Assembly: GCF_024704725.1 (NCBI RefSeq)
Contig: NZ_JALIQS010000002.1
Coordinates: 372,001 to 436,000 of the forward strand
Length of the DNA: 64,000 bases
Direction of reading: 5' to 3'
Origin: Shinella sp. CPCC 101442
GTDB lineage: Bacteria > Pseudomonadota > Alphaproteobacteria > Rhizobiales > Rhizobiaceae
The notes beneath the pieces are model-generated. The model was not told the origin of the DNA. It was given only the letters and a program-made list of their open reading frames with translations, and did not search any database. How positions within the stretch are numbered: the first letter of the stretch is position 1; each line of letters starts with the position of its first letter. Positions 1 to 64,000 of the stretch are shown in pieces. Both the position numbers and the translations under genes were made by a program.

Positions 1-660
1 ATCATGCTGCTCAGCCACCTCGCCTGCGCCGACGATCCGGGCCATCAGCTCAACCGCCAGCAGCTCCAGCGCTTCCGCAGCGTCGTCGAGGCCTTCGACG
101 ATATCGATGCGACGCTTGCCAACTCCGCCGGCATCTTCCTCGGCGAGGACTACCACTTCACCCTCACCCGCCCCGGTATCGCGCTCTATGGCGGCGCCGC
201 CGTCAACGATGTCCCGAATCCGATGAAGCCCGTCGTCACCGCCGAGGCGCGCATCCTGCAGGTGCGCGAGGCGAAAGCCGGTGAGAGCGTCAGCTACGGC
301 GCCTCGACGGTTTTCACGCGCGACACGCGCATCGCCGTCGCCGCCCTCGGCTACGCGGACGGCTATATGCGCAGCCTCTCCGGCTCCGGCGTGCCGCTGC
401 GCAAGGCGAACATTCCCGGTGCCAGCGGCGTTCTGCATGGCCGAACCGTTCCCCTGATCGGCCGCGTCACCATGGACCTCACCCATTTCGACGTCACCGA
501 CCTGCCCGCAGGCAGCGTGCGCGCCGGCGACTTCATCGAAGTCTTCGGCAGGAACATGCCGATCGAGGATGTCGCGCGTGCCGGCGGCACGATCGACTAC
601 GAACTCCTCACCGGCCTCGGCCGCCGCTACGAACGGCGATACGAGCATGTGAAAAAATAG
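1..660 (+). CDS. alr: Alanine racemase, C-terminal part (5' end cut off by window)
   Basis: PLP-dependent alanine racemase makes D-alanine for peptidoglycan in the cytoplasm. Only about the last 219 residues are present; the family is usually 360-380 long, so the lysine that holds PLP lies outside the window. The C-terminal beta domain is clear: SVSYGASTVF carries the catalytic tyrosine and VTMDLTHFDVTD is the conserved segment near the second active site. The frame is open to base 1. A 57-base gap separates it from radA on the same strand. Confidence 0.93.
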   Translation: MMLLSHLACADDPGHQLNRQQLQRFRSVVEAFDDIDATLANSAGIFLGEDYHFTLTRPGIALYGGAAVNDVPNPMKPVVTAEARILQVREAKAGESVSYGASTVFTRDTRIAVAALGYADGYMRSLSGSGVPLRKANIPGASGVLHGRTVPLIGRVTMDLTHFDVTDLPAGSVRAGDFIEVFGRNMPIEDVARAGGTIDYELLTGLGRRYERRYEHVKK

Positions 661-717
661 GATGCGTTCCTGTTTTGTGCTAATGGCTCTCCGATTGATT
701 CCGGAGAGCGATACCTG

Positions 718-2121
718 ATGGCGAAAGCCCGCACCCAATTCATCTGCCAGAACTGCGGCACCGCGCATTCCCGCTGGGTCGGGAAATGCGAGGGCTGCGG
801 CGAGTGGAACACCGTCGTCGAGGAAGACCCGATGGGCGGCATCGGCTCCGGGCCCGGCAGGGTGCCGAAGAAGGGCCGTCCCGTCGCGCTGACGGCGCTC
901 TCGGGCGAAATCGAGGAAGCGCCGCGCATCCACACCGGCATCGGCGAACTCGACCGCGCGACCGGCGGCGGCTTCGTGCGCGGCTCGGCGGTGCTGATCG
1001 GCGGCGATCCGGGCATCGGCAAGTCGACCCTGCTCATGCAGGCCGCCGCCGCCCTCTCCCGCCGCGGCCACCGCATCATCTATGTCTCGGGCGAAGAGGC
1101 TGTCGCGCAGGTGCGTCTGCGTGCCCAGCGCCTGCAGGCCGCCGAGACGGACGTGCTGCTCGCCGCCGAAACCAATGTCGAGGACATTCTTGCGACAGTC
1201 GGGGAAGGCAAGCGGCCGGATCTCATCATCATCGATTCGATCCAGACGCTGTGGAGCGACACGGCGGAGGCAGCACCCGGCACGGTGACGCAGGTGCGCA
1301 CCGGCGTGCAGGCGATGATCCGCTTCGCCAAGCAGACGGGTGCCGCCATGGTGCTCGTCGGCCATGTCACGAAGGACGGCCAGATCGCCGGCCCGCGCGT
1401 CGTCGAGCACATGGTCGACGCCGTGCTCTATTTCGAGGGCGACCGCGGCCATCACTACCGCATCCTGCGCACCGTCAAGAACCGTTTTGGGCCGACGGAC
1501 GAGATCGGCGTCTTCGAAATGTCCGACAAGGGACTGCGCGAAGTCTCCAACCCTTCCGAACTCTTTCTCGGCGAGCGCAATGCGAAATCGCCGGGCGCCG
1601 CAGTCTTCGCCGGCATGGAGGGCACGCGGCCCGTGCTCGTCGAGGTGCAGGCGCTGGTCGCGCCCACCTCGCTCGGCACGCCCCGACGCGCGATCGTCGG
1701 CTGGGATTCGGCACGGCTTTCAATGATCCTTGCGGTGCTGGAAGCCCATTGCGGCGTGCGGCTCGGGCAACACGATGTTTACCTCAATGTGGCGGGCGGT
1801 TATCGCATTTCGGAGCCGGCAGCGGACCTTGCGGTCGCCTCAGCGCTCGTTTCCTCGCTTGCCGGTCTTGCCCTTCCCGCCGATTGCGTCTATTTCGGCG
1901 AAGTCAGCCTGTCGGGCGCCATTCGCCCGGTAGCGCACACCGCCCAGCGCCTCAAGGAGGCGGAGAAACTGGGTTTTTCGCAGGCCGTCCTGCCCGCCGG
2001 TTCCGCCGATCTGCCCAAGGGCGCTGGCGGCCGCTGGAGCGAGATCGACAGCCTGCCGGATCTGGTGGCGCGCATTGCCGGATCGAAAAGCGCCCTCAAG
2101 CGGCAAGACGAAGACGTCTGA
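718..2121 (+). CDS. radA: DNA repair protein RadA
   Basis: RadA is a RecA-like ATPase that helps process recombination intermediates. At 467 residues it has the normal length. It carries an N-terminal four-cysteine zinc finger (Cys10, Cys13, Cys24, Cys27), Walker A GDPGIGKST at 96-104, the KNRFG motif typical of RadA near 255, and a C-terminal Lon-protease-like domain. The start ATG at 718 gives the zinc finger at the expected place. It sits between alr and cvpA on the same strand, as in many rhizobia. Confidence 0.97.
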   Translation: MAKARTQFICQNCGTAHSRWVGKCEGCGEWNTVVEEDPMGGIGSGPGRVPKKGRPVALTALSGEIEEAPRIHTGIGELDRATGGGFVRGSAVLIGGDPGIGKSTLLMQAAAALSRRGHRIIYVSGEEAVAQVRLRAQRLQAAETDVLLAAETNVEDILATVGEGKRPDLIIIDSIQTLWSDTAEAAPGTVTQVRTGVQAMIRFAKQTGAAMVLVGHVTKDGQIAGPRVVEHMVDAVLYFEGDRGHHYRILRTVKNRFGPTDEIGVFEMSDKGLREVSNPSELFLGERNAKSPGAAVFAGMEGTRPVLVEVQALVAPTSLGTPRRAIVGWDSARLSMILAVLEAHCGVRLGQHDVYLNVAGGYRISEPAADLAVASALVSSLAGLALPADCVYFGEVSLSGAIRPVAHTAQRLKEAEKLGFSQAVLPAGSADLPKGAGGRWSEIDSLPDLVARIAGSKSALKRQDEDV

Positions 2122-2251
2122 CGGCCTTCGGCAACGGAAACCCCTGTGGGAAACCCGTGCCGAACCGGGACGGCAAAGACGCCTTCCGCTAATGTGCGCT
2201 CCGCACGGGACGTGGGGTCTGGCGACATTTCGGGTTTGGAGTAGGACGAAC

Positions 2252-2884
2252 ATGCCCATCACAATTCTCGACGGTATCGTCATCGGCGTCGCGCTGTTTT
2301 CCGCCGTGCTGGCGATGGTGCGCGGCTTTTCGCGCGAGGTACTGTCCGTAGCAAGCTGGGTGGGTGCCGCGGCAGCCGCCTACTTCCTCTATCCGGTGCT
2401 TCTGCCTTACGCGAAGGATTACACGACGAGCGACACCGTCGCGATGGTCGGCTCCGCCGGCGCCGTCTTCCTCGTCGCGCTCATCGTGATCTCCTTCATC
2501 ACCATGCGGATCGCCGATTTCATCATCGACAGCCGCATCGGCGCGCTCGACCGCACGCTGGGCTTCCTGTTCGGTGCCGCCCGCGGCATTCTGCTCGTCG
2601 TCGTCGCCATGCTGTTCTTCAACTGGCTGGTCGCACCGCAGCAGCAGCCGCCATGGGTCACGACGGCGAAATCGAAGCCGCTGCTCGACAATCTCGGCTC
2701 GCGCCTCATTGCGCTGCTGCCCGAGGACGCCGATGCCACGATCATCGACCGCCTGCGCGGCAAGCCCACCGACGGTGCGCCGGCGACCGGCGAAGGCGGC
2801 ACGACGGAAGACCCGGACGCCGCAACGGGCACAGGGGGCGCCGACCAGGCGCCAGCCGAAGAAACGCCCGCCACGAACGGATAA
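2252..2884 (+). CDS. cvpA: CvpA family membrane protein
   Basis: CvpA-family inner-membrane protein of 210 residues with four predicted membrane segments in the first 140 residues (MPITILDGIVIGVALFSAVL begins the first). The tail is hydrophilic and rich in Gly, Ala, Asp and Thr. CvpA was first found as a colicin V production factor and usually lies next to purF, as here. The reading frame stays open up to 2075, but ATG 2252 gives the family's usual N terminus. The molecular role is not settled. Confidence 0.9.
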   Translation: MPITILDGIVIGVALFSAVLAMVRGFSREVLSVASWVGAAAAAYFLYPVLLPYAKDYTTSDTVAMVGSAGAVFLVALIVISFITMRIADFIIDSRIGALDRTLGFLFGAARGILLVVVAMLFFNWLVAPQQQPPWVTTAKSKPLLDNLGSRLIALLPEDADATIIDRLRGKPTDGAPATGEGGTTEDPDAATGTGGADQAPAEETPATNG

Positions 2885-2891
2885 GTGATCA

Positions 2892-2941
2892 GGGGAGCCG
2901 CCACTCGCTAAATTTGACGAAGGCAGGCTCCCCGTTTTTTT
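2892..2941 (+). terminator. Rho-independent terminator after cvpA
   Basis: GGGGAGCC (2892-2899) pairs exactly with GGCTCCCC (2926-2933) across a 26-base loop and is followed by GTTTTTTT. It ends the alr/radA/cvpA side and separates it from purF. The loop is longer than usual. Confidence 0.75.
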
Positions 2942-2995
2942 GGTAGGATAGACAATCGCCACTGACGCTTCCGGGCCTCGGTGGCAAATGCTTTA

Positions 2996-3019
2996 GGCCA
3001 TACCCATATGGGCATGGCC
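2996..3019. repeat. 24-bp near-perfect palindrome in the purF leader
   Basis: Twelve base pairs on each side of the centre (CCATATGG core) match with a single mismatch (11 of 12 pairs). It lies 57 bases before the purF start. It could be an operator for a purine regulator or an RNA hairpin. I know of no alphaproteobacterial regulator with this exact site. Confidence 0.5.
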
Positions 3020-3075
3020 GGCACCCGACGAAGACCCGTGCAACCTCCTATGGTCCCGAGCAAAGGCTTGCAGCA

Positions 3076-4569
3076 ATGAGCGATTTCCTGTTCCCCGGCC
3101 GCCACGACGACGATCTCGACGGCGATACGCTTCACGAAGAGTGCGGCGTCTTCGGCATTCTCGGCCATCCGGACGCCGCAACGCTGACGGCGCTCGGCCT
3201 GCACGCGCTCCAGCATCGCGGCCAGGAGGCCGCCGGTATCGTCTGCTTCGACGGCAAGCAGTTCCATACCGAAAAGCATATGGGCCTCGTCGGCGACCAC
3301 TACACCAACCCCGCGACGCTCGCGAAACTGCCCGGCAACATGGCGATCGGCCATACGCGCTACTCCACGACCGGCGAAGTGGCGCTGCGCAATGTCCAGC
3401 CGCTCTTTGCCGAACTCGAAGTGGGCGGTATCGCCGTCGCCCATAACGGCAACTTCACCAACGGTCTGACGCTGCGTCGCCAGCTGATTGCCGGTGGTGC
3501 CATCTGTCAGTCGACTTCCGACACCGAAGTCGTGCTCCATCTCATCGCCCGCTCGCGCTACACCAATACGACGGACCGCTTCATCGACGCGATCCGCCAG
3601 ATGGAAGGCGGCTATTCGATGCTCGGCATCACCCGCACCAAGCTGATCGCCGCCCGCGACCCCACGGGCATCCGCCCGCTCGTCATGGGCGAACTCGACG
3701 GCAAGCCGATCTTCGCGTCTGAAACCTGCGCGCTCGACATCATCGGCGCGAAGTTTATCCGGGACGTCGAGAACGGCGAGATCATCGTCTGCGAGATCCA
3801 GCAGGACGGTTCGATCACCATCGAGGCCAAGAAGTCAGGCAATCCGCAGCCGGAGCGCCTCTGCCTGTTCGAATATGTCTATTTCGCCCGTCCCGACTCG
3901 GTCGTCGGCGGCCGCAGCGTCTATGTCGCGCGCAAGAACATGGGCATCAACCTCGCCAAGGAGCACCCGGTCGAAGGCGACGTCGTCGTACCGGTTCCCG
4001 ATGGCGGCACGCCGGCAGCACTCGGCTATGCCCAGCAGAGCGGTATTCCGTTCGAATACGGCATCATCCGCAACCACTATGTCGGCCGCACCTTCATCGA
4101 ACCGACGCAGCAGATCCGCGCCTTCGGCGTGAAGCTGAAACATTCGGCCAACCGGGCGATGATCGAAGGCAAGCGCGTCATCCTCGTCGACGACTCCATC
4201 GTGCGCGGCACGACGTCGCTGAAGATCGTGCAGATGATCCGCGATGCCGGCGCCAAGGAAGTGCATATCCGCGTCGCAAGCCCGATGATCTTCTACCCCG
4301 ACTTCTACGGCATCGACACGCCCGATCGGGACAAGCTGCTTGCCAACCAGTACAACGACGTCAAGGCGATGGCCAAGCACATCGGCGCCGACTCGCTGGA
4401 GTTCATCTCGATCGACGGCCTCTACCGCGCCGTCGGCGGCGAAGACCGCAACAACGCCCGCCCGCAGTTTACCGACCACTACTTCACCGGCGACTATCCG
4501 ACGCGCCTCCTTGACAAAGAAGGCGAGACGATGGGACGGAAGATTTCGGTAATGGCAAGCAACGGATAA
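3076..4569 (+). CDS. purF: Amidophosphoribosyltransferase
   Basis: Catalyses the first committed step of purine synthesis: PRPP plus glutamine to phosphoribosylamine. It has 497 residues. The class II glutamine amidotransferase nucleophile is Cys23 in EECGVFGILG, after a short propeptide that must be removed. The PRPP-binding loop is VILVDDSIVRGTT at 368-380. RGQEAAGI and HNGNFTN are further amidotransferase signatures. An SDR gene follows after 11 bases and is probably co-transcribed. Confidence 0.97.
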   Translation: MSDFLFPGRHDDDLDGDTLHEECGVFGILGHPDAATLTALGLHALQHRGQEAAGIVCFDGKQFHTEKHMGLVGDHYTNPATLAKLPGNMAIGHTRYSTTGEVALRNVQPLFAELEVGGIAVAHNGNFTNGLTLRRQLIAGGAICQSTSDTEVVLHLIARSRYTNTTDRFIDAIRQMEGGYSMLGITRTKLIAARDPTGIRPLVMGELDGKPIFASETCALDIIGAKFIRDVENGEIIVCEIQQDGSITIEAKKSGNPQPERLCLFEYVYFARPDSVVGGRSVYVARKNMGINLAKEHPVEGDVVVPVPDGGTPAALGYAQQSGIPFEYGIIRNHYVGRTFIEPTQQIRAFGVKLKHSANRAMIEGKRVILVDDSIVRGTTSLKIVQMIRDAGAKEVHIRVASPMIFYPDFYGIDTPDRDKLLANQYNDVKAMAKHIGADSLEFISIDGLYRAVGGEDRNNARPQFTDHYFTGDYPTRLLDKEGETMGRKISVMASNG

Positions 4570-4580
4570 TTGACAGCAGC

Positions 4581-5321
4581 ATGAGCATCGACCTGAAAGA
4601 CCGCATCGCGCTGGTCACCGGCGCATCGCGCGGGATCGGCTATTTCACTGCCCTCGAATTGGCCAAGGCCGGCGCGCATGTCGTCGCCTGCGCCCGCACC
4701 GTCGGCGGGTTGGAAGAACTGGACGATGCGATCAAGGCCGCTGGCGGCTCTGCGACGCTGGTGCCCTTCGATCTCGCCGACATGGGCGCCATCGACAAGC
4801 TGGGCGGCTCGATCTTCGAACGCTGGGGCAAACTCGATATCCTCGTCGCCAATGCCGGCGTGCTGGGCACGATCTCGCCGATCGATCATGTCGAGGCGAA
4901 GGTCTTCGAGAAGGTCATGAACATCAACGTCACGGCGACGTGGCGCCTGATCCGTTCGGTCGCCCCGCTGCTTCTGAAATCGGATGCCGGTCGCGCCGTC
5001 ATCCTCTCCTCCAGCGCCGCGCACAAGTGCAAACCCTTCTGGGGCCCCTACTCCGCTTCCAAGGCGGCTGTCGAAGCCTTGGCGCGCACCTGGGCCGGCG
5101 AGACGCAGCGTACGCCTCTGCGCATCACCTCCGTCGATCCCGGTGCCACGCGCACCGCAATGCGCGCGCAGGCGATCCCCGGCGAGGATCCCTCGACCGT
5201 GCAGCATCCTTCGGACGTCGCGAAGGCTATTCTCCCGCTGGTCGCGCCTGATTATGCCGAGACGGGCAAGCTCTTCGACATGCGCCAGGGCCGTCTGGTG
5301 GACTACCGTCTGCCGGAGTAG
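4581..5321 (+). CDS. Short-chain dehydrogenase/reductase (SDR)
   Basis: Classical SDR of 246 residues. TGASRGIGY near residues 13-21 binds NAD(P), ANAG near 90 is the structural motif, and the Ser-Tyr-Lys site is SSSAAH followed by GPYSASKAA. Substrate unknown. Its position directly after purF is common in Rhizobiaceae, but I know of no role in purine metabolism. Confidence 0.88.
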   Translation: MSIDLKDRIALVTGASRGIGYFTALELAKAGAHVVACARTVGGLEELDDAIKAAGGSATLVPFDLADMGAIDKLGGSIFERWGKLDILVANAGVLGTISPIDHVEAKVFEKVMNINVTATWRLIRSVAPLLLKSDAGRAVILSSSAAHKCKPFWGPYSASKAAVEALARTWAGETQRTPLRITSVDPGATRTAMRAQAIPGEDPSTVQHPSDVAKAILPLVAPDYAETGKLFDMRQGRLVDYRLPE

Positions 5322-5345
5322 AGCGCGAAGGTCTGATTACCCGTT

Positions 5346-5377
5346 AAACGGCGCGGCACACCGCGCCGTTTTCTTTT
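5346..5377 (+). terminator. Terminator after purF-SDR
   Basis: CGGCGCGG (5349-5356), loop CACA, CCGCGCCG (5361-5368), then TTTTCTTTT. AAA on the 5' side extends the stem. It lies between the convergent SDR and HlyD genes and may also act weakly on the minus strand. Confidence 0.85.
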
Positions 5378-5423
5378 GCCCGCGACAGCCGCTCGAGGTC
5401 TGTCGAACGGACGGCATCCCAAC

Positions 5424-6461
5424 CTACTTGTCCACCACCGTCGTCACGACGACCGAAAGCCCCGGTGCGAGATATTTCGAGAGGTCCTGCCCCTCGTCGA
5501 TGGCGATACGTACCGGGATGCGCTGGGCCACCTTGGTAAAATTGCCGGTGGCATTGTCGGGCTTGATCACGCTGAATTCCGAGCCTGCCGCCGGCGAAAA
5601 GCGTTCGACATGGCCCTTCAGCGTCGCATGCTTGAACGCATCGACACGCACCTCCACGGCCTGCCCCGGTTTGATGTAGGCGAGCTGCGTTTCCTTGAAA
5701 TTGGCGATAACCCAGGTGTCGTGCGGAACGATGGCCATGAGCTGGGTTCCTGCGGCGACATACTGGCCGAGCTTGACGCCCACCTCGCCCACCACGCCAT
5801 CGCGCGGCGCGGTGATGACCGTGTTCGAGAGATCGATTTTTGCGAGTTCCACCGAGGCTTCCGCGCCCGCGACGGCCGCGCGCAAAGAATCGCGGCTGAC
5901 GATGATCGTCTGGAGGTCCTGCCGGGAGACTTCGAGATTGGCCTGCGCCTGCGAGACGGAGGCTTCGGCCTGATCGAGCGTGGTGCGGCTCTGCTCGCGG
6001 TCGGCCTGGGTGGCGATGCCCTTGTTTGACAGCTCTTCGACGCGGTTCCAGTTCTCCTCCGCCCGGCGCTTGGCGTAGGTGGCGCTGGCAAGCGCCGCCT
6101 CGCTGGCGCCGATGCGGGCCTTGGCGGCATTCTCCTGCTGGGCGGAATTGGCAAGCGCCGCCTGCTGGCTGGCCAGCGTGGCCTTCGCCTGCTCGACCTT
6201 CTGGCGATAGATACGATCGTCGAGGCGGGCGAGCACGGCACCGGCCTTCACAGGCTCGTAGTCCTTCACCTCGACATCCGTGACATAGCCGGCGAGCTGC
6301 GGGCTGATCAGCGTGACGTAGCCGCGAACATAGGCGTTGTCGGTCGTCTGCACGTCGCTTGAAAACGGCGGAAGCTGCCAGGCATAGGCGACGACGCCGA
6401 CACCGGCGAGGCCGAGGATGACGGCGAGTGCCGTCGCGGTGTTGCGGATATACTGTTTCAT
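5424..6461 (-). CDS. HlyD/EmrA-type periplasmic adaptor
   Basis: Membrane fusion protein of 345 residues that links an inner-membrane pump to an outer-membrane channel. One N-terminal membrane helix (ALAVILGLAGVGVVAYAW) is followed by a barrel-sandwich hybrid segment (DNAYVRGYVTLISPQLAGYV), a long alpha-helical hairpin rich in Ala and Gln (about 95-190), and a second half-motif (VITAPRDGVVGEVGVKLGQY). I chose ATG 6461, four bases after the MFS stop with GAAGG upstream, over a TTG at 6476. It is the last gene of the MarR-MFS-HlyD operon. Confidence 0.92.
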   Translation of the reverse strand: MKQYIRNTATALAVILGLAGVGVVAYAWQLPPFSSDVQTTDNAYVRGYVTLISPQLAGYVTDVEVKDYEPVKAGAVLARLDDRIYRQKVEQAKATLASQQAALANSAQQENAAKARIGASEAALASATYAKRRAEENWNRVEELSNKGIATQADREQSRTTLDQAEASVSQAQANLEVSRQDLQTIIVSRDSLRAAVAGAEASVELAKIDLSNTVITAPRDGVVGEVGVKLGQYVAAGTQLMAIVPHDTWVIANFKETQLAYIKPGQAVEVRVDAFKHATLKGHVERFSPAAGSEFSVIKPDNATGNFTKVAQRIPVRIAIDEGQDLSKYLAPGLSVVVTTVVDK

Positions 6462-6465
6462 GGCA

Positions 6466-8139
6466 TCAACCTTCAACGGCCGCTTCGCCGCCTGCGCGGG
6501 TGCTGGCCTCTCTGATATGGACGTAAATCCTGTGGATGGCGAGTGCGGCGGCCGAGGCGACGGCCAGCAGCGCGATGACGAAGAATGCGTCGTTGTGGGC
6601 CAGCACGTTCGCCTCGCGCGTCACCTGCTGACCGAGCAACGCGACGCCCTCGGCCTTCAGGATCGCGGCATCGGTGATCGTGTGGCTATAGGCGGCCGAC
6701 AGCTGCGAGACGCGGGCGGCGACCAGCGGATCGGTCAGCGTCATCGCCTGGGCGAGCACGTTCGAATGGAATTTTTCGCGCAGCGTGATGAAGGAGCCGA
6801 AGATCGCCGAGCCGGCAAGGCCGCCGAGGCTCTGCGTCACCAGGAAGACGACGATGAAGCTCAGGATGTATTGCGGACCCTTGCGCAGCGCCATGGTGAA
6901 GCCGGAGGCGATGGCCGGTGGCAGGAACAGGCTGCCGCCGGCCGCGATCATCGCCTGGCTGAGATACATCTGCTCGGGCCGGGTCAGGTTCGTCGCCTGG
7001 CTGTCGAGAAATGCACCGACCCCGATCAGCAACAGCGCGACCATGTGGATGCCGGGCTCCCGGCCGGGCTTTATGATCGCCGCGCAGAGAAGGCCACCCG
7101 CGGCCGTGGCCAGAGCCACGACGCTGTAGAGGCCGATCAGCTGGTCGTTCTGCAACCCCATGATCTGGAAGAAGTTGCCGGCGACGGCGGTCTGCTCGGC
7201 AAGCATCAGGCGGAAAAGGATCAGCACCGCCGCGAAGTGCAACATCTCGCGGCTGACGAGCCAACGCAGATCGATGAGCGGCTTTTCACGGTTGAGCTCC
7301 AGCACGGCGGCGATGGTCAGCGCCACGATCATGACGACCGAGAGTTCACCGATCCACTGCGCCTCCATCCACCAATAGGTCCGCCCCGTCACGAGGATGA
7401 CGGCACCCGAGCCGAAGCCGATGGCAATGAAGAAATAGCTGACGATATCGAGCTTCTCGATGACCTTCGCGCGCGGCAGAGGGGTCAGCGGTAGGAGGTA
7501 GATCGCCGCGAAGGAGAGCATGGAGAGCGCGACCTCGAGGATGAGCAGGCCCCGCACGTTGCCGAGTTCGATGAGCGGCGGCGAGATGATGCGCGTCAGC
7601 GGCGCGGCAAGGCCGATATTGGTGAGCGCCAGCGAGATGCCGATCGTCAGCTTGCGCGCCGGCGTGAAGGCTTCCAGCATGTAGAGAAAGCCCAGCGAGG
7701 ACAGCGGGGCGGCGGCAATGCCCGCGAAGAACCGCAGCACGATCGCCGAATGCAGGTCGGTGATGAACATATGCAGCACCGTCACGACGAGGAACACGGC
7801 GATGCCGAGTTCGGCGAAGTGGCGCAGGCCATACTGGTTGCGGATCTTTATGAGCGCGATCGACAGCGAGGCATTCGGCGCCATGTAGGCGGCCATCAGC
7901 CAGACGGCCTCCGCACTCGTCGCACCGAACGGGCCTTGCAACTGCGGAATGTTGGCGGCGACGAGGTTCATGCCGAAGCCCTGCGTCATGGCAAGCAGGG
8001 TGGAAGCGGCCATATAGGCGGCAGCGCGGGATGGCGCCATGGGAGGCGGTGTCGGCGGGGCGGCGGCGGGTGCCTGCCCGGCCGGCTCTTTTGCCTCGTC
8101 CTCCGTCCCGCGCATATCCGTGGCGGGAACGGTGCTCAT
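6466..8139 (-). CDS. MFS multidrug efflux transporter, DHA2/EmrB type
   Basis: Protein of 557 residues with a Pro/Ala-rich cytoplasmic N terminus (about 40 residues) and enough hydrophobic segments for the 14 helices of the DHA2 family. It would export toxic compounds with the adaptor encoded just downstream. Its start overlaps the MarR stop as ATGA, so translation is coupled. The order regulator-pump-adaptor differs from emrRAB of Escherichia coli, where the adaptor comes first. The substrate cannot be read from sequence. Confidence 0.9.
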   Translation of the reverse strand: MSTVPATDMRGTEDEAKEPAGQAPAAAPPTPPPMAPSRAAAYMAASTLLAMTQGFGMNLVAANIPQLQGPFGATSAEAVWLMAAYMAPNASLSIALIKIRNQYGLRHFAELGIAVFLVVTVLHMFITDLHSAIVLRFFAGIAAAPLSSLGFLYMLEAFTPARKLTIGISLALTNIGLAAPLTRIISPPLIELGNVRGLLILEVALSMLSFAAIYLLPLTPLPRAKVIEKLDIVSYFFIAIGFGSGAVILVTGRTYWWMEAQWIGELSVVMIVALTIAAVLELNREKPLIDLRWLVSREMLHFAAVLILFRLMLAEQTAVAGNFFQIMGLQNDQLIGLYSVVALATAAGGLLCAAIIKPGREPGIHMVALLLIGVGAFLDSQATNLTRPEQMYLSQAMIAAGGSLFLPPAIASGFTMALRKGPQYILSFIVVFLVTQSLGGLAGSAIFGSFITLREKFHSNVLAQAMTLTDPLVAARVSQLSAAYSHTITDAAILKAEGVALLGQQVTREANVLAHNDAFFVIALLAVASAAALAIHRIYVHIREASTRAGGEAAVEG

Positions 8140-8591
8140 GCTTCCACGCTCTCCCGACAGCTTCTGGCGATATTGTCCGCCATGGCCGAAAAAACCTTCA
8201 CGGTGGTCTGCATGTCGGCCGTCGTGATGCTGTTCAGCACGTCGGCGCGCAGCGAGCGGGCGAGGTCCAGCACCTCCTCGGCAACCTTGGCGCCGTGCGG
8301 CGTCATGGCGATCTGCTTGGCCCGGCGATCGCCCTCGACCGACTGGCGCTCGATGAACCCCTGCTTCTCCATGCCGTCGAGCAAGCGCACGAGCGTCGGC
8401 GTCTCGATGTCGAGTTCCTCGGCAAGCTCCCGCTGGTTGAGCTGTGCGCCACGGCCGAGGATGAGAAGCGCGCGGGCGCGCGGCAATGTCAGGCCCCTCT
8501 CCTTCACGCGCGCGTCGAAAAGAGCACGCATCTTGCGCTGCACGCGGGAGAGGTCGTCGAGCAGGCGTTCACGGGGATCGTTAGCAGTCAT
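8136..8591 (-). CDS. MarR family transcriptional regulator
   Basis: A 151-residue winged-helix regulator. The HTH region is about 58-85 (LNQRELAEELDIETPTLVRL), followed by the wing with QSVEGDRRAK. It is probably an autorepressor of this efflux operon that is released by a toxic ligand. First gene of the operon; an AT-rich upstream region with repeats is described separately. Confidence 0.92.
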   Translation of the reverse strand: MTANDPRERLLDDLSRVQRKMRALFDARVKERGLTLPRARALLILGRGAQLNQRELAEELDIETPTLVRLLDGMEKQGFIERQSVEGDRRAKQIAMTPHGAKVAEEVLDLARSLRADVLNSITTADMQTTVKVFSAMADNIARSCRESVEA

Positions 8592-8594
8592 CTT

Positions 8595-8639
8595 GATAGT
8601 CCAAATATTATTAGCTTACTATCTATTTGCTTGCTAGTT
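8595..8639. promoter_or_regulatory. AT-rich control region of the MarR efflux operon
   Basis: Two imperfect direct repeats, TTAGCTTACTATCT (8611-8624) and TTTGCTTGCTAGTT (8626-8639), match at 10 of 14 bases and lie 15 bp apart. An inverted pair GATAGT (8595-8600) / ACTATC (8618-8623) overlaps the first. The stretch is unusually AT-rich for this genome and ends 4 bases from the MarR start. It is a candidate operator, but which repeat matters is not known. Confidence 0.45.
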
Positions 8640-8651
8640 AGTCGACCCGCA

Positions 8652-8692
8652 CCAAAAAATCAAGCCCTGTCCACAAAGTGTGGACAGGGCTT
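8652..8692 (-). terminator. Terminator of the psd-pssA transcript
   Basis: A 14-bp perfect stem (8662-8675 with 8679-8692, core CCCTGTCCACA) closes a 3-base loop. Read on the minus strand it is followed by GATTTTTT, a good U-tract. It stands between pssA and the marR promoter, so it insulates the efflux operon. Confidence 0.9.
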
Positions 8693-8726
8693 TCGGTAGG
8701 CTCACGCGGATGTGATGGCGGGACGT

Positions 8727-9578
8727 CTATCGGGCGTCGTGCTCTTCCGGGAATTCGCTGGCGCCGTTCGTCGTCGGCGCGGTCCAGCCGCCATATTTGC
8801 GCTGCCAGGAACGCGCGCCGAAGGGGAGCGTGGCGAGATAGCCGATAACGGTCACCACCATCGTTTCCCAGGTGAAGCTCATCAAGGTGGCGACGTAGAG
8901 CACCACGAGCAGGATGAGCGGCAGCACCAGATCACGGCGCACACGGCTGCCCTCCGACTTGCCCGACCAGACCGGCAGGCGGCTCACCAGCAGGAAGCCG
9001 ATCAGCACCGTGTAGCCGGAAGCCAGATAGGCAAAGAGTGGCGTCGGGGCGAGACCGAGGAAACCGACATAGACCGGCAGCAGCACCAGCATGGCGCCCG
9101 CCGGCGCCGGCACGCCGACGAAATACTCCGACTGCCATTTCGCCTTCGTCTCGCGCTCGGCCATCACGTTGAACCGCGCAAGGCGCAGGCCGGCGGCAAT
9201 GGTGTAGATCAACGCGGCGATCCAGCCGAAGGAGCGCGCCTGATCGAGAATGAAGACATAGAGCACGAGGGCCGGCGCCACGCCGAAATTGACGATGTCG
9301 GCAAGCGAGTCCATCTGGCCGCCGAATTTCGACGTCGCTTTCAGGAGGCGCGCGATGCGGCCGTCAATCCCATCGAGGAAGGCAGCAAGCAGCACCATGC
9401 CGACGGCCAGCTCATAACGGTTCTCGAAGGCAAGCCGGATACCCGTGAGGCCGGCGCAGATGGCCAGAACCGTGATGACGTTGGGAATGATGACGCGCAG
9501 CGGGATTTCGCGCAGGCGGGGCCCGCGGGCCTCGTCGTTCGGGCCATTCGGCTCATAGGGCGGAAACGGTGTGTCCAT
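8727..9578 (-). CDS. pssA: CDP-diacylglycerol-serine O-phosphatidyltransferase
   Basis: Makes phosphatidylserine from CDP-diacylglycerol and serine at the inner membrane. It has 283 residues and several membrane helices. The CDP-alcohol phosphotransferase motif is complete: Asp72-Gly73, Ala76-Arg77, Gly86, Asp90 and Asp94. It lies 77 bases downstream of psd, which uses its product. Together they make phosphatidylethanolamine. Confidence 0.96.
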   Translation of the reverse strand: MDTPFPPYEPNGPNDEARGPRLREIPLRVIIPNVITVLAICAGLTGIRLAFENRYELAVGMVLLAAFLDGIDGRIARLLKATSKFGGQMDSLADIVNFGVAPALVLYVFILDQARSFGWIAALIYTIAAGLRLARFNVMAERETKAKWQSEYFVGVPAPAGAMLVLLPVYVGFLGLAPTPLFAYLASGYTVLIGFLLVSRLPVWSGKSEGSRVRRDLVLPLILLVVLYVATLMSFTWETMVVTVIGYLATLPFGARSWQRKYGGWTAPTTNGASEFPEEHDAR

Positions 9579-9655
9579 CGCTTTTCGCTTCGTTCTTTCT
9601 CATGTGCGGCGCCTTCCCTGAAGGAGACAAGACGCCGCGTCCAATGGTCAATCAC

Positions 9656-10354
9656 TCAGCCGCGACGGCTGACGACCGGTCCCTTGGCGGAGCCGAACTC
9701 CGCCAGCACCGTCTCACCGGCAATTGCCGTCTGGCCGAGGCTGACGCGCGGCTGCACGCCCTCCGGCAAAAACACATCAAGGCGCGAGCCGAAGCGGATC
9801 AGGCCGAAACGCTCACCGGCTTCCAGGCTGTCGTTCATGACGGTCCAGCACAGGATGCGGCGGGCAACGAGGCCGGCGATCTGCACGACGCCGATCGGGC
9901 CATGGGCGCTTTCGATGACGAGGCCGTTGCGCTCGTTTTCCTGGCTCGCCTTGTCGAGATCGGCATTGAGGAATTTTCCCGCGCGGTAGGCGACGCGCGA
10001 GACGCGGCCGCGCATCGGAGCGCGGTTCACGTGGCAATTGAAGACGTTCATGAAAACCGAGATGCGCAGCATCGGCTGGTCGCCGAGTTCCAGCTCGGCG
10101 GGGGGCGTGACCATGGCGATGGCCGAGACGCGGCCGTCTGCCGGGCTGATCACAAGATCGTCATCCTGCGGTGTCAGCCGCTCGGGATCGCGGAAGAAAT
10201 AGGCGCACCAGGCGGTCAGGATGAAGCCGATCCACATCAGCGGCTCCCACGCGGCCCCCAACAGCAGCGAGACGACGAAGAAGCCGGCCACGAACTTCCA
10301 GCCCTCCCGATGGATCGGCACCAGGGTGCTGCGTATCGTATCGACCAAACTCAT
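9656..10354 (-). CDS. psd: Phosphatidylserine decarboxylase proenzyme
   Basis: Converts phosphatidylserine to phosphatidylethanolamine. The 232-residue form is the short type found in rhizobia and other Gram-negatives. One or two N-terminal hydrophobic segments lie at 20-52. Self-cleavage to give the pyruvoyl group is expected between Gly189 and Ser190 ([11 protein letters not shown]). FNCHVNRAP is a conserved block. The frame extends upstream, but ATG 10354 gives the usual N terminus MSLVDTIR. Confidence 0.95.
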
Positions 10355-10642
10355 CTTCCGACATCTCCTGATGATTTCACGCCATCGACCTAGCGTGAAA
10401 ACCCGGCGGGAGCAATGCGGCGTGGCGAATAGCCCCCAGCCGGCACCTTTTCCCGCGGCGCAATCCGGTAGCGGCTGTGAAGATTTCGGCACCGCAAAAG
10501 CTGCCTCACAGGCTTTCGCGCCTCCCCCTTTTTACCACCGTATTGACAAGGTTTGATCAACGGGGGAGATTTTTTGGGTTACTGCAGGGCGCGCCAGAAC
10601 GGGCTTGAGGATTGGCCGGCGCTCAGGAGAGGATTTCCCGGC

Positions 10643-11062
10643 ATGAGCAATACGGCCGCAACCAGGCCCGAAACACCTGTTCTTGGCGGTGCGGAGCCGG
10701 TGATCTACGTCACCGATTTTTCCGCTGCCCTCGCCTTTTACGTGGAAAAGCTCGGCTTTGCCGTCGATTTCACCTATGGCGAACCACCCTTCTTTGGAGT
10801 GGTCGCGCGTGATGCGGCGCGGCTTTGCCTGCGCAAGGTGGCAGGGCCGGTCTTCGCAGGCAATGTCCGGCAGCGGGAGGAGCTGCTGTCGGCCGCGATC
10901 ACGCTCGAAAATGCAGCCGCGATCCAGCAGCTCTTTCTTGATTATCAGGCGGCCGGCCTGTCTTTCCATCTGACGCTGAGAACGCAGCCCTGGGGGGCGC
11001 GCAATTTCATCGTGCTCGATCCGGATGCCAACCTGATCCTGTTCGCCTCACCGGCAGAGTGA
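10643..11062 (+). CDS. VOC superfamily (glyoxalase/bleomycin resistance-like) protein
   Basis: Small 139-residue protein of the vicinal-oxygen-chelate fold. It shows the first beta strand plus helix (VIYVTDFSAALAFYVEKLGF) and the closing NFIVLDPDANLILF. Chosen start ATG 10643 has AGGAGAGG upstream; the frame runs further 5' without need. Substrate unknown. Its stop abuts the convergent ABC transporter stop with no gap. Confidence 0.82.
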   Translation: MSNTAATRPETPVLGGAEPVIYVTDFSAALAFYVEKLGFAVDFTYGEPPFFGVVARDAARLCLRKVAGPVFAGNVRQREELLSAAITLENAAAIQQLFLDYQAAGLSFHLTLRTQPWGARNFIVLDPDANLILFASPAE

Positions 11063-12955
11063 TCACTCCGCCGCCGGAGCACCACGAACGATAATGCCGA
11101 GATCGTCGTTTTCGCGCACCTGCTTCAAACGCTCTTCGGCCTGTACGGCCTCGCGCTGGCGGTTCCACATGGAGGCGTAGAGGCCGTCGTCGCGCTGCAT
11201 CAGTTCGCCATGCGTGCCGCGTTCGGCGATCACGCCGTCCTTCAAGACGATAATCTCGTCGGCCGAGATGACGGTCGACAGGCGGTGGGCGATGACGAGC
11301 GTCGTGCGGTTCTGCGAGACGACGTCGAGCGCGGCCTGGATTTCCTGCTCCGTCCGCGTATCGAGCGCGGAGGTCGCCTCGTCGAGGATGAGGATCGGCG
11401 GGCTTTTCAGGATGGTGCGGGCGATGGCGACGCGCTGCTTCTCGCCGCCCGAAAGCTTCAGGCCGCGCTCGCCGACCGTCGCCTTGAACCCATCGGGAAG
11501 ATGGCGGATGAAGGGACCGATCTGCGCAGCCTCGGCGGCGGCGGAGACTTCCTCGTCGCTCGCGCCGGGGCGGCCATAGCGGATGTTGTAGGCGATCGTG
11601 TCGTTGAAGAGCACGGTATCCTGCGGCACCATGCCGATGACCTTGCGCAGGCTTTTCTGCGTCACGTCGCGCACGTCCTGCCCGTCGATCGTGATGGCGC
11701 CCTCCTGCACGTCGTAGAAGCGATAGAGAAGCCGCGACAGCGTGGACTTGCCCGCTCCCGAAGGGCCGACGACGGCGACGGTCTTGCCGGCCGGCACGTC
11801 GAAGGAGATGCCCTTGAGGATCGGCCGCTTCGGATCATAGGAAAAATGCACGTCCTTGAAGGAGATCGCACCGTCGGCGACGACGAGATCGATCGCGCCG
11901 GGCTTGTCCTGCACCTCTTCCTCGACTTCGAGAAGATCGAACATCTGCTCGATATCGGTCAGGCCCTGGCGGATTTCACGGTAGACGAAACCGATGAAGT
12001 TCAAGGGGATGGCGAGCTGGATCAGCATCGCATTGATGAAGACGAAGTCGCCGATTGTCTGCGTGCCCGCCTGCACGGCAAGGCCGGACATGACCATCAT
12101 GACCGCCATGCCAAGGCCGAAGATCAGCGCCTGGCCGAAGTTCAGCCAGCCGAGCGACGTCCACACCTGGGTCGCCGCCTTCTCGTAGCGCTCCATGGAC
12201 TGGTCGAAGCGGCGGGCCTCCATCTCCTCGTTGCCGAAATATTTGACGGTCTCGAAATTCAGGAGCGAGTCGATCGCCTTGGTGTTGGCCTCGGTGTCGC
12301 TGTCGTTCATCGAGCGGCGGATGGAGATGCGCCAGTCGGACGCCCGCACGGTGAACCAGATGTAGAGACAGACCGTGACGGCCGTGACGAGCAGGTACTG
12401 GAAGCCGTAGCCCATCCAGAACACGGCGGCGGTGAGCAAGAACTCGATAAAGGTCGGCACGCTGTTGAGGATCGTGAAGCGCACGATCGTCTCGATGCCC
12501 TTGGTGCCGCGCTCGATGACGCGCGACAGGCCGCCGGTGCGCCGCTCCAGATGGAAGCGCAGCGACAGGCGGTGAAGGTGCACGAAGGTGCGGTAGGCGA
12601 GCTGGCGCACCGCATATTGCCCGACACTGGCAAAGAGCGCGTCACGCAGCTGGTTGAGGCCGGCCTGGAGGATGCGCGCACCGTTATAGGCGAGCACCAG
12701 CATGGCGGCACCGGTCAGGAAGGCCGGCAGCAGGCTGACGGCATCGGCCTTGCCGTTCAACGCATCGGTCGCCCATTTGAAGAAATAGGGCACCAGCAGC
12801 AGCACGATCTTGGAGATCAGCAGGAAGACCGTCGCCCAGACGACGCGCATCTTCAGGTCCGGCCGGTCCGAGGGCCACATATAGGGCCAGAGGTTCACCA
12901 GCGTCGAAAAGGGATTGCTGCTATCGGCCGAAACCGTTTTCTTCGTCGTCGCCAC
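11063..12955 (-). CDS. ABC exporter, Atm1/HMT-like (fused membrane and ATPase domains)
   Basis: Half-size ABC exporter of 630 residues. Six membrane helices fill about residues 30-340; the ATPase follows with Walker A GPSGAGKST near 393, signature LSGGEKQRVAIARTI and Walker B ILILDEATSALD. The sequence looks like the Atm1 group (NVARLR-less bacterial type), which exports glutathione-linked sulfur or metal compounds. The substrate is inferred from the family only. It is likely to work as a homodimer in the inner membrane. Confidence 0.88.
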   Translation of the reverse strand: MATTKKTVSADSSNPFSTLVNLWPYMWPSDRPDLKMRVVWATVFLLISKIVLLLVPYFFKWATDALNGKADAVSLLPAFLTGAAMLVLAYNGARILQAGLNQLRDALFASVGQYAVRQLAYRTFVHLHRLSLRFHLERRTGGLSRVIERGTKGIETIVRFTILNSVPTFIEFLLTAAVFWMGYGFQYLLVTAVTVCLYIWFTVRASDWRISIRRSMNDSDTEANTKAIDSLLNFETVKYFGNEEMEARRFDQSMERYEKAATQVWTSLGWLNFGQALIFGLGMAVMMVMSGLAVQAGTQTIGDFVFINAMLIQLAIPLNFIGFVYREIRQGLTDIEQMFDLLEVEEEVQDKPGAIDLVVADGAISFKDVHFSYDPKRPILKGISFDVPAGKTVAVVGPSGAGKSTLSRLLYRFYDVQEGAITIDGQDVRDVTQKSLRKVIGMVPQDTVLFNDTIAYNIRYGRPGASDEEVSAAAEAAQIGPFIRHLPDGFKATVGERGLKLSGGEKQRVAIARTILKSPPILILDEATSALDTRTEQEIQAALDVVSQNRTTLVIAHRLSTVISADEIIVLKDGVIAERGTHGELMQRDDGLYASMWNRQREAVQAEERLKQVRENDDLGIIVRGAPAAE

Positions 12956-13048
12956 GCTGGCCTCCGCCGGGACCCGTCACGCCCCGGACTTCACAAATGT
13001 TGCCGGCGGGCGCGAACGATGAACCGTTCTCATCCTGCCGCCGTGCCT

Positions 13049-13082
13049 GAATGAAAATACGGCGCCCGGGAGGGCGCCGTAT
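13049..13082 (-). terminator. Terminator of the LysM gene
   Basis: ATACGGCGCCC (13057-13067) pairs with GGGCGCCGTAT (13072-13082) across a 4-base loop. On the minus strand it is followed by TTTTCATT. It lies 57 bases after the LysM gene stop. Confidence 0.8.
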
Positions 13083-13139
13083 GCTTGAGATAGGTCCTTG
13101 CCGGCCGCTTCGCAACCGGCAAGGCGGAATTGAAGATCA

Positions 13140-15497
13140 TCAATTGCCGCGAACGTGCTTGCGGTGGAGCTCTTCGGCCTCGGCGTCCGTCTCGGCCGTC
13201 TTGTCCGGCACGCCGAACACCTGGCCGGGGATGATGCGATCCGGGTCGGTGATCTGGTCCTCGTTGGCGAGGTAGATCGTCGTGTAGCGCACACCCTTGC
13301 CGTAGATGCGGCGCGAGATCTGCCACAGCGTATCGCCGCGACGGATGATCACCGAGGTCTTGCTCGCCTGCAGCGGCGCCTGCTCGACGGTCTCGGGCTC
13401 TTCAGCAGCAGCTTCGCCGCCGTTCGCTACCGGGATATTGCCGCTCTCGGCCTTGCCACCGGCCGTGTCCGTACCGGCAACCGTCTGACCTTCGCTCGAC
13501 GCGGCGACCGGGTTGCCTCCGCCGGTATCGGTGCCGGCAACAGACTGACCGGAGCCTGCGGCACCTTCGTTGGCCGTTTCCACCGTTGCGGGAGCCTGCA
13601 GCGAAGGCATGCCTTCCAGTGCGGCCAGCGCCTGCTGGTAGGCCTCCTTGCCGGCACCGGCCGGAACGGCGGCGAAGCGTTCGAGAGCTGCCGACGCCCA
13701 GCCCTTCAGCTTGTCGATGGCGGCCTGAACATCCGCAGTCGCGCCGGCAGGCGCGGTGACGCCGGTCATGGCCTTCAGCACACCTTCCAGCCCCGTGCGC
13801 GCCGTCTGGATTTCCGCTGTGGTCGCATTGCGGCCATCGGAGAACAGCGCGACGAACTGCTGCTGCAGGACGGTCGCCTGACCGGCAAGCGCCTCGATGG
13901 AGGTATCGGCGGCGGCCGTCGCCGTCTCGACGACAGTTGTGGCCCTCTCGATGGCCGGGGCCAGCGCGTCGGCGACAGCCGTCTCGACGGAGCCGAGCGC
14001 GGCGCCGACAGCCGTCGCATCGGACGGAAGGGCCTGAAGGGTGGAAAGCGCGGAGGCGGCGGCCTTGGACGCCTTCTCCGCCATGGCGCGGGCCGCTTCG
14101 CCTTCTTCCGCGCCGGGCTTGAACTCGGCAAGCGATTTCAGCGCGATTTCCGTCGCCGAACGCGCAGCGGCGAGTTCTTCGGCCGTCGGCATCCGGCCGT
14201 TCGCATAGAGGCCCTTGAGGATTGCGATCGCCTTGTCGGCGTCACCGCGCAGCTTGTCGAAGGCGCCGCCGCCGATGAGACCGAGCGCCGGGCCGGCCCC
14301 ACCGGTGCCGGTGTCCTGCGCCACGACGGCGATCTGCTCGCCCTCCGGCCGGTCGAACGGAACCGAGGCGCGAAACTCGACCTTGGCGCCATCCGCGCTC
14401 ATCACGTCGGCGCGGATCGTGTGGCGGCCGACCGTCAGGTCCATCTTGCCGTCCGCCACGTAACGGCCTTCCTCATCGGCCTTCGCTTCACCGACCAACT
14501 TGTCATTGGCATAGAGGCGCACCAGCGCTCCGGGCTTGGCCGTACCGGCGATGAACATGCGTTCGCCTTCCAGCTCGACGGCCGAAACGCGCGGCGGCTT
14601 GTCGCCACCGCCCTCATTTGTGGATCCCCCTACCACAGCCGTCGTTGCGACCTCACCCGATGCGGCAGAGCCGTCGGTGGTCGCCTGCGCCGTCTCGGTT
14701 GCGGCGGGCTGTTCGCCCGTGATTGCCGTACCGGCGTCGGTCGTCTTGGCGGTTTCGGTTGCCGCAGCGGTCTCCGCAGCCGGTTGCTCGACCGTCTTCT
14801 CCGCCGTCGTCGTCGTGGCGGCAGCGTCGCCGGCCTTCTCGGCAGCTTCCGGAACGGTGATCAGGCGGCTCGCCTCGCCCGGCTTGGAGACCATGGCGAG
14901 CAGTTCACCGCCGGCATCCTTCGGCACGGACACGGTCGCGACCTCCTCGGAGGTCTTGGATCCGCCCTTGTCGTCCTTGACGTTGAGGGTCAGCTGATAG
15001 TCGCCGGCCGCGAGCGGCTGGTCGAAGACGGCGGCGAAATCGCCGGATGGCCCGATATCGGCCGTCGCGACGACCGTCTGGCCGTTCTTGATTTCCAGTT
15101 TTGTGTTCGGCTGGCCACGGCCGGCGATCACGGTGGAGCCATCGGGCTCGACACGCAGGAGATCGAAGGCAGGCGTAACCCAGCCGGCGGTCGCGTCCGC
15201 CGGCGCCGCCTCGGCCGAGGCGGTCTCCTGCGTCGCGGTCGCTTCCGCGCCGGTCGTGCCGGCAGCGGGCTGTTCGCCCGTCGCTGCGGCCGTGTCGCCG
15301 GCCTCGGTCGTGCTGCGCGCCTGTTTGCCGTCGGCGGTCGTCGTTTCACCGCCACCGGCGGACGTTTCGGCCAGCTTGGCGACCGACGTTTCGGCCGGCT
15401 TGTCCTTGTTCATATTGGGCAGCACGAAGAAAACCATCAGCAGTGTCGCCACTGCCAGCACGGTCAAGGCCACAAGGCCGGTCTTGTTCTTCATCAT
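13140..15497 (-). CDS. Large LysM envelope protein
   Basis: A 785-residue protein. An N-terminal membrane anchor (LVALTVLAVATLLMVFFVLP) is followed by long stretches rich in Ala, Thr, Glu and Gly. Two short Ig-like or cargo-type repeats can be seen (about 105-190 and 290-375: GSTVIAGRGQPNTKLEI and ERMFIAGTAKPGALVRLY), then a helical Ala-rich part, and a C-terminal LysM domain of about 50 residues (IIRRGDTLWQISRRIYGKG) that binds peptidoglycan. It should span from the inner membrane to the cell wall. Exact role unknown. A tandem Met pair gives two possible starts. Confidence 0.85.
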   Translation of the reverse strand: MMKNKTGLVALTVLAVATLLMVFFVLPNMNKDKPAETSVAKLAETSAGGGETTTADGKQARSTTEAGDTAAATGEQPAAGTTGAEATATQETASAEAAPADATAGWVTPAFDLLRVEPDGSTVIAGRGQPNTKLEIKNGQTVVATADIGPSGDFAAVFDQPLAAGDYQLTLNVKDDKGGSKTSEEVATVSVPKDAGGELLAMVSKPGEASRLITVPEAAEKAGDAAATTTTAEKTVEQPAAETAAATETAKTTDAGTAITGEQPAATETAQATTDGSAASGEVATTAVVGGSTNEGGGDKPPRVSAVELEGERMFIAGTAKPGALVRLYANDKLVGEAKADEEGRYVADGKMDLTVGRHTIRADVMSADGAKVEFRASVPFDRPEGEQIAVVAQDTGTGGAGPALGLIGGGAFDKLRGDADKAIAILKGLYANGRMPTAEELAAARSATEIALKSLAEFKPGAEEGEAARAMAEKASKAAASALSTLQALPSDATAVGAALGSVETAVADALAPAIERATTVVETATAAADTSIEALAGQATVLQQQFVALFSDGRNATTAEIQTARTGLEGVLKAMTGVTAPAGATADVQAAIDKLKGWASAALERFAAVPAGAGKEAYQQALAALEGMPSLQAPATVETANEGAAGSGQSVAGTDTGGGNPVAASSEGQTVAGTDTAGGKAESGNIPVANGGEAAAEEPETVEQAPLQASKTSVIIRRGDTLWQISRRIYGKGVRYTTIYLANEDQITDPDRIIPGQVFGVPDKTAETDAEAEELHRKHVRGN

Positions 15498-15719
15498 CTA
15501 ATCTCTCTCTGACCCGGTTTCCCGGGAGTCCCCTGTGGAAATTGCTACCGATTCCCAATGCCTTGCACAAGGTTCCGGGGACGTTCCGGGCTCTCAGACC
15601 TTTGTTTTTCGCATATCGGCGGCACAAAACCACGGCACGGTTTTGCGCGACATGCCCTGGCTCATGCTTTTTCCGTCATTATCCTTGACGGACATCCGGC
15701 CGGGTGGCTGAATCCCGCC

Positions 15720-16340
15720 ATGACAGAACAAAACCTTCCGATTCGATCCGTCTGCGTTTATTGCGGCTCCCAGCCCGGCCGTGACGCTTCCTACATCAAT
15801 GCCGGGCGCCGCCTCGGCAAGGCGATGGCGGAAAACCACCTGCGCCTCGTCTATGGCGGCGGCACCAAGGGCATCATGGGCGCCGTCGCCAGCGGCGTGC
15901 TCTCGCATGGCGGCCGCGTCACCGGCATTATACCGCAATTCCTCGTGGATATGGAGGCCACCCGGCATTCGCTGGGACAGCTGAGCGAGCTGATCATCAC
16001 GCCCGACATGCACGAGCGCAAACACAAGATGTTCGATCGTGCCGACGCCTTCGTTGCGCTGCCCGGCGGCATCGGCACGCTGGAGGAAATCGTCGAGGTG
16101 ATGACCTGGGCGCAGCTCGGCCGCCACCGCAAGCCGATGGTCTTCGCCAATATCGGCGGTTTCTGGGATCCGATGCTGAAACTGATCCGCCACATGGCCG
16201 ACGAAGGTTTCATCCACACCGCCCACCTCGTCCAGCCGCTCGTGATCGACGATCCCGAAGAGATCGTCGCCGCGCTCGTGGATCATTGGGCCGGTGACGT
16301 GGACCGCGACGGCGAAGCCGAGATTATCGCCCGTCTCTAG
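15720..16340 (+). CDS. LOG family (TIGR00730) protein, probable cytokinin riboside phosphoribohydrolase type
   Basis: A 206-residue Rossmann-like protein with both family signatures: YGGGTKGIMGAVA and PGGIGTLEEIVEV. LOG proteins cleave nucleoside monophosphates, for example cytokinin ribotides or AMP, to the free base. Whether this copy makes cytokinin is not shown; many bacterial members act on AMP. The start ATG 15720 was chosen to match the family N terminus (RSVCVYCGS soon after). The frame is open upstream to 15558. Confidence 0.88.
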   Translation: MTEQNLPIRSVCVYCGSQPGRDASYINAGRRLGKAMAENHLRLVYGGGTKGIMGAVASGVLSHGGRVTGIIPQFLVDMEATRHSLGQLSELIITPDMHERKHKMFDRADAFVALPGGIGTLEEIVEVMTWAQLGRHRKPMVFANIGGFWDPMLKLIRHMADEGFIHTAHLVQPLVIDDPEEIVAALVDHWAGDVDRDGEAEIIARL

Positions 16341-16370
16341 GACGAGGCTTCCCGAAAACAGGCACATCAC

Positions 16371-16406
16371 AAGCGGATCGCCGTTCCGTTGCTCCGCTTT
16401 TTTTTT
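16371..16406 (+). terminator. Terminator after the LOG gene
   Basis: AAGCGGA (16371-16377) pairs with TCCGCTT (16393-16399) across a 15-base loop, followed by a run of nine or more T. Confidence 0.8.
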
Positions 16407-16497
16407 GCAAGCGATTGCCGGGCGTGGCGCGAGACGCGCTTCCGGCAATCGTCACCAGCGCCTGCGTCTGCGCGATCCTGAGATCGCTGAGCTGCGC

Positions 16498-17442
16498 CTA
16501 TTCCGCGGGCTTCAGCTCAGCGGCGGCCATGCGCCGCGCACGCACGCTGCGCAGCATGGAGCCTGAATAAATGAAGAGTGCCGCCCAGATGAAGACGAAG
16601 GCGATGAGCTTGGTCGTACCGAAGGGCTCGCCGAAGGCGAAGACGGCGATGATGAAGATCATCGTGGGCGCGATGTACTGCATGATGCCAATTGTCGAGA
16701 GACGCAAGAGCTTGGCACCGTTCGCATAGATCATCAGCGGGATCGCCGTGACGACGCCGCAGGACAGCAGCCAGAGCACATCCGTCATGCCCGTATCGCC
16801 GAAATGGCCGTTGCCGGTCGATTCGAGCCAGATCACATAGCCGATCGCCGGTACGCTGAGGATCAGCACTTCGAGGAAGAAACCCTGGTTCGGTCCGATG
16901 GGAAGCGCCTTGCGGCAGAAGGCGTAGAAACCCCAGGACATGCACAGGCTCAGCGACACCCACGGCAGGCCGCCCGCATCGAAGGCGAGAATGGCGACGG
17001 CGACGGCGGCGAGCGCAATAGCCACGATCTGCGCCCGGTCCAGTTTCTCTTTGAGGAGAACGGCGCCGAGGAAGATGGAGAAGAGCGGATTGATGTAGTA
17101 GCCGAGCGCCGTCTCGATGGCCCGGCCCGCACCGATGGCCCAGACATAGATACCCCAGTTGATGGTGATCAGCACCGCCGTCAGCGTCGCCATGGCGATC
17201 ATGCGCGGCGAGCGGAGCGCCGTCCTGATTTCCGACGTGCGGCCGAGCCAGACGAGCACCAGGCCGGCGAGCGGCACCGACCAGATGATGCGGTGCGCCA
17301 CCACTTCCGAGGCCGGGATATGGGCGACCGCCTTCATGAAGAAGGGCAGGAAGCCCCAGATCACATAGGCCGTCAGCGCGAAAGCGAAACCGCGCGGCGA
17401 ATCGCCGGATTGTGGGCCGCTGGTGGAGCTTGCGTCGGCCAT
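16498..17442 (-). CDS. rarD: RarD/EamA-type permease
   Basis: A 314-residue inner-membrane protein with about ten helices of the EamA fold. The N-terminal WGFLPFFMKAV and the later NWGIYVWAIGAGRAIETALGY blocks are typical of RarD (chloramphenicol-sensitive protein). Transported compound unknown. It stands alone between a convergent LOG gene and cimA, 110 bases from the latter. Confidence 0.88.
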   Translation of the reverse strand: MADASSTSGPQSGDSPRGFAFALTAYVIWGFLPFFMKAVAHIPASEVVAHRIIWSVPLAGLVLVWLGRTSEIRTALRSPRMIAMATLTAVLITINWGIYVWAIGAGRAIETALGYYINPLFSIFLGAVLLKEKLDRAQIVAIALAAVAVAILAFDAGGLPWVSLSLCMSWGFYAFCRKALPIGPNQGFFLEVLILSVPAIGYVIWLESTGNGHFGDTGMTDVLWLLSCGVVTAIPLMIYANGAKLLRLSTIGIMQYIAPTMIFIIAVFAFGEPFGTTKLIAFVFIWAALFIYSGSMLRSVRARRMAAAELKPAE

Positions 17443-17552
17443 GGTGTCATTTCCCGTCGATTTATGGATTTTCCGACGGGATACTCCAAGGATCGTGAAT
17501 ATACCAATTCATTCGGGTGAAGCGATGGTTGAGCGGCGCTGAACCATCGCCG

Positions 17553-19169
17553 TTACTCCGCCGCCACCCTGCCCGCTTCGCCACGGTTCTTCAGCAGCTT
17601 GTAGACGATCGAATCCATCAGCGCCTGGAAGGAAGCGTCGATGATGTTGTCGGAAACGCCGACCGTCCACCAGCGGGCGCCCGAAGCATCGGTCGATTCG
17701 ATCAGGACGCGGGTGATGGCCTCCGTGCCGCCATTGAGGATACGGACCTTGTAGTCCGCCAGTTCCAGGTCGACGATCTCGGCCTGGTACTTGCCGAGAT
17801 CCTTTCGAAGCGCCAGATCGAGCGCATTGACCGGACCGTGACCCTCGGCGACGGACATCATGGTCTCGCCATCGACGACCACCCGCACCACGGCTTCCGA
17901 AACGGTCTTCAACTGGCCGTTCGCATCGTAACGGCGCTCCACCATCACGCGAAAGCTTTCGACATGGAAGAAATCCGGCACCGTGCCGAGCGTGCGGTAG
18001 GCCAGCAGCGCGAAGCTCGCATCCGCGCCTTCGTAGGCGTAGCCGGTCGCCTCGCGCTCCTTGACGATCTGGATGAGCCGGTCGAGCTTCGGATCGTCCT
18101 TGCGCACCGTGATGCCGCGCAGCTTCAGCGCATTGATGAAGTTCGCCTTGCCGCCCTGGTCCGACACCATCACCTTGCGCAGGTTGCCGACGCTTTCCGG
18201 CGTGACATGCTCGTAGGTGCGCGGATCCTTGAGCAGCGCCGAGGCGTGGATGCCGGCCTTGGTGGCGAAGGCGGAGGCGCCGACATAGGGGGCCTGATGA
18301 TCCGGCGAGCGGTTGAGCAGCTCGTCGAAGGTGTGCGCGAGCTTGGTGAGGCCGGCGAGCTTTTCCGTGTCGATGCCGATCTCGAAGCGGCTGTTGTAGG
18401 TCTCCTTCAGCGCAAGCGTCGGGATGAGCGTGACGAGATTGGCGTTACCGCAGCGCTCGCCGATACCGTTCAGCGTGCCCTGGATCTGCCGCACGCCGGC
18501 CTCGACCGCGGCAAGTGAATTGGCGACCGCCTGCCCGGTGTCGTTGTGGGCGTGAATGCCGAGGTTGTCGCCCGGTACGCCGGCGGCGATCACCGCCTTG
18601 ACGATGGCCTGCACTTCCGCCGGCTGCGTACCGCCGTTGGTATCGCAGAGCACCACCCAGCGCGCACCGGCGGCAAATGCCGTCTTCGCACAGGCGAGCG
18701 CATAGCCGGGATTGGCCTTGTAGCCATCGAAGAAGTGCTCGCAGTCGACCAGGGATTCGCGCCCCGAGGCCACGACGGCCTTGACCGATCCGTCGATACT
18801 TTCGAGGTTCTCCTCGTTGGAACAGCCGAGCGCCACGCGCACATGATAGTCCCAGCTTTTCGCCACGAGACAGATCGCGTCGCTACGCGAATCGAGCAGA
18901 GCTGCAAGGCCCGGATCGTTGGAGGCGGAGATACCGGCGCGCTTCGTCATGCCGAAGGCGACGAATTTCGCGCGGCCGGTGCGTTTCTTGGCGAAGAAGG
19001 CCGTATCCGTCGGGTTGGCGCCCGGATAGCCGCCCTCGACATAGTCGAGGCCGAATTCGTCCAGCATGCCGGCAATCGCAATCTTGTCCTCGACGGAAAA
19101 GTCGATGCCGGGCGTCTGCTGCCCGTCGCGGAGCGTGGTGTCGAAAAGATGGATACGGTCTTTTTGCAT
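17553..19169 (-). CDS. cimA: (R)-citramalate synthase
   Basis: HMGL-like TIM-barrel enzyme of 538 residues, of the CimA type in the isopropylmalate/homocitrate synthase family. FDTTLRDGQQTPGIDFS at the N terminus and HAHNDTG near 212 give the metal site; a C-terminal LeuA-type regulatory domain follows (about 390-520). It condenses pyruvate and acetyl-CoA to citramalate for a threonine-independent route to isoleucine. It ends the cysS-GFA-pip run, 27 bases after pip. Confusion with 2-isopropylmalate synthase is possible, but the sequence fits CimA better. Confidence 0.85.
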   Translation of the reverse strand: MQKDRIHLFDTTLRDGQQTPGIDFSVEDKIAIAGMLDEFGLDYVEGGYPGANPTDTAFFAKKRTGRAKFVAFGMTKRAGISASNDPGLAALLDSRSDAICLVAKSWDYHVRVALGCSNEENLESIDGSVKAVVASGRESLVDCEHFFDGYKANPGYALACAKTAFAAGARWVVLCDTNGGTQPAEVQAIVKAVIAAGVPGDNLGIHAHNDTGQAVANSLAAVEAGVRQIQGTLNGIGERCGNANLVTLIPTLALKETYNSRFEIGIDTEKLAGLTKLAHTFDELLNRSPDHQAPYVGASAFATKAGIHASALLKDPRTYEHVTPESVGNLRKVMVSDQGGKANFINALKLRGITVRKDDPKLDRLIQIVKEREATGYAYEGADASFALLAYRTLGTVPDFFHVESFRVMVERRYDANGQLKTVSEAVVRVVVDGETMMSVAEGHGPVNALDLALRKDLGKYQAEIVDLELADYKVRILNGGTEAITRVLIESTDASGARWWTVGVSDNIIDASFQALMDSIVYKLLKNRGEAGRVAAE

Positions 19170-19196
19170 ATGTTCGCTCCCTGGGAACGTCTTGTC

Positions 19197-20632
<1,436 letters not shown>

Positions 20633-20642
20633 TCCCCATCTC

Positions 20643-21134
20643 TCAATCTTCTGGCGGCCAATGGTCGGTGTCGTAATCGGGATGCTGGCGGTTCGAGGCG
20701 CGGATCGTCACATGCCGCTCCTCGCCGCCCTCGCCTTCATTGCTTTCGCTTTCGGGCAGCTTCGGCAGATGCTGGAAAAAGACGACCCGCGATTCGACGC
20801 CGGACTGCGCGATGGGGCGCACGTCATCGGGGTCATCGAGCGAGCCGAGCGTGACATTGATGTGGTCGGCGCCGAGCCCGTCGTAGAACAGCGGCGTGCC
20901 GCAGGCTTGGCAGAAACCACGGCGCACGATCCCGGACGACTGGAACCAGCCGGGTTCACCCCGCGTGACGGAAAATTTTTCGCGCAATGCATTGGCGAGC
21001 GGCAGGAAATAGTTGCCGGCTGCCTTCTGGCACATGCGGCAATGGCACAGATGCGGATCGCCGAGCGTGCCCTCGACGCGGTAACGCACCGCGCCGCACT
21101 GGCAACCGCCCGTATAGATGCGCGAAATGCTCAT
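20643..21134 (-). CDS. GFA family protein, copy 2 of 3
   Basis: A 163-residue paralogue of its neighbours with the same cysteine pattern ([28 protein letters not shown]) and the shared tail QHPDYDTDHWP. The start ATG 21134 overlaps the stop of copy 3 as ATGA. The frame is open further upstream, but that would run through copy 3. It carries an extra Glu-rich insert (ESNEGEGGEER) before the tail. Confidence 0.88.
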   Translation of the reverse strand: MSISRIYTGGCQCGAVRYRVEGTLGDPHLCHCRMCQKAAGNYFLPLANALREKFSVTRGEPGWFQSSGIVRRGFCQACGTPLFYDGLGADHINVTLGSLDDPDDVRPIAQSGVESRVVFFQHLPKLPESESNEGEGGEERHVTIRASNRQHPDYDTDHWPPED

Positions 21135-21613
21135 CGCTTGCGCTCCGGCGGCCAGGTGTCGGTGTCGTGATCGGGATGTTGGTAGGAAACGAGGTCCGCC
21201 AGGAACGAGGCCGCATCCTGATCGGCCATGGTGTCCTCGCCCGGCAGGTCGTGGATCGTATCCACATAGGGCAGCTTCGCCTCGATGCCCCACTGGATGC
21301 GCGGCGCGATCTCGGCGGGGTCGTCGAAGGCGGCGATCGTCAGCGCCACGCCGTCCGGCGCCTCGTAGGTCAGCGGCGTGCCGCAATCGGCGCAGAAGCC
21401 GCGATAACCGTGATTGGACGACTGGAAGCGCTTGGGCTCCCCGCGTGTCCAGGTGAGCTTTGCAGCGCGCAACGAGACGAGCGGCAGATAGAAATTGCCG
21501 CTCGCCTTCTGGCACATGCGGCAATGACAGACCGATGCATCGCCCAACGCGCCCTCGACATGAAAGCGCACGGAACCGCACTGGCATCCGCCGGTGTAGA
21601 AAGGTGTGCTCAC
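21131..21613 (-). CDS. GFA family protein, copy 3 of 3
   Basis: A 160-residue GFA paralogue ([28 protein letters not shown], tail [13 protein letters not shown]). The start is a GTG at 21613 that overlaps the cysS stop as GTGA, with GAGGTG as ribosome binding site. An ATG start would need a much longer frame inside cysS, so GTG is preferred. It is first of the three copies in transcription order. Confidence 0.86.
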
Positions 21614-23043
21614 CTTTTCACCTCCCACGTCGTGACGCGCTCGCCCGTTGCAGGGTCCTTGCCGTCCTTGAGCTGGATGCCCTTGGCAGCGAGGTCGTCG
21701 CGCAGTTTGTCGGCCTCGGTGAAATTCTTCGCCTTCAGCATTTCGAGGCGGAGCTGGATGAGGCTTTCGACGCTGTCTTCCAGCGCCTTCGAAACCTCGA
21801 TCTTTTTCGGAGCCACGCCGAGCAGCTCGGCGCTGGCGGCGAAAACCGGCAGCATCAGCGGGTCGCTGTTGGCGCATTGGGCAAGCGCGTGCAGCGCCTG
21901 AACCGCGCCGACCGTGTTCAGGTCGTCATAGAGCGGCGCGAGAACGCTTTCGTCCACGCGACCTTCCGCCGGGTTGCCGCCGGCCGGCCACTTGGCGAGA
22001 AGGCGCTCGGCCTCCTCCAGACGCTTGACCGAGAAGTCGATCGGCTCGCGATAATGCGTCATCAGCATGGCAAGGCGCAGCACCTCGCCGGGCCATTTGC
22101 GGCCGCCAAATTTCTCTTCGTGCAGGAGTTCGGCGATCGTGAAGAAATTGCCTTCCGACTTCGACATCTTGCGGCCTTCGACTTGCAGGAAGCCGTTGTG
22201 CATCCAGACATTCGACATGACCTTGGTGCCGTGGGCGCAGCGCGACTGGGCGATCTCGTTTTCATGGTGCGGGAAGATCAGGTCGAGCCCGCCGCCATGG
22301 ATGTCGAAGGTCTCGCCGAGATAGGCGGCCGACATGGCCGAGCACTCGATATGCCAGCCCGGACGGCCGCGGCCCCAGGGACTATCCCAGCCAGGCTCTT
22401 CCGGCGAGGAAAGCTTCCACAACACGAAGTCGCCGGGGTTCTTCTTGTGCGCATCGACGGCGATGCGGGCGCCGGCCTGCTGCTCGTCGAGGGGGCGTTT
22501 GGAGAGATCGCCGTAATCGGCCATCGACTGCGTGTCGAACAGCACCTCGCCGCCCGCCTGATAGGCGTGGCCGCGTTCGATGAGGCGCTCGATCAGCGTG
22601 ATCATGTCGACCTTGCCATCGTCGCGCGGCTGGACGAACTCGGTGGCGCGCGGCTCGTGCGTCGGCTGCATGGCGCCGAGCGCCACGATGTCTGCATGGA
22701 ACTGGTTCGCCGTCTTCTCCGTCACGCGGCGGATCGCCTCGTTCAACGAGACAGTGCCGTCGGCGATCTCGGCGCCGAAATCGCGCAGCGCCCGCGCGTT
22801 GATCTTGTCATCGACGTCGGTGATGTTGCGCGCATAGGTGACGTGGTTTTCGCCAAAGACATGGCGCAGCAGCCTGAACAGCACGTCGAAGACGATGACG
22901 GGCCGCGCATTGCCGATATGGGCGAAGTCATAGACCGTCGGACCGCAGACATACATGCGCACATTGTCGGGATCGATGGGCGCAAAAGCCCCCTTCGAGC
23001 GCGTGAGCGTGTTGTACAGCGACAGGACCGGCTTTTCGGCCAT
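21610..23043 (-). CDS. cysS: Cysteinyl-tRNA synthetase
   Basis: Class I synthetase of 477 residues that charges tRNA-Cys. The HIGH motif is HIGN at 42-45 and the KMSKS loop is near 291. The zinc ligands include Cys33 in [10 protein letters not shown] and the HIECSAMS segment. It heads the run cysS, GFA x3, pip, cimA. A 6-bp hairpin (ACCCGG / CCGGGT, 23067-23082) sits in its short leader, of no proven role. Confidence 0.97.
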
Positions 23044-23347
23044 GGAAATCTCCCAGAAATGCAGAAACCCGGCTGGCCGGGTCGTTTGTCATCCGGAGTT
23101 TTTGGGAGACGAAAACGGCCGGGCCAGCGCGTGCGCTAGCGAATAATGCTCCGGCGAATGCAGAGTACCGTTTTCATGCGTGCTTTATCGCGCCCCGCAA
23201 GCGTCCGGTCAAGCGGGCGAACGCCTTTCCTAATGAAAATCCTTGACCTCTCCGCCTGTTACCAGGGTGACACGACGGGTCGCTTCCGCATGAGAAAAAG
23301 AGGGCATCGAAGCGGGACAAACCGCCGGAAAACCAAGGCGAACCACG
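23044..23347. other. Intergenic region between cysS and a small gene
   Basis: About 300 bases between divergent genes. It holds the cysS leader with its small hairpin and a possible -35-like TTGACC near 23246 for the rightward small gene. The open frames on either strand here have no ribosome binding site or recognisable protein. I see nothing else. Confidence 0.5.
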
Positions 23348-23491
23348 ATGAAAAGCACCAAACGCGAGGAATGCGAAGAGCAAGAGAACCGCCCGCAACA
23401 GGAAACCGCCGGTGGCGGCAATCCGTTCAGCCTCAGGGCCATCATCGCCGCGTTCCTGCAAACCAGGGTCCGGCAGACGCCGCCTAAATGA
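23348..23491 (+). CDS. Small hypothetical protein (47 aa)
   Basis: Possible small protein of 47 residues: a charged N-terminal part (MKSTKREECEEQENRPQQ), a glycine turn, then a short amphipathic or hydrophobic helix (FSLRAIIAAFLQTRV). AAGG lies 9 bases before the ATG. No family recognised. The evidence is only the start context and the plausible composition, so it could be chance. Confidence 0.4.
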   Translation: MKSTKREECEEQENRPQQETAGGGNPFSLRAIIAAFLQTRVRQTPPK

Positions 23492-23669
23492 ATGTTACGA
23501 CGGTCACAATTCTTGACCGTGAAAATCCACCGATTTGGCCTTCTGCCGCAGAGCGATCAAAGTTTGAGCAGAATTTAGCCGAAAGGGCCACTTAAACGCA
23601 TAGCTCATTGGGGGTCGCAACCGGGGGATCGGGGCGCTGCCTGATGAGAAAAACTTCAGGAGAACGAGA

Positions 23670-23852
23670 ATGCAGAACGAACCCAAGAAACCGGCTGAGA
23701 CGACGCAGGCCCGCGAAAACCTGCAGGCGCGCTACAAGCCGATCGGCCTGCGCGCCGTGGTCGCCGCTACGCAGTGCAAGCCGGGCGTGAAAACCGAGAA
23801 GCCGCGCCGCGAGCGCGACATTCCGGCCGTACTCCAGCCGCTGTTCGACTGA
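23670..23852 (+). CDS. Small conserved hypothetical protein (60 aa)
   Basis: Basic 60-residue protein (starts MQNEPKKPAETTQARENLQA) with no membrane segment. AGGAG lies 9 bases before the ATG, which favours a real gene. I recall similar short proteins in rhizobial genomes but cannot name a family. The stop is only 3 bases from the stop of the convergent SRAP gene. Confidence 0.65.
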   Translation: MQNEPKKPAETTQARENLQARYKPIGLRAVVAATQCKPGVKTEKPRRERDIPAVLQPLFD

Positions 23853-23855
23853 GAT

Positions 23856-24629
23856 CTAGAACAGCGAGAGCTGGCCGGAGGACGGGGGCGCATCGGTGCC
23901 CTTTTTCTTGAGCGGCGCCGGATCGGCCCGCTCCTCGACAGGCTCGAGGATGTCAGGCCGCATATTGGCGACCTTGTTGACCTTGTCCGATACCGGGATA
24001 GCCTCGAAGAATCCGTCGTCGATCGGCTTCATGAGATCCAGGATGTCACGCGGCTCCTGCGTCTTGCAGTCCAGCCAACGGGAAAAATCCTCCTGGCGGA
24101 TGACGACGGGCATGCGGTCATGGATGCGGGAAATGTCGTTGTTGGCTTTGGCCGTGAGAATCGCACCGGTATCGACCTCCGAACCGTCGGCCGAGGACCA
24201 GGTCTCCATGAGGCCGGCAAAGGCGACGATCTCGCCTTTCTTCGGACGGATGAAATAGGCCTGCGCCTTCTCGCTCTTGTCTTCCGGCCGCCGCCACTCG
24301 AAGAAGCCGGAAGCCGGCACCAAGATGCGACGGTGGCGCATGGCGGCGCGGAACGAGGCCTTGCCGATGGCTGTCTCCGAGCGCGCATTGATGAGCAGCG
24401 GAAAATCGCGCGGGTCCTTCACCCAGCCCGGCATGAAGCCCCAGCGCACCAGCATGGCCCTGCGCTCCGGCAGGTTGCTGCCGGGTTGCTGCTTTTCGCC
24501 CGCGACGACGATCAGGATCGGCTGCGTCGGCGCGATATTGTAGCGCGCCGGCAGGTCATCCAGTTCAGCAAGATCGAAAAACGCCTCGGCGAGGTCCGTC
24601 TTGGCGAGCAATGCATAACGTCCACACAT
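23856..24629 (-). CDS. SRAP-type (YedK/HMCES) abasic site processing protein
   Basis: A 257-residue SOS response-associated peptidase-like protein. The mature N terminus would be Cys2 (MCGRYALL), which in this family forms a covalent link to abasic sites in single-stranded DNA. Other active-site residues are present: RYNIAPTQ (Asn31), NARSET (81-86), SGFFEW (Glu111) and HDRMP. It has a Lys-rich C-terminal tail ending near SSGQLSLF. I see no clear alphaproteobacterial LexA box (GTTC-N7-GTTC) just upstream. Confidence 0.93.
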   Translation of the reverse strand: MCGRYALLAKTDLAEAFFDLAELDDLPARYNIAPTQPILIVVAGEKQQPGSNLPERRAMLVRWGFMPGWVKDPRDFPLLINARSETAIGKASFRAAMRHRRILVPASGFFEWRRPEDKSEKAQAYFIRPKKGEIVAFAGLMETWSSADGSEVDTGAILTAKANNDISRIHDRMPVVIRQEDFSRWLDCKTQEPRDILDLMKPIDDGFFEAIPVSDKVNKVANMRPDILEPVEERADPAPLKKKGTDAPPSSGQLSLF

Positions 24630-24689
24630 GGCGCCGTCATCGCACTTTGCCTATAAGGGGTCAATGAAGCGCCAGAAGACCGGACCCCG

Positions 24690-25124
24690 ATGAAGAAGTC
24701 GAAGAAGCCCCAGCCCGCCTCCTCCGCCATCATCGAGCGCGACGGGCGCTACCTGCTCGTGCTGCGCACGAAGCCGCCATCGGATGCGATGTACGCCTTT
24801 CCCGGCGGGCGCGGCGAGGAGGGCGAGACACCGGCCGAGACGGCGCTGCGCGAACTCTTCGAGGAAACCGGCATCAAGGCCGAAAAGCCGATGCTTTTCG
24901 CGACCTATGATCTGCCCGGCCGCGAGGACGGCCCCGGTAGCCCCTCCTTTTTCCTCTCCGTCTTCAAGGTGAGAGCGGACGCCTCGGCCGTCGCCATCGC
25001 TGCGGACGACGCGGCGAGCGTCGGCTGGTACACGGCGGGCGAGATCGCGAACATGCCGGCGCCCGAAAGCGTGCGCGAATGCATCGCGCGGCTGGAAGCC
25101 GAGCGGTCGAGGCTTTCCGCATGA
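24690..25124 (+). CDS. Nudix hydrolase
   Basis: A 144-residue Nudix protein with a complete box (about 40-62: GRGEEGETPAETALRELFEE then TGI). It should hydrolyse a nucleoside diphosphate linked to another group; the substrate is unknown. It is divergent from the SRAP gene across 60 bases and overlaps the next gene as ATGA. Confidence 0.9.
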   Translation: MKKSKKPQPASSAIIERDGRYLLVLRTKPPSDAMYAFPGGRGEEGETPAETALRELFEETGIKAEKPMLFATYDLPGREDGPGSPSFFLSVFKVRADASAVAIAADDAASVGWYTAGEIANMPAPESVRECIARLEAERSRLSA

Positions 25125-25546
25125 AAGTGATTCGCCTTGCCCTGCTCCTTGGCCTCGTCCTTGCCGGCCCGACGCTTGCCCAAAAGGCTTCCGGCGACAC
25201 CGCGAAGGAAACGCCCGCCACCCCGGCCGTCGAGGAAAAGCCTGCCCCCTATGACGAGCGGCTGGAGCGCCTTTCGGAGATTCTGGGCGCGGTGCACTAC
25301 CTGCGCAACCTTTGCACGGACAAGGCCGAAGACAACTGGCGCGCCTCCATGCAGCGGCTGATCGCGCTGGAAGCGGGCAACGAACCGAAGCGGCAGGAGA
25401 AGCTGACGGCGGCGTTCAACCGGGGATATCGTTCCTTTGCGGCCATCTATACCGCTTGCACCGACTCGGCTGTTGTCGCAGAAGAGAGATATCGTAACGA
25501 AGGTGCAACACTTGCCACAGAAATTACCGCAAGGTTTGGAAATTAG
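25121..25546 (+). CDS. TIGR02301 family exported protein
   Basis: A 141-residue protein with a signal peptide (MKVIRLALLLGLVLAGPTLA) and a mature part with YDERLERLSEILGAVHYLRN and two conserved Cys (CTDKAEDN and IYTACTDS) that may form a disulfide. It fits the alphaproteobacterial TIGR02301 family of unknown role. The start ATG 25121 overlaps the Nudix stop. A longer frame exists but lacks the signal at its N terminus. Confidence 0.8.
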   Translation: MKVIRLALLLGLVLAGPTLAQKASGDTAKETPATPAVEEKPAPYDERLERLSEILGAVHYLRNLCTDKAEDNWRASMQRLIALEAGNEPKRQEKLTAAFNRGYRSFAAIYTACTDSAVVAEERYRNEGATLATEITARFGN

Positions 25547-25629
25547 CGGTTAATTAACCTCTTTTCTCATGACCCAGTGCCGTTTTGGGAAAAGGCTGCT
25601 AAGGTCGTTAACAGTGCAGTAAGAACTGA

Positions 25630-25908
25630 ATGCCGCGCATGGACCGATTGATGGAACCTACTCTCAACGATATCGACGAGATGATCGTGCACGAGAAGAT
25701 GCAGGCCGCTCTGGAATACCAGAACGAAGCCTGGGCAGACGGCATGGCGGACGGCATCGAGCCTGAAATCATCGCCGATGCCGCAATCGCGCTCGCCATG
25801 CGCGAAACGATTCGCATCCACGGTGAAAGTGGCGCGGAGGCGATGCTCGAATCGCTGCGCGAGCGTATGCTGGCTGGAGAATTCTCCCCCGAGCGCATCC
25901 TGCAATAG
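25630..25908 (+). CDS. Hypothetical protein (92 aa), acidic
   Basis: Soluble acidic protein of 92 residues (EMIVHEKMQAALEYQNEAW, later GAEAMLESLRERMLAGEF), predicted to be mostly helical. No family recognised. Two nearby ATG codons (25630 and 25639) could serve as starts. It precedes a palindromic repeat and an exported protein gene. Confidence 0.6.
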   Translation: MPRMDRLMEPTLNDIDEMIVHEKMQAALEYQNEAWADGMADGIEPEIIADAAIALAMRETIRIHGESGAEAMLESLRERMLAGEFSPERILQ

Positions 25909-25918
25909 AGCTCTACGG

Positions 25919-25952
25919 CAAAAGTGCGGGAGCGGTTTTGCGTCTGAATTGC
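25919..25952. repeat. Degenerate copy of the GCAATTCC palindromic element
   Basis: Read on the minus strand it gives GCAATTCAGACGCAAAACCG, close to the left half of the copies at 44436 and 53728. The right arm has decayed. It lies between two genes on the same strand. Confidence 0.5.
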
Positions 25953-25986
25953 TCGAATTAAATGCTCCAGGCTGGAAAGACAGGTC

Positions 25987-26772
25987 ATGCAGATGTCGGC
26001 TGACGGCAAAAAGCTGTTTCGCAACAGCCTCATCGTGTTGTCGGTGCTTTCGGCGACGACGGCGCTCGTGGCCCCTATGCGCCCCGCTTTCGCGCTCAGC
26101 GAACTGAAGCATCAGCCGGGTGAGGTGCCGCAGAAGCCGGCGGAAGAGGCCGACAAGGCAGCCCCCGTCGAGGAAAAGCAGCAAGATGCCTCCCCACTCG
26201 AACTGCCGCTGCCGGACCCGCTGATTCGCAAGAACGAGACGGTGACCGAGCCCGCCGAGAAGGAGCCTGTCGTCACCGACGACAAGCCCGACGAGCCGCA
26301 AAAGCCGGTCGAGGTGCTCTACGACATCAACAAGGCGCCGGAAGCCGTGCGCCGCATGCGCCAGCTCATCGTCGAGGCCGCCGCCTCCGGCGATATCGAG
26401 CGCCTGCGCCCGCTGCTCGGCAAGGGTGTCACGGAAACCCAGGTCTCCCTCGTCGAGACCGAGGAAGGCCCGGTCGAAACGCTGAAGGGCCAGTCCGGTG
26501 ACAGCGACGGCATCGAGGTGTTGGCGATCCTGCTCGACGTCCTGGCGACCGGCTTCGTCCATGTCGGCGAGGGTACACCTGACGACATGTATGTCTGGCC
26601 CTATTTCGCCGAAAAGCCGCTGGCCGGCCTCACGCCGCCGGAAAGGGTGGAGCTGCTGCGCATCGTGACCGCTGGCGACTTCTCCGACATGCAGGAGTTC
26701 GGCAGCTACAATTTCTACCGTGTCGGCATCACGCCGGATGGTCAGTGGAAGTTCTTCGTCACGGGCGATTGA
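25987..26772 (+). CDS. Exported hypothetical protein (261 aa)
   Basis: Signal peptide at about 14-38 (SLIVLSVLSATTALVAPMRP, then AFA), then a Pro/Glu/Lys-rich linker (40-110), then a folded domain of about 150 residues (PEAVRRMRQLIVEAAASGDI ... DGQWKFFVTGD). The domain ends with a motif that looks like the SH3-like/nuclear transport-type strand (WKFFV). No family I can name. It should act in the periplasm. Its last 31 bases overlap the convergent nucleotidyltransferase gene. Confidence 0.75.
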   Translation: MQMSADGKKLFRNSLIVLSVLSATTALVAPMRPAFALSELKHQPGEVPQKPAEEADKAAPVEEKQQDASPLELPLPDPLIRKNETVTEPAEKEPVVTDDKPDEPQKPVEVLYDINKAPEAVRRMRQLIVEAAASGDIERLRPLLGKGVTETQVSLVETEEGPVETLKGQSGDSDGIEVLAILLDVLATGFVHVGEGTPDDMYVWPYFAEKPLAGLTPPERVELLRIVTAGDFSDMQEFGSYNFYRVGITPDGQWKFFVTGD

Positions 26773-27395
26773 GCCTGGAGCGCCTGAAGCCAGCCGTGTT
26801 CGGGATAGGCCTCGGCAATGCGGGCCTGCAGCCATCGCCGTTGTGCACCATCGAGCTTCGGCAGGGCGTTCTCGAAATCGAGTTCGTCCTTGTCGCGCCG
26901 GTATTTTGCCTTGAAGAGCAAAATCGCCTCCGGCGCGAGATAGGGAATGCCGGCGGCTGTCACATGCACCATCTCGCCACGTGGCCGGCGGACCGATGGA
27001 TCGCGCTTGTAGACCCACGTTTCCGGGTTGCCGCCCTCCTCCAGCATCATGTCCACACGCCAGCAACGCGCGGCGATGTCCTCGCACCACACCTGGGCAA
27101 TGCCGGCGGCCGGTGCCTCATGCTCGCCGAGCAGTTCGACCTGCCCGTCTCCGACGGCATGGAAACGCATCTCCGGCAGCGCGGCGCGAAAGACGCCGAA
27201 ATCATCGCGCAGGATAGTGAATTCGAGGTCCTCATGCGGCCGTGTCTCCACCCCGTGCCAGAGATCGAGCGCCCAGCCGCCGACGACGCACCACGGGCGC
27301 GCGATGCCGCAGAGCCTGCGGGCGAGTTCCTGCGGGTGCCAGGCGCACCATGCATCGTGGGGAAGTGCCGCCGGGGTCATCCATCGCCTCGTCAT
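26742..27395 (-). CDS. Nucleotidyltransferase-fold protein, aminoglycoside adenylyltransferase-like
   Basis: A 217-residue protein with the core GGWALDLWHG ... HEDLE, a nucleotidyltransferase signature (G-G/S then paired acidic residues), and later WRVDMMLEE with the third acidic residue. It resembles the 2''-adenylyltransferase-like family (PF10706), whose members are often not resistance enzymes. The ribosome binding site is GAAGAG. It overlaps the convergent exported protein gene at the 3' end. Confidence 0.75.
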   Translation of the reverse strand: MTRRWMTPAALPHDAWCAWHPQELARRLCGIARPWCVVGGWALDLWHGVETRPHEDLEFTILRDDFGVFRAALPEMRFHAVGDGQVELLGEHEAPAAGIAQVWCEDIAARCWRVDMMLEEGGNPETWVYKRDPSVRRPRGEMVHVTAAGIPYLAPEAILLFKAKYRRDKDELDFENALPKLDGAQRRWLQARIAEAYPEHGWLQALQAQSPVTKNFH

Positions 27396-27547
27396 CGATT
27401 GCGCTCTTCATATCCAATCCGGATCGCGAGACAAGCCGCCCCGACCTTGCGAAAGCGCTGCGGCCATTCTACTTCTGTTTCGACGGCGCACTGATGCGCC
27501 AAGGTGCCGGCACAGACCGCCGGCGCATGAAAAATCTGGATCGAACC

Positions 27548-28393
27548 ATGCCTTCCGTCACGCTCTCCGGCCGCGCCTTTCTCCGACTTTCCGGCAAGGA
27601 TGCAGAGACTTTTCTGCAAGCGCTCATCACCACGGACCTGCCTTCCCTGCCCGAGGGCGAGATCCGGCCGGGCGCGCTCCTGACGCCGCAAGGCAAGATC
27701 TTCTTCGATTTTCTCATCCGCCGCGACGGCCCGGATGCCTTCCTTCTTGAAACGACCGCCGAGCAGCGCGATGCGCTCGCAAAGCGGCTGACCATGTACA
27801 AGCTGCGCGCCGCCGTCGATCTTGCCGTCGTCGAAGGCGACGAGGCGACCGTTTCCTGGGACGGCGCGGAGCCGGATATCGCCCGCGACGCCCGCTTTGC
27901 CAGGGCCGGGCTCGAGGTCTCGCGCCGCCCCGGCGCCGGCGGCAGCGACGATCCGGCGCTCTACGACGCCCTGCGCATCGACACAGTCCTGCCGGAGGCC
28001 GGCCGCGATTATCCGCTCTCCGATGCCTTCCCGCATGATGTGCTGCTGGATCTGAACGGCGGACTTTCCTTCCGTAAGGGCTGCTATGTCGGGCAGGAGG
28101 TCGTTTCCCGCATGCAGCACCGCGGCACCGCCCGGCGTCGCCCGGCCCTCGTCACGGGTGAAAGCGCCCTGCCCGCCAGCGGCACGGACCTGATGGCGGG
28201 CGGCAAGCCGGTCGGCACGCTCGGCAGCGTTTCCGGAACGCGCGGCCTCGCCATCGTGCGAATCGACCGTGCGGCGGATGCCATGAACAGCGGCACGCCG
28301 ATCACCGCCGACGGTGTTGTCGTGACCCTTGCCCTGCCCGCCTGGACCGGCCTCGCTTTCCCTGAAGAAGCCTCCGAGGTGCCCGCGCAATGA
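27548..28393 (+). CDS. ygfZ: YgfZ/GcvT-type folate-binding Fe-S assembly protein
   Basis: Folate-binding protein of 281 residues that helps maintain certain Fe-S enzymes, such as MiaB. The hallmark KGCYVGQEV is at 177-185 with the essential Cys179. The start ATG 27548 was chosen for the family-like beginning (PSVTLSGRAFLRLSGKDA); the frame is open upstream. It heads a four-gene run ending in nadQ, and its stop overlaps the next start as ATGA. Confidence 0.9.
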   Translation: MPSVTLSGRAFLRLSGKDAETFLQALITTDLPSLPEGEIRPGALLTPQGKIFFDFLIRRDGPDAFLLETTAEQRDALAKRLTMYKLRAAVDLAVVEGDEATVSWDGAEPDIARDARFARAGLEVSRRPGAGGSDDPALYDALRIDTVLPEAGRDYPLSDAFPHDVLLDLNGGLSFRKGCYVGQEVVSRMQHRGTARRRPALVTGESALPASGTDLMAGGKPVGTLGSVSGTRGLAIVRIDRAADAMNSGTPITADGVVVTLALPAWTGLAFPEEASEVPAQ

Positions 28394-29019
28394 GCGATGC
28401 GGCCCGTGCCAAGGCAGAACCCCGCGCCTGGCAGCGCATGCTGTCCGGCCGACGTCTCGACCTTCTCAATCCCTCGCCGCTCGACATCGAACTCTCCGAT
28501 ATCGCCCATGGCCTTGCCCGCGTCGCCCGCTGGAACGGCCAGACGAATGGCGAGCATGCCTTTTCGGTGGCGCAGCATTCGCTGATCGTCGAAGCGATCT
28601 TCCGCCGGCAGAACCGCTGCAATGCCGATGAATGCCTGGTCGCCCTGCTGCACGACGCGCCGGAATATGTGATCGGCGACATGATCTCGCCCTTCAAGGC
28701 GGTGGTCGGCGGCGGTTACAAGACGGTGGAAAAGCGCCTCGAAACCGCCGTGCACCTGCGCTTCGGCCTGCCGTCCGCAACGCCCGCCACACTGAAAGCG
28801 AAGATCAAGAAGGCCGACCAGGTCGCCGCCTTCTTCGAAGCGACGGAGCTGGCCGGCTTTTCCCATGCCGAAGCCGTCAAATTCTTCGGCGCGCCGCGCG
28901 GCATCACGCTCGACATGATCGAGATCACCCCCGTGCCTACAGCCGAGGCGCAGCGCCGCTTTACCGAACGTTTCGAGACGCTGGAGCGCGAGCGCGGCCT
29001 TTTGGCGAAAGCGATGTGA
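28390..29019 (+). CDS. HD domain phosphohydrolase, YfbR-like
   Basis: A 209-residue metal-dependent phosphohydrolase. HD residues are in GEHAFSVAQHSLIVEA (His) and ALLHDAPEYVIGDM (His-Asp), with a later conserved Asp in KKADQVAAFFEA. YfbR-type enzymes are 5'-nucleotidases for deoxynucleoside monophosphates, which is a reasonable but unproven guess. The start overlaps ygfZ as ATGA. Confidence 0.87.
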   Translation: MSDAARAKAEPRAWQRMLSGRRLDLLNPSPLDIELSDIAHGLARVARWNGQTNGEHAFSVAQHSLIVEAIFRRQNRCNADECLVALLHDAPEYVIGDMISPFKAVVGGGYKTVEKRLETAVHLRFGLPSATPATLKAKIKKADQVAAFFEATELAGFSHAEAVKFFGAPRGITLDMIEITPVPTAEAQRRFTERFETLERERGLLAKAM

Positions 29020-29021
29020 CC

Positions 29022-29549
29022 ATGGGCACGATCGTCGTCGCACCGCTTGGAAAGATCGCGGAACTCGCCATCCGGCACCGCTGTCGCGAGATGCTGAGCC
29101 TCGTCGCACCGAAGCAGAACTTCCATCGCCCTGCCGTTATCGATGCAGGGCGCCATCTCATCGTCGGCGTCAACGACATCGCCTTTGCCGGCACGGGCAA
29201 TCTCGTCGCGCCCGGTGAGGACCATGTGGCCGCCATCGTCAATTTTGCGCGTGGCTGGGACCGGGGGGCGCCACTCCTCGTGCATTGCATGATGGGCGTG
29301 TCCCGCTCGCCCGCCGCCGCGCTGATCAGCGCGCTCGCCATCGAACCCGATCAGGACGAACAAGACCTGGCGCAACGCCTGCGCCATGCCTCCGTACAGG
29401 CGACACCGAATGTACGGCTCATCGAGATCGGCGATCATGTGCTGGGGCGCAATGGCCGGCTCGTCACCGCCGTCAAGGCCATCGGCCGTGGGGCGGACTA
29501 TGTCGGCGACAGTCCCTTCGTCTTTTCCGCAAGTCCGGTGGAGCCATGA
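29022..29549 (+). CDS. Tyrosine phosphatase family protein
   Basis: A 175-residue protein with the phosphatase loop HCMMGVSRSPAAA (Cys89, Arg95; pattern H-C-x5-R-S), typical of dual-specificity-like phosphatases of Rhizobiales. The general-acid Asp is probably in the 50-60 region (VNDIAFAG). The gene begins 3 bases after the HD gene and overlaps nadQ as ATGA. The substrate is unknown. Confidence 0.85.
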   Translation: MGTIVVAPLGKIAELAIRHRCREMLSLVAPKQNFHRPAVIDAGRHLIVGVNDIAFAGTGNLVAPGEDHVAAIVNFARGWDRGAPLLVHCMMGVSRSPAAALISALAIEPDQDEQDLAQRLRHASVQATPNVRLIEIGDHVLGRNGRLVTAVKAIGRGADYVGDSPFVFSASPVEP

Positions 29550-30520
29550 CGGACCCGCGCACCCGCCCCCCGGTCGAAATCGGCCTCAATGCGGCGGTGG
29601 TCGCGATTTCGGGCCGCAGCCCCTGCATCCTCGCCATCGGCGGCCATGGCGGAGAACGCGACGCCCTGCCCTTCGGACCTTTCGATCCGCAGCTGCATCG
29701 CACGTTCGAAACCAGCCTGCGCGCCAGCGTGGAGGCGCAGACCGCGCTGAAACTCGGCTATATCGAGCAGCTCTATACCTTCGGCGACCGCGGCCGGCAG
29801 AAATTACCGGACGAAGCGGGCACGCACATGGTTTCCGTCGGCTATCTGGCCCTGACGCGCACGGACACCGAGGCCAATGAACAGCTTGCGGAAGCCGGTG
29901 CGGCATGGCGCGACTGGTACACCTATCTGCCCTGGGAAGACTGGCGGCAGGGCCGACCTGCGGTGATCGACCAGCTCATCATACCCGCTTTGAAGCGATG
30001 GGCAGGCGATGTGATGCGCGAGGAGCGCCTCAACACGACGCCTCTGCCGCTGACCCGCATCCGGCTCGCCTTCGGCCTCGACGACTTTCCCTGGGACGAG
30101 GAGCGCGTGCTGGAGCGTTACGAACTGCTTTATGAAGCCGGCCTTGCCGAAGAGGCGGTCACGGACGGGCGCACCCGCCCCTGCACGTCCTCGCCAGGCA
30201 TCGCCATGCGCCACGATCACCGCCGGATCGTCGCGACCGCCATGGCGCGCCTGCGCGGCAAGCTCAAATACCGCCCGGTCATCTTCGAACTGATGGCGCC
30301 GGAATTCACGCTCACCGAATTGCAGGCGACCGTGGAGGCAATCTCCGGCCGGCACCTGCACAAGCAGAATTTTCGCCGGCTGGTCGAGGGGGCCGAACTC
30401 GTCGAGCCGACCGGTGGTTCGACTTCCGCAACCGGCGGCCGGCCCGCCGCCCTGTTCCGTTTCCGCAGACGCATTCTGGAGGAGCGCCCGGCGCCCGGCC
30501 TCAAGGTTGGGACGCGATAA
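29546..30520 (+). CDS. nadQ: NadQ, Nudix-related repressor of NAD synthesis
   Basis: A 324-residue regulator of the NadQ/NrtR type (COG4111). The N-terminal part (about 10-160) has the Nudix fold but no complete catalytic box (LRASVEAQTALKLGYIEQL stands where it should be), so it should bind an NAD-related ligand without cleaving it. The C-terminal winged helix (about 240-310) has FELMAPEFTLTELQATVEAI and the NFRRLVE segment typical of NrtR proteins. In Rhizobiales NadQ represses nadABC, encoded here 0.7 kb downstream on the other strand with a palindrome in the nadA promoter. Confidence 0.9.
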   Translation: MTDPRTRPPVEIGLNAAVVAISGRSPCILAIGGHGGERDALPFGPFDPQLHRTFETSLRASVEAQTALKLGYIEQLYTFGDRGRQKLPDEAGTHMVSVGYLALTRTDTEANEQLAEAGAAWRDWYTYLPWEDWRQGRPAVIDQLIIPALKRWAGDVMREERLNTTPLPLTRIRLAFGLDDFPWDEERVLERYELLYEAGLAEEAVTDGRTRPCTSSPGIAMRHDHRRIVATAMARLRGKLKYRPVIFELMAPEFTLTELQATVEAISGRHLHKQNFRRLVEGAELVEPTGGSTSATGGRPAALFRFRRRILEERPAPGLKVGTR

Positions 30521-30537
30521 CCTTCCAGCGCAGTCGC

Positions 30538-30572
30538 GCAGGCAAGACCGCTTCGCACTTCGCTGGACCTGC
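30538..30572. repeat. Possible diverged copy of the palindromic element
   Basis: GCAGG (30538) and CCTGC (30568) form short arms around AAGACCGCTTCGCACTTCGC, which resembles the core AAAACCGCT of the better copies. The match is partial and could be chance. Confidence 0.3.
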
Positions 30573-30678
30573 TTTGCCGGAACGTCCCCTTTCGCCTGTT
30601 TTGCCACCGAACTCAGGACGAGCCGAGATGAACAGGCGCGTGCGCATCGCCTTCAGCCAGAACCTGGCCGAATAGGAC

Positions 30679-31203
30679 TTACTCGATCACGGCGCAGGCG
30701 ATCCGGTCGCCCGCGCCGCCGGCCGGGTCGGTGCGGTAATCGTCCGAGCCCGCATGCACGATCAGCGCCCGCCCGCGAATGCCGCGCTCGGCATCGTCGA
30801 GGCGCACCATCGTCGAATAGATTTGCGCGCGCATCACACCATCTTCCGCCACATACTGGTTCGGCAGGTCACCCGCATGCGGACCAGTGGCGGCGACGAA
30901 ACCGTGCGCCCTCTTGTCGGGATTGAAATGCCCGCCGGCCGCCTTGTGGCCTTCGGCATGGTCATCGCAATTGCCGGTTTCATGGATATGCAGCGCCATC
31001 CATTTGCGCGGCTCGAGCCCTGATATCTCGACCTCGAAGAGGACGCCGTCATTGCCGGCGCTCAGATGCGCACGACCGGTTTCCTTGCCCTTGACGTCGG
31101 TGAAATTCGCTTCCGCCGTATTCTTCGTCTGTTGGGCAAGAGCCGGCGCGCCCAGCGCCGCGAGCGTGCCCGCCATCGTCGCGAGCGTCAAAATCTTCCA
31201 CAT
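30679..31203 (-). CDS. sodC: Periplasmic Cu/Zn superoxide dismutase
   Basis: A 174-residue SodC with a signal peptide (MWKILTLATMAGTLAALGAP, ALA). All ligands can be seen: Cu at His72, His74, His92, His150; Zn at His92, His100, His109, Asp112; and a disulfide Cys79-Cys170. It removes superoxide in the periplasm. It lies between the convergent nadQ gene and nadC, but has its own start 62 bases downstream of the nadC stop, so it could be read through from nadABC. Confidence 0.96.
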   Translation of the reverse strand: MWKILTLATMAGTLAALGAPALAQQTKNTAEANFTDVKGKETGRAHLSAGNDGVLFEVEISGLEPRKWMALHIHETGNCDDHAEGHKAAGGHFNPDKRAHGFVAATGPHAGDLPNQYVAEDGVMRAQIYSTMVRLDDAERGIRGRALIVHAGSDDYRTDPAGGAGDRIACAVIE

Positions 31204-31265
31204 GATGCGTCCTTTCCATGATTGGCCATGGAACCGGAACGCATCTTTCTCCAGGGTGTTCCCCG

Positions 31266-32171
31266 TCAGCGCACCACGACGTCTAGGCCGATGTCGAGCG
31301 TGGGCGCAGCCATGGTTATCTTCGAGGTCGAGATATAATCGACGCCGGTCTCGGCAATCGCCCGGATCGTCTGGAGATTGACGTTGCCCGATGCTTCCAG
31401 CTTCACACGGCGCGCGTCGGTGACATAGGCTTCGTCCGTCAGGCCGGCGCAATCGCGGTTGATCTCGACGGCGCGGCGCAAAAGCTCCGGTCCCATATTG
31501 TCGAGCAGGATGACGTCCGGCTGCGCTTCCAGCGCCTCCTCCAGCTCCTCCAGTGTCGTCACCTCCACCTCGACCTTGACGAGATGGCCGGCAAAGGCAC
31601 GGGCTGAGCGGATCGCTCCTTCGACGCCGGCAGCCACCGCGATGTGGTTGTCCTTGATCAGGATCGCATCGTCGAGGCCATAGCGATGCGAGGAACCGCC
31701 GCCCATGCGCACCGCGTATTTTTCCAGCGCCCGCAGCCCCGGAATGGTCTTGCGCGTGCAGCAGACCTTCGCGGATGTATGCGCGATCTCCTCGGCGAAG
31801 CGCGCGGTGTGGGTCGCCACGCCGCAGAGATGCATGAGGAAATTCAGTGCCACCCGCTCGGCCGAAAGCACCGCCCGCGCCGGTCCCGAGACTTTTGCGA
31901 TGACCGTGCCGGGATCGAGCCGGTCGCCGTCCTTCACGAAGGCGTCGAAACGGATCGACGGGTCCATCAGCCGGAAGGCTTCGCGCGCCAGGTCGAGCCC
32001 GGCCACGACGCCGTGTTCGCGCGCGTTCAACTCCGCCGTCGCCCTCATATCCGGCCCGATCGTCGCCTGGCTGGTTATGTCGCCCGCCCGGCCCAGATCT
32101 TCGACAAGCGCCGCGCGCACCTGTTCCTCCACCAGCAACGGAGAAAGGACGGGGAGATAGGAGGTGGTCAT
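31266..32171 (-). CDS. nadC: Nicotinate-nucleotide pyrophosphorylase (quinolinate phosphoribosyltransferase)
   Basis: Makes nicotinate mononucleotide from quinolinate and PRPP. It has 301 residues. The N-terminal block EEDLGRAGDITS-like (ALVEDLGRAGDITS) and the C-terminal TIM-like barrel with CTRKTIPGLR and LIKDNHI are typical. Start ATG 32171 was chosen for MTTSYLPVLSP; the frame extends upstream through the nadB end. It is the last gene of nadABC, 40 bases after nadB. Confidence 0.96.
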   Translation of the reverse strand: MTTSYLPVLSPLLVEEQVRAALVEDLGRAGDITSQATIGPDMRATAELNAREHGVVAGLDLAREAFRLMDPSIRFDAFVKDGDRLDPGTVIAKVSGPARAVLSAERVALNFLMHLCGVATHTARFAEEIAHTSAKVCCTRKTIPGLRALEKYAVRMGGGSSHRYGLDDAILIKDNHIAVAAGVEGAIRSARAFAGHLVKVEVEVTTLEELEEALEAQPDVILLDNMGPELLRRAVEINRDCAGLTDEAYVTDARRVKLEASGNVNLQTIRAIAETGVDYISTSKITMAAPTLDIGLDVVVR

Positions 32172-32211
32172 GGGCGTGTCCTGCTTCAGTTTCGATGGGA
32201 CGGCGTCGGTT

Positions 32212-33810
32212 TCAAGCCGCCGCCGTTTCCGAGAGTTCCGCCGCCACCTTCTCGGCTTCCGCCAGTGTGATGAAGGTGCGGTGTTTCCAGTTGGCCTTCT
32301 GTTCGGGGAAATCCGAGCGGAAATGGCCGCCACGGCTTTCTTCGCGCAAATAACCCGCGGTCGCGATGAGCTTGGCGGTCGTAACGATGTTGTGGAAGCG
32401 CATGCGGCTGTTTTCACGCTCCAGCGTCACAATCTCGCGGATCGCGGCCTTCAGGCCGTCGCGGGTCCTGATGACGCCCACATGGTCGCTCATGATCCGG
32501 CGCAGGCGCTTCAACGCGGCGCTGTCCTCGATCGTCACGAGATCGTCGCTCTCGCCGGCATTCTTGCCCCAGTCGTTGAGCTTCGGCTCCGGCAACATGC
32601 CCTTGATGTTCTCCGCGATGCGCGCGGCAAAGACCACGGCTTCGAGCAACGAGTTGGAGGCAAGGCGGTTTGCACCATGCACGCCTGTGGAAGTGACCTC
32701 GCCGGCCGCCCAGAGACCGTCGATCGAGGTTCGCCCCTCGGCATCCGTCAGCACGCCGCCCATGTGATAGTGAACGGCGGGGACGACGGGAATCGGCTGA
32801 GTGACGGGATCGATGCCGGCGGCGATGCAGGAGGCGTAGACCGTCGGGAACATGTCGGGGAAATGCGCGCCCACCGCCTTGGTGCAATCGAGGAAGGCGC
32901 CACGACCGGCCTGTACCTCGGCAAAGACACCGCGGGAAACGATGTCGCGCGGGGCGAGTTCCGCATCCGCGTGAATATCGAGCATGAAGCGGTGGCCGGC
33001 GGAATTGACGAGATGCGCGCCATCGCCACGCAACGCCTCGGTGGCGAGCGGCGCGGGATCGCGGCCGATGTTGATGGCGGTCGGGTGGAACTGCACGAAT
33101 TCCGGATCGGCGATGATCGCACCGGCGCGTGCGGCCATGCCGACGCCCTGGCCGCAGGCTTCCCAGGGGTTCGTCGTGACGGCGAAGAGATGGCCGACGC
33201 CACCCGAGCACAGCACCACGGCGCGCGCCGGGAAATGCACGCGGTTCTTCGCCTGGCCGGCATCCGGCCGGGCCACCACGCCCGATACGAAGCGGCCTTC
33301 GCGCACCAGCTCCTCGACCACATAGCCTTCGAGAACGCGGATCGACGGCGTGTTGCGCACGGCGGCGATGAGCGCTTCCATGATGGCCTTGCCGGCCATA
33401 TCGCCTTTCACGCGCACGATGCGGCGCTCGGAATGGGCGGCCTCGCGCGAGAGCAACAACTGCCCTTCGAGGTCACGATCGAAGGGCACGCCGTATTCGA
33501 GAAGGTCATGAATGCGCGCCGGCCCCTCGGAGACCATGAAGCGCGCCATCTTCTCGTCGACGATGCCCGCTCCGGCTTCCAGCGTATCGGCGACGTGTTT
33601 GTCGAAGGTGTCGCCGGGGCTCATGGCCGCCGCGATGCCACCCTGTGCCCAGGCGGAGGACGCGCCCTGACCGATCGGCGCGGCGGCGAGGATTGTGACG
33701 GGACGCGGCGCGAGTTTCAGCGCGCAGAAAAGGCCGGCAAGGCCGCCACCGACGATGACGATATCATCGATGCCGTTCCAGGATTGCGGGCGGAAACTAT
33801 CAATGGGCAT
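32212..33810 (-). CDS. nadB: L-aspartate oxidase
   Basis: FAD enzyme of 532 residues that oxidises aspartate to iminoaspartate, the first step of de novo NAD synthesis. [15 protein letters not shown] binds [19 protein letters not shown] and the HYHMGGV segment carry active-site residues (His-Tyr-His pattern of the fumarate reductase group). It lies between nadA and nadC. An 88-base gap with nested hairpins separates it from nadA. Confidence 0.96.
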
Positions 33811-33834
33811 GCTCTTTCCTCCGACACGCCGCTC

Positions 33835-33899
33835 GACCCTCCTGCCCGGAAGGCGAGCTGCGGGGCACTCCTGCCCCTTCCCCTCCCTGCAGGAGGGTC
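33835..33899. repeat. Nested inverted repeats in the nadA-nadB gap
   Basis: An outer 11-bp perfect pair GACCCTCCTGC (33835-33845) / GCAGGAGGGTC (33889-33899) encloses an inner hairpin GGGGCA-CTCC-TGCCCC. It starts at the nadA stop and ends 24 bases before the nadB start. It could stabilise the upstream mRNA or be a dispersed palindromic element. Confidence 0.6.
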
Positions 33900-34978
33900 T
33901 ACTGCTTCAGGTTCACCATCCGCTCCACGGCGAGGCGGGCGCGATCGGCAATCGCCGGATCGACCAGAACCTCCTCCGTCATGGTCACCAGGCTGTCGAG
34001 GATCTTCGGCAGCGTGATGCGCTTCATGTGCGGACAGAGATTGCAGGGTTTAATGAAATCGACACCGGGGAGTTCCGCCTGGATGTTCGACGCCATCGAG
34101 CATTCCGTGACGAGCAGCACGCGCGAAGGGCGGTTGTCCTTCACATAGTTGATCATGCCCGAGGTCGAACCGGCGAAATCGCAGACGGCGATGACATCAG
34201 GATGGCATTCCGGATGGCCGATGATCTCGATGCCGGGATGAGCTTCCTTGTAGGACAGAAGTTCGGCCGCCGTGAAGCGCTCGTGCACCTCGCAATGGCC
34301 CTTCCAGGTCAGGATCTTCTTGTTCGTCTGCTTGGCGACGTTCATCGCGAGATATTCGTCGGGAATGCACAGGACCGTGTCGCTCTCCAGGCTCTCGATC
34401 ACGGCAAGCACGTTGGACGAGGTGCAGCAGATGTCCGTCTCCGCCTTCACGTCCGCCGACGTGTTGACGTAGGTCACTACGGGCACGCCGGGGTAGCGCT
34501 GCTTCAGCAGGCGCACGTCTTCACCGGTGATCGATTCCGACAGCGAGCAGCCGGCGCGCGAATCCGGGATCAGCACGGTCTTCTCCGGGTTCAGCAGCTT
34601 GGAGGTCTCGGCCATGAAATGCACGCCGCACTGGATGATGATCTCGGCATCGACCTTGGTGGCGTCGCGGGCAAGCTGCAGCGAATCGCCGACGATATCG
34701 GCAACGCAGTGGAAGATTTCCGGTGTCTGGTAATTGTGCGCGAGGATCACCGCCCCACGCTCCCGCTTCAGCCGGTTGATGGCGGCGACGTAGGGCGCAT
34801 AAACCGGCCATTCGAAGGCGGGAATGAACTGCTTCACCTTTTCGTACAAGTGTTCCGTCTCGCGGGCGATTTCGGGTGTGAAGGTGAGGTCGGGTTTCTC
34901 CAGAACGCCAAAACGCTCGGCGGCGGTCAACGGACGCGCGGCCTCGGCTTCTGCCGCATGCGGAGCCAGAACGGTCAT
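33899..34978 (-). CDS. nadA: Quinolinate synthase
   Basis: Fe4S4 enzyme of 359 residues that joins iminoaspartate and dihydroxyacetone phosphate to quinolinate. Cluster ligands lie in [15 protein letters not shown] and CNLCPHMKR. The HNYQ block ([11 protein letters not shown]) is conserved. It is the first gene of nadABC and oxygen-sensitive, which may explain why sodC is nearby, though that is inference. The promoter carries the probable NadQ operator. Confidence 0.97.
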
Positions 34979-35018
34979 GGAACCCTCCTCTTGCGCCGCC
35001 TGGTTTCGGCGGCCTCGC

Positions 35019-35043
35019 TATTTTGCTCAATCTGAGCATAATA
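35019..35043. promoter_or_regulatory. Probable NadQ operator in the nadA promoter
   Basis: A 25-bp palindrome: arms TATTTTGCTCA and TGAGCATAATA around spacer ATC, matching at 10 of 11 pairs, with a perfect inner TGCTCA-ATC-TGAGCA. It lies 41 bases before the nadA start. A TGCTCA/TGAGCA palindrome fits what I recall of NadQ sites in Rhizobiales, and nadQ is encoded nearby. Confidence 0.8.
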
Positions 35044-35110
35044 GCCGTAAAACAAAACCGGCATTGGCCGGTGGTTCAGATTTAGAAACTTTTGTGACGC
35101 TTTGCAAGAA

Positions 35111-35138
35111 CCGCCGCCCGAATTCCTTCGGGCGGCGG
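35111..35138 (-). terminator. Hairpin terminator after the MFS gene
   Basis: CCGCCGCCCGAA pairs perfectly with TTCGGGCGGCGG across a TTCC loop. The minus-strand tail TTCTTG is a poor U-tract. It stands between the MFS stop and the nadA promoter. Confidence 0.6.
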
Positions 35139-35149
35139 CATCATTTCCG

Positions 35150-36385
35150 TCAGGCCATGGCCGGGCGCGGAACGCTCTTTTCCTGAATGGGCCAGTGCAC
35201 GATGGCCGCGAAGATACCGAGCACCACGCCAAGCCACCACACCGGATCATAGGTGCCGAATTGGTCGTAGAGATAGCCGCCCATCCACACGCCGAGGAAC
35301 GAGCCGACCTGATGCGACAGGAAGACGATACCACCGAGCAGGCCGAGATGCTTCGTGCCGAACATGATGGCGACGAGGCCGTTGGTCGGCGGCACCGTGG
35401 AGAGCCAGAGCAGCCCCATGACGATGGCGAAGATGATGACGGAGACCGGTGATTTCGGCAGCAGGATGAAGGCCGAAACGGCAACGGAGCGGGCGATGTA
35501 GATATAGGCCAGGAAATACGGCTTCGAGTAGCGCTGGCCGATGACCCCGGCGGCCAGCGAACCGATGATGTTGAAGAAACCGATCAGCGCCAGCGCGATC
35601 ACGGCATAACGCGCATCGATACCGAGGTCGCCGAGATAGGCCGGGAAATGCGCGGTGATGAAGGCGACCTGGTAGCCGCAGACGAAGAAGCCGGACACGA
35701 GCAGCAAGTAGCTGCGGTGGCCGAGCGCTTCGCGCAACGCCTCGCCGATCGTCTGCTTGTATTCGGTTGCGGATGTGATGCCGGACGAGGAATTGCCGCG
35801 CAAGGGAATGGCGATCAAGGGCACGAGCAGCATCAGCACGCTGAGATAGATCAGGCTGTCCGACCAGCCATAGGCGCTGATGAGCCCCTGCGAGAGGGGG
35901 GCGAAGAGGAACATGCCCGCCGAACCCGCCGCCGTGCAGATGCCGAAAGCCATGGAGCGCTGATCCGGCGTGACGTTTCGTGCAAAGGACGACAAGAGGA
36001 TGCCGAACGAGCCGGAGCCGACGCCGAGACCAACCAGCACGCCGCCGCCGATATGCAGCCAGAGCGGCGAGGTGCCGAACGACATCAGGAAGAGACCGAT
36101 CGCATAGAGGACCCCGGACATCAGCAGCACGCGCCAGGTGCCGAACTTGTCGGCAATGGCGCCGAAGAACGGCTGGCTGACACCCCAGGCGAGGTTCTGG
36201 AAGGCCATGGCGAGGCCGAACGTCGTGCGATCCCAGCCGGTATCCTGCAGCATCGGCAACTGGAAGAAGCCCATTGCCGAGCGCGGGCCGAAGGTGAGTA
36301 CGGCAATCAGCGAGCCGGCGACGATGATAAGCCAGGGCATGGGCCGGCTCGCGGCAGGTGCTGAAAGGGCGGATGGGGCAGACAT
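35150..36385 (-). CDS. MFS transporter, oxalate/formate antiporter-like
   Basis: A 411-residue major facilitator with twelve expected helices. The GxxxD(R/K) loop between helices 2 and 3 is FGAIADKFGTWRVL. The pattern FGPRSAMGFFQLPM and AFGICTAAGSAGMFLFAPL resembles the monocarboxylate/OFA group. The start ATG 36385 has GGAG six bases upstream. Substrate unknown. It is transcribed toward the nadA promoter, with a hairpin in between. Confidence 0.85.
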   Translation of the reverse strand: MSAPSALSAPAASRPMPWLIIVAGSLIAVLTFGPRSAMGFFQLPMLQDTGWDRTTFGLAMAFQNLAWGVSQPFFGAIADKFGTWRVLLMSGVLYAIGLFLMSFGTSPLWLHIGGGVLVGLGVGSGSFGILLSSFARNVTPDQRSMAFGICTAAGSAGMFLFAPLSQGLISAYGWSDSLIYLSVLMLLVPLIAIPLRGNSSSGITSATEYKQTIGEALREALGHRSYLLLVSGFFVCGYQVAFITAHFPAYLGDLGIDARYAVIALALIGFFNIIGSLAAGVIGQRYSKPYFLAYIYIARSVAVSAFILLPKSPVSVIIFAIVMGLLWLSTVPPTNGLVAIMFGTKHLGLLGGIVFLSHQVGSFLGVWMGGYLYDQFGTYDPVWWLGVVLGIFAAIVHWPIQEKSVPRPAMA

Positions 36386-36683
36386 GGGCATCTCCAAACA
36401 ATGTGCCGAAACCTACGTCGCGGCATCAATTAACAAAAGCGAATTTAATTGACCAAGCGATCAGCCGGATTGATGAAATATTTCGATTCAAGCGACCGGC
36501 GGAGGTGCTTGACGCGGAACGATTTTGGGCGCATTTCCGCTTCAGGTGTCACAGGACGCCAATTGAACCCGGATAAGATCAATGGACCCCGACAGTCGAC
36601 TATCGAGAGCGATCGAGCGACCTGTCCGGTAGCAGCCTTCAAGCTTGCTCCGGATGGCGAGAGCGCCCTCCAAGGAGCAAAGC

Positions 36684-37676
36684 ATGCTGCAGATTTATGC
36701 CCGCAAGGCTGACCGTTTTTGCCTGCGCGAAATTTCCAATCCCGCCATCGAGCAGGCCATCGCCCCCGCGCTTTGGTACGACCTTCTGAACCCGACACCG
36801 GAGGAAGCAAGGGACGTCGAGGCGGCGCTGCACATTTCCATGCCCACACGCGAGGAGATGGAAGACATCGAGCTGTCCGCCCGCCTCTACCAGGAGGATG
36901 GCGCGGCCTTCATGACCATGACGGCGCTAACCAATCTCGACAGCGACGAGCCGATCAAGACGCCGATCACCTTCATCCTGCGCGGTCCCACGCTGGTGAC
37001 GGTGCGCCATGCGGATGCAAAGCCCTTCGCCACCTTCTGCGCCCGGGCGCTACGCGGCAACGGCCACACTTACGAGAACGGCGAGGACGTCATGCTCGGT
37101 GTGATCGAGACGGTGATCGACCGTATGGCGGATGTGCTGGAACGGCTCGGCAACGAGATCGACGGCGTTTCACGCGAGGTCTTCCGCAGCAAGAAGGCCC
37201 CCTCGCGCAAGAAGACGCGCGACCTGGAAGCGCTGATCGAACAGCTCGGCCGCAAGGGCGATTTCCTGAGCGGCGTACGCGAAAGCCTCGTCAGCATCTC
37301 CCGCCTCGTCGCCTACCATGCGGCGCTGGAGACCCCGACGCGCAGGCCCTCGAAGGAAATCCGCCAGCTGGTGAAACTCGTGCAGCGCGACGCCGCCTCG
37401 CTCGGCGACCATGCCGCCTTCCTGTCGGGCAAGATCAACTTCCTGCTCGACGCGACGCTCGGCCTGATCAACCTCGAGCAGAACCAGATCATCAAGATCT
37501 TCACCGTCGCCTCGGTGGTCTTCCTGCCGCCGACGCTGGTCGCGTCGGCCTATGGCATGAACTTCGAGCTGATGCCGGAGCTGCAATGGCGCTTCGGTTA
37601 TCCCTACGCGGTGGGTCTGATGATCATCTCCGCGCTGATGCCGTTCCTCTATTTCAAGCGGCGCGGCTGGGTTTAG
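36684..37676 (+). CDS. corA: CorA family magnesium transporter
   Basis: A 330-residue CorA-type channel. It has a large cytoplasmic N-terminal funnel domain and two C-terminal helices joined by a short loop with the selectivity motif YGMNFELMPEL. Start ATG 36684 follows AAGGAG. It probably forms pentamers and carries Mg2+ or Co2+. The gene overlaps the convergent MOSC gene by 4 bases. The roughly 300 bases upstream hold no other gene. Confidence 0.93.
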   Translation: MLQIYARKADRFCLREISNPAIEQAIAPALWYDLLNPTPEEARDVEAALHISMPTREEMEDIELSARLYQEDGAAFMTMTALTNLDSDEPIKTPITFILRGPTLVTVRHADAKPFATFCARALRGNGHTYENGEDVMLGVIETVIDRMADVLERLGNEIDGVSREVFRSKKAPSRKKTRDLEALIEQLGRKGDFLSGVRESLVSISRLVAYHAALETPTRRPSKEIRQLVKLVQRDAASLGDHAAFLSGKINFLLDATLGLINLEQNQIIKIFTVASVVFLPPTLVASAYGMNFELMPELQWRFGYPYAVGLMIISALMPFLYFKRRGWV

Positions 37677-38518
37677 GCCCGCACCTTCATCGGCCATCGC
37701 TCGGTGCGCGTCTTCGTCACGCGCACCGCATCACCCAGGTGGATTTCACCCTCGCCGCGCGGCACGGCGTTCCAGCCGAAGAGCACGCCGGGCACCCGGC
37801 GGTCGGCGGACATGCGCTTTTCGGCCAAGCCCTGGATGGGGTTGCCGCCGATGCGTTCGCCGGTCATCTGGTCCTGCGTGGTCATGATGCAGCGGGCGCA
37901 GGGTTTGACGAAATCGAAGACGATGCCGTTGATCTCGATCGACCCCCAAAAATCCTCTTCCCAGGGATCGTCGCAGGACACGAGGATGTTGGTGCGGAAG
38001 CGGTCCATGCCGACGGGCTCCTGGCCCTTGGCGACAAGCGTCCTGTTAAGATCGGCAAGCGAGCCGGTCGTCGTGACGAGGATCGGGAAACCATCGGCGA
38101 AGCCGACGGGTGCCGGAGTGCCGGCCCAGTCCTCGCCCTCGGCGCGATGCGCCTGCGCATCCATGTGGACGAGCTTGACCGGGCGCTCCAGCCAATCCGA
38201 AAGCGCATCGTTCACCGCCTCGTCGGCGACTGCGGCGTTGACGGGGCTGTCCCAGATGGTGACCTCGAGACGGTCTTCCGGCTCGAAGCTCGCGAAAATC
38301 TGGCGACCGTCCATTTCGAGATGCAGGCTTTCGCCGACGGCGGTCGCTTCGACACGGGCCAGCGCCTGAAGCTCGCGCTGGGTGATGAAGCGGCCATCGG
38401 GCTCGACGATCATGAAACGCCGGTCGCCGGCAAGGCCATCGAGGCGCACCGTCGCACTTTCGACGGGAATGGCCCGGCCGCTCTTCAGCGGGTGAATGTT
38501 GAGGCCTTCGACCTTCAT
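37673..38518 (-). CDS. MOSC domain protein, YcbX-like
   Basis: A 281-residue protein with an N-terminal MOSC beta-barrel domain (HPLKSGRAIPV) and a C-terminal MOSC domain (KPCARCIMTTQD, with the conserved Cys near 215). Such proteins reduce N-hydroxylated compounds with the molybdenum cofactor or handle sulfur. There is no ferredoxin domain as in YcbX, so a separate electron donor is likely. Confidence 0.88.
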   Translation of the reverse strand: MKVEGLNIHPLKSGRAIPVESATVRLDGLAGDRRFMIVEPDGRFITQRELQALARVEATAVGESLHLEMDGRQIFASFEPEDRLEVTIWDSPVNAAVADEAVNDALSDWLERPVKLVHMDAQAHRAEGEDWAGTPAPVGFADGFPILVTTTGSLADLNRTLVAKGQEPVGMDRFRTNILVSCDDPWEEDFWGSIEINGIVFDFVKPCARCIMTTQDQMTGERIGGNPIQGLAEKRMSADRRVPGVLFGWNAVPRGEGEIHLGDAVRVTKTRTERWPMKVRA

Positions 38519-38597
38519 CGCACGTTCCTTCCTTGAAACTTTGATTCAACGCTCTGCCGAACAGATTCAAACCGGCAGCACAAACGCATGGTATTCC

Positions 38598-39251
38598 TCA
38601 GATTTCATCCAGCAGCATGTCGCGGATCGCGCGCAGACGCTCGGTGCGTTCCAGCGCCATGCGGCCGCCTGCCGCCGTCTGGAAACCGTCCGCCAGCTTG
38701 AAGAGCTTCACTTCGAAATGATCGATGGCGAAGGCCTTGTCGTCGAGCGGGCGGTTTTCGGCAAGCGGATCCACCGGGTCGTAGAGGCCGCTGCCCATGC
38801 GCCCGGCGATGTAGAAGCAGCGCGCGGCTCCGACCATGCCGATGGCATCGAGCCGGTCGGCATCCTGCACGATCTTCGCCTCCAGCGTCTCGGGCGCGAT
38901 ATTGGCGGAGAAGCTGTGGGTCAGGATGGCGTGGGCCACTGCCGCCACATCCATCTCGCTCCAGCCTTCGGCCGCGAGCAACACGGATGCTTTCTCCGCG
39001 GCAAGCCGCGAGGCTTCGGTGCGCAAGGGCGAGTTCTTCTCGACGGCGACGCAATCGTGCAGCAGCACGGCGGCGGCGAGGAGGCGCGCATCGCCGCCCT
39101 CCTCCACCTGGATGCGGCGGGCGTTCTTCCACACGCGGATGAGATGGGCGGCATCGTGCGAGCCGTCATCGGCGGCGAAGGCCTGCGGCAGCAGGCGCTC
39201 GGCGAGCGGCCCCAGGGGCGAGAAGGCGGCGGCGAGGCAGGCGAAGGACAT
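38598..39251 (-). CDS. HD domain protein, YedJ-like
   Basis: A 217-residue HD phosphohydrolase. DGSHDAAHLIRVWKNA, VLLHDCVAVEKNSP, HSFSANIAPETLEAKIVQDA and the final IDHFEVKLFKL blocks match E. coli YedJ closely from memory. I chose ATG 39251; a TTG 24 bases upstream is also in frame. Substrate unknown. It follows the DUF2339 gene by 36 bases. Confidence 0.85.
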   Translation of the reverse strand: MSFACLAAAFSPLGPLAERLLPQAFAADDGSHDAAHLIRVWKNARRIQVEEGGDARLLAAAVLLHDCVAVEKNSPLRTEASRLAAEKASVLLAAEGWSEMDVAAVAHAILTHSFSANIAPETLEAKIVQDADRLDAIGMVGAARCFYIAGRMGSGLYDPVDPLAENRPLDDKAFAIDHFEVKLFKLADGFQTAAGGRMALERTERLRAIRDMLLDEI

Positions 39252-39287
39252 GAGCAATCCGAAGTTGATCGCCAAACACCTAGCCTG

Positions 39288-42140
39288 TCATGCCCCCGCG
39301 TTCAATTCCGGCTTTTCACCCGTCCCGGACTTTCCCGAAAGGATCTTCTGGTAGAAAAGCCCGATTCCGATGAGCACCGCGCCAAGCCCGATGAAGGACA
39401 GCGCGCGCAGGATGCCCTCGAGATTGGCCATGTCGATCAGGAAGACCTTCACCACCGCGATCAGCACCAGGCCGGCGGAAGCAAGGCGGATACTCTTGGA
39501 GTCGAATTTCGAGCCGACCACAAGCAACAGCACGCCCAGCAGCAGCCAGACAACGGAATAGGTGTAGGTTTCCGGCTGAAGGAAGCCCTTCCAGTCCGCG
39601 ATGCCTTCGCCGTGCCAGTAGCGGCGCACGCAGAGCGTGACCCAGGCGAAGACAAGCGCCACACTGGAAAGAGCCAGCATGATGACATAGGGCATCGGCC
39701 GGCGGCCGCGTGCATACAGGGCAAGGCCGCCATAGGCGATGCCGGGCAGAAGGTAGCCGACGAGAAGCAGGTCGAGCACCGGCCATTTGCCGAGCAATTC
39801 GCCGGTGAAATAGGGATTGAGGCCGATGAAATGGGCGCTCAGCACCGAGAGAACCGAGAGGCCGCCGACGACCATGGAGCCGTAGCGGAAGATGGGGCTC
39901 GGCGATTTCAGGTCGAGCGACATCATGATGGCCGAGGCGCCGATGACGAGCAGCGTATAGGTCGCCTGTTCGCCGAGCGTCGGCACGGAACTGTCGAGCA
40001 CGCCGCCGTTCATGCCGTGACGCACCAGGATCGCGGCCGTCAAAAGCAGGAAGAGGCTGGCGAGCGCCTGCAGGAGATTACGGATCCGCTCTCCCGGCCA
40101 GCGGCGCAGCTCGAAGGCGCAGAGCGCCAGAAGCGCTGCGGGAATACCGTAACCGGCAAGAAGCTGGTTGAAGACGGGTGTCTTCGACAGGTTCGCCGCG
40201 CCGACGACGGTCGGTTCCCAGCCGAGGCGACCGGCGACAACGGCCGCGGCACCTGCCATCAGCCAGGGCAGCACCGGCCAGCGACGAAGGCGGGTTGCGA
40301 AGACGGCCGCAGTGCCGAGCAAAGCGAGGCCGAGCGTCGTGACGAGGCCATCCGTCAGGGCGTGCAGCGCCAGCACGAGGAACGCGAAGCCGCCGCCGGC
40401 AAGCGCCCATTGCGGGATGAACAGGTCGTTCTCCTCCGTGCGCTCGCGGGAAAAGGCCTCCGCTGCGGCGAAAAAGACCAAACCGAGCAGCACGGCCAGC
40501 AGTCCATGCTTCGGATCGAAGGAAAGATTGCCGAAATTCAGGAAGCTGGCGGCAAGGATCGCGAACGGCACGGCCGGTGCAAGCAGGCTCCAGAGTGCCG
40601 CAAAAGCGCTCGAACCCGCCATGCGCAGGCGTATCCCCGCAAGACCGACGGCGGCATAGGCGACCGCGAGTACCAGCAGCAGATTGATCGGCACCTGACC
40701 GAGAACCGGCACGGATATGGCACCATCCGCCATAGGCGGCGCGGGGATAACACCGTCCAGCGCCGGCAGTGCGAGGCTGCCGAAGCCGTCGATCAGCCCG
40801 TGCTTCGGCAGGCCAATCATCGTGACCACGCCGACAATGGCGCCGACCGCGGAAAAGATCGCCGGATAGATCGCCCAGACGCGCAGCGCACCGAGAACGG
40901 CAAGCGCGAGAACGACGAGGACGAAGGCGTAGTCCGCATAAGCAAGCGCCGGAACGTTGCCGGCAAGCACCAGAGCAGGAAACGTCACGGCGAGAGCGCC
41001 CGTGAGCGACACGGCGACCGCCGGCGGGGCAAACAGCCGGTCCAGCGCATCGGCAGGCGTGGCGGTTGCCGGCGGCGGCATGTCGTCCGCCGTGAGGCTG
41101 CCCGGCCAGATCAGGCCGTGGCCGGCGGCGAGCACCAGCAGGGCGACCAGCGCGGGGATCACGTCGACATTGCTTGCCTGCGACAGGTAGAGCACGGTCC
41201 ACAACGCAATGCCGGCATTGGCAAGTGCCGGCACGACCTGCCAGCGGCGGATGCGCGCGGCGGCGAAAGTGGCAAGCCAGGCGACGGTGAGGAAGCCGAA
41301 GAGGCCCCAGGCGCTCGGTTCTTCGGTCGCGACGAGCGCGGGCGTGAGCATGGAGGCAAGCAGGCCAAGCCCGGCGAGCGCCTGCCCATGCAGCAGCGAC
41401 AGGCCGATCGTCAGGAAGGAGACGGCGGCGAGCAGCACGAAGGCCGTGGCCGGACCGACATAGCCGTAGAATTCATAGGAAACATAGGTGACGGCGAAGA
41501 GCGTGATGGCGCCGGCGGCCGTCAGCACGCCGGGGATCATGGCATTCTGGAAGGCGTTGGCGATCAGCGGCTGGGTGCGGCGGCGCACGAACTCGCCCGA
41601 TGCCATCAGCACGAGACCGAAGGCCGCGGCCAGCGAAAGGCGCACAGCAGGGCTGAGCAGGCCGGCCTCGATGGAATACTTCACCATGAAGATGCCGCCG
41701 AGCGCCAGTGCGATGCCACCGACCCACACGGCCCAGCGCGCCCCGATGCGGCTTTCGAAGCTTTCCCTGGGCGTTGCCGGCGCGGTGGCCGGGGCGGAAA
41801 CGGCCTCTTCCTCGGCCGTCTCGCTTGCGGCAACGGCGTCGGCCGGCGAAGCGGGAGCACCGCCGAAGATCGCTCGACCGGCATCCGCCTCATCGGTCTT
41901 CGCCGCCCAGGGGCTGGAGAAGTCGGCCTCGTCCGGCTGTTCGTCGGCTTCCGCATGCGCCGGTCCGGCGGTTTCGGCAACGGCCTTTTGCGTCGGCAGC
42001 GCAAGGTCACCGGCCTTCAGTGCCTCGACCTCGCCCTTCAGTCGCATCACCTCTTCGCCGAGTTTTCGCGCGCTGTTGCGCGAAGCGTTGAGGGTGTAGA
42101 GCGCGAGGCCTATCGCGACCAGGGAAAGGATTTCGAGCAT
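39288..42140 (-). CDS. DUF2339 family large membrane protein
   Basis: A 950-residue inner-membrane protein. One N-terminal helix (residues 2-12 onward) and a short coiled coil precede an acidic Ala/Glu-rich linker (about 50-130). After that come many hydrophobic helices, perhaps 25 or more, in a repeating pattern. It matches the DUF2339 family, which has no known function. The sequence is very Ala/Leu-rich. Confidence 0.88.
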   Translation of the reverse strand: MLEILSLVAIGLALYTLNASRNSARKLGEEVMRLKGEVEALKAGDLALPTQKAVAETAGPAHAEADEQPDEADFSSPWAAKTDEADAGRAIFGGAPASPADAVAASETAEEEAVSAPATAPATPRESFESRIGARWAVWVGGIALALGGIFMVKYSIEAGLLSPAVRLSLAAAFGLVLMASGEFVRRRTQPLIANAFQNAMIPGVLTAAGAITLFAVTYVSYEFYGYVGPATAFVLLAAVSFLTIGLSLLHGQALAGLGLLASMLTPALVATEEPSAWGLFGFLTVAWLATFAAARIRRWQVVPALANAGIALWTVLYLSQASNVDVIPALVALLVLAAGHGLIWPGSLTADDMPPPATATPADALDRLFAPPAVAVSLTGALAVTFPALVLAGNVPALAYADYAFVLVVLALAVLGALRVWAIYPAIFSAVGAIVGVVTMIGLPKHGLIDGFGSLALPALDGVIPAPPMADGAISVPVLGQVPINLLLVLAVAYAAVGLAGIRLRMAGSSAFAALWSLLAPAVPFAILAASFLNFGNLSFDPKHGLLAVLLGLVFFAAAEAFSRERTEENDLFIPQWALAGGGFAFLVLALHALTDGLVTTLGLALLGTAAVFATRLRRWPVLPWLMAGAAAVVAGRLGWEPTVVGAANLSKTPVFNQLLAGYGIPAALLALCAFELRRWPGERIRNLLQALASLFLLLTAAILVRHGMNGGVLDSSVPTLGEQATYTLLVIGASAIMMSLDLKSPSPIFRYGSMVVGGLSVLSVLSAHFIGLNPYFTGELLGKWPVLDLLLVGYLLPGIAYGGLALYARGRRPMPYVIMLALSSVALVFAWVTLCVRRYWHGEGIADWKGFLQPETYTYSVVWLLLGVLLLVVGSKFDSKSIRLASAGLVLIAVVKVFLIDMANLEGILRALSFIGLGAVLIGIGLFYQKILSGKSGTGEKPELNAGA

Positions 42141-42236
42141 TGCGACTCCAGCACGGCACAGTCCGGGCGGCGAGACTACCCGGTTTTATCCAAACGCCAA
42201 ACGGGGTTACGTTTCAGCGAGGCAATCTCTTCACGC

Positions 42237-42746
42237 TCAGCGCATGAGGTTTTCGATGGGGAAGATGGCGCAGGTTTCCGTACCGTGTGCCAGAAGCTTG
42301 CCGTTCTTATCGCGCAGCCAGGCTTCCGACGTCGCGATGGTGCGGCCGCGATGGACGATTTTCCCCTCGCAGAACACCTCGCCCATGCCGGGCAGCACCG
42401 GGCGCACAAGGTTCAGCTTGAATTCGATGGTGGTGTAAGCTTCGCCCGGCTTGATGACGGAGAAGACCGCGCAGCCGAGCGCCGAATCCATCACCGTCGC
42501 CGTCCAGCCGCCATGCACGGTGCCAAGCGGGTTGAGGTGATCGGCCGACGGCAGGCCGGAAAAGACGACGCGGCCGTCTTCCACTTCCGTCATCGAGAAG
42601 GCGAGCGTCCTGGCCATCGGCGGCGCCGGCAGCGCGCCTGATAACATCGCCTGCAGCACTTTCAGGCCGCCGTCGCGCTTGACCACGTCGAGCGGCAGCG
42701 TGCCGATACCGCCGACCGCCAGCCCCGGATAGATTTCCACCGTCAT
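42237..42746 (-). CDS. PaaI-type hotdog thioesterase
   Basis: A 169-residue hotdog-fold protein with [20 protein letters not shown], the HGG helix cap with active-site Asp as in PaaI, and a second strand pattern ([20 protein letters not shown]). It probably hydrolyses an aromatic or acyl-CoA thioester. The start overlaps the recO stop as ATGA. Confidence 0.86.
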
Positions 42747-43507
42747 GCATGCGCCTCTTCGGGTTGATCGTTTTTCGGCTTGCCGAGCGCCTTCAGCGCC
42801 GCCTGCACGAAACCGTCGCGGGCGCTGGCCAGCTCCAGCCCGCGCGGTTCGCAGACGTGCCGGTTGAGAAAGAAGGCCGTCAGGCGAAAACCATCGGCAA
42901 GCGCGGCGGCATCCGCCGCATGCCGGCTTTCGTCGCCCAGGAAAGCCGGCAACGCCAGCATCTTGTCCGCCCAGGGAGCGCCTGCCAACCGCGAGACGGC
43001 GCGGCCGGATTTCGGCGAGACATAGCAGAGATCGTCCTTCGCCCCCGTCGCGACGCATTCCAGGAGATCGAGGCCGAAGCCGAGGTCGTTCAGGACGGCA
43101 AGCTCGAAGCGGATGAACAGTTCGCCGGCATCGGCCGGTTCGTGCAGATGATCGAGGATGACGGAAAGCGCTTCATGGAGATGCGGATGCGGATCGCGCT
43201 CCGGCAGGAAGCGCAGCAGGGCCGCCATGGCCTGTACCCCATAGACGGCGGTCGCCGTCTCCATCAGCCGGCCGGCGCGCAGTTCCAGGGGCTCGACGCG
43301 GAACTCGCCGAGATGTTCGTCGAGCCGCGCACGCCAGGTGATATCGACGGAATTGCCCGGCTGAAGCACCGGCTGCATGCTGCGCGAACGGCCGCCGCGC
43401 ACCATGCCGAGATGGCGTCCGTGCTCGCGCGTCATCACCTCGACGATCACGGATGTTTCGCCGTGACGCCGCACGCCCAGAACGATGGCCTCGTCACTCC
43501 ATTGCAT
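42743..43507 (-). CDS. recO: DNA repair protein RecO
   Basis: A 254-residue RecO, which helps load RecA at gaps together with RecR. N-terminal OB-fold with [17 protein letters not shown] and GMVRGGRSR; helical domain after residue 80 ([20 protein letters not shown]). It lacks the usual four-Cys zinc site of E. coli-type zinc RecO proteins: only isolated Cys residues are seen. Start ATG 43507 was chosen over a longer frame. It is not next to era here, unlike in many proteobacteria. Confidence 0.92.
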
Positions 43508-43717
43508 GGAGCAAAGCCTTACGCCGTCCGCGGGTTTGCCGCAAGCGGGTGCGCCCTGCCCCCTGCGTCCGAACGCCGCGTGGCTGAATAGCCACACCTA
43601 AGCCCTTGCCACAGTTTCGCTTTTTTCTTGCCCTTCCCGCGCCGACTTTGCCCCCGAAGACCCGGACAAAGGCCGCAAAGGCCAGATTTGAACTTTGAAA
43701 TGACAGGTGCCGTCTTG

Positions 43718-44428
43718 ATGTGTGTGTTCCGTCCGCTTGCCCTTCTTGCCCTTGCCGCGACGCTTGCCGGCTGCGCCACCACCACGATGGAGGTGAAGAA
43801 GAAGGGGCCGGATCCGATGCATGTCGCGATGTACGGGCCGCATCCGGAGGAGCGCTTCCCGCTGCCGGCGATGGATATCAGCCGGGTCGATCCACAATAT
43901 TTCCGCCAGCAGGTGGCCTACCAGACGGTGGAGCCGGCGGGTACGATCGTCATCGATACGCAAAACCGCTTCCTCTATCTCGTGCAGGGCGAAGGCATGG
44001 CGATGCGCTACGGCATCGGTGTCGGCAAGGCGGGGCTGGAATTCGAGGGCGCAGCACATGTCGGCCGCAAGGCGGAGTGGCCGCGCTGGACGCCGACGCA
44101 GAACATGATCGCGCGTGAACCGGAGCGGAACCTGAAATGGGCGGGCGGCATGGAGCCGGGCCTGACCAACCCGCTCGGGCCGCGCGCGCTCTATCTGCAC
44201 AAGGACGGCAAGGACACGCTGTTCCGCATCCACGGCACGTCGGAGCCATGGTCGATCGGCAAGGCCGTATCGAGCGGCTGCGTGCGCCTGTTCAACCAGG
44301 ATATCATCGACCTCTACAGCCGCGTCCCGACGGGAAGCCGCGTCGTCGTGCTGCAGCATCAGGCGCCGGCAAGCGAGGCAATGCCGATGGCAGCCGCCGA
44401 CGGTCTCATGCCGCCGGCCGCCATCTAG
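43718..44428 (+). CDS. L,D-transpeptidase (YkuD), lipoprotein
   Basis: A 236-residue YkuD-type enzyme that cross-links peptidoglycan or attaches proteins to it. The lipobox gives Cys19 (LAATLAGC). The catalytic motif is IHGTSEPWSIGKAVSSGCVR, with the nucleophile Cys in SSGCVR. Starts at 43700 or 43718 are both possible; 43718 gives a better lipoprotein signal. Divergent from recO across about 200 bases. Confidence 0.92.
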   Translation: MCVFRPLALLALAATLAGCATTTMEVKKKGPDPMHVAMYGPHPEERFPLPAMDISRVDPQYFRQQVAYQTVEPAGTIVIDTQNRFLYLVQGEGMAMRYGIGVGKAGLEFEGAAHVGRKAEWPRWTPTQNMIAREPERNLKWAGGMEPGLTNPLGPRALYLHKDGKDTLFRIHGTSEPWSIGKAVSSGCVRLFNQDIIDLYSRVPTGSRVVVLQHQAPASEAMPMAAADGLMPPAAI

Positions 44429-44435
44429 TGCGTGC

Positions 44436-44479
44436 GCAATTCCGGACAGAAAACCGCTTCACATTCTCCCTGGAATTGC
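44436..44479. repeat. Intergenic palindromic repeat element
   Basis: Perfect 8-bp arms GCAATTCC (44436-44443) and GGAATTGC (44472-44479) around GGACAGAAAACCGCTTCACA and more. A second copy with the same arms and core AAAACCGCT lies at 53728-53772. It sits between two converging genes. Confidence 0.8.
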
Positions 44480-44483
44480 TTCG

Positions 44484-44846
44484 TCACCAGGCGTCAGGCT
44501 CGCGCACCATGTGCACGATGTTGGCCGGGTTCATGATCCAGCCGCCTCGAAAGGCCGCACCGAGATCTTCGACGGCATCGCAGCGTACGACGCCGTTCTT
44601 TTCCAGATGGCCAAGTGCTGCCGTGTGGTCCGGCGTGAAAAGCTCCAGCCAGACTTCGGCCTGGCTGTAGTTCGGCGCCTCGTCGATCCACAACCGGTTC
44701 GGGCCAAGTTCGAAACCGATGGCCGGCGCCTTCGCCTCGAAGGGCGTCAGGCCCACGACGTCCCTGTAGAAGGCGACAGTCGCCTCGTACTGGTGGGATG
44801 GCACCTTCATGGCGATGTTGATGCCGCCTTTGATCTGCGTGCTCAT
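44484..44846 (-). CDS. VOC superfamily protein
   Basis: A 120-residue glyoxalase-like protein (INIAMKVPSHQYEATVAFYR; WLELFTPDHTAALGHLEK). It is encoded 10 bases after the SRPBCC gene and is probably co-transcribed. Substrate unknown. Confidence 0.82.
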   Translation of the reverse strand: MSTQIKGGINIAMKVPSHQYEATVAFYRDVVGLTPFEAKAPAIGFELGPNRLWIDEAPNYSQAEVWLELFTPDHTAALGHLEKNGVVRCDAVEDLGAAFRGGWIMNPANIVHMVREPDAW

Positions 44847-44856
44847 TGTCGCCTCC

Positions 44857-45345
44857 TCACGTAAAATCCTGCTGCTCGGCGGCGACGACGCCTTTCAGCT
44901 CGCTCGGATAGTAGCCTTCGCGCAGGTTGATGCCGTATTCCACATAGGCCTTCATGCAGGCGAGCATCTGCGACCAGCCCTCGCAGTTCATGTAGGAGGA
45001 TTTCTGGCCGCGCTCGTTTTCCCGCCAGCCGGTCTCGGCGATGGTCACCATCGTGCCGCCGTCCTCCAGTGGCTTGAAGCGCATCTCGACGCGGGTCTTG
45101 TAGGCCTCCTCCCCCTCGTCGACCATCGCGTCCCAGCGCAGGACGATGAGCGCGTTCTCCTCGACCTTGTCGACGATGACGGGCGCCATGTCCCACCAGG
45201 TGACCGTGGTGCCCTCGACGAGCGGCGCGCTCGCCCCGCCGATCGTCGTGAAGTAACCGCTCAGCTTTTTCGGATTGACCACCGCATCGAAAACCTCGGC
45301 GACCGGCTTTCCGATCCGCCCATTCACGCGAAATTCCAGCGTCAT
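44857..45345 (-). CDS. SRPBCC/AHSA1-type protein
   Basis: A 162-residue protein of the START-like lipid-trap fold (AHSA1 type): VNGRIGKPVAEVFDAVVNPK at the N terminus, a long C-terminal helix (GWSQMLACMKAYVEYG). A strong ribosome binding site (AAGGAGG) precedes the ATG. It is divergent from an ArsR regulator. Such ArsR plus SRPBCC pairs are common in bacteria, but their ligand is usually unknown. Confidence 0.85.
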   Translation of the reverse strand: MTLEFRVNGRIGKPVAEVFDAVVNPKKLSGYFTTIGGASAPLVEGTTVTWWDMAPVIVDKVEENALIVLRWDAMVDEGEEAYKTRVEMRFKPLEDGGTMVTIAETGWRENERGQKSSYMNCEGWSQMLACMKAYVEYGINLREGYYPSELKGVVAAEQQDFT

Positions 45346-45397
45346 GCCGTCCTCCTTGGGGCGTATCGCCCTCCTTCGTCTTGTACCAGCTCAAAAT

Positions 45398-45417
45398 ATG
45401 TTATAAAAAGATAACAT
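45398..45417. promoter_or_regulatory. Probable ArsR operator overlapping the arsR start codon
   Basis: Perfect 7-bp arms ATGTTAT (45398-45404) and ATAACAT (45411-45417) around AAAAAG. The right arm runs into the ATG of the regulator. A -35-like TTGTAC lies at 45381-45386, so the transcript could start at or near the ATG and be leaderless. Confidence 0.7.
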
Positions 45418-45739
45418 GTCAAGCGAATCGATAGAGAACGCCGTCTTTAAGGCGCTCGCCAATGGAAAGCGGCGGCAGATGCTCGATGCGATCAAGCACG
45501 CGCCACTGACAACGGGGGCCTTGTGCGAAAAATTTCCGGAGATGGACCGCTGCACGGTTATGCAGCACCTGAAAGTGCTGGAAGAAGCCGACCTCGTCAT
45601 CCCTCGCAAGGAGGGGCGCGAGCGCTGGAACCACCTCAATGCCCTACCCATCCAGGCGATTCATGATCGCTGGATCAGCCAATATGCCGGGCATGCGATG
45701 AGTGTGCTCTCGGCGCTGAAGGGCGAGACGGAAGGCTGA
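45416..45739 (+). CDS. ArsR family transcriptional regulator
   Basis: A 107-residue winged-helix regulator (ENAVFKALANGKRRQMLDAI; recognition helix MDRCTVMQHLKVLEEADLV). It has no ELCVCD-type metal box, so a non-metal ligand is likely. The start ATG lies inside the operator palindrome and has no good ribosome binding site. It probably represses itself and the divergent SRPBCC-VOC pair. Confidence 0.88.
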   Translation: MSSESIENAVFKALANGKRRQMLDAIKHAPLTTGALCEKFPEMDRCTVMQHLKVLEEADLVIPRKEGRERWNHLNALPIQAIHDRWISQYAGHAMSVLSALKGETEG

Positions 45740-45771
45740 GGCGCCGCCTTTTCGGCAGCGCCCCGCAAAAA

Positions 45772-46665
45772 TCAGACCTCGGTGGCGATGCGGCCGATCT
45801 CGGCGATGACGGCATTGCGCTCATCGCCGGAAATGCCGGGGATTTCGACAAAGGCCGTGACGACGATCGCACCGCGGTTTGGCGACCAGGCGATGGCGAT
45901 GTCATTGGCGTTGCCTATCTTGTTGCCATTCGTTCCGGTCTTGTCACCGGTCATCCAGTCTGCTGGAAAGCCCGCACGCAGCCGCGTATCCCCGGTCTTG
46001 TTCATGACGAACCAGGCTGCAAGCTGCGCTCTTGAGGGTGCAGACAGCACGTCCGTGAAGACGAGCTTGCGCCATGTCTCCGCCATGGCGACCGGCGTCG
46101 TCGTGTCGCGCTCATCGTCAGGCGTCTCGTGGTAGTTCAGCGCCGGCTCGGTGCGGTCGAGGCGTGTTACGTCATCGCCCAATCCGCGCAGGAATGCCGT
46201 GACCGCCTTGGGACCACCCGAAGCGGCCAGCAACAGGTTGGCGGCGGCGTTGTCGCTGAGCGTGACCGTCGCTTCGCAGAGTTCGGCAATCGAAACGCCC
46301 TTGCCGCCGATGCGTTTTTCCACGACCGGCGACCAGTCGACGAGATCCGATTTCTTGACGACGATACGCCGGTCCAGCGCCTCCTCCTTGCGATCGACGC
46401 GGGCGAGGATGTGCGCAGCCAGCAGCGCCTTGAAGGTGCTGCACATCAGGAAGCGTTCCTCTGCGCGGTGCCGGAGCCGGGCATCCGTTGCGAGGTTATG
46501 TATGGCAACGCCGATGCGGCCTTCGTGGCGCGCTTCCAATGCGGCAAGCCGTTCCTGCAGCGTGCCGCCCGATGCCGCACCGGCGACGCCGGCCACGGCC
46601 GAAACCGCGGGAATGGCAAGAAGAGCGCCAGCAATCGCCTGCCGGCGTGAAATTGTCATCGTCAT
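45772..46665 (-). CDS. Class A beta-lactamase
   Basis: A 297-residue serine beta-lactamase with a twin-arginine signal (SRRQAIAGALLAIPAVSAVA). Catalytic residues are complete: STFK (Ser76, Lys79), SDN (137-139), the omega-loop E173 and N177 in RTEPALN, and KTG (242-244). The residue before the active Ser is Cys, as in some carbapenemases, but the partner Cys after KTG is Asn (KTGTNG). Spectrum cannot be predicted. No LysR-type ampR gene is adjacent. Confidence 0.93.
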   Translation of the reverse strand: MTMTISRRQAIAGALLAIPAVSAVAGVAGAASGGTLQERLAALEARHEGRIGVAIHNLATDARLRHRAEERFLMCSTFKALLAAHILARVDRKEEALDRRIVVKKSDLVDWSPVVEKRIGGKGVSIAELCEATVTLSDNAAANLLLAASGGPKAVTAFLRGLGDDVTRLDRTEPALNYHETPDDERDTTTPVAMAETWRKLVFTDVLSAPSRAQLAAWFVMNKTGDTRLRAGFPADWMTGDKTGTNGNKIGNANDIAIAWSPNRGAIVVTAFVEIPGISGDERNAVIAEIGRIATEV

Positions 46666-46803
46666 AGGTTTATTTCCTGTCTGCCGGGTACTGGAACGTA
46701 TAGCGCCCAGCCCGTTTGAGCCCGCCCATATCGCGACTATGCGCAAAGGGGCGGGTCAAAACAAACGACGATTTCTGCCGGCAGCCATTAGGAAAACTAG
46801 GGA

Positions 46804-49113
46804 TTACTTCCGCTTCATCGCCTCGGCCAACGCCGCGCCGAAAGCGCCCTGCGAGGGTGCCGGCTGCTTTGGAGCGGCCTGGCTGAACTTCGGCTTCATC
46901 TGCGCTTGTCTGTCGTTGCGCGGGGCGTTGTCGCGGGCAGCCGGCTCTCCGCCGTCCTTTCGCATGGTGAGGCCGATGCGCTTGCGCGGCACGTCCACTT
47001 CGGTCACGCGCACCTTCACCACGTCGCCGGCCTTCACCACCTCGTGCGGATCCTTGATGAAACGGTCGGCAAGCTGCGAGACGTGGACAAGGCCGTCCTG
47101 ATGCACGCCGATATCGACGAAGGCGCCAAAGGCCGCGACGTTCGTCACGGTGCCCTCGAGCAACATGCCGGGCTTCAGGTCCTTGATGTCGTCGATACCA
47201 TCGGCAAAGGTCGCGGTCTTGAACTCCGGGCGCGGGTCGCGGCCGGGTTTTTCAAGTTCGGCGAGGATGTCCTTGACGGTCGGCAGGCCGAAGCGCTCAT
47301 CGACGAAGACCTTGGGATCGAGCTGCTTCAACGCGGCGCTATCGCCCATCAGCGTGCGCACGTCACGACCGCAGGCCGCGACGATCTTTTTGGCGACGCC
47401 ATAGGCTTCAGGATGCACCGAGGAGGCGTCCAGCGGCTCCTTCCCGTTCGGGATGCGCAGGAAGCCGGCACATTGTTCGAAGGTCCGCGCGCCGAGGCGG
47501 GCAACCTTCATCAGCTCCTTGCGGCTTTCAAACGGGCCGTTGGTATCGCGATGCGCGACGATCGCTTCGGCCGAAGACTTGCCGAGGCCGGAAACCCGAG
47601 ACAGCAGCGGAGCGGAGGCCGTGTTGAGGTCGACGCCCACGGCATTCACCGCGTCTTCCACCACGGCATCGAGCGAGCGAGAGAGTTTGCCCTGGTCGAC
47701 ATCGTGCTGATACTGGCCGACGCCGATCGATTTCGGCTCGATCTTCACCAGTTCGGCCAGCGGATCCTGCAGGCGCCGCGCGATGGAGACCGCGCCGCGC
47801 AGGGAAACGTCGAGGTTCGGGAATTCGGCGGCCGCCGTTTCGGAAGCGGAATAGACCGAAGCGCCGGCTTCGGACACGATGACCTTGGTGGGCTTGGGCG
47901 CCGGAAGCTGGTCGAGCATGTCGGCGACCAGCCTTTCCGTCTCGCGGCTGCCCGTGCCGTTGCCGATCGAGATCAGCTCCACCTTGTGCTTGCGGATGAG
48001 CGAAGCAAGCTCCGCCTGCGTGCCGCGTATATCATTCCTCGGCGGGAAGGGGTAGACGGTCGTCGTCTCGACCACCTTGCCCGTGTTGTCGACCACGGCA
48101 ACCTTCACCCCTGTTCGGATGCCCGGATCGAGGCCCATCGTGGCGCGCGTGCCGGCGGGTGCCGCAAGCAGCAGGTCCTTGAGATTGCGGGCGAAAACGC
48201 GGATCGCCTCCTCCTCCGAGCGCTCACGCATCTCGCGCATCAGATCGAGCGACAGCGACATGGAAAGTTTCACGCGCCAGGTCCAGCCGATGACTTCGGC
48301 CAGCCACTTGTCGCCCGGCCTGGTGCCGATAGCGTAGAAGGAAGCGATGATACGCTCGACCGGCTTGACCGGCTCGGTGCTGTCCTGATCGACGACGATA
48401 TCGACCGACAGGAATTCTTCGTTCCAGCCGCGTAGCATGGCCAACGCCCGGTGGCCGGGCACGTTCGCCCAGCGCTCGGTGTGATCGAAATAGTCGGAGA
48501 ACTTTGCACCCGCCTCCTGCTTACCCTCGACAACGCGGGAGCGCAGGAAAGCATTCGCCTTCATGTATTCGCGCAGGCGCTTCAGGAGATCGGCATTTTC
48601 CGTCAGTTGCTCGGCGACGATGTCGCGCGCGCCTTCCAGTGCGGTCTTCACGTCCGGCACCTCGGCCGACAGGAACGTTGCCGCCAGCTCCGCCGGCACA
48701 AGCGCGCGGTCGGCAAGAATCTGCTCCGCCAGCGGGCCGAGACCGCGCTCGCGGGCGATTTCCGCCTTGGTGCGGCGCTTCGGCTTGTAGGGCAGATAGA
48801 TGTCCTCGAGCTCGGCCTTCGTCGTGACCGCCGCGATCTTGCCGGCCAGCTCGTCCGTCAGCTTGCCCTGTCCCGCAATGCTGTCGAGGATCGAGGCCCG
48901 GCGGGCTTCCAGCTCGCGCAAATAGGTCAACCGCTCGGAGAGCGTGCGCAGCTGCGTATCGTCGAGACCACCCGTCACTTCCTTGCGGTAGCGCGCGATG
49001 AAGGGCACCGTCGCGCCCTCGTCGAGCAGCCCGACGGCGGCGGAAACCTGCGTGGCGGTGGCCTTGATCTCGGTCGCGATCAGGTTCGCGATCTTCTGCG
49101 GTGTCGGGGCCAT
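46804..49113 (-). CDS. tex: Transcription accessory protein Tex
   Basis: A 769-residue Tex protein. It has N-terminal HTH-like and helical domains, a YqgF/RuvC-fold domain ([10 protein letters not shown]-like [17 protein letters not shown] near 330), helix-hairpin-helix motifs (about 500-560, [16 protein letters not shown]), and a C-terminal S1 domain ([20 protein letters not shown]). Start ATG 49113 was chosen; the frame extends upstream. It binds RNA and affects transcription and stress survival in several bacteria. A Gln/Ala/Pro-rich tail follows the S1 domain. Confidence 0.95.
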
Positions 49114-49341
49114 GTCGGTCTCCTCTGGGCAACGGGCGGGCGGCGACCATAGTGCGCGGCCGGGAGCAGGCCAATCGCATGGCTGGCGGGCTGTCGCCAC
49201 GTCCACAACATATCACGGGCTGTCCGGCGCCGCAGAACTGCTTCACGGTTGAATGGACAAAAAAAGGAGCTTAGCGGTTGTAACGCTTCATAAAGTCTTG
49301 CCGCCTATCTTGTCCGACATAGGGGAAACGGGGCCTTCGGC

Positions 49342-50391
49342 ATGCGCGGCGCATTCTTTGCAGCAGTCTCATTGACGGCCGTTGCCACGGCCGCCCCCGC
49401 GGGCGCGGCCACGCTCAACCTGCTCATCTGGGAATCCTATATCGACGAGCAGATCCTCAAGGATTTTGCGGCCGAAACCGGCGTCGAGGTCCGCCAGACT
49501 TTCTACGACAGCGGCGACGTGCGCGACGAAATCCTCGCCGACCCCAACAGCAATATCGACGTCGTCGTGACGAACGAGAATGGCGCACGGCTCTATGGCA
49601 ACCGCGGCGTCATCATGGCGCTGGATGCGGCGAATGTGCCGTCGCTGAAGGACTATGCGCAGACCTGGACGACGCGCTGCGGCGGCTTCGGCGTGCCCTA
49701 TCTCTGGGGCACGATGGGTATCCTCTACCGCTCCGACAAGATCACCTCGCCGCCCACATCCTGGACGGACATGATGAAGCCGGCCGAGAGCCTGCGCGGC
49801 CACATCGCCATGTATGACGACCATGCCGAAGCCTTCGTCGCCCCCCTCGCCCTGCTCGGCAAATCCGTCAACGCCAATGACAACGAGACGCTGAAGGCGG
49901 CCTACGAGCTGATGAAGGCGCAGGTGCCCTATGTGCTCACCTACGATTATGTCATCACCTCCATCCAGAGCGCCGACAAGGGCCCCAATATCTGGATGGC
50001 GCTCGGCTATAGCGGCGATCAATATACGCTGAACGACAAGGTCTCCTCGCCGGGCCTCTGGCGCTATGTCGTGCCGAAGGAAGGCACGCTCTCCTGGCTC
50101 GACTGTGTTTCCGTCAGCGCGCTCTCCGAAAACAAGGACCTGGCGCTGAAGCTGGTCGACTATCTCAGCAGTGCGAAGAACGGCGCCCGCAATGCCGTCA
50201 AGCTCAACATGCCCACAGCCAGCACCGCCGCTCTGGCGCTGCTGCCGGAGGACATGCGATCCAATCCCGAAATCTATGCCGCACCGGAAATCCTGGCCAA
50301 AAGCCAGTTTCAGGAGGAGCTGACCGTGCAATCGGTCCAGGCCCGTCGCCGCATCATCAGCAGTCTGGCCCAAATCAGTGACGCTCGGTAA
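49342..50391 (+). CDS. PotD/F-like periplasmic solute-binding protein
   Basis: A 349-residue periplasmic binding protein of the spermidine/putrescine type (COG0687). A signal peptide is cut near 22-23 (AAPAGA-ATLN). Mature part: LNLLIWESYIDEQILKDFAA, VPYLWGTMGILYRSDKI, and a second lobe. No permease or ATPase gene lies nearby. Instead its last 14 bases overlap a GGDEF-EAL gene, which suggests that it acts as a sensor partner, not as a transport subunit. Ligand inferred to be a polyamine or similar. Confidence 0.9.
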   Translation: MRGAFFAAVSLTAVATAAPAGAATLNLLIWESYIDEQILKDFAAETGVEVRQTFYDSGDVRDEILADPNSNIDVVVTNENGARLYGNRGVIMALDAANVPSLKDYAQTWTTRCGGFGVPYLWGTMGILYRSDKITSPPTSWTDMMKPAESLRGHIAMYDDHAEAFVAPLALLGKSVNANDNETLKAAYELMKAQVPYVLTYDYVITSIQSADKGPNIWMALGYSGDQYTLNDKVSSPGLWRYVVPKEGTLSWLDCVSVSALSENKDLALKLVDYLSSAKNGARNAVKLNMPTASTAALALLPEDMRSNPEIYAAPEILAKSQFQEELTVQSVQARRRIISSLAQISDAR

Positions 50392-52741
50392 ACGCGCCCT
50401 TTCCCTCATCTTCCCGGTCGTTCTCGCAGGCTACGTGCTCGCCGCGTCGCTGATCTATTACGTGCAAAGCGCCTCGGTCATCGGGCTGGAGCGGGCGCGG
50501 ATCTGGCAGCAGATTGGCCTCCTGACCGCCGTATTCCAGAACGAGGTGACGCAGAACCGCAGCCTCGTCTATTCCCTCGTGGAGGGCGGAGCGGTACGCC
50601 TCTTCGTCAACGAGCCGGATGCCGCCTATCGCAGCAACGCGCTCGGCGTGCGCCTGCAGCAGAGCATCACCTCGCTCTCCGACGACGGCAAGAAATTCAT
50701 CTCGGTCGCCATCATCCGCCCGCCGCTGACGGTCGATTACTATTATGAAAACAGCGACGATCCCTTCGCCGAGATCACGCCCCAGCAGATCGAACATGCC
50801 CGCCAGGTGATCGCAAGCCCGCGGCTCTCCTCCTGGAGCTATCTCAACGTGGAGGGCATCGAGCCGCTGATCGTGCATTCGGAGTTCATCGATCCGCTTA
50901 CCTTCAACCGTCCGGTGGCGAGCGCGAAGACCGGTGCGATCCTGGTGCAGACGGCGGTGCGGCCAAAACTGTTCCTCGACATGAAGCGAGCGCTGGAAAA
51001 GGAGTACGGTGCGGAGATCGAAATCGGCCAGCACCAGTTTCTTGCCAAAGGCGCACTTTCGGCGACCGCAACGCTCAGCCCCTCGCTTTTCGCGCGTCTG
51101 ACGCCCGATACGGCCTTCCTTGAAGAACGGCTGTGGACGCTGAAATCGCTACTGGCGCTCGGCGCAATCGCGCTCAGCCTCTGCACCATCGCGCTGGTGC
51201 TCGGCCTGGTGCGCCGCTACATCACCAATCCCATCGCCAGCCTCGACCGCCAGCTCACCGATGTGATGACCGGCAGCCGCAGCGCTTTGCCCGAGATGAA
51301 CGAAGCCGGCGAAATCGGCCGCCTCTCCGCCAATGTCAAACGCCTGCACGACCATTCGAAACAGTCCTTCGACCTCGTGCAGCATGCCTCCTGGACGGAC
51401 ACGCTGACGGGCATTTCCAACCGCGAATATTTCAACATCCGCTCGACGCAGATCCTGGAAGAGGCCGAAGCCGAGGATATCGGTTGCACCCTGCTCTTCA
51501 TCGACGTGGACAACTTCAAGTTCGTCAACGACAAACACGGGCACAAGATCGGCGACGAACTGCTGAAGACGCTCGCTGCCCGCATCTCCGCCATCGTTTC
51601 GCGTGCCGTTTCCGAGCGCGGCCTGCCGGACGGACTGTTTGCCCGCCTATCCGGCGACGAGTTCGCCATCATGCTGCGCTGCCAGCCGGGCAGCGGCACG
51701 ATCACGGAAACCTCGAACCGCATTCTCGCGCTGTTCGGCGAAGGTTTCGAGGTGTTGGACAAGGCCTATCCGGTCACGGCCAGCATCGGCATCGCCGTCT
51801 ATCCCGAGGATGCCCGCACCCTGCCGGAACTCGTCGCCAATGCCGACGCGGCGATGTACCAGGCGAAATCCCAGGGCAAGAACGGCTCGGCCCGCTACTC
51901 CCGCTCGCTGCACGAAAAGCGCAACCGCCAGCGCCGCATCGAGGAGGAACTGCGCGTTCTCGATCCGGACCGCGAATTCCACCTCGTCTACATGCCCATC
52001 GTCGACGGCCACGGCAAGGTGATGGGCTGCGAGGCGCTTCTGCGCTGGAATTCCCCGGTGCTCGGCCGCGTGACGCCGGACGAATTCATCCCGATCGCCG
52101 AGACGACGGGCCTGTTCAGCAAGATCGACTGGTGGGTGATCGACCGGGCGATGGGAGAATATGGCCAGATCAAGAAGCTCTTCGGCGCCGAGACGATCCT
52201 CTGCATCAACATCTCCTCGGCCGAACTCTATACGAAGTCGATCAGCGAGCATTTCTGCGACTGCGCGGACCGCCATGGCATCGACGCGCGCTTCATCGAG
52301 ATCGAGCTGACGGAAACCTTTGCCGTGAAGCTCGGCGAACAGTCCCGCCGCAACATCGAGATCCTGCGCAGCCGCGGCTTTCGCATCTCCATCGACGATT
52401 TCGGCGCCGGCTACACGTCGGTGCAACAGATCATCGAATACCCGGCCGAGACGATCAAGCTCGACCGCGAACTGGTCGAAAGCCTCACCCGCTCGGCCGC
52501 CCTTCCGACGTTGCGCGCGCTCGTGGCGCTCTGCCATGCGCAGGACATGTCGGTGATCGCCGAGGGCGTCGATACGACGGAAAAGATGGGCCTGCTCGCC
52601 GCCGCCGGCTGCGACTTCTACCAGGGCTACCTCATCTGCCGGCCGCAGCCGCTTGAGGAGCTTGGCATCTGGGCGATGCAGCGGCTGGTGGAAAAGGCCC
52701 GGGAAGTGGCAAAGACGCCGGAGCGTCGTGCCACCGCCTAG
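50378..52741 (+). CDS. Membrane-bound GGDEF-EAL c-di-GMP protein
   Basis: A 787-residue protein. The GTG start at 50378 overlaps the binding-protein gene and has no clear ribosome binding site, so it is probably translationally coupled. TM1 is about 8-29, a periplasmic sensor about 30-252, TM2 about 256-278, a HAMP-like linker to 335, GGDEF at 340-505 (motif SGDEF at 425-429; RLSGDEF; FIDVDNF present) and EAL at 525-775. EAL catalytic residues are present (EALLRW 552-557, NISS, ELTE, DDFG 673-676, KLD, EGVDT, QGY), but YQP is YMP. It may be mainly a phosphodiesterase. The layout resembles MbaA of Vibrio cholerae. Confidence 0.9.
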   Translation: MTLGKRALSLIFPVVLAGYVLAASLIYYVQSASVIGLERARIWQQIGLLTAVFQNEVTQNRSLVYSLVEGGAVRLFVNEPDAAYRSNALGVRLQQSITSLSDDGKKFISVAIIRPPLTVDYYYENSDDPFAEITPQQIEHARQVIASPRLSSWSYLNVEGIEPLIVHSEFIDPLTFNRPVASAKTGAILVQTAVRPKLFLDMKRALEKEYGAEIEIGQHQFLAKGALSATATLSPSLFARLTPDTAFLEERLWTLKSLLALGAIALSLCTIALVLGLVRRYITNPIASLDRQLTDVMTGSRSALPEMNEAGEIGRLSANVKRLHDHSKQSFDLVQHASWTDTLTGISNREYFNIRSTQILEEAEAEDIGCTLLFIDVDNFKFVNDKHGHKIGDELLKTLAARISAIVSRAVSERGLPDGLFARLSGDEFAIMLRCQPGSGTITETSNRILALFGEGFEVLDKAYPVTASIGIAVYPEDARTLPELVANADAAMYQAKSQGKNGSARYSRSLHEKRNRQRRIEEELRVLDPDREFHLVYMPIVDGHGKVMGCEALLRWNSPVLGRVTPDEFIPIAETTGLFSKIDWWVIDRAMGEYGQIKKLFGAETILCINISSAELYTKSISEHFCDCADRHGIDARFIEIELTETFAVKLGEQSRRNIEILRSRGFRISIDDFGAGYTSVQQIIEYPAETIKLDRELVESLTRSAALPTLRALVALCHAQDMSVIAEGVDTTEKMGLLAAAGCDFYQGYLICRPQPLEELGIWAMQRLVEKAREVAKTPERRATA

Positions 52742-52756
52742 TCCGTTTGGCTAAAC

Positions 52757-53701
52757 TCAAGACGTCGGGAAATCGAGGCCCATTTCACGGAAGCGGGCCG
52801 GATCGTCGCCCCAGTTCTCGCGCACCTTCACGAAGAGGAAGAGGTGCACGGTCTGCTCGAGGATATCAGACAGTTCCTTGCGGGAGGCGGTGGAGATCGC
52901 CTTGATGGCGTCGCCGTTCTTGCCGAGCGCGATCTTCTTCTGACTGTCGCGCTCGACATAGATGACCTGTTCGATGCGCACGGAACCATCCTTGCGCTCT
53001 TCCCACTTTTCCGTCTCGACATGTGAGGAATAGGGAAGCTCCTGATGGAGGCGCAGGAAGAGCTTTTCGCGGGTGATTTCGGCTGCGAGCTGACGCATCG
53101 GCAGGTCGGAAATCTGGTCTTCCGGATAATACCAGGGGCCTTCGGGCAAAGCGGCGGAGAGGTAGTCCATCACGTCTTCGCAGCCTGAGCCGTTCAGCGC
53201 CGAGATCATGAAGGTGCGCTCGAACTTGACGACCTCGTTGACGGCGGCCGCCAGCTTCAAGAGGTCCTCCGGCTTGACGCGGTCGACCTTGTTCAGGATG
53301 AGAATCTTCGGCTGGTGGACTTCCTTGAGGCCTTCCAGGATCGTCTCGGCATCGCCCCTCAGGCCACGCTCGCTGTCGATCAAGAACATGATGAAGTCGG
53401 CATCCTTGGCGCCGCCCCAGGCGGTCGTGACCATGGCGCGGTCGAGCCGGCGGCGCGGCTTGAAGATGCCGGGCGTGTCCATGAAAACGATCTGGGCGTT
53501 ATTGTGGATGGCGATGCCGCGCACGATGGCGCGCGTCGTCTGCACCTTGTGGCTGACGATCGATACCTTGGCGCCGACGAGCCGATTGACCAGCGTCGAC
53601 TTGCCGGCATTGGTCGCACCGATCATCGCCACGAAACCCGAATGGGTCGGGCCTTCAACGGTTGAGCCCGTTTCAGCGGGATTTTGGTTTTCTTCGGTCA
53701 T
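52757..53701 (-). CDS. era: GTPase Era
   Basis: Essential GTPase for 16S rRNA maturation and 30S assembly, 314 residues. G1 GATNAGKST (28-36), G3 DTPG, G4 NKVD, and the C-terminal KH domain (LGKNGDAIKAI). It is the last gene of a run lepB-rnc-era on the minus strand. A palindromic repeat lies in the gap before it. It converges with the GGDEF-EAL gene with a 15-base gap. Confidence 0.97.
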   Translation of the reverse strand: MTEENQNPAETGSTVEGPTHSGFVAMIGATNAGKSTLVNRLVGAKVSIVSHKVQTTRAIVRGIAIHNNAQIVFMDTPGIFKPRRRLDRAMVTTAWGGAKDADFIMFLIDSERGLRGDAETILEGLKEVHQPKILILNKVDRVKPEDLLKLAAAVNEVVKFERTFMISALNGSGCEDVMDYLSAALPEGPWYYPEDQISDLPMRQLAAEITREKLFLRLHQELPYSSHVETEKWEERKDGSVRIEQVIYVERDSQKKIALGKNGDAIKAISTASRKELSDILEQTVHLFLFVKVRENWGDDPARFREMGLDFPTS

Positions 53702-53727
53702 GATGTCCGTTTAATCTTTGTTTGTTC

Positions 53728-53772
53728 GCAATTCCAAACGCAAAACCGCTCAAGCAGTTTTGCTGGAATTGC
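53728..53772. repeat. Intergenic palindromic repeat element inside the rnc-era gap
   Basis: Perfect 9-bp arms GCAATTCCA (53728-53736) and TGGAATTGC (53764-53772); within them GCAAAAC pairs with GTTTTGC, giving a long interrupted hairpin. It fills most of the 72-base space between rnc and era. Same family as 44436. Confidence 0.85.
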
Positions 53773-53773
53773 T

Positions 53774-54487
53774 TCAGCCGCTGCCCTTGGGCCAGACGCC
53801 TTCGCGTTCCAGAATTTTCGTTGCGGCCGCCTGTTCTGCGGCCCGTTTCGAGCGGTCGACACCCGTCGCCGGCTTCACGCCCTTGATCTCCACCGTCACC
53901 GTGAAGCTGGGATCATGATCCGGTCCCGAACGCTCGTCCACCTTGTAGCTCGGTGTCAGGCCGAACCGGGCATGCGCCCATTCCTGCAATTCGGTCTTGG
54001 CGTCGCGCCGCGCGCCTTCAGCGCGGGCAGCCCTGCCCTCCCAGTTGCGCAGGATGAAGCCGCGCGCCGCCTCCAGCCCGCCGTCGAGATAGATCGCGGC
54101 GATGAGCGACTCTACCACATCGGCGCGCACATTCAGCATGGCTTTTCCGGTGAGCTTCTTCACATCCGCGCCGGTGCGGATGAACCGGTGCAGGGCGAGG
54201 TCATCGGAGACCGCTGCGCAGCTTTCGGCGCTGACGAGTTGATTCAGGCGAACGGAAAGCTCGCCCTCCTTCGCCTCGCGAAAGGTGCGGAACAGCATCT
54301 CGGCGACGCAGAGCCCCAGCACGCGGTCGCCGAGAAACTCCAGCCGTTCGTAATTGCTGCCTTTTCCAGGCCGCGCGCTCGCATGCGTGATCGCCCTGTC
54401 GAGGCGCTCCTTGTCGGTGAAGGCGTAGCCGATCAGGTCCTCGAGGGCCTTGCGGTTCACGTCGTTCAGCGGAATGGCGCCCTTCAT
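53774..54487 (-). CDS. rnc: Ribonuclease III
   Basis: Double-strand RNA endonuclease of 237 residues. The signature ERLEFLGDRVLG (47-58) carries the metal ligands; ADVVESLIAAIYLDGG follows; the dsRNA-binding domain is at about 160-230. Start overlaps the lepB stop as ATGA. RNase III can cut long hairpins, so the palindrome just downstream of its own gene is a possible substrate, but that is speculation. Confidence 0.97.
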   Translation of the reverse strand: MKGAIPLNDVNRKALEDLIGYAFTDKERLDRAITHASARPGKGSNYERLEFLGDRVLGLCVAEMLFRTFREAKEGELSVRLNQLVSAESCAAVSDDLALHRFIRTGADVKKLTGKAMLNVRADVVESLIAAIYLDGGLEAARGFILRNWEGRAARAEGARRDAKTELQEWAHARFGLTPSYKVDERSGPDHDPSFTVTVEIKGVKPATGVDRSKRAAEQAAATKILEREGVWPKGSG

Positions 54488-55254
54488 TCAACGACCTTGA
54501 ACAGGCGGTCCCAACGAAGGTTTGTCGGCCATTTCCAGATTTCGCTGAAGGCGGTGTCATGGCCGAGCGAGAAGAAGATCAGGCTGGCGCGACCGATCAG
54601 GTTCTCCGCCGGAACGAAACCGACATCGAAACGGCTGTCGGCCGAGTTGTCGCGGTTGTCGCCCATCATGAAATAGTGGCCTTCCGGCACGATGAATTCG
54701 CGGGTGTTATCCCCGACCGTGCCCGGACGCGTGTCCAGTGTGTCGAAGGCCACGCCGTTGTCGAGCGTCTCGCGGAACACCGGAACGTCTTCGCCGGTAT
54801 CGTACTGGTCGTCGGCGCGGAAGAAGCCGTTATGCTCGCGCGGGACGGCGACGCCGTTGATGAAGAGTTCGCTGTCCCTGACCTGGACACGATCGCCCGG
54901 CAGGCCGACGAGGCGCTTGATGTAATCGATATCGGGGTTCGGAGGGAAGCGGAACACGACGATGTCGCCGCGCTTCGGCTCACTTGCGAAGATGCGGCCG
55001 GAAAACAGGTTCGGCGAGAACGGCAGCGAATATTTCGAATAGCCGTAGGAAAACTTGTTGACGAAGAGGTAGTCGCCGACGAGCAGCGTCGGCATCATGG
55101 AGCCGGAGGGGATCGTGAAGGGCTGGAAGAGCACCGTGCGGATCACCACGGCAAGCAGCAGCGCCTGGATGATGACCTTGACGTTTTCCCACAGGCCGCC
55201 TTCGGCCTTTTCTGTCTTCTCTGCCACGCCGGACTTTTCCTTATTTGCGAACAT
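54484..55254 (-). CDS. lepB: Signal peptidase I
   Basis: Inner-membrane protease of 256 residues that removes signal peptides. One membrane helix (VIIQALLLAVVIRTVLF) precedes the catalytic Ser52 in PSGSMMPTL; Lys113 in YIKRLVGLPGD is the general base; MGDNRDNSADSR is the last box. Start ATG 55254 has AGAGGG upstream. A 12-bp palindrome CCTCTATAGAGG lies in its leader. Confidence 0.96.
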   Translation of the reverse strand: MFANKEKSGVAEKTEKAEGGLWENVKVIIQALLLAVVIRTVLFQPFTIPSGSMMPTLLVGDYLFVNKFSYGYSKYSLPFSPNLFSGRIFASEPKRGDIVVFRFPPNPDIDYIKRLVGLPGDRVQVRDSELFINGVAVPREHNGFFRADDQYDTGEDVPVFRETLDNGVAFDTLDTRPGTVGDNTREFIVPEGHYFMMGDNRDNSADSRFDVGFVPAENLIGRASLIFFSLGHDTAFSEIWKWPTNLRWDRLFKVVE

Positions 55255-55319
55255 GGGGCCCTCTATAGAGGAAAGGTTGTCTGTTGGAAATCGCATCGAT
55301 CAAAAAGACGCAAGCCCGG

Positions 55320-55730
55320 TTATCCGGGCGTTGCGGCCGGCAGCGCCTCGATGATCACGAAAGCTTGCGCCAGCGGAAAATCGTCGGTGATGGTGATGTG
55401 GATGCGGGGTTCGTGCCCTTCGGGGAGCATCTGCCTCAGCCGTTCGAGCGCGCCGCCCGTCAGCTTCATGGTCGGCTTGCCGCCCGGCAGGTTGACGACG
55501 CCCATGTCCTTCCAGAACACGCCCTGCGCCAACCCCGTGCCGAGCGCCTTGGAGCAGGCCTCCTTGGCGGCGAAGCGCTTGGCATAGGACGCGGCGCGGT
55601 TCTTGCGCCCGTCGGATTTCGCCCGCTCGATCTCGGTGAAGCAGCGCTCCGTGAACCGCGTGCCAAAGCGCTCCAGCGACTTCTCCACCCGGCGGATGTC
55701 GATGAGGTCGCTGCCGATGCCGATGATCAT
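55320..55730 (-). CDS. acpS: Holo-acyl carrier protein synthase
   Basis: A 136-residue enzyme that attaches 4'-phosphopantetheine to acyl carrier protein. Metal-binding Asp8 ([13 protein letters not shown]) and Glu57 ([14 protein letters not shown]) are in place. It lies 65 bases before lepB and its start overlaps the DUF2062 stop as ATGA. Confidence 0.96.
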
Positions 55731-56329
55731 AGGGTCGTGTCTCCGGGGGAAAGTGCGGGGGTGTGGTGCGAGGAAAGGCCGGCGCGCTCCAGCAGGCGCG
55801 CATGACGCCGGGCCTTGAAGGAGCGCACGGCAAAGCGTGTCGCACCATAGGCGATGACCGCCGTGAGAACACCGAGAAGACCGGCGCCGGCAAGCATGGG
55901 CTTCAGGACCGGCTGCCAGAGTTCGGACAGTTCGAGATGCTCCAGCCGGTGGAAGAGTTCACCCGCCGTTACCGCCTCGGTGGACGAGATGCCGAGCAGG
56001 GCTTCGCCGACGCGGAACGTCGCGAGCGCAATCAACGGAATGGTGAGCGGATTGGCGATCGCGGTCGCGAGCGCCGCCGCCAGCAGGTTGCCGGCCATCA
56101 GATAGGCGAGCGCCATTGCCAGAAGGATGTGGAAGCCGAGAAGCGGCGTGAAGGCCGAGAAGATGCCGGCGGCAACCCCTGCGGCCACCGCGTGCGGCGA
56201 CGCGGAAAGGCGCAGGATTCGCTTGGCGAGGTAGCGCGCCGGACGCGTCAACCCCTTGCGCGGCCAGAAGAATTCGCGCAACCGGTCGGCCATCGAGGCC
56301 TTTTTTCGGCGTCTGAACAACATGTCCAA
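55727..56329 (-). CDS. DUF2062 family membrane protein
   Basis: A 200-residue protein: a basic N terminus ([20 protein letters not shown]), two or three membrane helices ([40 protein letters not shown]) with the DUF2062 signature ANPLT, and a basic C terminus. Function unknown. Alternative start at 56323. It is coupled to acpS, which is a common arrangement in Rhizobiaceae. Confidence 0.88.
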
Positions 56330-56384
56330 GACATAGCCGATCCGTTAGTGGCATTTCAATGGCGCCTCTGCGGACGCCGTCATG

Positions 56385-56418
56385 GCGCCACGGGCGGCCG
56401 TGGCGCACGCCGTGCGCC
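56385..56418. repeat. Two overlapping hairpins between DUF2062 and the small DUF3563-like gene
   Basis: GCGCCACGG-GCGG-CCGTGGCGC (56385-56406) and GGCGCAC-GCC-GTGCGCC (56402-56418) share five bases, so only one can form at a time. No U-tract follows on the minus strand, so termination would not be simple. Confidence 0.45.
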
Positions 56419-56434
56419 ACATGGTCTCGACGTC

Positions 56435-56587
56435 TTAGAAGGACCTGCGGAAAAGGCCGCGGTCGATCTGACGCTGGCGATATTCCAGGTCGATCCGGTC
56501 GATGGCGCCGTTGAGATAGGCGATTTCGCGCTCTTCGGAGTTCGGTACACGCAGGGCGCGGGCGAAGTTCTTGATCTGCTTCAACAT
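56435..56587 (-). CDS. Small DUF3563-like protein (50 aa)
   Basis: A 50-residue basic protein (MLKQIKNFARALRVPNSEER, then YLNGAIDRIDLEYRQRQIDR). AGAGG lies 8 bases before the ATG. The pattern (Y/A)LNGAxDRxDLExRQRxxDRG fits the small DUF3563 family from memory. Role unknown. It is transcribed in the same direction as its neighbours DUF2062 and rsh. Confidence 0.75.
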   Translation of the reverse strand: MLKQIKNFARALRVPNSEEREIAYLNGAIDRIDLEYRQRQIDRGLFRRSF

Positions 56588-56755
56588 GGTAAACCTCTTT
56601 CGGTTACCTCCCGAGACAGAAGATAGGGTGAGAGCCCTTTAGGCACCAGCGACACTATTCCAATACAGCCATGCACAATGCGCATAGCGACTGGTCAAAT
56701 CTTGGGCAAACCTGCCTTATTCAGGGCAGGTTGCCATATTTTTGCATGGTGACTG

Positions 56756-58987
56756 TCATGTAAACACGCGGCTGATGGTCGAGACGCACTGAAGTTCCTT
56801 GAGTTGGCCCATCAGCTGGTTCAGCTGGCGAAGATCCCAGACCTCGAGATCGATATGGACCTCCGTGAAATCCGTCGCCACCCGCGTCATCGACATGGAC
56901 CGGATATTGACGTCGCTGGTCGCGATCGTCTGGGTGACTTCGGCGAGCGTGCCCGGCTCGTTCAGCGCGTTGATCACGATGCGCGCCATGAAACGGGTGT
57001 TGTTCGCCTCGTCGAGGTCCCAGCGCACGTCGATCCAGCGCTCCGGCTCGTCGTCGAACTTCTGCAGCGCCGGCGACTGGATCGGGTAAATCGTAATACC
57101 CTTGTCCTTCTCCATGATGCCGATGATGCGATCGCCGGGAACGGCGCCGCCGGCGGAGAAATGCACTTCGGCATTGCCGGAGAGGCCCCGGATCGGCAGG
57201 GCCTCGGGACCAGCCTCCGTTTCCGCGCTTTCGAGCGCGGACTTGGCCTTGCCGGGTAGTTTGAAGACCATGCCGGCGGCGCTGCGCATGTTGAACCAGC
57301 CCTCCTCCGTGTTGGGCTTCACAGTCACGCGCTCGTCCTGATAATCCGGGAAGACGGCGCGCAGCACATCGAGCGAGGACAGCTCGCCGCGGCCGACCGA
57401 GGCGATGGCGTCCTCGACCTCCTTCTGGCCGAGGCGATGCAGCACGGGCTTCAGGCCATCGCGCGAAAAAGACTTTCCGGCGCGGTCGAAGGTGCGCTCC
57501 AGAATGCGGTAGCCGAGGCCGGCATATTGTTTTCGCACGGCAGCGCGGGTTGCCCTGCGGATCGCCGCGCGCGCCTTGCCCGTCACAACGATCTCTTCCC
57601 AGGCCGGCGGCGGCACCTGGATGCCGGAGCGGATGATCTCGACTTCGTCGCCGTTGCTCAGCCGCGTGACGAGCGGCATGATACGGCCGTTGATCTTGGC
57701 GCCGACGCAGGTATCGCCGACATTGGTGTGAACCGCATAGGCAAAGTCGATCGGTGTCGCGCCACGCGGCAGCGTGATCAGCTGGCCCTTGGGCGTGAAG
57801 GTGAACACCTGGTCCTGGAAGAGTTCGAGCTTGGTATGCTCGAGGAACTCCTCCGGATTGTCGCCTTCGGCGAGCGATTCGATCGTCCGGCGCAGCATGG
57901 CATAGGCATTGGAGCGCGGCGATGTCGTGCGCTCCTCGCCGATCACCACTTCCTTGTCCTTGTAGAGCGAATGCGCCGCGATGCCGTATTCAGCGATCTC
58001 GTGCATGCGCTTGGTGCGGATCTGCAGTTCGATGCGCTGGCGCGACGGACCGACGATGGTGGTGTGGATCGACTGGTAGTCGTTCTGCTTCGGTGTCGAA
58101 ATATAGTCCTTGAACCGGCCCGGCACGACGCGCCAGCGCGTATGCACGATGCCGAGCGCGGCATAGCAACCCGGGATATCGTCGACGAGAATGCGGAAGG
58201 CGTAGACGTCGGAAAGCTGCTCGAAGGAGAGCGACTTCGACTGCATCTTGCGGAACACCGAATAGGGCGTCTTCTGGCGTCCCTTGACGAGCGCATCTTC
58301 GAGGCCGTTGACGACCAGCAGCTCGCGCAGCTCGTCCTCGATCTTGCGGATGAGGCCCTCGTTGCGGCGGGAGAGTTCCTCGAGCTTGTTCGTGACGGTC
58401 TCGAAGGCTTCCGGATTGATGTGGCGGAAGGAGAGGTTTTCCAGCTCCTCGCGCATGTCCTGCATGCCCATGCGGCCGGCGAGCGGCGCATAGATGTCCA
58501 TCGTCTCCTCGGAGATGCGGGCGCGCTTTTCCGGCGTCATATGGTCCAGCGTGCGCATGTTGTGCAGCCGGTCGGCGAGTTTGACGAGCAGCACGCGCAC
58601 ATCGTCGGAAATGGCGAGCAGGAGCTTGCGCAGGTTTTCCGCCTGCTTGGCCTTCTTGGAGACGAGATCGAGCTTCTTGATCTTGGTGAGGCCTTCGACC
58701 AGCGCGCCGATATCCTCACCGAACAGTTCGTCGATTTCCGCGCGCGTCGCGCTGGTATCCTCGATCGTATCGTGCAGCAGAGCGACTGCGATAGTCGATT
58801 CGTCGAGGCGCATGTCGGTCAGGATGGCGGCGACTTCGAGGGGATGCGAGATATAGGGATCGCCGCTCGCCCGCTTCTGCTGCCCATGCTTCTGCATGGC
58901 ATAGACATAGGCCCTGTTCAGCAGGGCCTCGTTGACGTCGGGCTTGTATTTCTGAACCCGTTCGACGAGTTCATATTGACGCATCAT
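56756..58987 (-). CDS. rsh: Bifunctional (p)ppGpp synthetase/hydrolase
   Basis: A 743-residue RelA/SpoT homologue, the only one seen here. The hydrolase HD domain has His48, His72-Asp73 and Glu77-Asp78; the synthetase domain follows with YSVFRKM and YQSIHTTI near 330; then a TGS domain (about 390-450) and a C-terminal ACT domain (IVINALNEPGTLAEVTQTIA). It controls the stringent response. Start ATG 58987 (tandem Met) fits rhizobial Rsh; the frame extends 57 bases further. A strong terminator separates it from rpoZ. Confidence 0.95.
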   Translation of the reverse strand: MMRQYELVERVQKYKPDVNEALLNRAYVYAMQKHGQQKRASGDPYISHPLEVAAILTDMRLDESTIAVALLHDTIEDTSATRAEIDELFGEDIGALVEGLTKIKKLDLVSKKAKQAENLRKLLLAISDDVRVLLVKLADRLHNMRTLDHMTPEKRARISEETMDIYAPLAGRMGMQDMREELENLSFRHINPEAFETVTNKLEELSRRNEGLIRKIEDELRELLVVNGLEDALVKGRQKTPYSVFRKMQSKSLSFEQLSDVYAFRILVDDIPGCYAALGIVHTRWRVVPGRFKDYISTPKQNDYQSIHTTIVGPSRQRIELQIRTKRMHEIAEYGIAAHSLYKDKEVVIGEERTTSPRSNAYAMLRRTIESLAEGDNPEEFLEHTKLELFQDQVFTFTPKGQLITLPRGATPIDFAYAVHTNVGDTCVGAKINGRIMPLVTRLSNGDEVEIIRSGIQVPPPAWEEIVVTGKARAAIRRATRAAVRKQYAGLGYRILERTFDRAGKSFSRDGLKPVLHRLGQKEVEDAIASVGRGELSSLDVLRAVFPDYQDERVTVKPNTEEGWFNMRSAAGMVFKLPGKAKSALESAETEAGPEALPIRGLSGNAEVHFSAGGAVPGDRIIGIMEKDKGITIYPIQSPALQKFDDEPERWIDVRWDLDEANNTRFMARIVINALNEPGTLAEVTQTIATSDVNIRSMSMTRVATDFTEVHIDLEVWDLRQLNQLMGQLKELQCVSTISRVFT

Positions 58988-59021
58988 TCTCGCTTGGCTC
59001 CCCTCCCCGGCGCGGCGGGGC

Positions 59022-59057
59022 AAAAAAAAGTGCGCCCCGACCATAAGAGGGGCGCAC
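59022..59057 (-). terminator. Rho-independent terminator between rpoZ and rsh
   Basis: GTGCGCCCC (59030-59038) pairs with GGGGCGCAC (59049-59057) across a 10-base loop. On the minus strand a run of eight T follows. It ends rpoZ transcripts 41 bases after the gene. Confidence 0.92.
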
Positions 59058-59097
59058 CGGCATTCGCAATATCAAAGGCTTCGGTAACGTACCGAAA

Positions 59098-59502
59098 TCA
59101 GTAATCGTCGCTCTTTTCCGGCGGCACGAGACCTTCGATACCGGCCAGCAGTTCTTCTTCCGACATGCGGTCGAAGGTGATCGTTTCCGGCTGGTCCTCG
59201 TCCTCGTCGACGGCAGCCGTCGCAGAACCGGTGTCGGCAGCAAGGCTTGCCGGATCGGGCTCGGGCTCGTCCACTTCCACATGCTTCTGCAGCGAGTGGA
59301 TCAGGTCTTCCTTGAGGTCGTCGGGCGAAAGGGTTTCGTCGGCGATTTCGCGCAGGGCAACGACGGGGTTCTTGTCGTTGTCGCGGTCGATGGTGATGGC
59401 GGCACCCTGCGAGATGAGGCGGGCGCGATGGCTTGCAAGAAGAACCAGCTCGAAGCGGTTGTCTACCTTGTCAATGCAATCTTCAACGGTGACACGGGCC
59501 AT
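59098..59502 (-). CDS. rpoZ: RNA polymerase omega subunit
   Basis: A 134-residue omega subunit that helps assemble RNA polymerase. [20 protein letters not shown] and [14 protein letters not shown] are canonical. The C-terminal tail is acidic and longer than in E. coli, as in other alphaproteobacteria. It precedes rsh, the usual neighbour, but a terminator lies between. Confidence 0.96.
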
Positions 59503-59912
59503 TGCCTGTCCTTTGTGATCGAGAATTTCAGGAGTTTGCATGCCCGATACAGGCAAAGGAAGCAAAATTCAAGTTTTTCCTTCCCTATCCCCCGCGGTCA
59601 CGTGTCATAAGGCTGCCCATGTAATTTATGGTTGAGCCCTAACGTAACGGTAGGCCGAAAGATCAAATATCTGACAAATAGGGTAACGTGCGGGAACTGT
59701 TCTCCAATTCCGAAACCTTTGAATTTGCTGAAACGATGCCGGTGACAAAAATCGTATCCGCAACCTAGGTTTGCTTGGAAAGCGTGTTCGGCTGCCCTAA
59801 ATGAAGATTATATGAAAAAGAGTTAATTCAACCGGCCAGTGCATCCGGAAATCCCGGAACATGTTCAAACCGAACCGTTTAGCTCAACTTCTACTTAAAA
59901 GGATTTTCCGAT
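59503..59912. other. 410-base intergenic region between rpoZ and the NYN gene
   Basis: No gene seen on either strand. It is relatively AT-rich and should hold divergent promoters. A 10-bp palindrome GAACATGTTC lies at 59857-59866, followed by GTTC-AAACC-GAAC (59863-59875). These do not fit the alphaproteobacterial LexA pattern. A purine-rich AAAAGGA before 59913 serves as ribosome binding site. Confidence 0.5.
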
Positions 59913-60488
59913 ATGTTCGACCCCCGCGAGAAAATCGCCCTGTTCATCGACGGTGCAAATCTCTATGCGGCTTCCAGGACACTCGGCTTCGATATCGATT
60001 ACAGGAAGCTTCTGAAGGCTTTTCAGAAACGCGGCTACCTGCTGCGCGCTTATTACTATACCGCCCTCATCGAAGACCAGGAATATTCCTCGATCCGCCC
60101 GCTTATCGACTGGCTCGACTATAACGGCTACAAGGTCGTCACCAAGCCGGCCAAGGAATTCACCGACTCGCTCGGCCGCCGCAAGATCAAGGGCAACATG
60201 GACATCGAGCTCGCCATCGACGCGATGGAGCAGTCCGAGACCGTCGATCACCTCGTCATCTTCTCCGGCGACGGCGATTTCACCACCCTCGTCGAGGCGC
60301 TGCAGCGCCGGGGCCGCAAGGTCTCCGTGGTCTCCACCATGCAGACGCAGCCGCCGATGATCGCCGACGATCTGCGCCGCCAGGCCGACTATTTCATCGA
60401 CCTCGGTTCGCTGAAGGCCGAAATCGGCCGCGATCCCTCCGAACGCCCGCAGCGCACGGTGGAACCGGTCGACAACGTCACCGAGTAA
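59913..60488 (+). CDS. NYN/LabA-like domain protein
   Basis: A 191-residue NYN-domain protein. IALFIDGANLYAASRTLGFD holds the first Asp of a PIN-like nuclease site, IKGNMDIELAIDAM a central Asp, and VIFSGDGDFTTLVEAL the last conserved Asp residues. Such proteins are thought to act on RNA; no substrate is known. AAGGA lies about 9 bases before the ATG. Confidence 0.9.
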   Translation: MFDPREKIALFIDGANLYAASRTLGFDIDYRKLLKAFQKRGYLLRAYYYTALIEDQEYSSIRPLIDWLDYNGYKVVTKPAKEFTDSLGRRKIKGNMDIELAIDAMEQSETVDHLVIFSGDGDFTTLVEALQRRGRKVSVVSTMQTQPPMIADDLRRQADYFIDLGSLKAEIGRDPSERPQRTVEPVDNVTE

Positions 60489-60508
60489 GTCATTCTCCGT
60501 CGTCTTTT

Positions 60509-60543
60509 CATCAACGTCCCGCTCCGGGACGTTGATGCGTTTA
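60509..60543 (+). terminator. Hairpin after the NYN gene
   Basis: CATCAACGTCCC (60509-60520) pairs perfectly with GGGACGTTGATG (60526-60537) across GCTCC, but the tail (CGTTTATG) has only three T. Termination is likely but not certain. Confidence 0.65.
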
Positions 60544-60718
60544 TGGCCACGCACGCCGCTTTTTCCCGACATTCCGCAACGGGAAAGCCCGGAATTCCGG
60601 CATCTTCAATGCTTCGTTAAACATTGAATCAAATGCGCCTGCCGGCCATTAATGTTCCGCAAGACTCTCCTGATATCCCATTGCCGTACAGTCATTTCGC
60701 ATTGGGACATCTCGCAAC

Positions 60719-61195
60719 ATGGTGGACGCAGTCTCGCTTTCGGGCAACAGCTACCGGGCAGCATCGAACGCGCTTGAAGTGCGCTCGGCAACGCCTGCCG
60801 TAGAAACCCGCCCCGCCGCATCCGCCCTCGCCGCGCTCACCGTGCCGCAGCCGGTCACGCAGGTCGCGACACCATCCGAGATTGCCGAGGACATCGGCGA
60901 CCTCAGCTTCCTCTATGCGCCGAACGGCCAGCCGGGCATTTCCACCGTTCCCGCCTATGCCGTGCCATCCACCCAGGCGACAGGCGAAGCCCGCATTTCG
61001 GCCGAGCGCAACCCGACGGCGCGCCTTGCCATCGAGAGCACCGACCTCAACAACCTGCTATCGTCCTTCCTTGCCCCGCGCACCCCAAGCGCCAACCCGG
61101 CGCCCTCCCCGGATGTGCCGGCCGAAACGAACGGCGCGCAGCTTGCCCGCGCCGCCCAGCAGTCGGTCATCGCGCAGCTTTACGCGCAGTTCTAA
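60719..61195 (+). CDS. Hypothetical Ala/Pro-rich protein (158 aa)
   Basis: A 158-residue protein of low complexity (Ala, Pro, Thr, Ser, Val), probably disordered, with a possible helix at the C terminus (AQLARAAQQSVIAQLYAQF). No signal peptide or membrane segment. No family recognised. Codon use resembles its neighbours. It follows 230 bases of non-coding sequence. Confidence 0.55.
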   Translation: MVDAVSLSGNSYRAASNALEVRSATPAVETRPAASALAALTVPQPVTQVATPSEIAEDIGDLSFLYAPNGQPGISTVPAYAVPSTQATGEARISAERNPTARLAIESTDLNNLLSSFLAPRTPSANPAPSPDVPAETNGAQLARAAQQSVIAQLYAQF

Positions 61196-61218
61196 ACTCA
61201 ATTTGGAAATCGGGATTC

Positions 61219-61240
61219 GCGCCGGCCTCACGGCCGGCGC
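61219..61240. terminator. Hairpin between convergent genes
   Basis: GCGCCGGCC pairs with GGCCGGCGC across TCAC. No U-tract on either strand. It lies between the ends of the hypothetical gene and smpB. Confidence 0.4.
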
Positions 61241-61252
61241 CGGGGCGCCATG

Positions 61253-61732
61253 TCAGCCGCGATCGCGCAGCAGGCGGCCCTTCTGGCGGTTCCAGTCGCG
61301 CTCTTTTTCAGTCTCGCGCTTGTCGTGCAGCTTCTTGCCCTTGGCAAGCGCAATCTCAATCTTGGCACGGCCGACATCGTTGAAATAGACTTTCAACGGC
61401 ACTAGCGTCATGCCCTCGCGGTTGATCGCGATGCGCAGGCGATGGATCTCGCGCTTGGAGAGCAGCAGCTTGCGCCGACGTCGGGTCTCGTGGTTGAACC
61501 GGTTGGCCTGCAGGTACTCCGGCAGATAGGAGTTGATCAGCCAGATTTCGCCACCCTCGTCCGAAGCGTAGGATTCCGCGATATTCGCCCTGCCTTCACG
61601 CAGCGATTTGACCTCCGTGCCGGTCAGAACCAGACCGGCCTCGTAGGTGTCGATGATCTCGTAGTTGAAGCGGGCCTTGCGGTTCTCCGCTACAATCTTC
61701 TTGACCGTCGCTGGACGTGCCTTCGTTACCAT
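61253..61732 (-). CDS. smpB: SsrA-binding protein
   Basis: A 159-residue SmpB, partner of tmRNA in rescue of stalled ribosomes. [34 protein letters not shown] and the basic tail ([18 protein letters not shown]) are canonical. Its start is 1 base after the dapA stop, so the two are co-transcribed. The ssrA gene itself is not in the window. Confidence 0.97.
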
Positions 61733-61733
61733 A

Positions 61734-62618
61734 TCAGTTCAGCAGGCCGGCATGGCGAAGTGCGGCGTCGATCGCCGCCTCCGTGGCCGGCTCCAGCGTG
61801 GGAATGAGCGGCGAGCGGACGAAGCGATTCATGTCGCGGGTGCGGTTCAGCGCGTATTTCGCGCCGCAAAGACCCGGTTCCAGGAAGATCGCCTTGTGCA
61901 GCGGCATGAGCTTGTCCTGGTATTCGAGCGCCTTGGCGTAGTCCCCGGCAAGCGTTGCCTCCTGGAATTCGGCGCACAGGCGCGGCGCGACATTGGCCGT
62001 CACCGAGATGCAGCCGACGCCGCCATGGGCGTTGAAGCCGAGCGCGGTCGCATCCTCGCCCGAAAGCTGGACGAAATCCTTGCCACAGGTGATGCGTTGC
62101 TCGGAAACACGCTCGATCTTGCCCGTCGCATCCTTGACGCCCATGATCGAGGGGTGCGCCTTGTGAAGCGCGCCCATCGTCTCCGGCGTCATGTCGACCA
62201 CCGAGCGGCCGGGAATGTTGTAGATGACGATCGGCAGCTTCAAGGCGCCGGCAATCGCGGCATAATGCGCGAACAGGCCCTTCTGCGTGGGCTTGTTGTA
62301 ATAGGGCGTTACGACGAGGACCGCGTCCGCACCGGCTTTTTCGGCGTGCTGGGCAAGATCGATCGCTTCTTTCGTATTGTTCGAGCCCGCACCGGCGATA
62401 ACGGGGACACGGCCCTTCGCCACCTTGATGCAGAGTTCCACCACCCGTTTGTGCTCGTCATGCGACAGCGTCGGCGACTCGCCGGTGGTGCCCACCGGGA
62501 CGAGGCCGTGGCTGCCCTCACCGATCTGCCATTCGACATGCGCGGCGAAGGCGTCTTCATCGACGGCGCCGGTATCGGTAAAAGGGGTGACGAGAGCGGG
62601 AAGGGATCCCTTGAACAT
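61734..62618 (-). CDS. dapA: 4-hydroxy-tetrahydrodipicolinate synthase
   Basis: A 294-residue TIM-barrel enzyme that joins pyruvate and aspartate semialdehyde in lysine and diaminopimelate synthesis. The Schiff-base Lys162 is in MGVKDATGK, Tyr133 in VIYNIPGRS, and GTTGESPTL forms the substrate loop. Upstream gene of the dapA-smpB pair. Confidence 0.97.
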
Positions 62619-62872
62619 CCAGAACTCCTGAGGCCAGAGCCGCCCGTGGGCTTACATGCTTTGGCCGTATTCCGTGGTTAAAAACGCTGGCACAATAGTC
62701 GGGTGACGGTCGTGCGGCAAGCGCCGAGACCGGCGTTTTTCATGCACAAACAAGGCGGAATTGGCTCTGACGCACGAATATTCGCTCCGCCTGATCCGTC
62801 GCCTGGGATGAAGCGACCTTCACGGCTTCGTGAGAACAGCGGTTAAGGTTTCGTTAAGGCAACAAAGGGTTA

Positions 62873-64000
62873 ATGAGTGTTCAGAAACAGGCGAAAATTC
62901 ACGCGCCGATGCGTCGCCTGCCACGGCATCCGGGACGTAGTATGATCTCGACAAACAGTTTCGCCCTTTGCGCCTTGCTGCTTGCCGGCATAGCCGGACT
63001 TGCGTTGCGCTCGTCGCCGGTGGAGGCAGACAGCACCGCCGAGATAAAGCCGCTCGGCTTTGCCGCCGAGATGCCGTCGAAGGATGTCATCACCAGCGCC
63101 ATTCCGCGCACCGACAGCGTGCCGACAGTCAGCGCCGAGCTGCGCGAGGGTCTCGATGCGCTCTCCAACCGCGATGCCGCTTCGGCGATCGCCATGCGCG
63201 ACCGCCTGCCTTCGACCAGCCTCGACCGCCATATCCTGACCTGGGCGATTGCCGTTTCCGGCCAGCGCGGCGTGCCCTCCTGGGAGATCGCCGGCGCCCA
63301 GCGCGAGCTGAAGGGCTGGCCCGGCCTGACGGTTCTGCGCGCCAACTCCGAACGGGCGATGGCCCGCGAGAACCCGCCGGCCGCGGACGTGCTCGCCGCT
63401 TTCGGCACCACCCGGCCGGAGACCGCAGAAGGCGCCATCGTGCTGTCGCGAGCGCTCGTCGCGACCAGCGAAACACCGCGCGCTACGGACATCCTGCGCT
63501 CCTTCTGGCAGAAGGAAGCGCTTTCCACCGACCTTGAGGACAGGATCCTTGCCGAATTCGGCACGCTGCTTGGCGCCGCGGATCACAAGATGCGCATGGA
63601 AATGCTGCTCTACCGCGATCGCGCGGAGCAGGCGCAGCGTTTTGGCGATCTCGGCAAGGCGCAATCGCTTTATCGCGCCTGGGCAGCCGTCATCCGCAAG
63701 AACAAGACGGCGGGCGACCTGATCAAGGCCGTGGATGCCGGCTGGCAGAAGGACCCGGCCTATACGTTCCTGCGTATTCGCTATCTGCGCAGCAAGGAGG
63801 CGTATCGCGCGGCCGGAAAACTCTTTGCCGCCATGCCCGACGATCCTGCCCGCCTGGTCAATCCGGGTGCCTGGTGGAACGAACAACGCATCGTTAGCCG
63901 CGGCCTTGCCGATCTCGGCGACTATCGCGATGCCTATCGCGTCGCCGCCCACCATGGCGCGGACGATCCGACCGATATCGTCGAGGCGGAATTCCATGCC
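62873..64000 (+). CDS. Soluble lytic murein transglycosylase, N-terminal part (cut by window end)
   Basis: An open frame that runs off the window, at least 376 residues. It has a signal or anchor (NSFALCALLLAGIAGLALRS) and then a long alpha-helical superhelix with Trp/Leu repeats (LDRHILTWAIAVSGQRGVPS; NPGAWWNEQRIVSRGLADLG), as in the U-domain of Slt-type enzymes. The catalytic SLT domain would lie beyond the window. Starts at 62873 (AAAGGG upstream) or 62942 are possible. It is divergent from dapA, a common arrangement in rhizobia. Confidence 0.8.
   Translation, partial: MSVQKQAKIHAPMRRLPRHPGRSMISTNSFALCALLLAGIAGLALRSSPVEADSTAEIKPLGFAAEMPSKDVITSAIPRTDSVPTVSAELREGLDALSNRDAASAIAMRDRLPSTSLDRHILTWAIAVSGQRGVPSWEIAGAQRELKGWPGLTVLRANSERAMARENPPAADVLAAFGTTRPETAEGAIVLSRALVATSETPRATDILRSFWQKEALSTDLEDRILAEFGTLLGAADHKMRMEMLLYRDRAEQAQRFGDLGKAQSLYRAWAAVIRKNKTAGDLIKAVDAGWQKDPAYTFLRIRYLRSKEAYRAAGKLFAAMPDDPARLVNPGAWWNEQRIVSRGLADLGDYRDAYRVAAHHGADDPTDIVEAEFHA

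Follow-up and report, generated by a model that had tools for sequence, protein, structure and literature searches.

In the window, the 64,000-nucleotide stretch of Shinella DNA that was analysed, two overlapping genes are, with a probability of roughly 0.87, the Shinella counterparts of nspS and mbaA, in which an exported binding protein would bind a periplasmic polyamine and dock, in one of its ligand states, on the double-CACHE-like periplasmic domain of MbaA, docking would shift MbaA between net c-di-GMP breakdown by EAL and net synthesis by SGDEF, and both proteins would be co-produced through translational coupling across the overlap. The shift in c-di-GMP may in turn set biofilm, exopolysaccharide or motility. 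This reading builds on the observed gene structure, domain content, motifs, co-inheritance and fold class of the pair; docking, the direction of the switch and the phenotype would be as in V. cholerae and Sinorhizobium meliloti, by analogy. The sequence-only reading had already proposed an NspS-MbaA-type pair, and the sequence, gene order, motifs and fold fit this, with the tree consistent, but it is less novel than supposed, a rhizobial system having been published (PMC9993111).

Gene structure

Both open reading frames lie exactly where the sequence-only reading had put them (Table 1), the second with the GTG start and the 14-base overlap it had described, which confirms its observation of a PotD-like frame overlapping a GGDEF-EAL frame. 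Its remark that the second frame lacks a clear ribosome binding site is also borne out, with no Shine-Dalgarno-like run seen by eye in the 30 nt 5' of the GTG, and we infer translational coupling across the overlap. The same register with a GTG start is found again in 13 of the 81 loci examined (L070-L080, L091, L133) and with an ATG start in 7 further loci, some overlap of both genes being retained in 79; given this recurrence the 14-nt overlap is not chance. The GC content of third codon positions is 0.83 in the first gene and 0.85 in the second.

Table 1. Features of the nspS-mbaA-like gene pair, with positions in the window (Vc, V. cholerae)
Feature	Position	Strand	Basis or remark
nspS-like gene, PotD/PotF-type binding protein, 349 aa	49342..50391	+	ATG; domain and fold matches
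W30 (Vc NspS W41), predicted pocket residue, kept	49429..49431	+	alignment
D59 (Vc NspS D70), predicted pocket residue, kept	49516..49518	+	alignment
R61-D62; R61 in 105 and D62 in 103 of 105 NspS rows, neither in the 7 own-genome paralogues compared	49522..49527	+	
N78; aligned with D in Vibrio-type and S. meliloti NspS (Vc D90)	49573..49575	+	alignment
C113, cysteine in 105/105 NspS rows	49678..49680	+	alignment
L121; aligned with F in Vibrio-type and S. meliloti NspS (Vc F131)	49702..49704	+	alignment
Y223-S-G-D226; Y223 (Vc Y233) and D226 (Vc D236) kept	50008..50019	+	
W252-L-D254-C255; W252 (Vc W261) and D254 (Vc D263) kept, then second cysteine	50095..50106	+	
Gene overlap, 14 nt	50378..50391	+	GTG of second gene; TAA of first gene 11 nt further
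mbaA-like gene, membrane sensor + GGDEF + EAL, 787 aa	50378..52741	+	GTG; Pfam, hydropathy
Periplasmic sensor domain, about residues 28-255	50459..51142	+	weak Foldseek matches to double-CACHE-type sensor domains
SGDEF motif, residues 425-429	51650..51664	+	sequence
EAL motif EALLRW, residues 552-557	52031..52048	+	sequence

The binding protein

The first protein matches SBP_bac_8 in Pfam (1.9e-28) and its top NCBIfam matches are PotF and PotD, at scores far under the equivalog cut-offs. Foldseek matches it to PotD 4eqb (E 2.6e-28, TMq 0.81) and also to PotF and VcPotD1 complexes. Hydropathy places a hydrophobic, signal-like segment at residues 4-18 of the N-terminus, and the protein is PotD/PotF-like and putatively periplasmic, with export judged from this segment only.

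The eight norspermidine contacts of V. cholerae NspS are predictions of a published homology model, which PMC9993111 quotes, and not contacts seen in an NspS structure; six of them are kept in the Shinella protein, with the other two of the eight changed, D90 to N78 and F131 to L121. These two positions are variable, with D in 17 and F in 23 of the 105 NspS rows, the remaining six being fixed or nearly fixed. As N78 and L121 differ from V. cholerae, its ligand response is not to be assumed for Shinella, and the variation makes the choice of ligand testable across lineages.

The cysteines C113 and C255, the latter also present in 105 of 105 NspS rows, are missing from all 7 own-genome paralogues compared and from the importer sequences aligned, and offer a simple sequence mark for telling signalling NspS from importer PotD proteins. 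R61, D62, Q227, W240 and R335 of the NspS rows are likewise missing from these 7 paralogues, and R61-D62 may have a role. It is a speculative and rather unlikely idea that the cysteine pair marks NspS proteins as a polyamine receptor class of their own, in which a putative disulfide would link the loop that precedes the first lobe-crossing strand with the ligand-aspartate strand, either fixing a geometry for docking on MbaA, not on a permease, or giving a periplasmic redox response, whilst positions 78 and 121 would set the polyamine that is read in each lineage. Terms for cysteine or disulfide are absent from the main texts of PMC9993111 and PMC8967002, and a literature search for an NspS disulfide, with older NspS work outside its scope, gave no title on the NspS protein among those listed. 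Annotation can confuse NspS with PotD, one S. meliloti copy being annotated as an ABC transporter substrate-binding protein.

The membrane protein

The second protein has Pfam matches to GGDEF (8.9e-36) and EAL (1.2e-58), and hydrophobic segments near residues 8-32 and 260-278. An AlphaFold2 model of residues 1-331 (mean pLDDT 84.8) has an alpha/beta domain between these segments, so that model and hydropathy agree with the periplasmic domain which had been placed between two membrane helices. No sequence match to this domain was found in the PDB up to E 10. Foldseek gave just three matches that reach E 0.001, each an integrative model of some other membrane receptor, with dCACHE-type domains next (E 0.001-0.06) and the ligand-binding sensor domains of PctC, TlpQ and Mlp24 at E about 0.005-0.06 and TMq 0.28-0.40. 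These weak matches suggest a double-CACHE-like domain, as a fold class only.

The N, E, DD, K, E and Q of the EAL domain are all found 3' of EALLRW, which we take to be the residues expected of a phosphodiesterase, and judged by sequence the catalytic EAL residues are in place; Y-M-P replaces the usual Y-Q-P, likewise in S. meliloti. An RxxD inhibitory site was looked for by eye and is absent at the usual distance 5' of SGDEF, a motif common to the window, S. meliloti and Vibrio-type copies and reported for both characterised MbaAs (PMC9993111). The MbaA of S. meliloti has 12 of 14 RocR residues and is reported to have a HAMP domain (PMC9993111); a HAMP domain is not claimed for the Shinella protein, where the Pfam match at residues 277-325 has an E of 0.22. 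With 19 EAL matches in the genome, the effect of the pair may be masked by other enzymes.

Conservation and phylogeny

The sensor domain is found in 21/21 genomes of the genus and 27/247 of the family, and a phylum survey gave a match in 14 of 398 genomes, two of which (G285 and G566) are dubious, their matches (E about 6e-4) being partial, with internal stops and probably chance; their loci, L064 and L065, were excluded from the 57-locus set. An NspS match lies just upstream in all 80 named loci, two of them with broken frames, this set being drawn with one peptide pattern (Y[FY]E[NR]SxDPF) that covers relatives with the motif and not those without it, Vibrio included. A second set of 57 loci consists of 55 whole-genome loci, one of them that of the window, and two loci from plasmid records. 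An NspS match adjoins in 53 of these, with the genes more than 200 nt apart in one of the 53, L056; three, all distant, have a sensor-domain match but no NspS match within the stretch examined, and one has no sensor match at the threshold used. A pair not conserved in relatives had been named as grounds for giving up the sequence-only reading, and the counts for genus, family and named loci go the other way. If the NspS-MbaA reading is right, all of the 21 Shinella-genus genomes examined would have polyamine control of c-di-GMP as a fixed trait, which would make Shinella a convenient second rhizobial model.

In the tree the NspS rows, with S. meliloti row L107 inside, stand apart from three own-genome paralogues with 90/96 support, not starred. 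The tree, which is consistent with a grouping with known NspS rather than importer PotD/PotF, has long-branch warnings, including one where Vibrio-type rows meet paralogues. A mirror tree of 84 pairs gave correlations of NspS distances with the sensor, GGDEF and EAL parts of r 0.934, 0.919 and 0.942; these pairs omit L066, which is a second record of S. meliloti, L128 and xL053, in which MbaA is short, and any row that lacks an MbaA entry. As the correlation is high for every part of MbaA it was rejected as a sign of specific contact between NspS and the sensor, and shows co-inheritance only.

Comparison with known systems

The same pair has been studied in S. meliloti (smc00991-smc00992; PMC9993111, 2023), and a few Shinella isolates are already in the NspS-MbaA phylogeny of that paper, their overlap (13 bp by its count) being taken to be the same as here. 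Among the papers that a search on Shinella, c-di-GMP and polyamines gave, PMC9993111 alone concerns such a system, by title and abstract, and a wider search brought up nothing related. The Shinella pair looks like an ordinary member of the described NspS-MbaA kind with a somewhat different pocket. Like S. meliloti it has homologous overlapping genes, SGDEF without RxxD, an EAL motif, a periplasmic domain flanked by two membrane helices and no polyamine genes adjoining, at 57-59% identity for NspS and 44-49% for the sensor domain. It differs in its overlap, 14 nt against 4 nt in S. meliloti as counted here (3 bp by the count of PMC9993111, which gives the 13 bp for a few Shinella), in its neighbours, which are tex and era whereas the S. 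meliloti Ak57 record has an MFS gene and purD, and in the equivalents of pocket positions 78 and 121, N-L against D-F. Disruption of the S. meliloti pair changes polyamine responses, although the phenotypes are partial and quorum-sensing dependent, and loss of mbaA expression is also expected in the nspS mutants (PMC9993111).

The V. cholerae system has the same architecture, SGDEF, a PotD-like partner and overlapping genes (16 bp by the paper's count) (PMC8079147, PMC8967002), but its MbaA has EVL in place of EAL. The NspS of L060, assigned to the Vibrio type from its 17-nt overlap, shares about 30% identity with the Shinella protein. The importer proteins PotD, PotF and SpuD share with the Shinella protein the fold and much of the pocket, but the Shinella pair has no importer genes nearby and the two cysteines of its NspS are lacking in the importer sequences aligned.

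Transport, sensing and the ligand

With its clear PotD/PotF homology the binding protein could be an orphan subunit supplying a polyamine ABC importer whose genes lie elsewhere, with a shared transcript as the only reason for its place beside the GGDEF-EAL gene, and serviceable importers do exist, since 7 of 12 PotD-like own-genome paralogues have a permease domain within 3 kb. The six best-scoring paralogues are all among those with such a neighbour, however, so these importers own a binding protein. A Pfam scan of the ten neighbouring proteins, one of which matched no family, found no ABC transporter part, in keeping with the earlier statement that no ABC permease or ATPase lies nearby. Among the PF00528 matches listed for the genome, the nearest lies about 51 kb off (C2:473717), with 150 of 193 candidates scored and weaker ones unseen, and within this scope the binding protein is not encoded with a permease of its own. 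The pair is moreover kept together across Rhizobiaceae, other alphaproteobacteria, Pseudomonas and Marinobacterium, and the seven NspS-row residues missing from the paralogues also argue against an importer subunit. An orphan importer protein is thus most unlikely, and it was rejected on the permease search, which listed none near. It is nearly as improbable that the membrane protein senses a small molecule directly through its double-CACHE-like domain, with the binding protein merely tuning or buffering the ligand. The weak matches to PctC, TlpQ and Mlp24 would suit this, but when the window is compared with S. meliloti, conservation is lower in the sensor domain (44%) than in the binding protein (59%), and in V. 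cholerae deletion of nspS abolishes the polyamine response (PMC8079147).

The NspS-MbaA reading itself leaves room for different ligands. The ligand is likely a polyamine, with spermidine-type triamines or putrescine the first candidates. Rhizobia are known for homospermidine, and it is a reasonable if less probable outcome that the same mechanism, which overlaps with the best explanation, serves another polyamine, such as homospermidine or agmatine, or another cationic amine, in place of the polyamines known from V. cholerae and S. meliloti. The replacements at the variable positions 78 and 121 point that way, whereas the predicted pocket retains its charged and aromatic core (W30, D59, Y223, D226, W252, D254); the contacts themselves derive from the quoted homology model. 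A search for homospermidine synthase listed nine PF03435 places in the genome, and four proteins from L150, L151 and L153 were scanned. The L150 frame had no family match and the L153 frame is a neighbouring aldehyde dehydrogenase. In L151 a carboxynorspermidine-decarboxylase-like gene lies beside a carboxynorspermidine-synthase-like one, so this kind of polyamine may be produced.

Gene pair, overlap and neighbourhood

The NspS-MbaA system is already known, rhizobia included, and the sequence-only reading had proposed a polyamine sensor of this type. That kind of system is borne out by the SBP_bac_8, GGDEF and EAL domains, by the predicted PotD/PotF fold of the binding protein and by the SGDEF motif of its partner. 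The Shinella pair is otherwise ordinary, its two small points of note being a variable pocket and a cysteine pair. The frames (table below), the GTG start and the 14-nt overlap agree exactly with those first read, and the bases 5' of the mbaA GTG hold nothing resembling a Shine-Dalgarno run, as had also been claimed. Since the genes overlap, their translation is likely to be coupled, which PMC9993111 also suggests for the family. The same paper places a few Shinella isolates in its phylogeny and counts their overlap as 13 bp; for S. meliloti it gives 3 bp where our count is 4 nt, therefore its 13 bp is taken as our 14 nt.

Features of the nspS-mbaA region in the window
Feature	Coordinates	Strand	Remarks
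nspS-like gene	49342-50391	+	SBP_bac_8 (Pfam)
mbaA-like gene	50378-52741	+	GTG start; GGDEF and EAL (Pfam)
beta-lactamase-like gene	45772-46746	-	Beta-lactamase2 (Pfam, 1.4e-40); same place in two other named loci, L070 and L071

The pair is flanked by the beta-lactamase-like gene and by tex, era, rnc, lepB and acpS, as named from Pfam domains. The lack of an ABC permease or ATPase nearby, as first read, held, with no importer part among the ten neighbouring proteins scanned, and across the whole genome the closest permease domain lies about 51 kb off among the 150 of 193 candidates scored. A further 12 matching binding proteins are encoded in this genome, which also has 19 EAL matches in total. 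In the scored list a permease domain is found within 3 kb of the six best-scoring paralogues and of one other, with none within that distance of the remaining five, thus NspS is distinct from its closest paralogues, not from all of them.

Protein folds and proposed mechanism

Both sequence and predicted fold (AlphaFold2 mean pLDDT 91.5; Foldseek TMq 0.81 to PotD) place the binding protein in the PotD/PotF type. Hydropathy places two membrane segments in MbaA, near residues 8-32 and 260-278, in line with the two helices first described, and the sensor domain is predicted to be alpha/beta (mean pLDDT 84.8), matching double-CACHE-type sensors weakly. SGDEF and the expected cyclase stretch are present in the output half, together with EALLRW and other expected phosphodiesterase residues; Y-M-P stands where Y-Q-P is usual, as it does in the S. 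meliloti protein.

In V. cholerae it is proposed (PMC8079147) that NspS with norspermidine docks on MbaA and favours c-di-GMP synthesis, with spermidine or no ligand favouring breakdown. Disruption of nspS in S. meliloti is described as altering how biofilm, exopolysaccharide and motility respond to polyamines (PMC9993111). By analogy the Shinella pair would work as these pairs do, the binding protein docking on MbaA and c-di-GMP turnover being switched.

Variants of the output half occur elsewhere. In a Rhizobiaceae genome (G107), the MbaA-like protein at L053:1501-3039, whose NspS partner lies 5' of it, ends with an AGDEF cyclase domain and lacks EAL, possibly a cyclase-only version of the pair. 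Five Pseudomonas loci (L143-L147, three titled P. oryzihabitans) have AGDEF MbaA-like proteins adjoining an NspS homologue, and the two aligned (L143, L146) have ETL where EAL is expected.

Predicted ligand pocket, cysteine pair and possible polyamine synthesis

Eight residues of V. cholerae NspS predicted to contact norspermidine are listed in PMC9993111. The window protein keeps the equivalents of W41, D70, Y233, D236, W261 and D263, with D90 replaced by N78 and F131 by L121. Aspartate and phenylalanine stand at these two positions in L059 and L060, called Vibrio-type on their 17-nt overlap, and in the S. meliloti rows, the latter agreeing with what that paper gives for S. meliloti NspS and so providing a check on the alignment. 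Across 105 NspS rows, which include two identical pairs, the six kept positions are invariant or almost invariant (D59 stands in 101). At position 78, 55 rows have G, 27 N, 17 D, 5 S and 1 E; at position 121, 76 have L, 23 F, 5 V and 1 A. Because these two positions vary, the published eight-residue match of S. meliloti does not extend to most of the 105 rows.

C113 and C255 are present in all 105 rows, and are absent from the seven own-genome paralogues compared (of the 12 found) and from the aligned importer sequences (five shown, of which two are SpuD). Of seven NspS proteins counted, six have no other cysteine past residue 25. C255 comes immediately after D254, and a C113-C255 disulfide is plausible.

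Adjoining genes in the same genome (L151:296-2727) resemble carboxynorspermidine decarboxylase and carboxynorspermidine synthase, with scores below the equivalog cut-offs (401.7 against 409.05 bits and 445.8 against 800 bits respectively). Judged from these genes, spermidine or norspermidine could be synthesised.

Conservation among relatives

The pair DNA is 86.5% identical to that of Shinella sp. PSBB067, and Shinella curvata is the neighbour on the NspS tree. Searched with MbaA residues 1-281, the sensor domain is present in 21/21 genomes of the genus, in 27/247 genomes and 13/109 genera of the family, and in 14/398 genomes of the phylum, two of these 14 being doubtful. One peptide pattern, run against named genomes, hit 112 stretches, of which 92 encode a relative; the survey of pairing that the first reading called for found an NspS match directly 5' of MbaA in all of the best 80 of these 92. 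With one S. meliloti plasmid-collection record added (81 loci), the overlap is 4 nt with GTG in 59, 14 nt with GTG in 13 and 14 nt with ATG in 7, L096 and L111 having broken frames. In these two and in L128 (S. fredii, MbaA truncated) the apparent break in NspS or MbaA may be sequencing error or true loss.

A second set of 57 loci, sharing some genomes with the named set, comprised 55 whole-genome loci (the window's included) and two plasmid-collection records, with L064 and L065 left out. An NspS match was found in 53, and one of the 57 gave no sensor-domain match at the threshold used. Three loci of the same phylum with distant MbaA-like sensor domains (L057, L061, L062) had no NspS match within the 3.8 kb stretch, and may use another or more distant binding protein.

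Tex 5' and Era 3' of the pair, as in the window, recur in 11 named loci (L070-L080) of Shinella, Mycoplana and near Rhizobium species, those outside Shinella having up to about 2-3 kb of extra DNA between Tex and nspS; the other named loci gave no Tex or Era match (E 1e-10, about 5 kb each side). Within the genus, each of the 21 short loci has the start of Tex at its 5' end. One of the genus (L016, genome G006) has a 4-nt overlap instead of 14, its NspS match ending at residue 344. Shinella pollutisoli carries a second, divergent pair (L141/L030), 45% identical to the window's in NspS and 40% in the sensor domain, on a contig other than that of its standard pair (L072).
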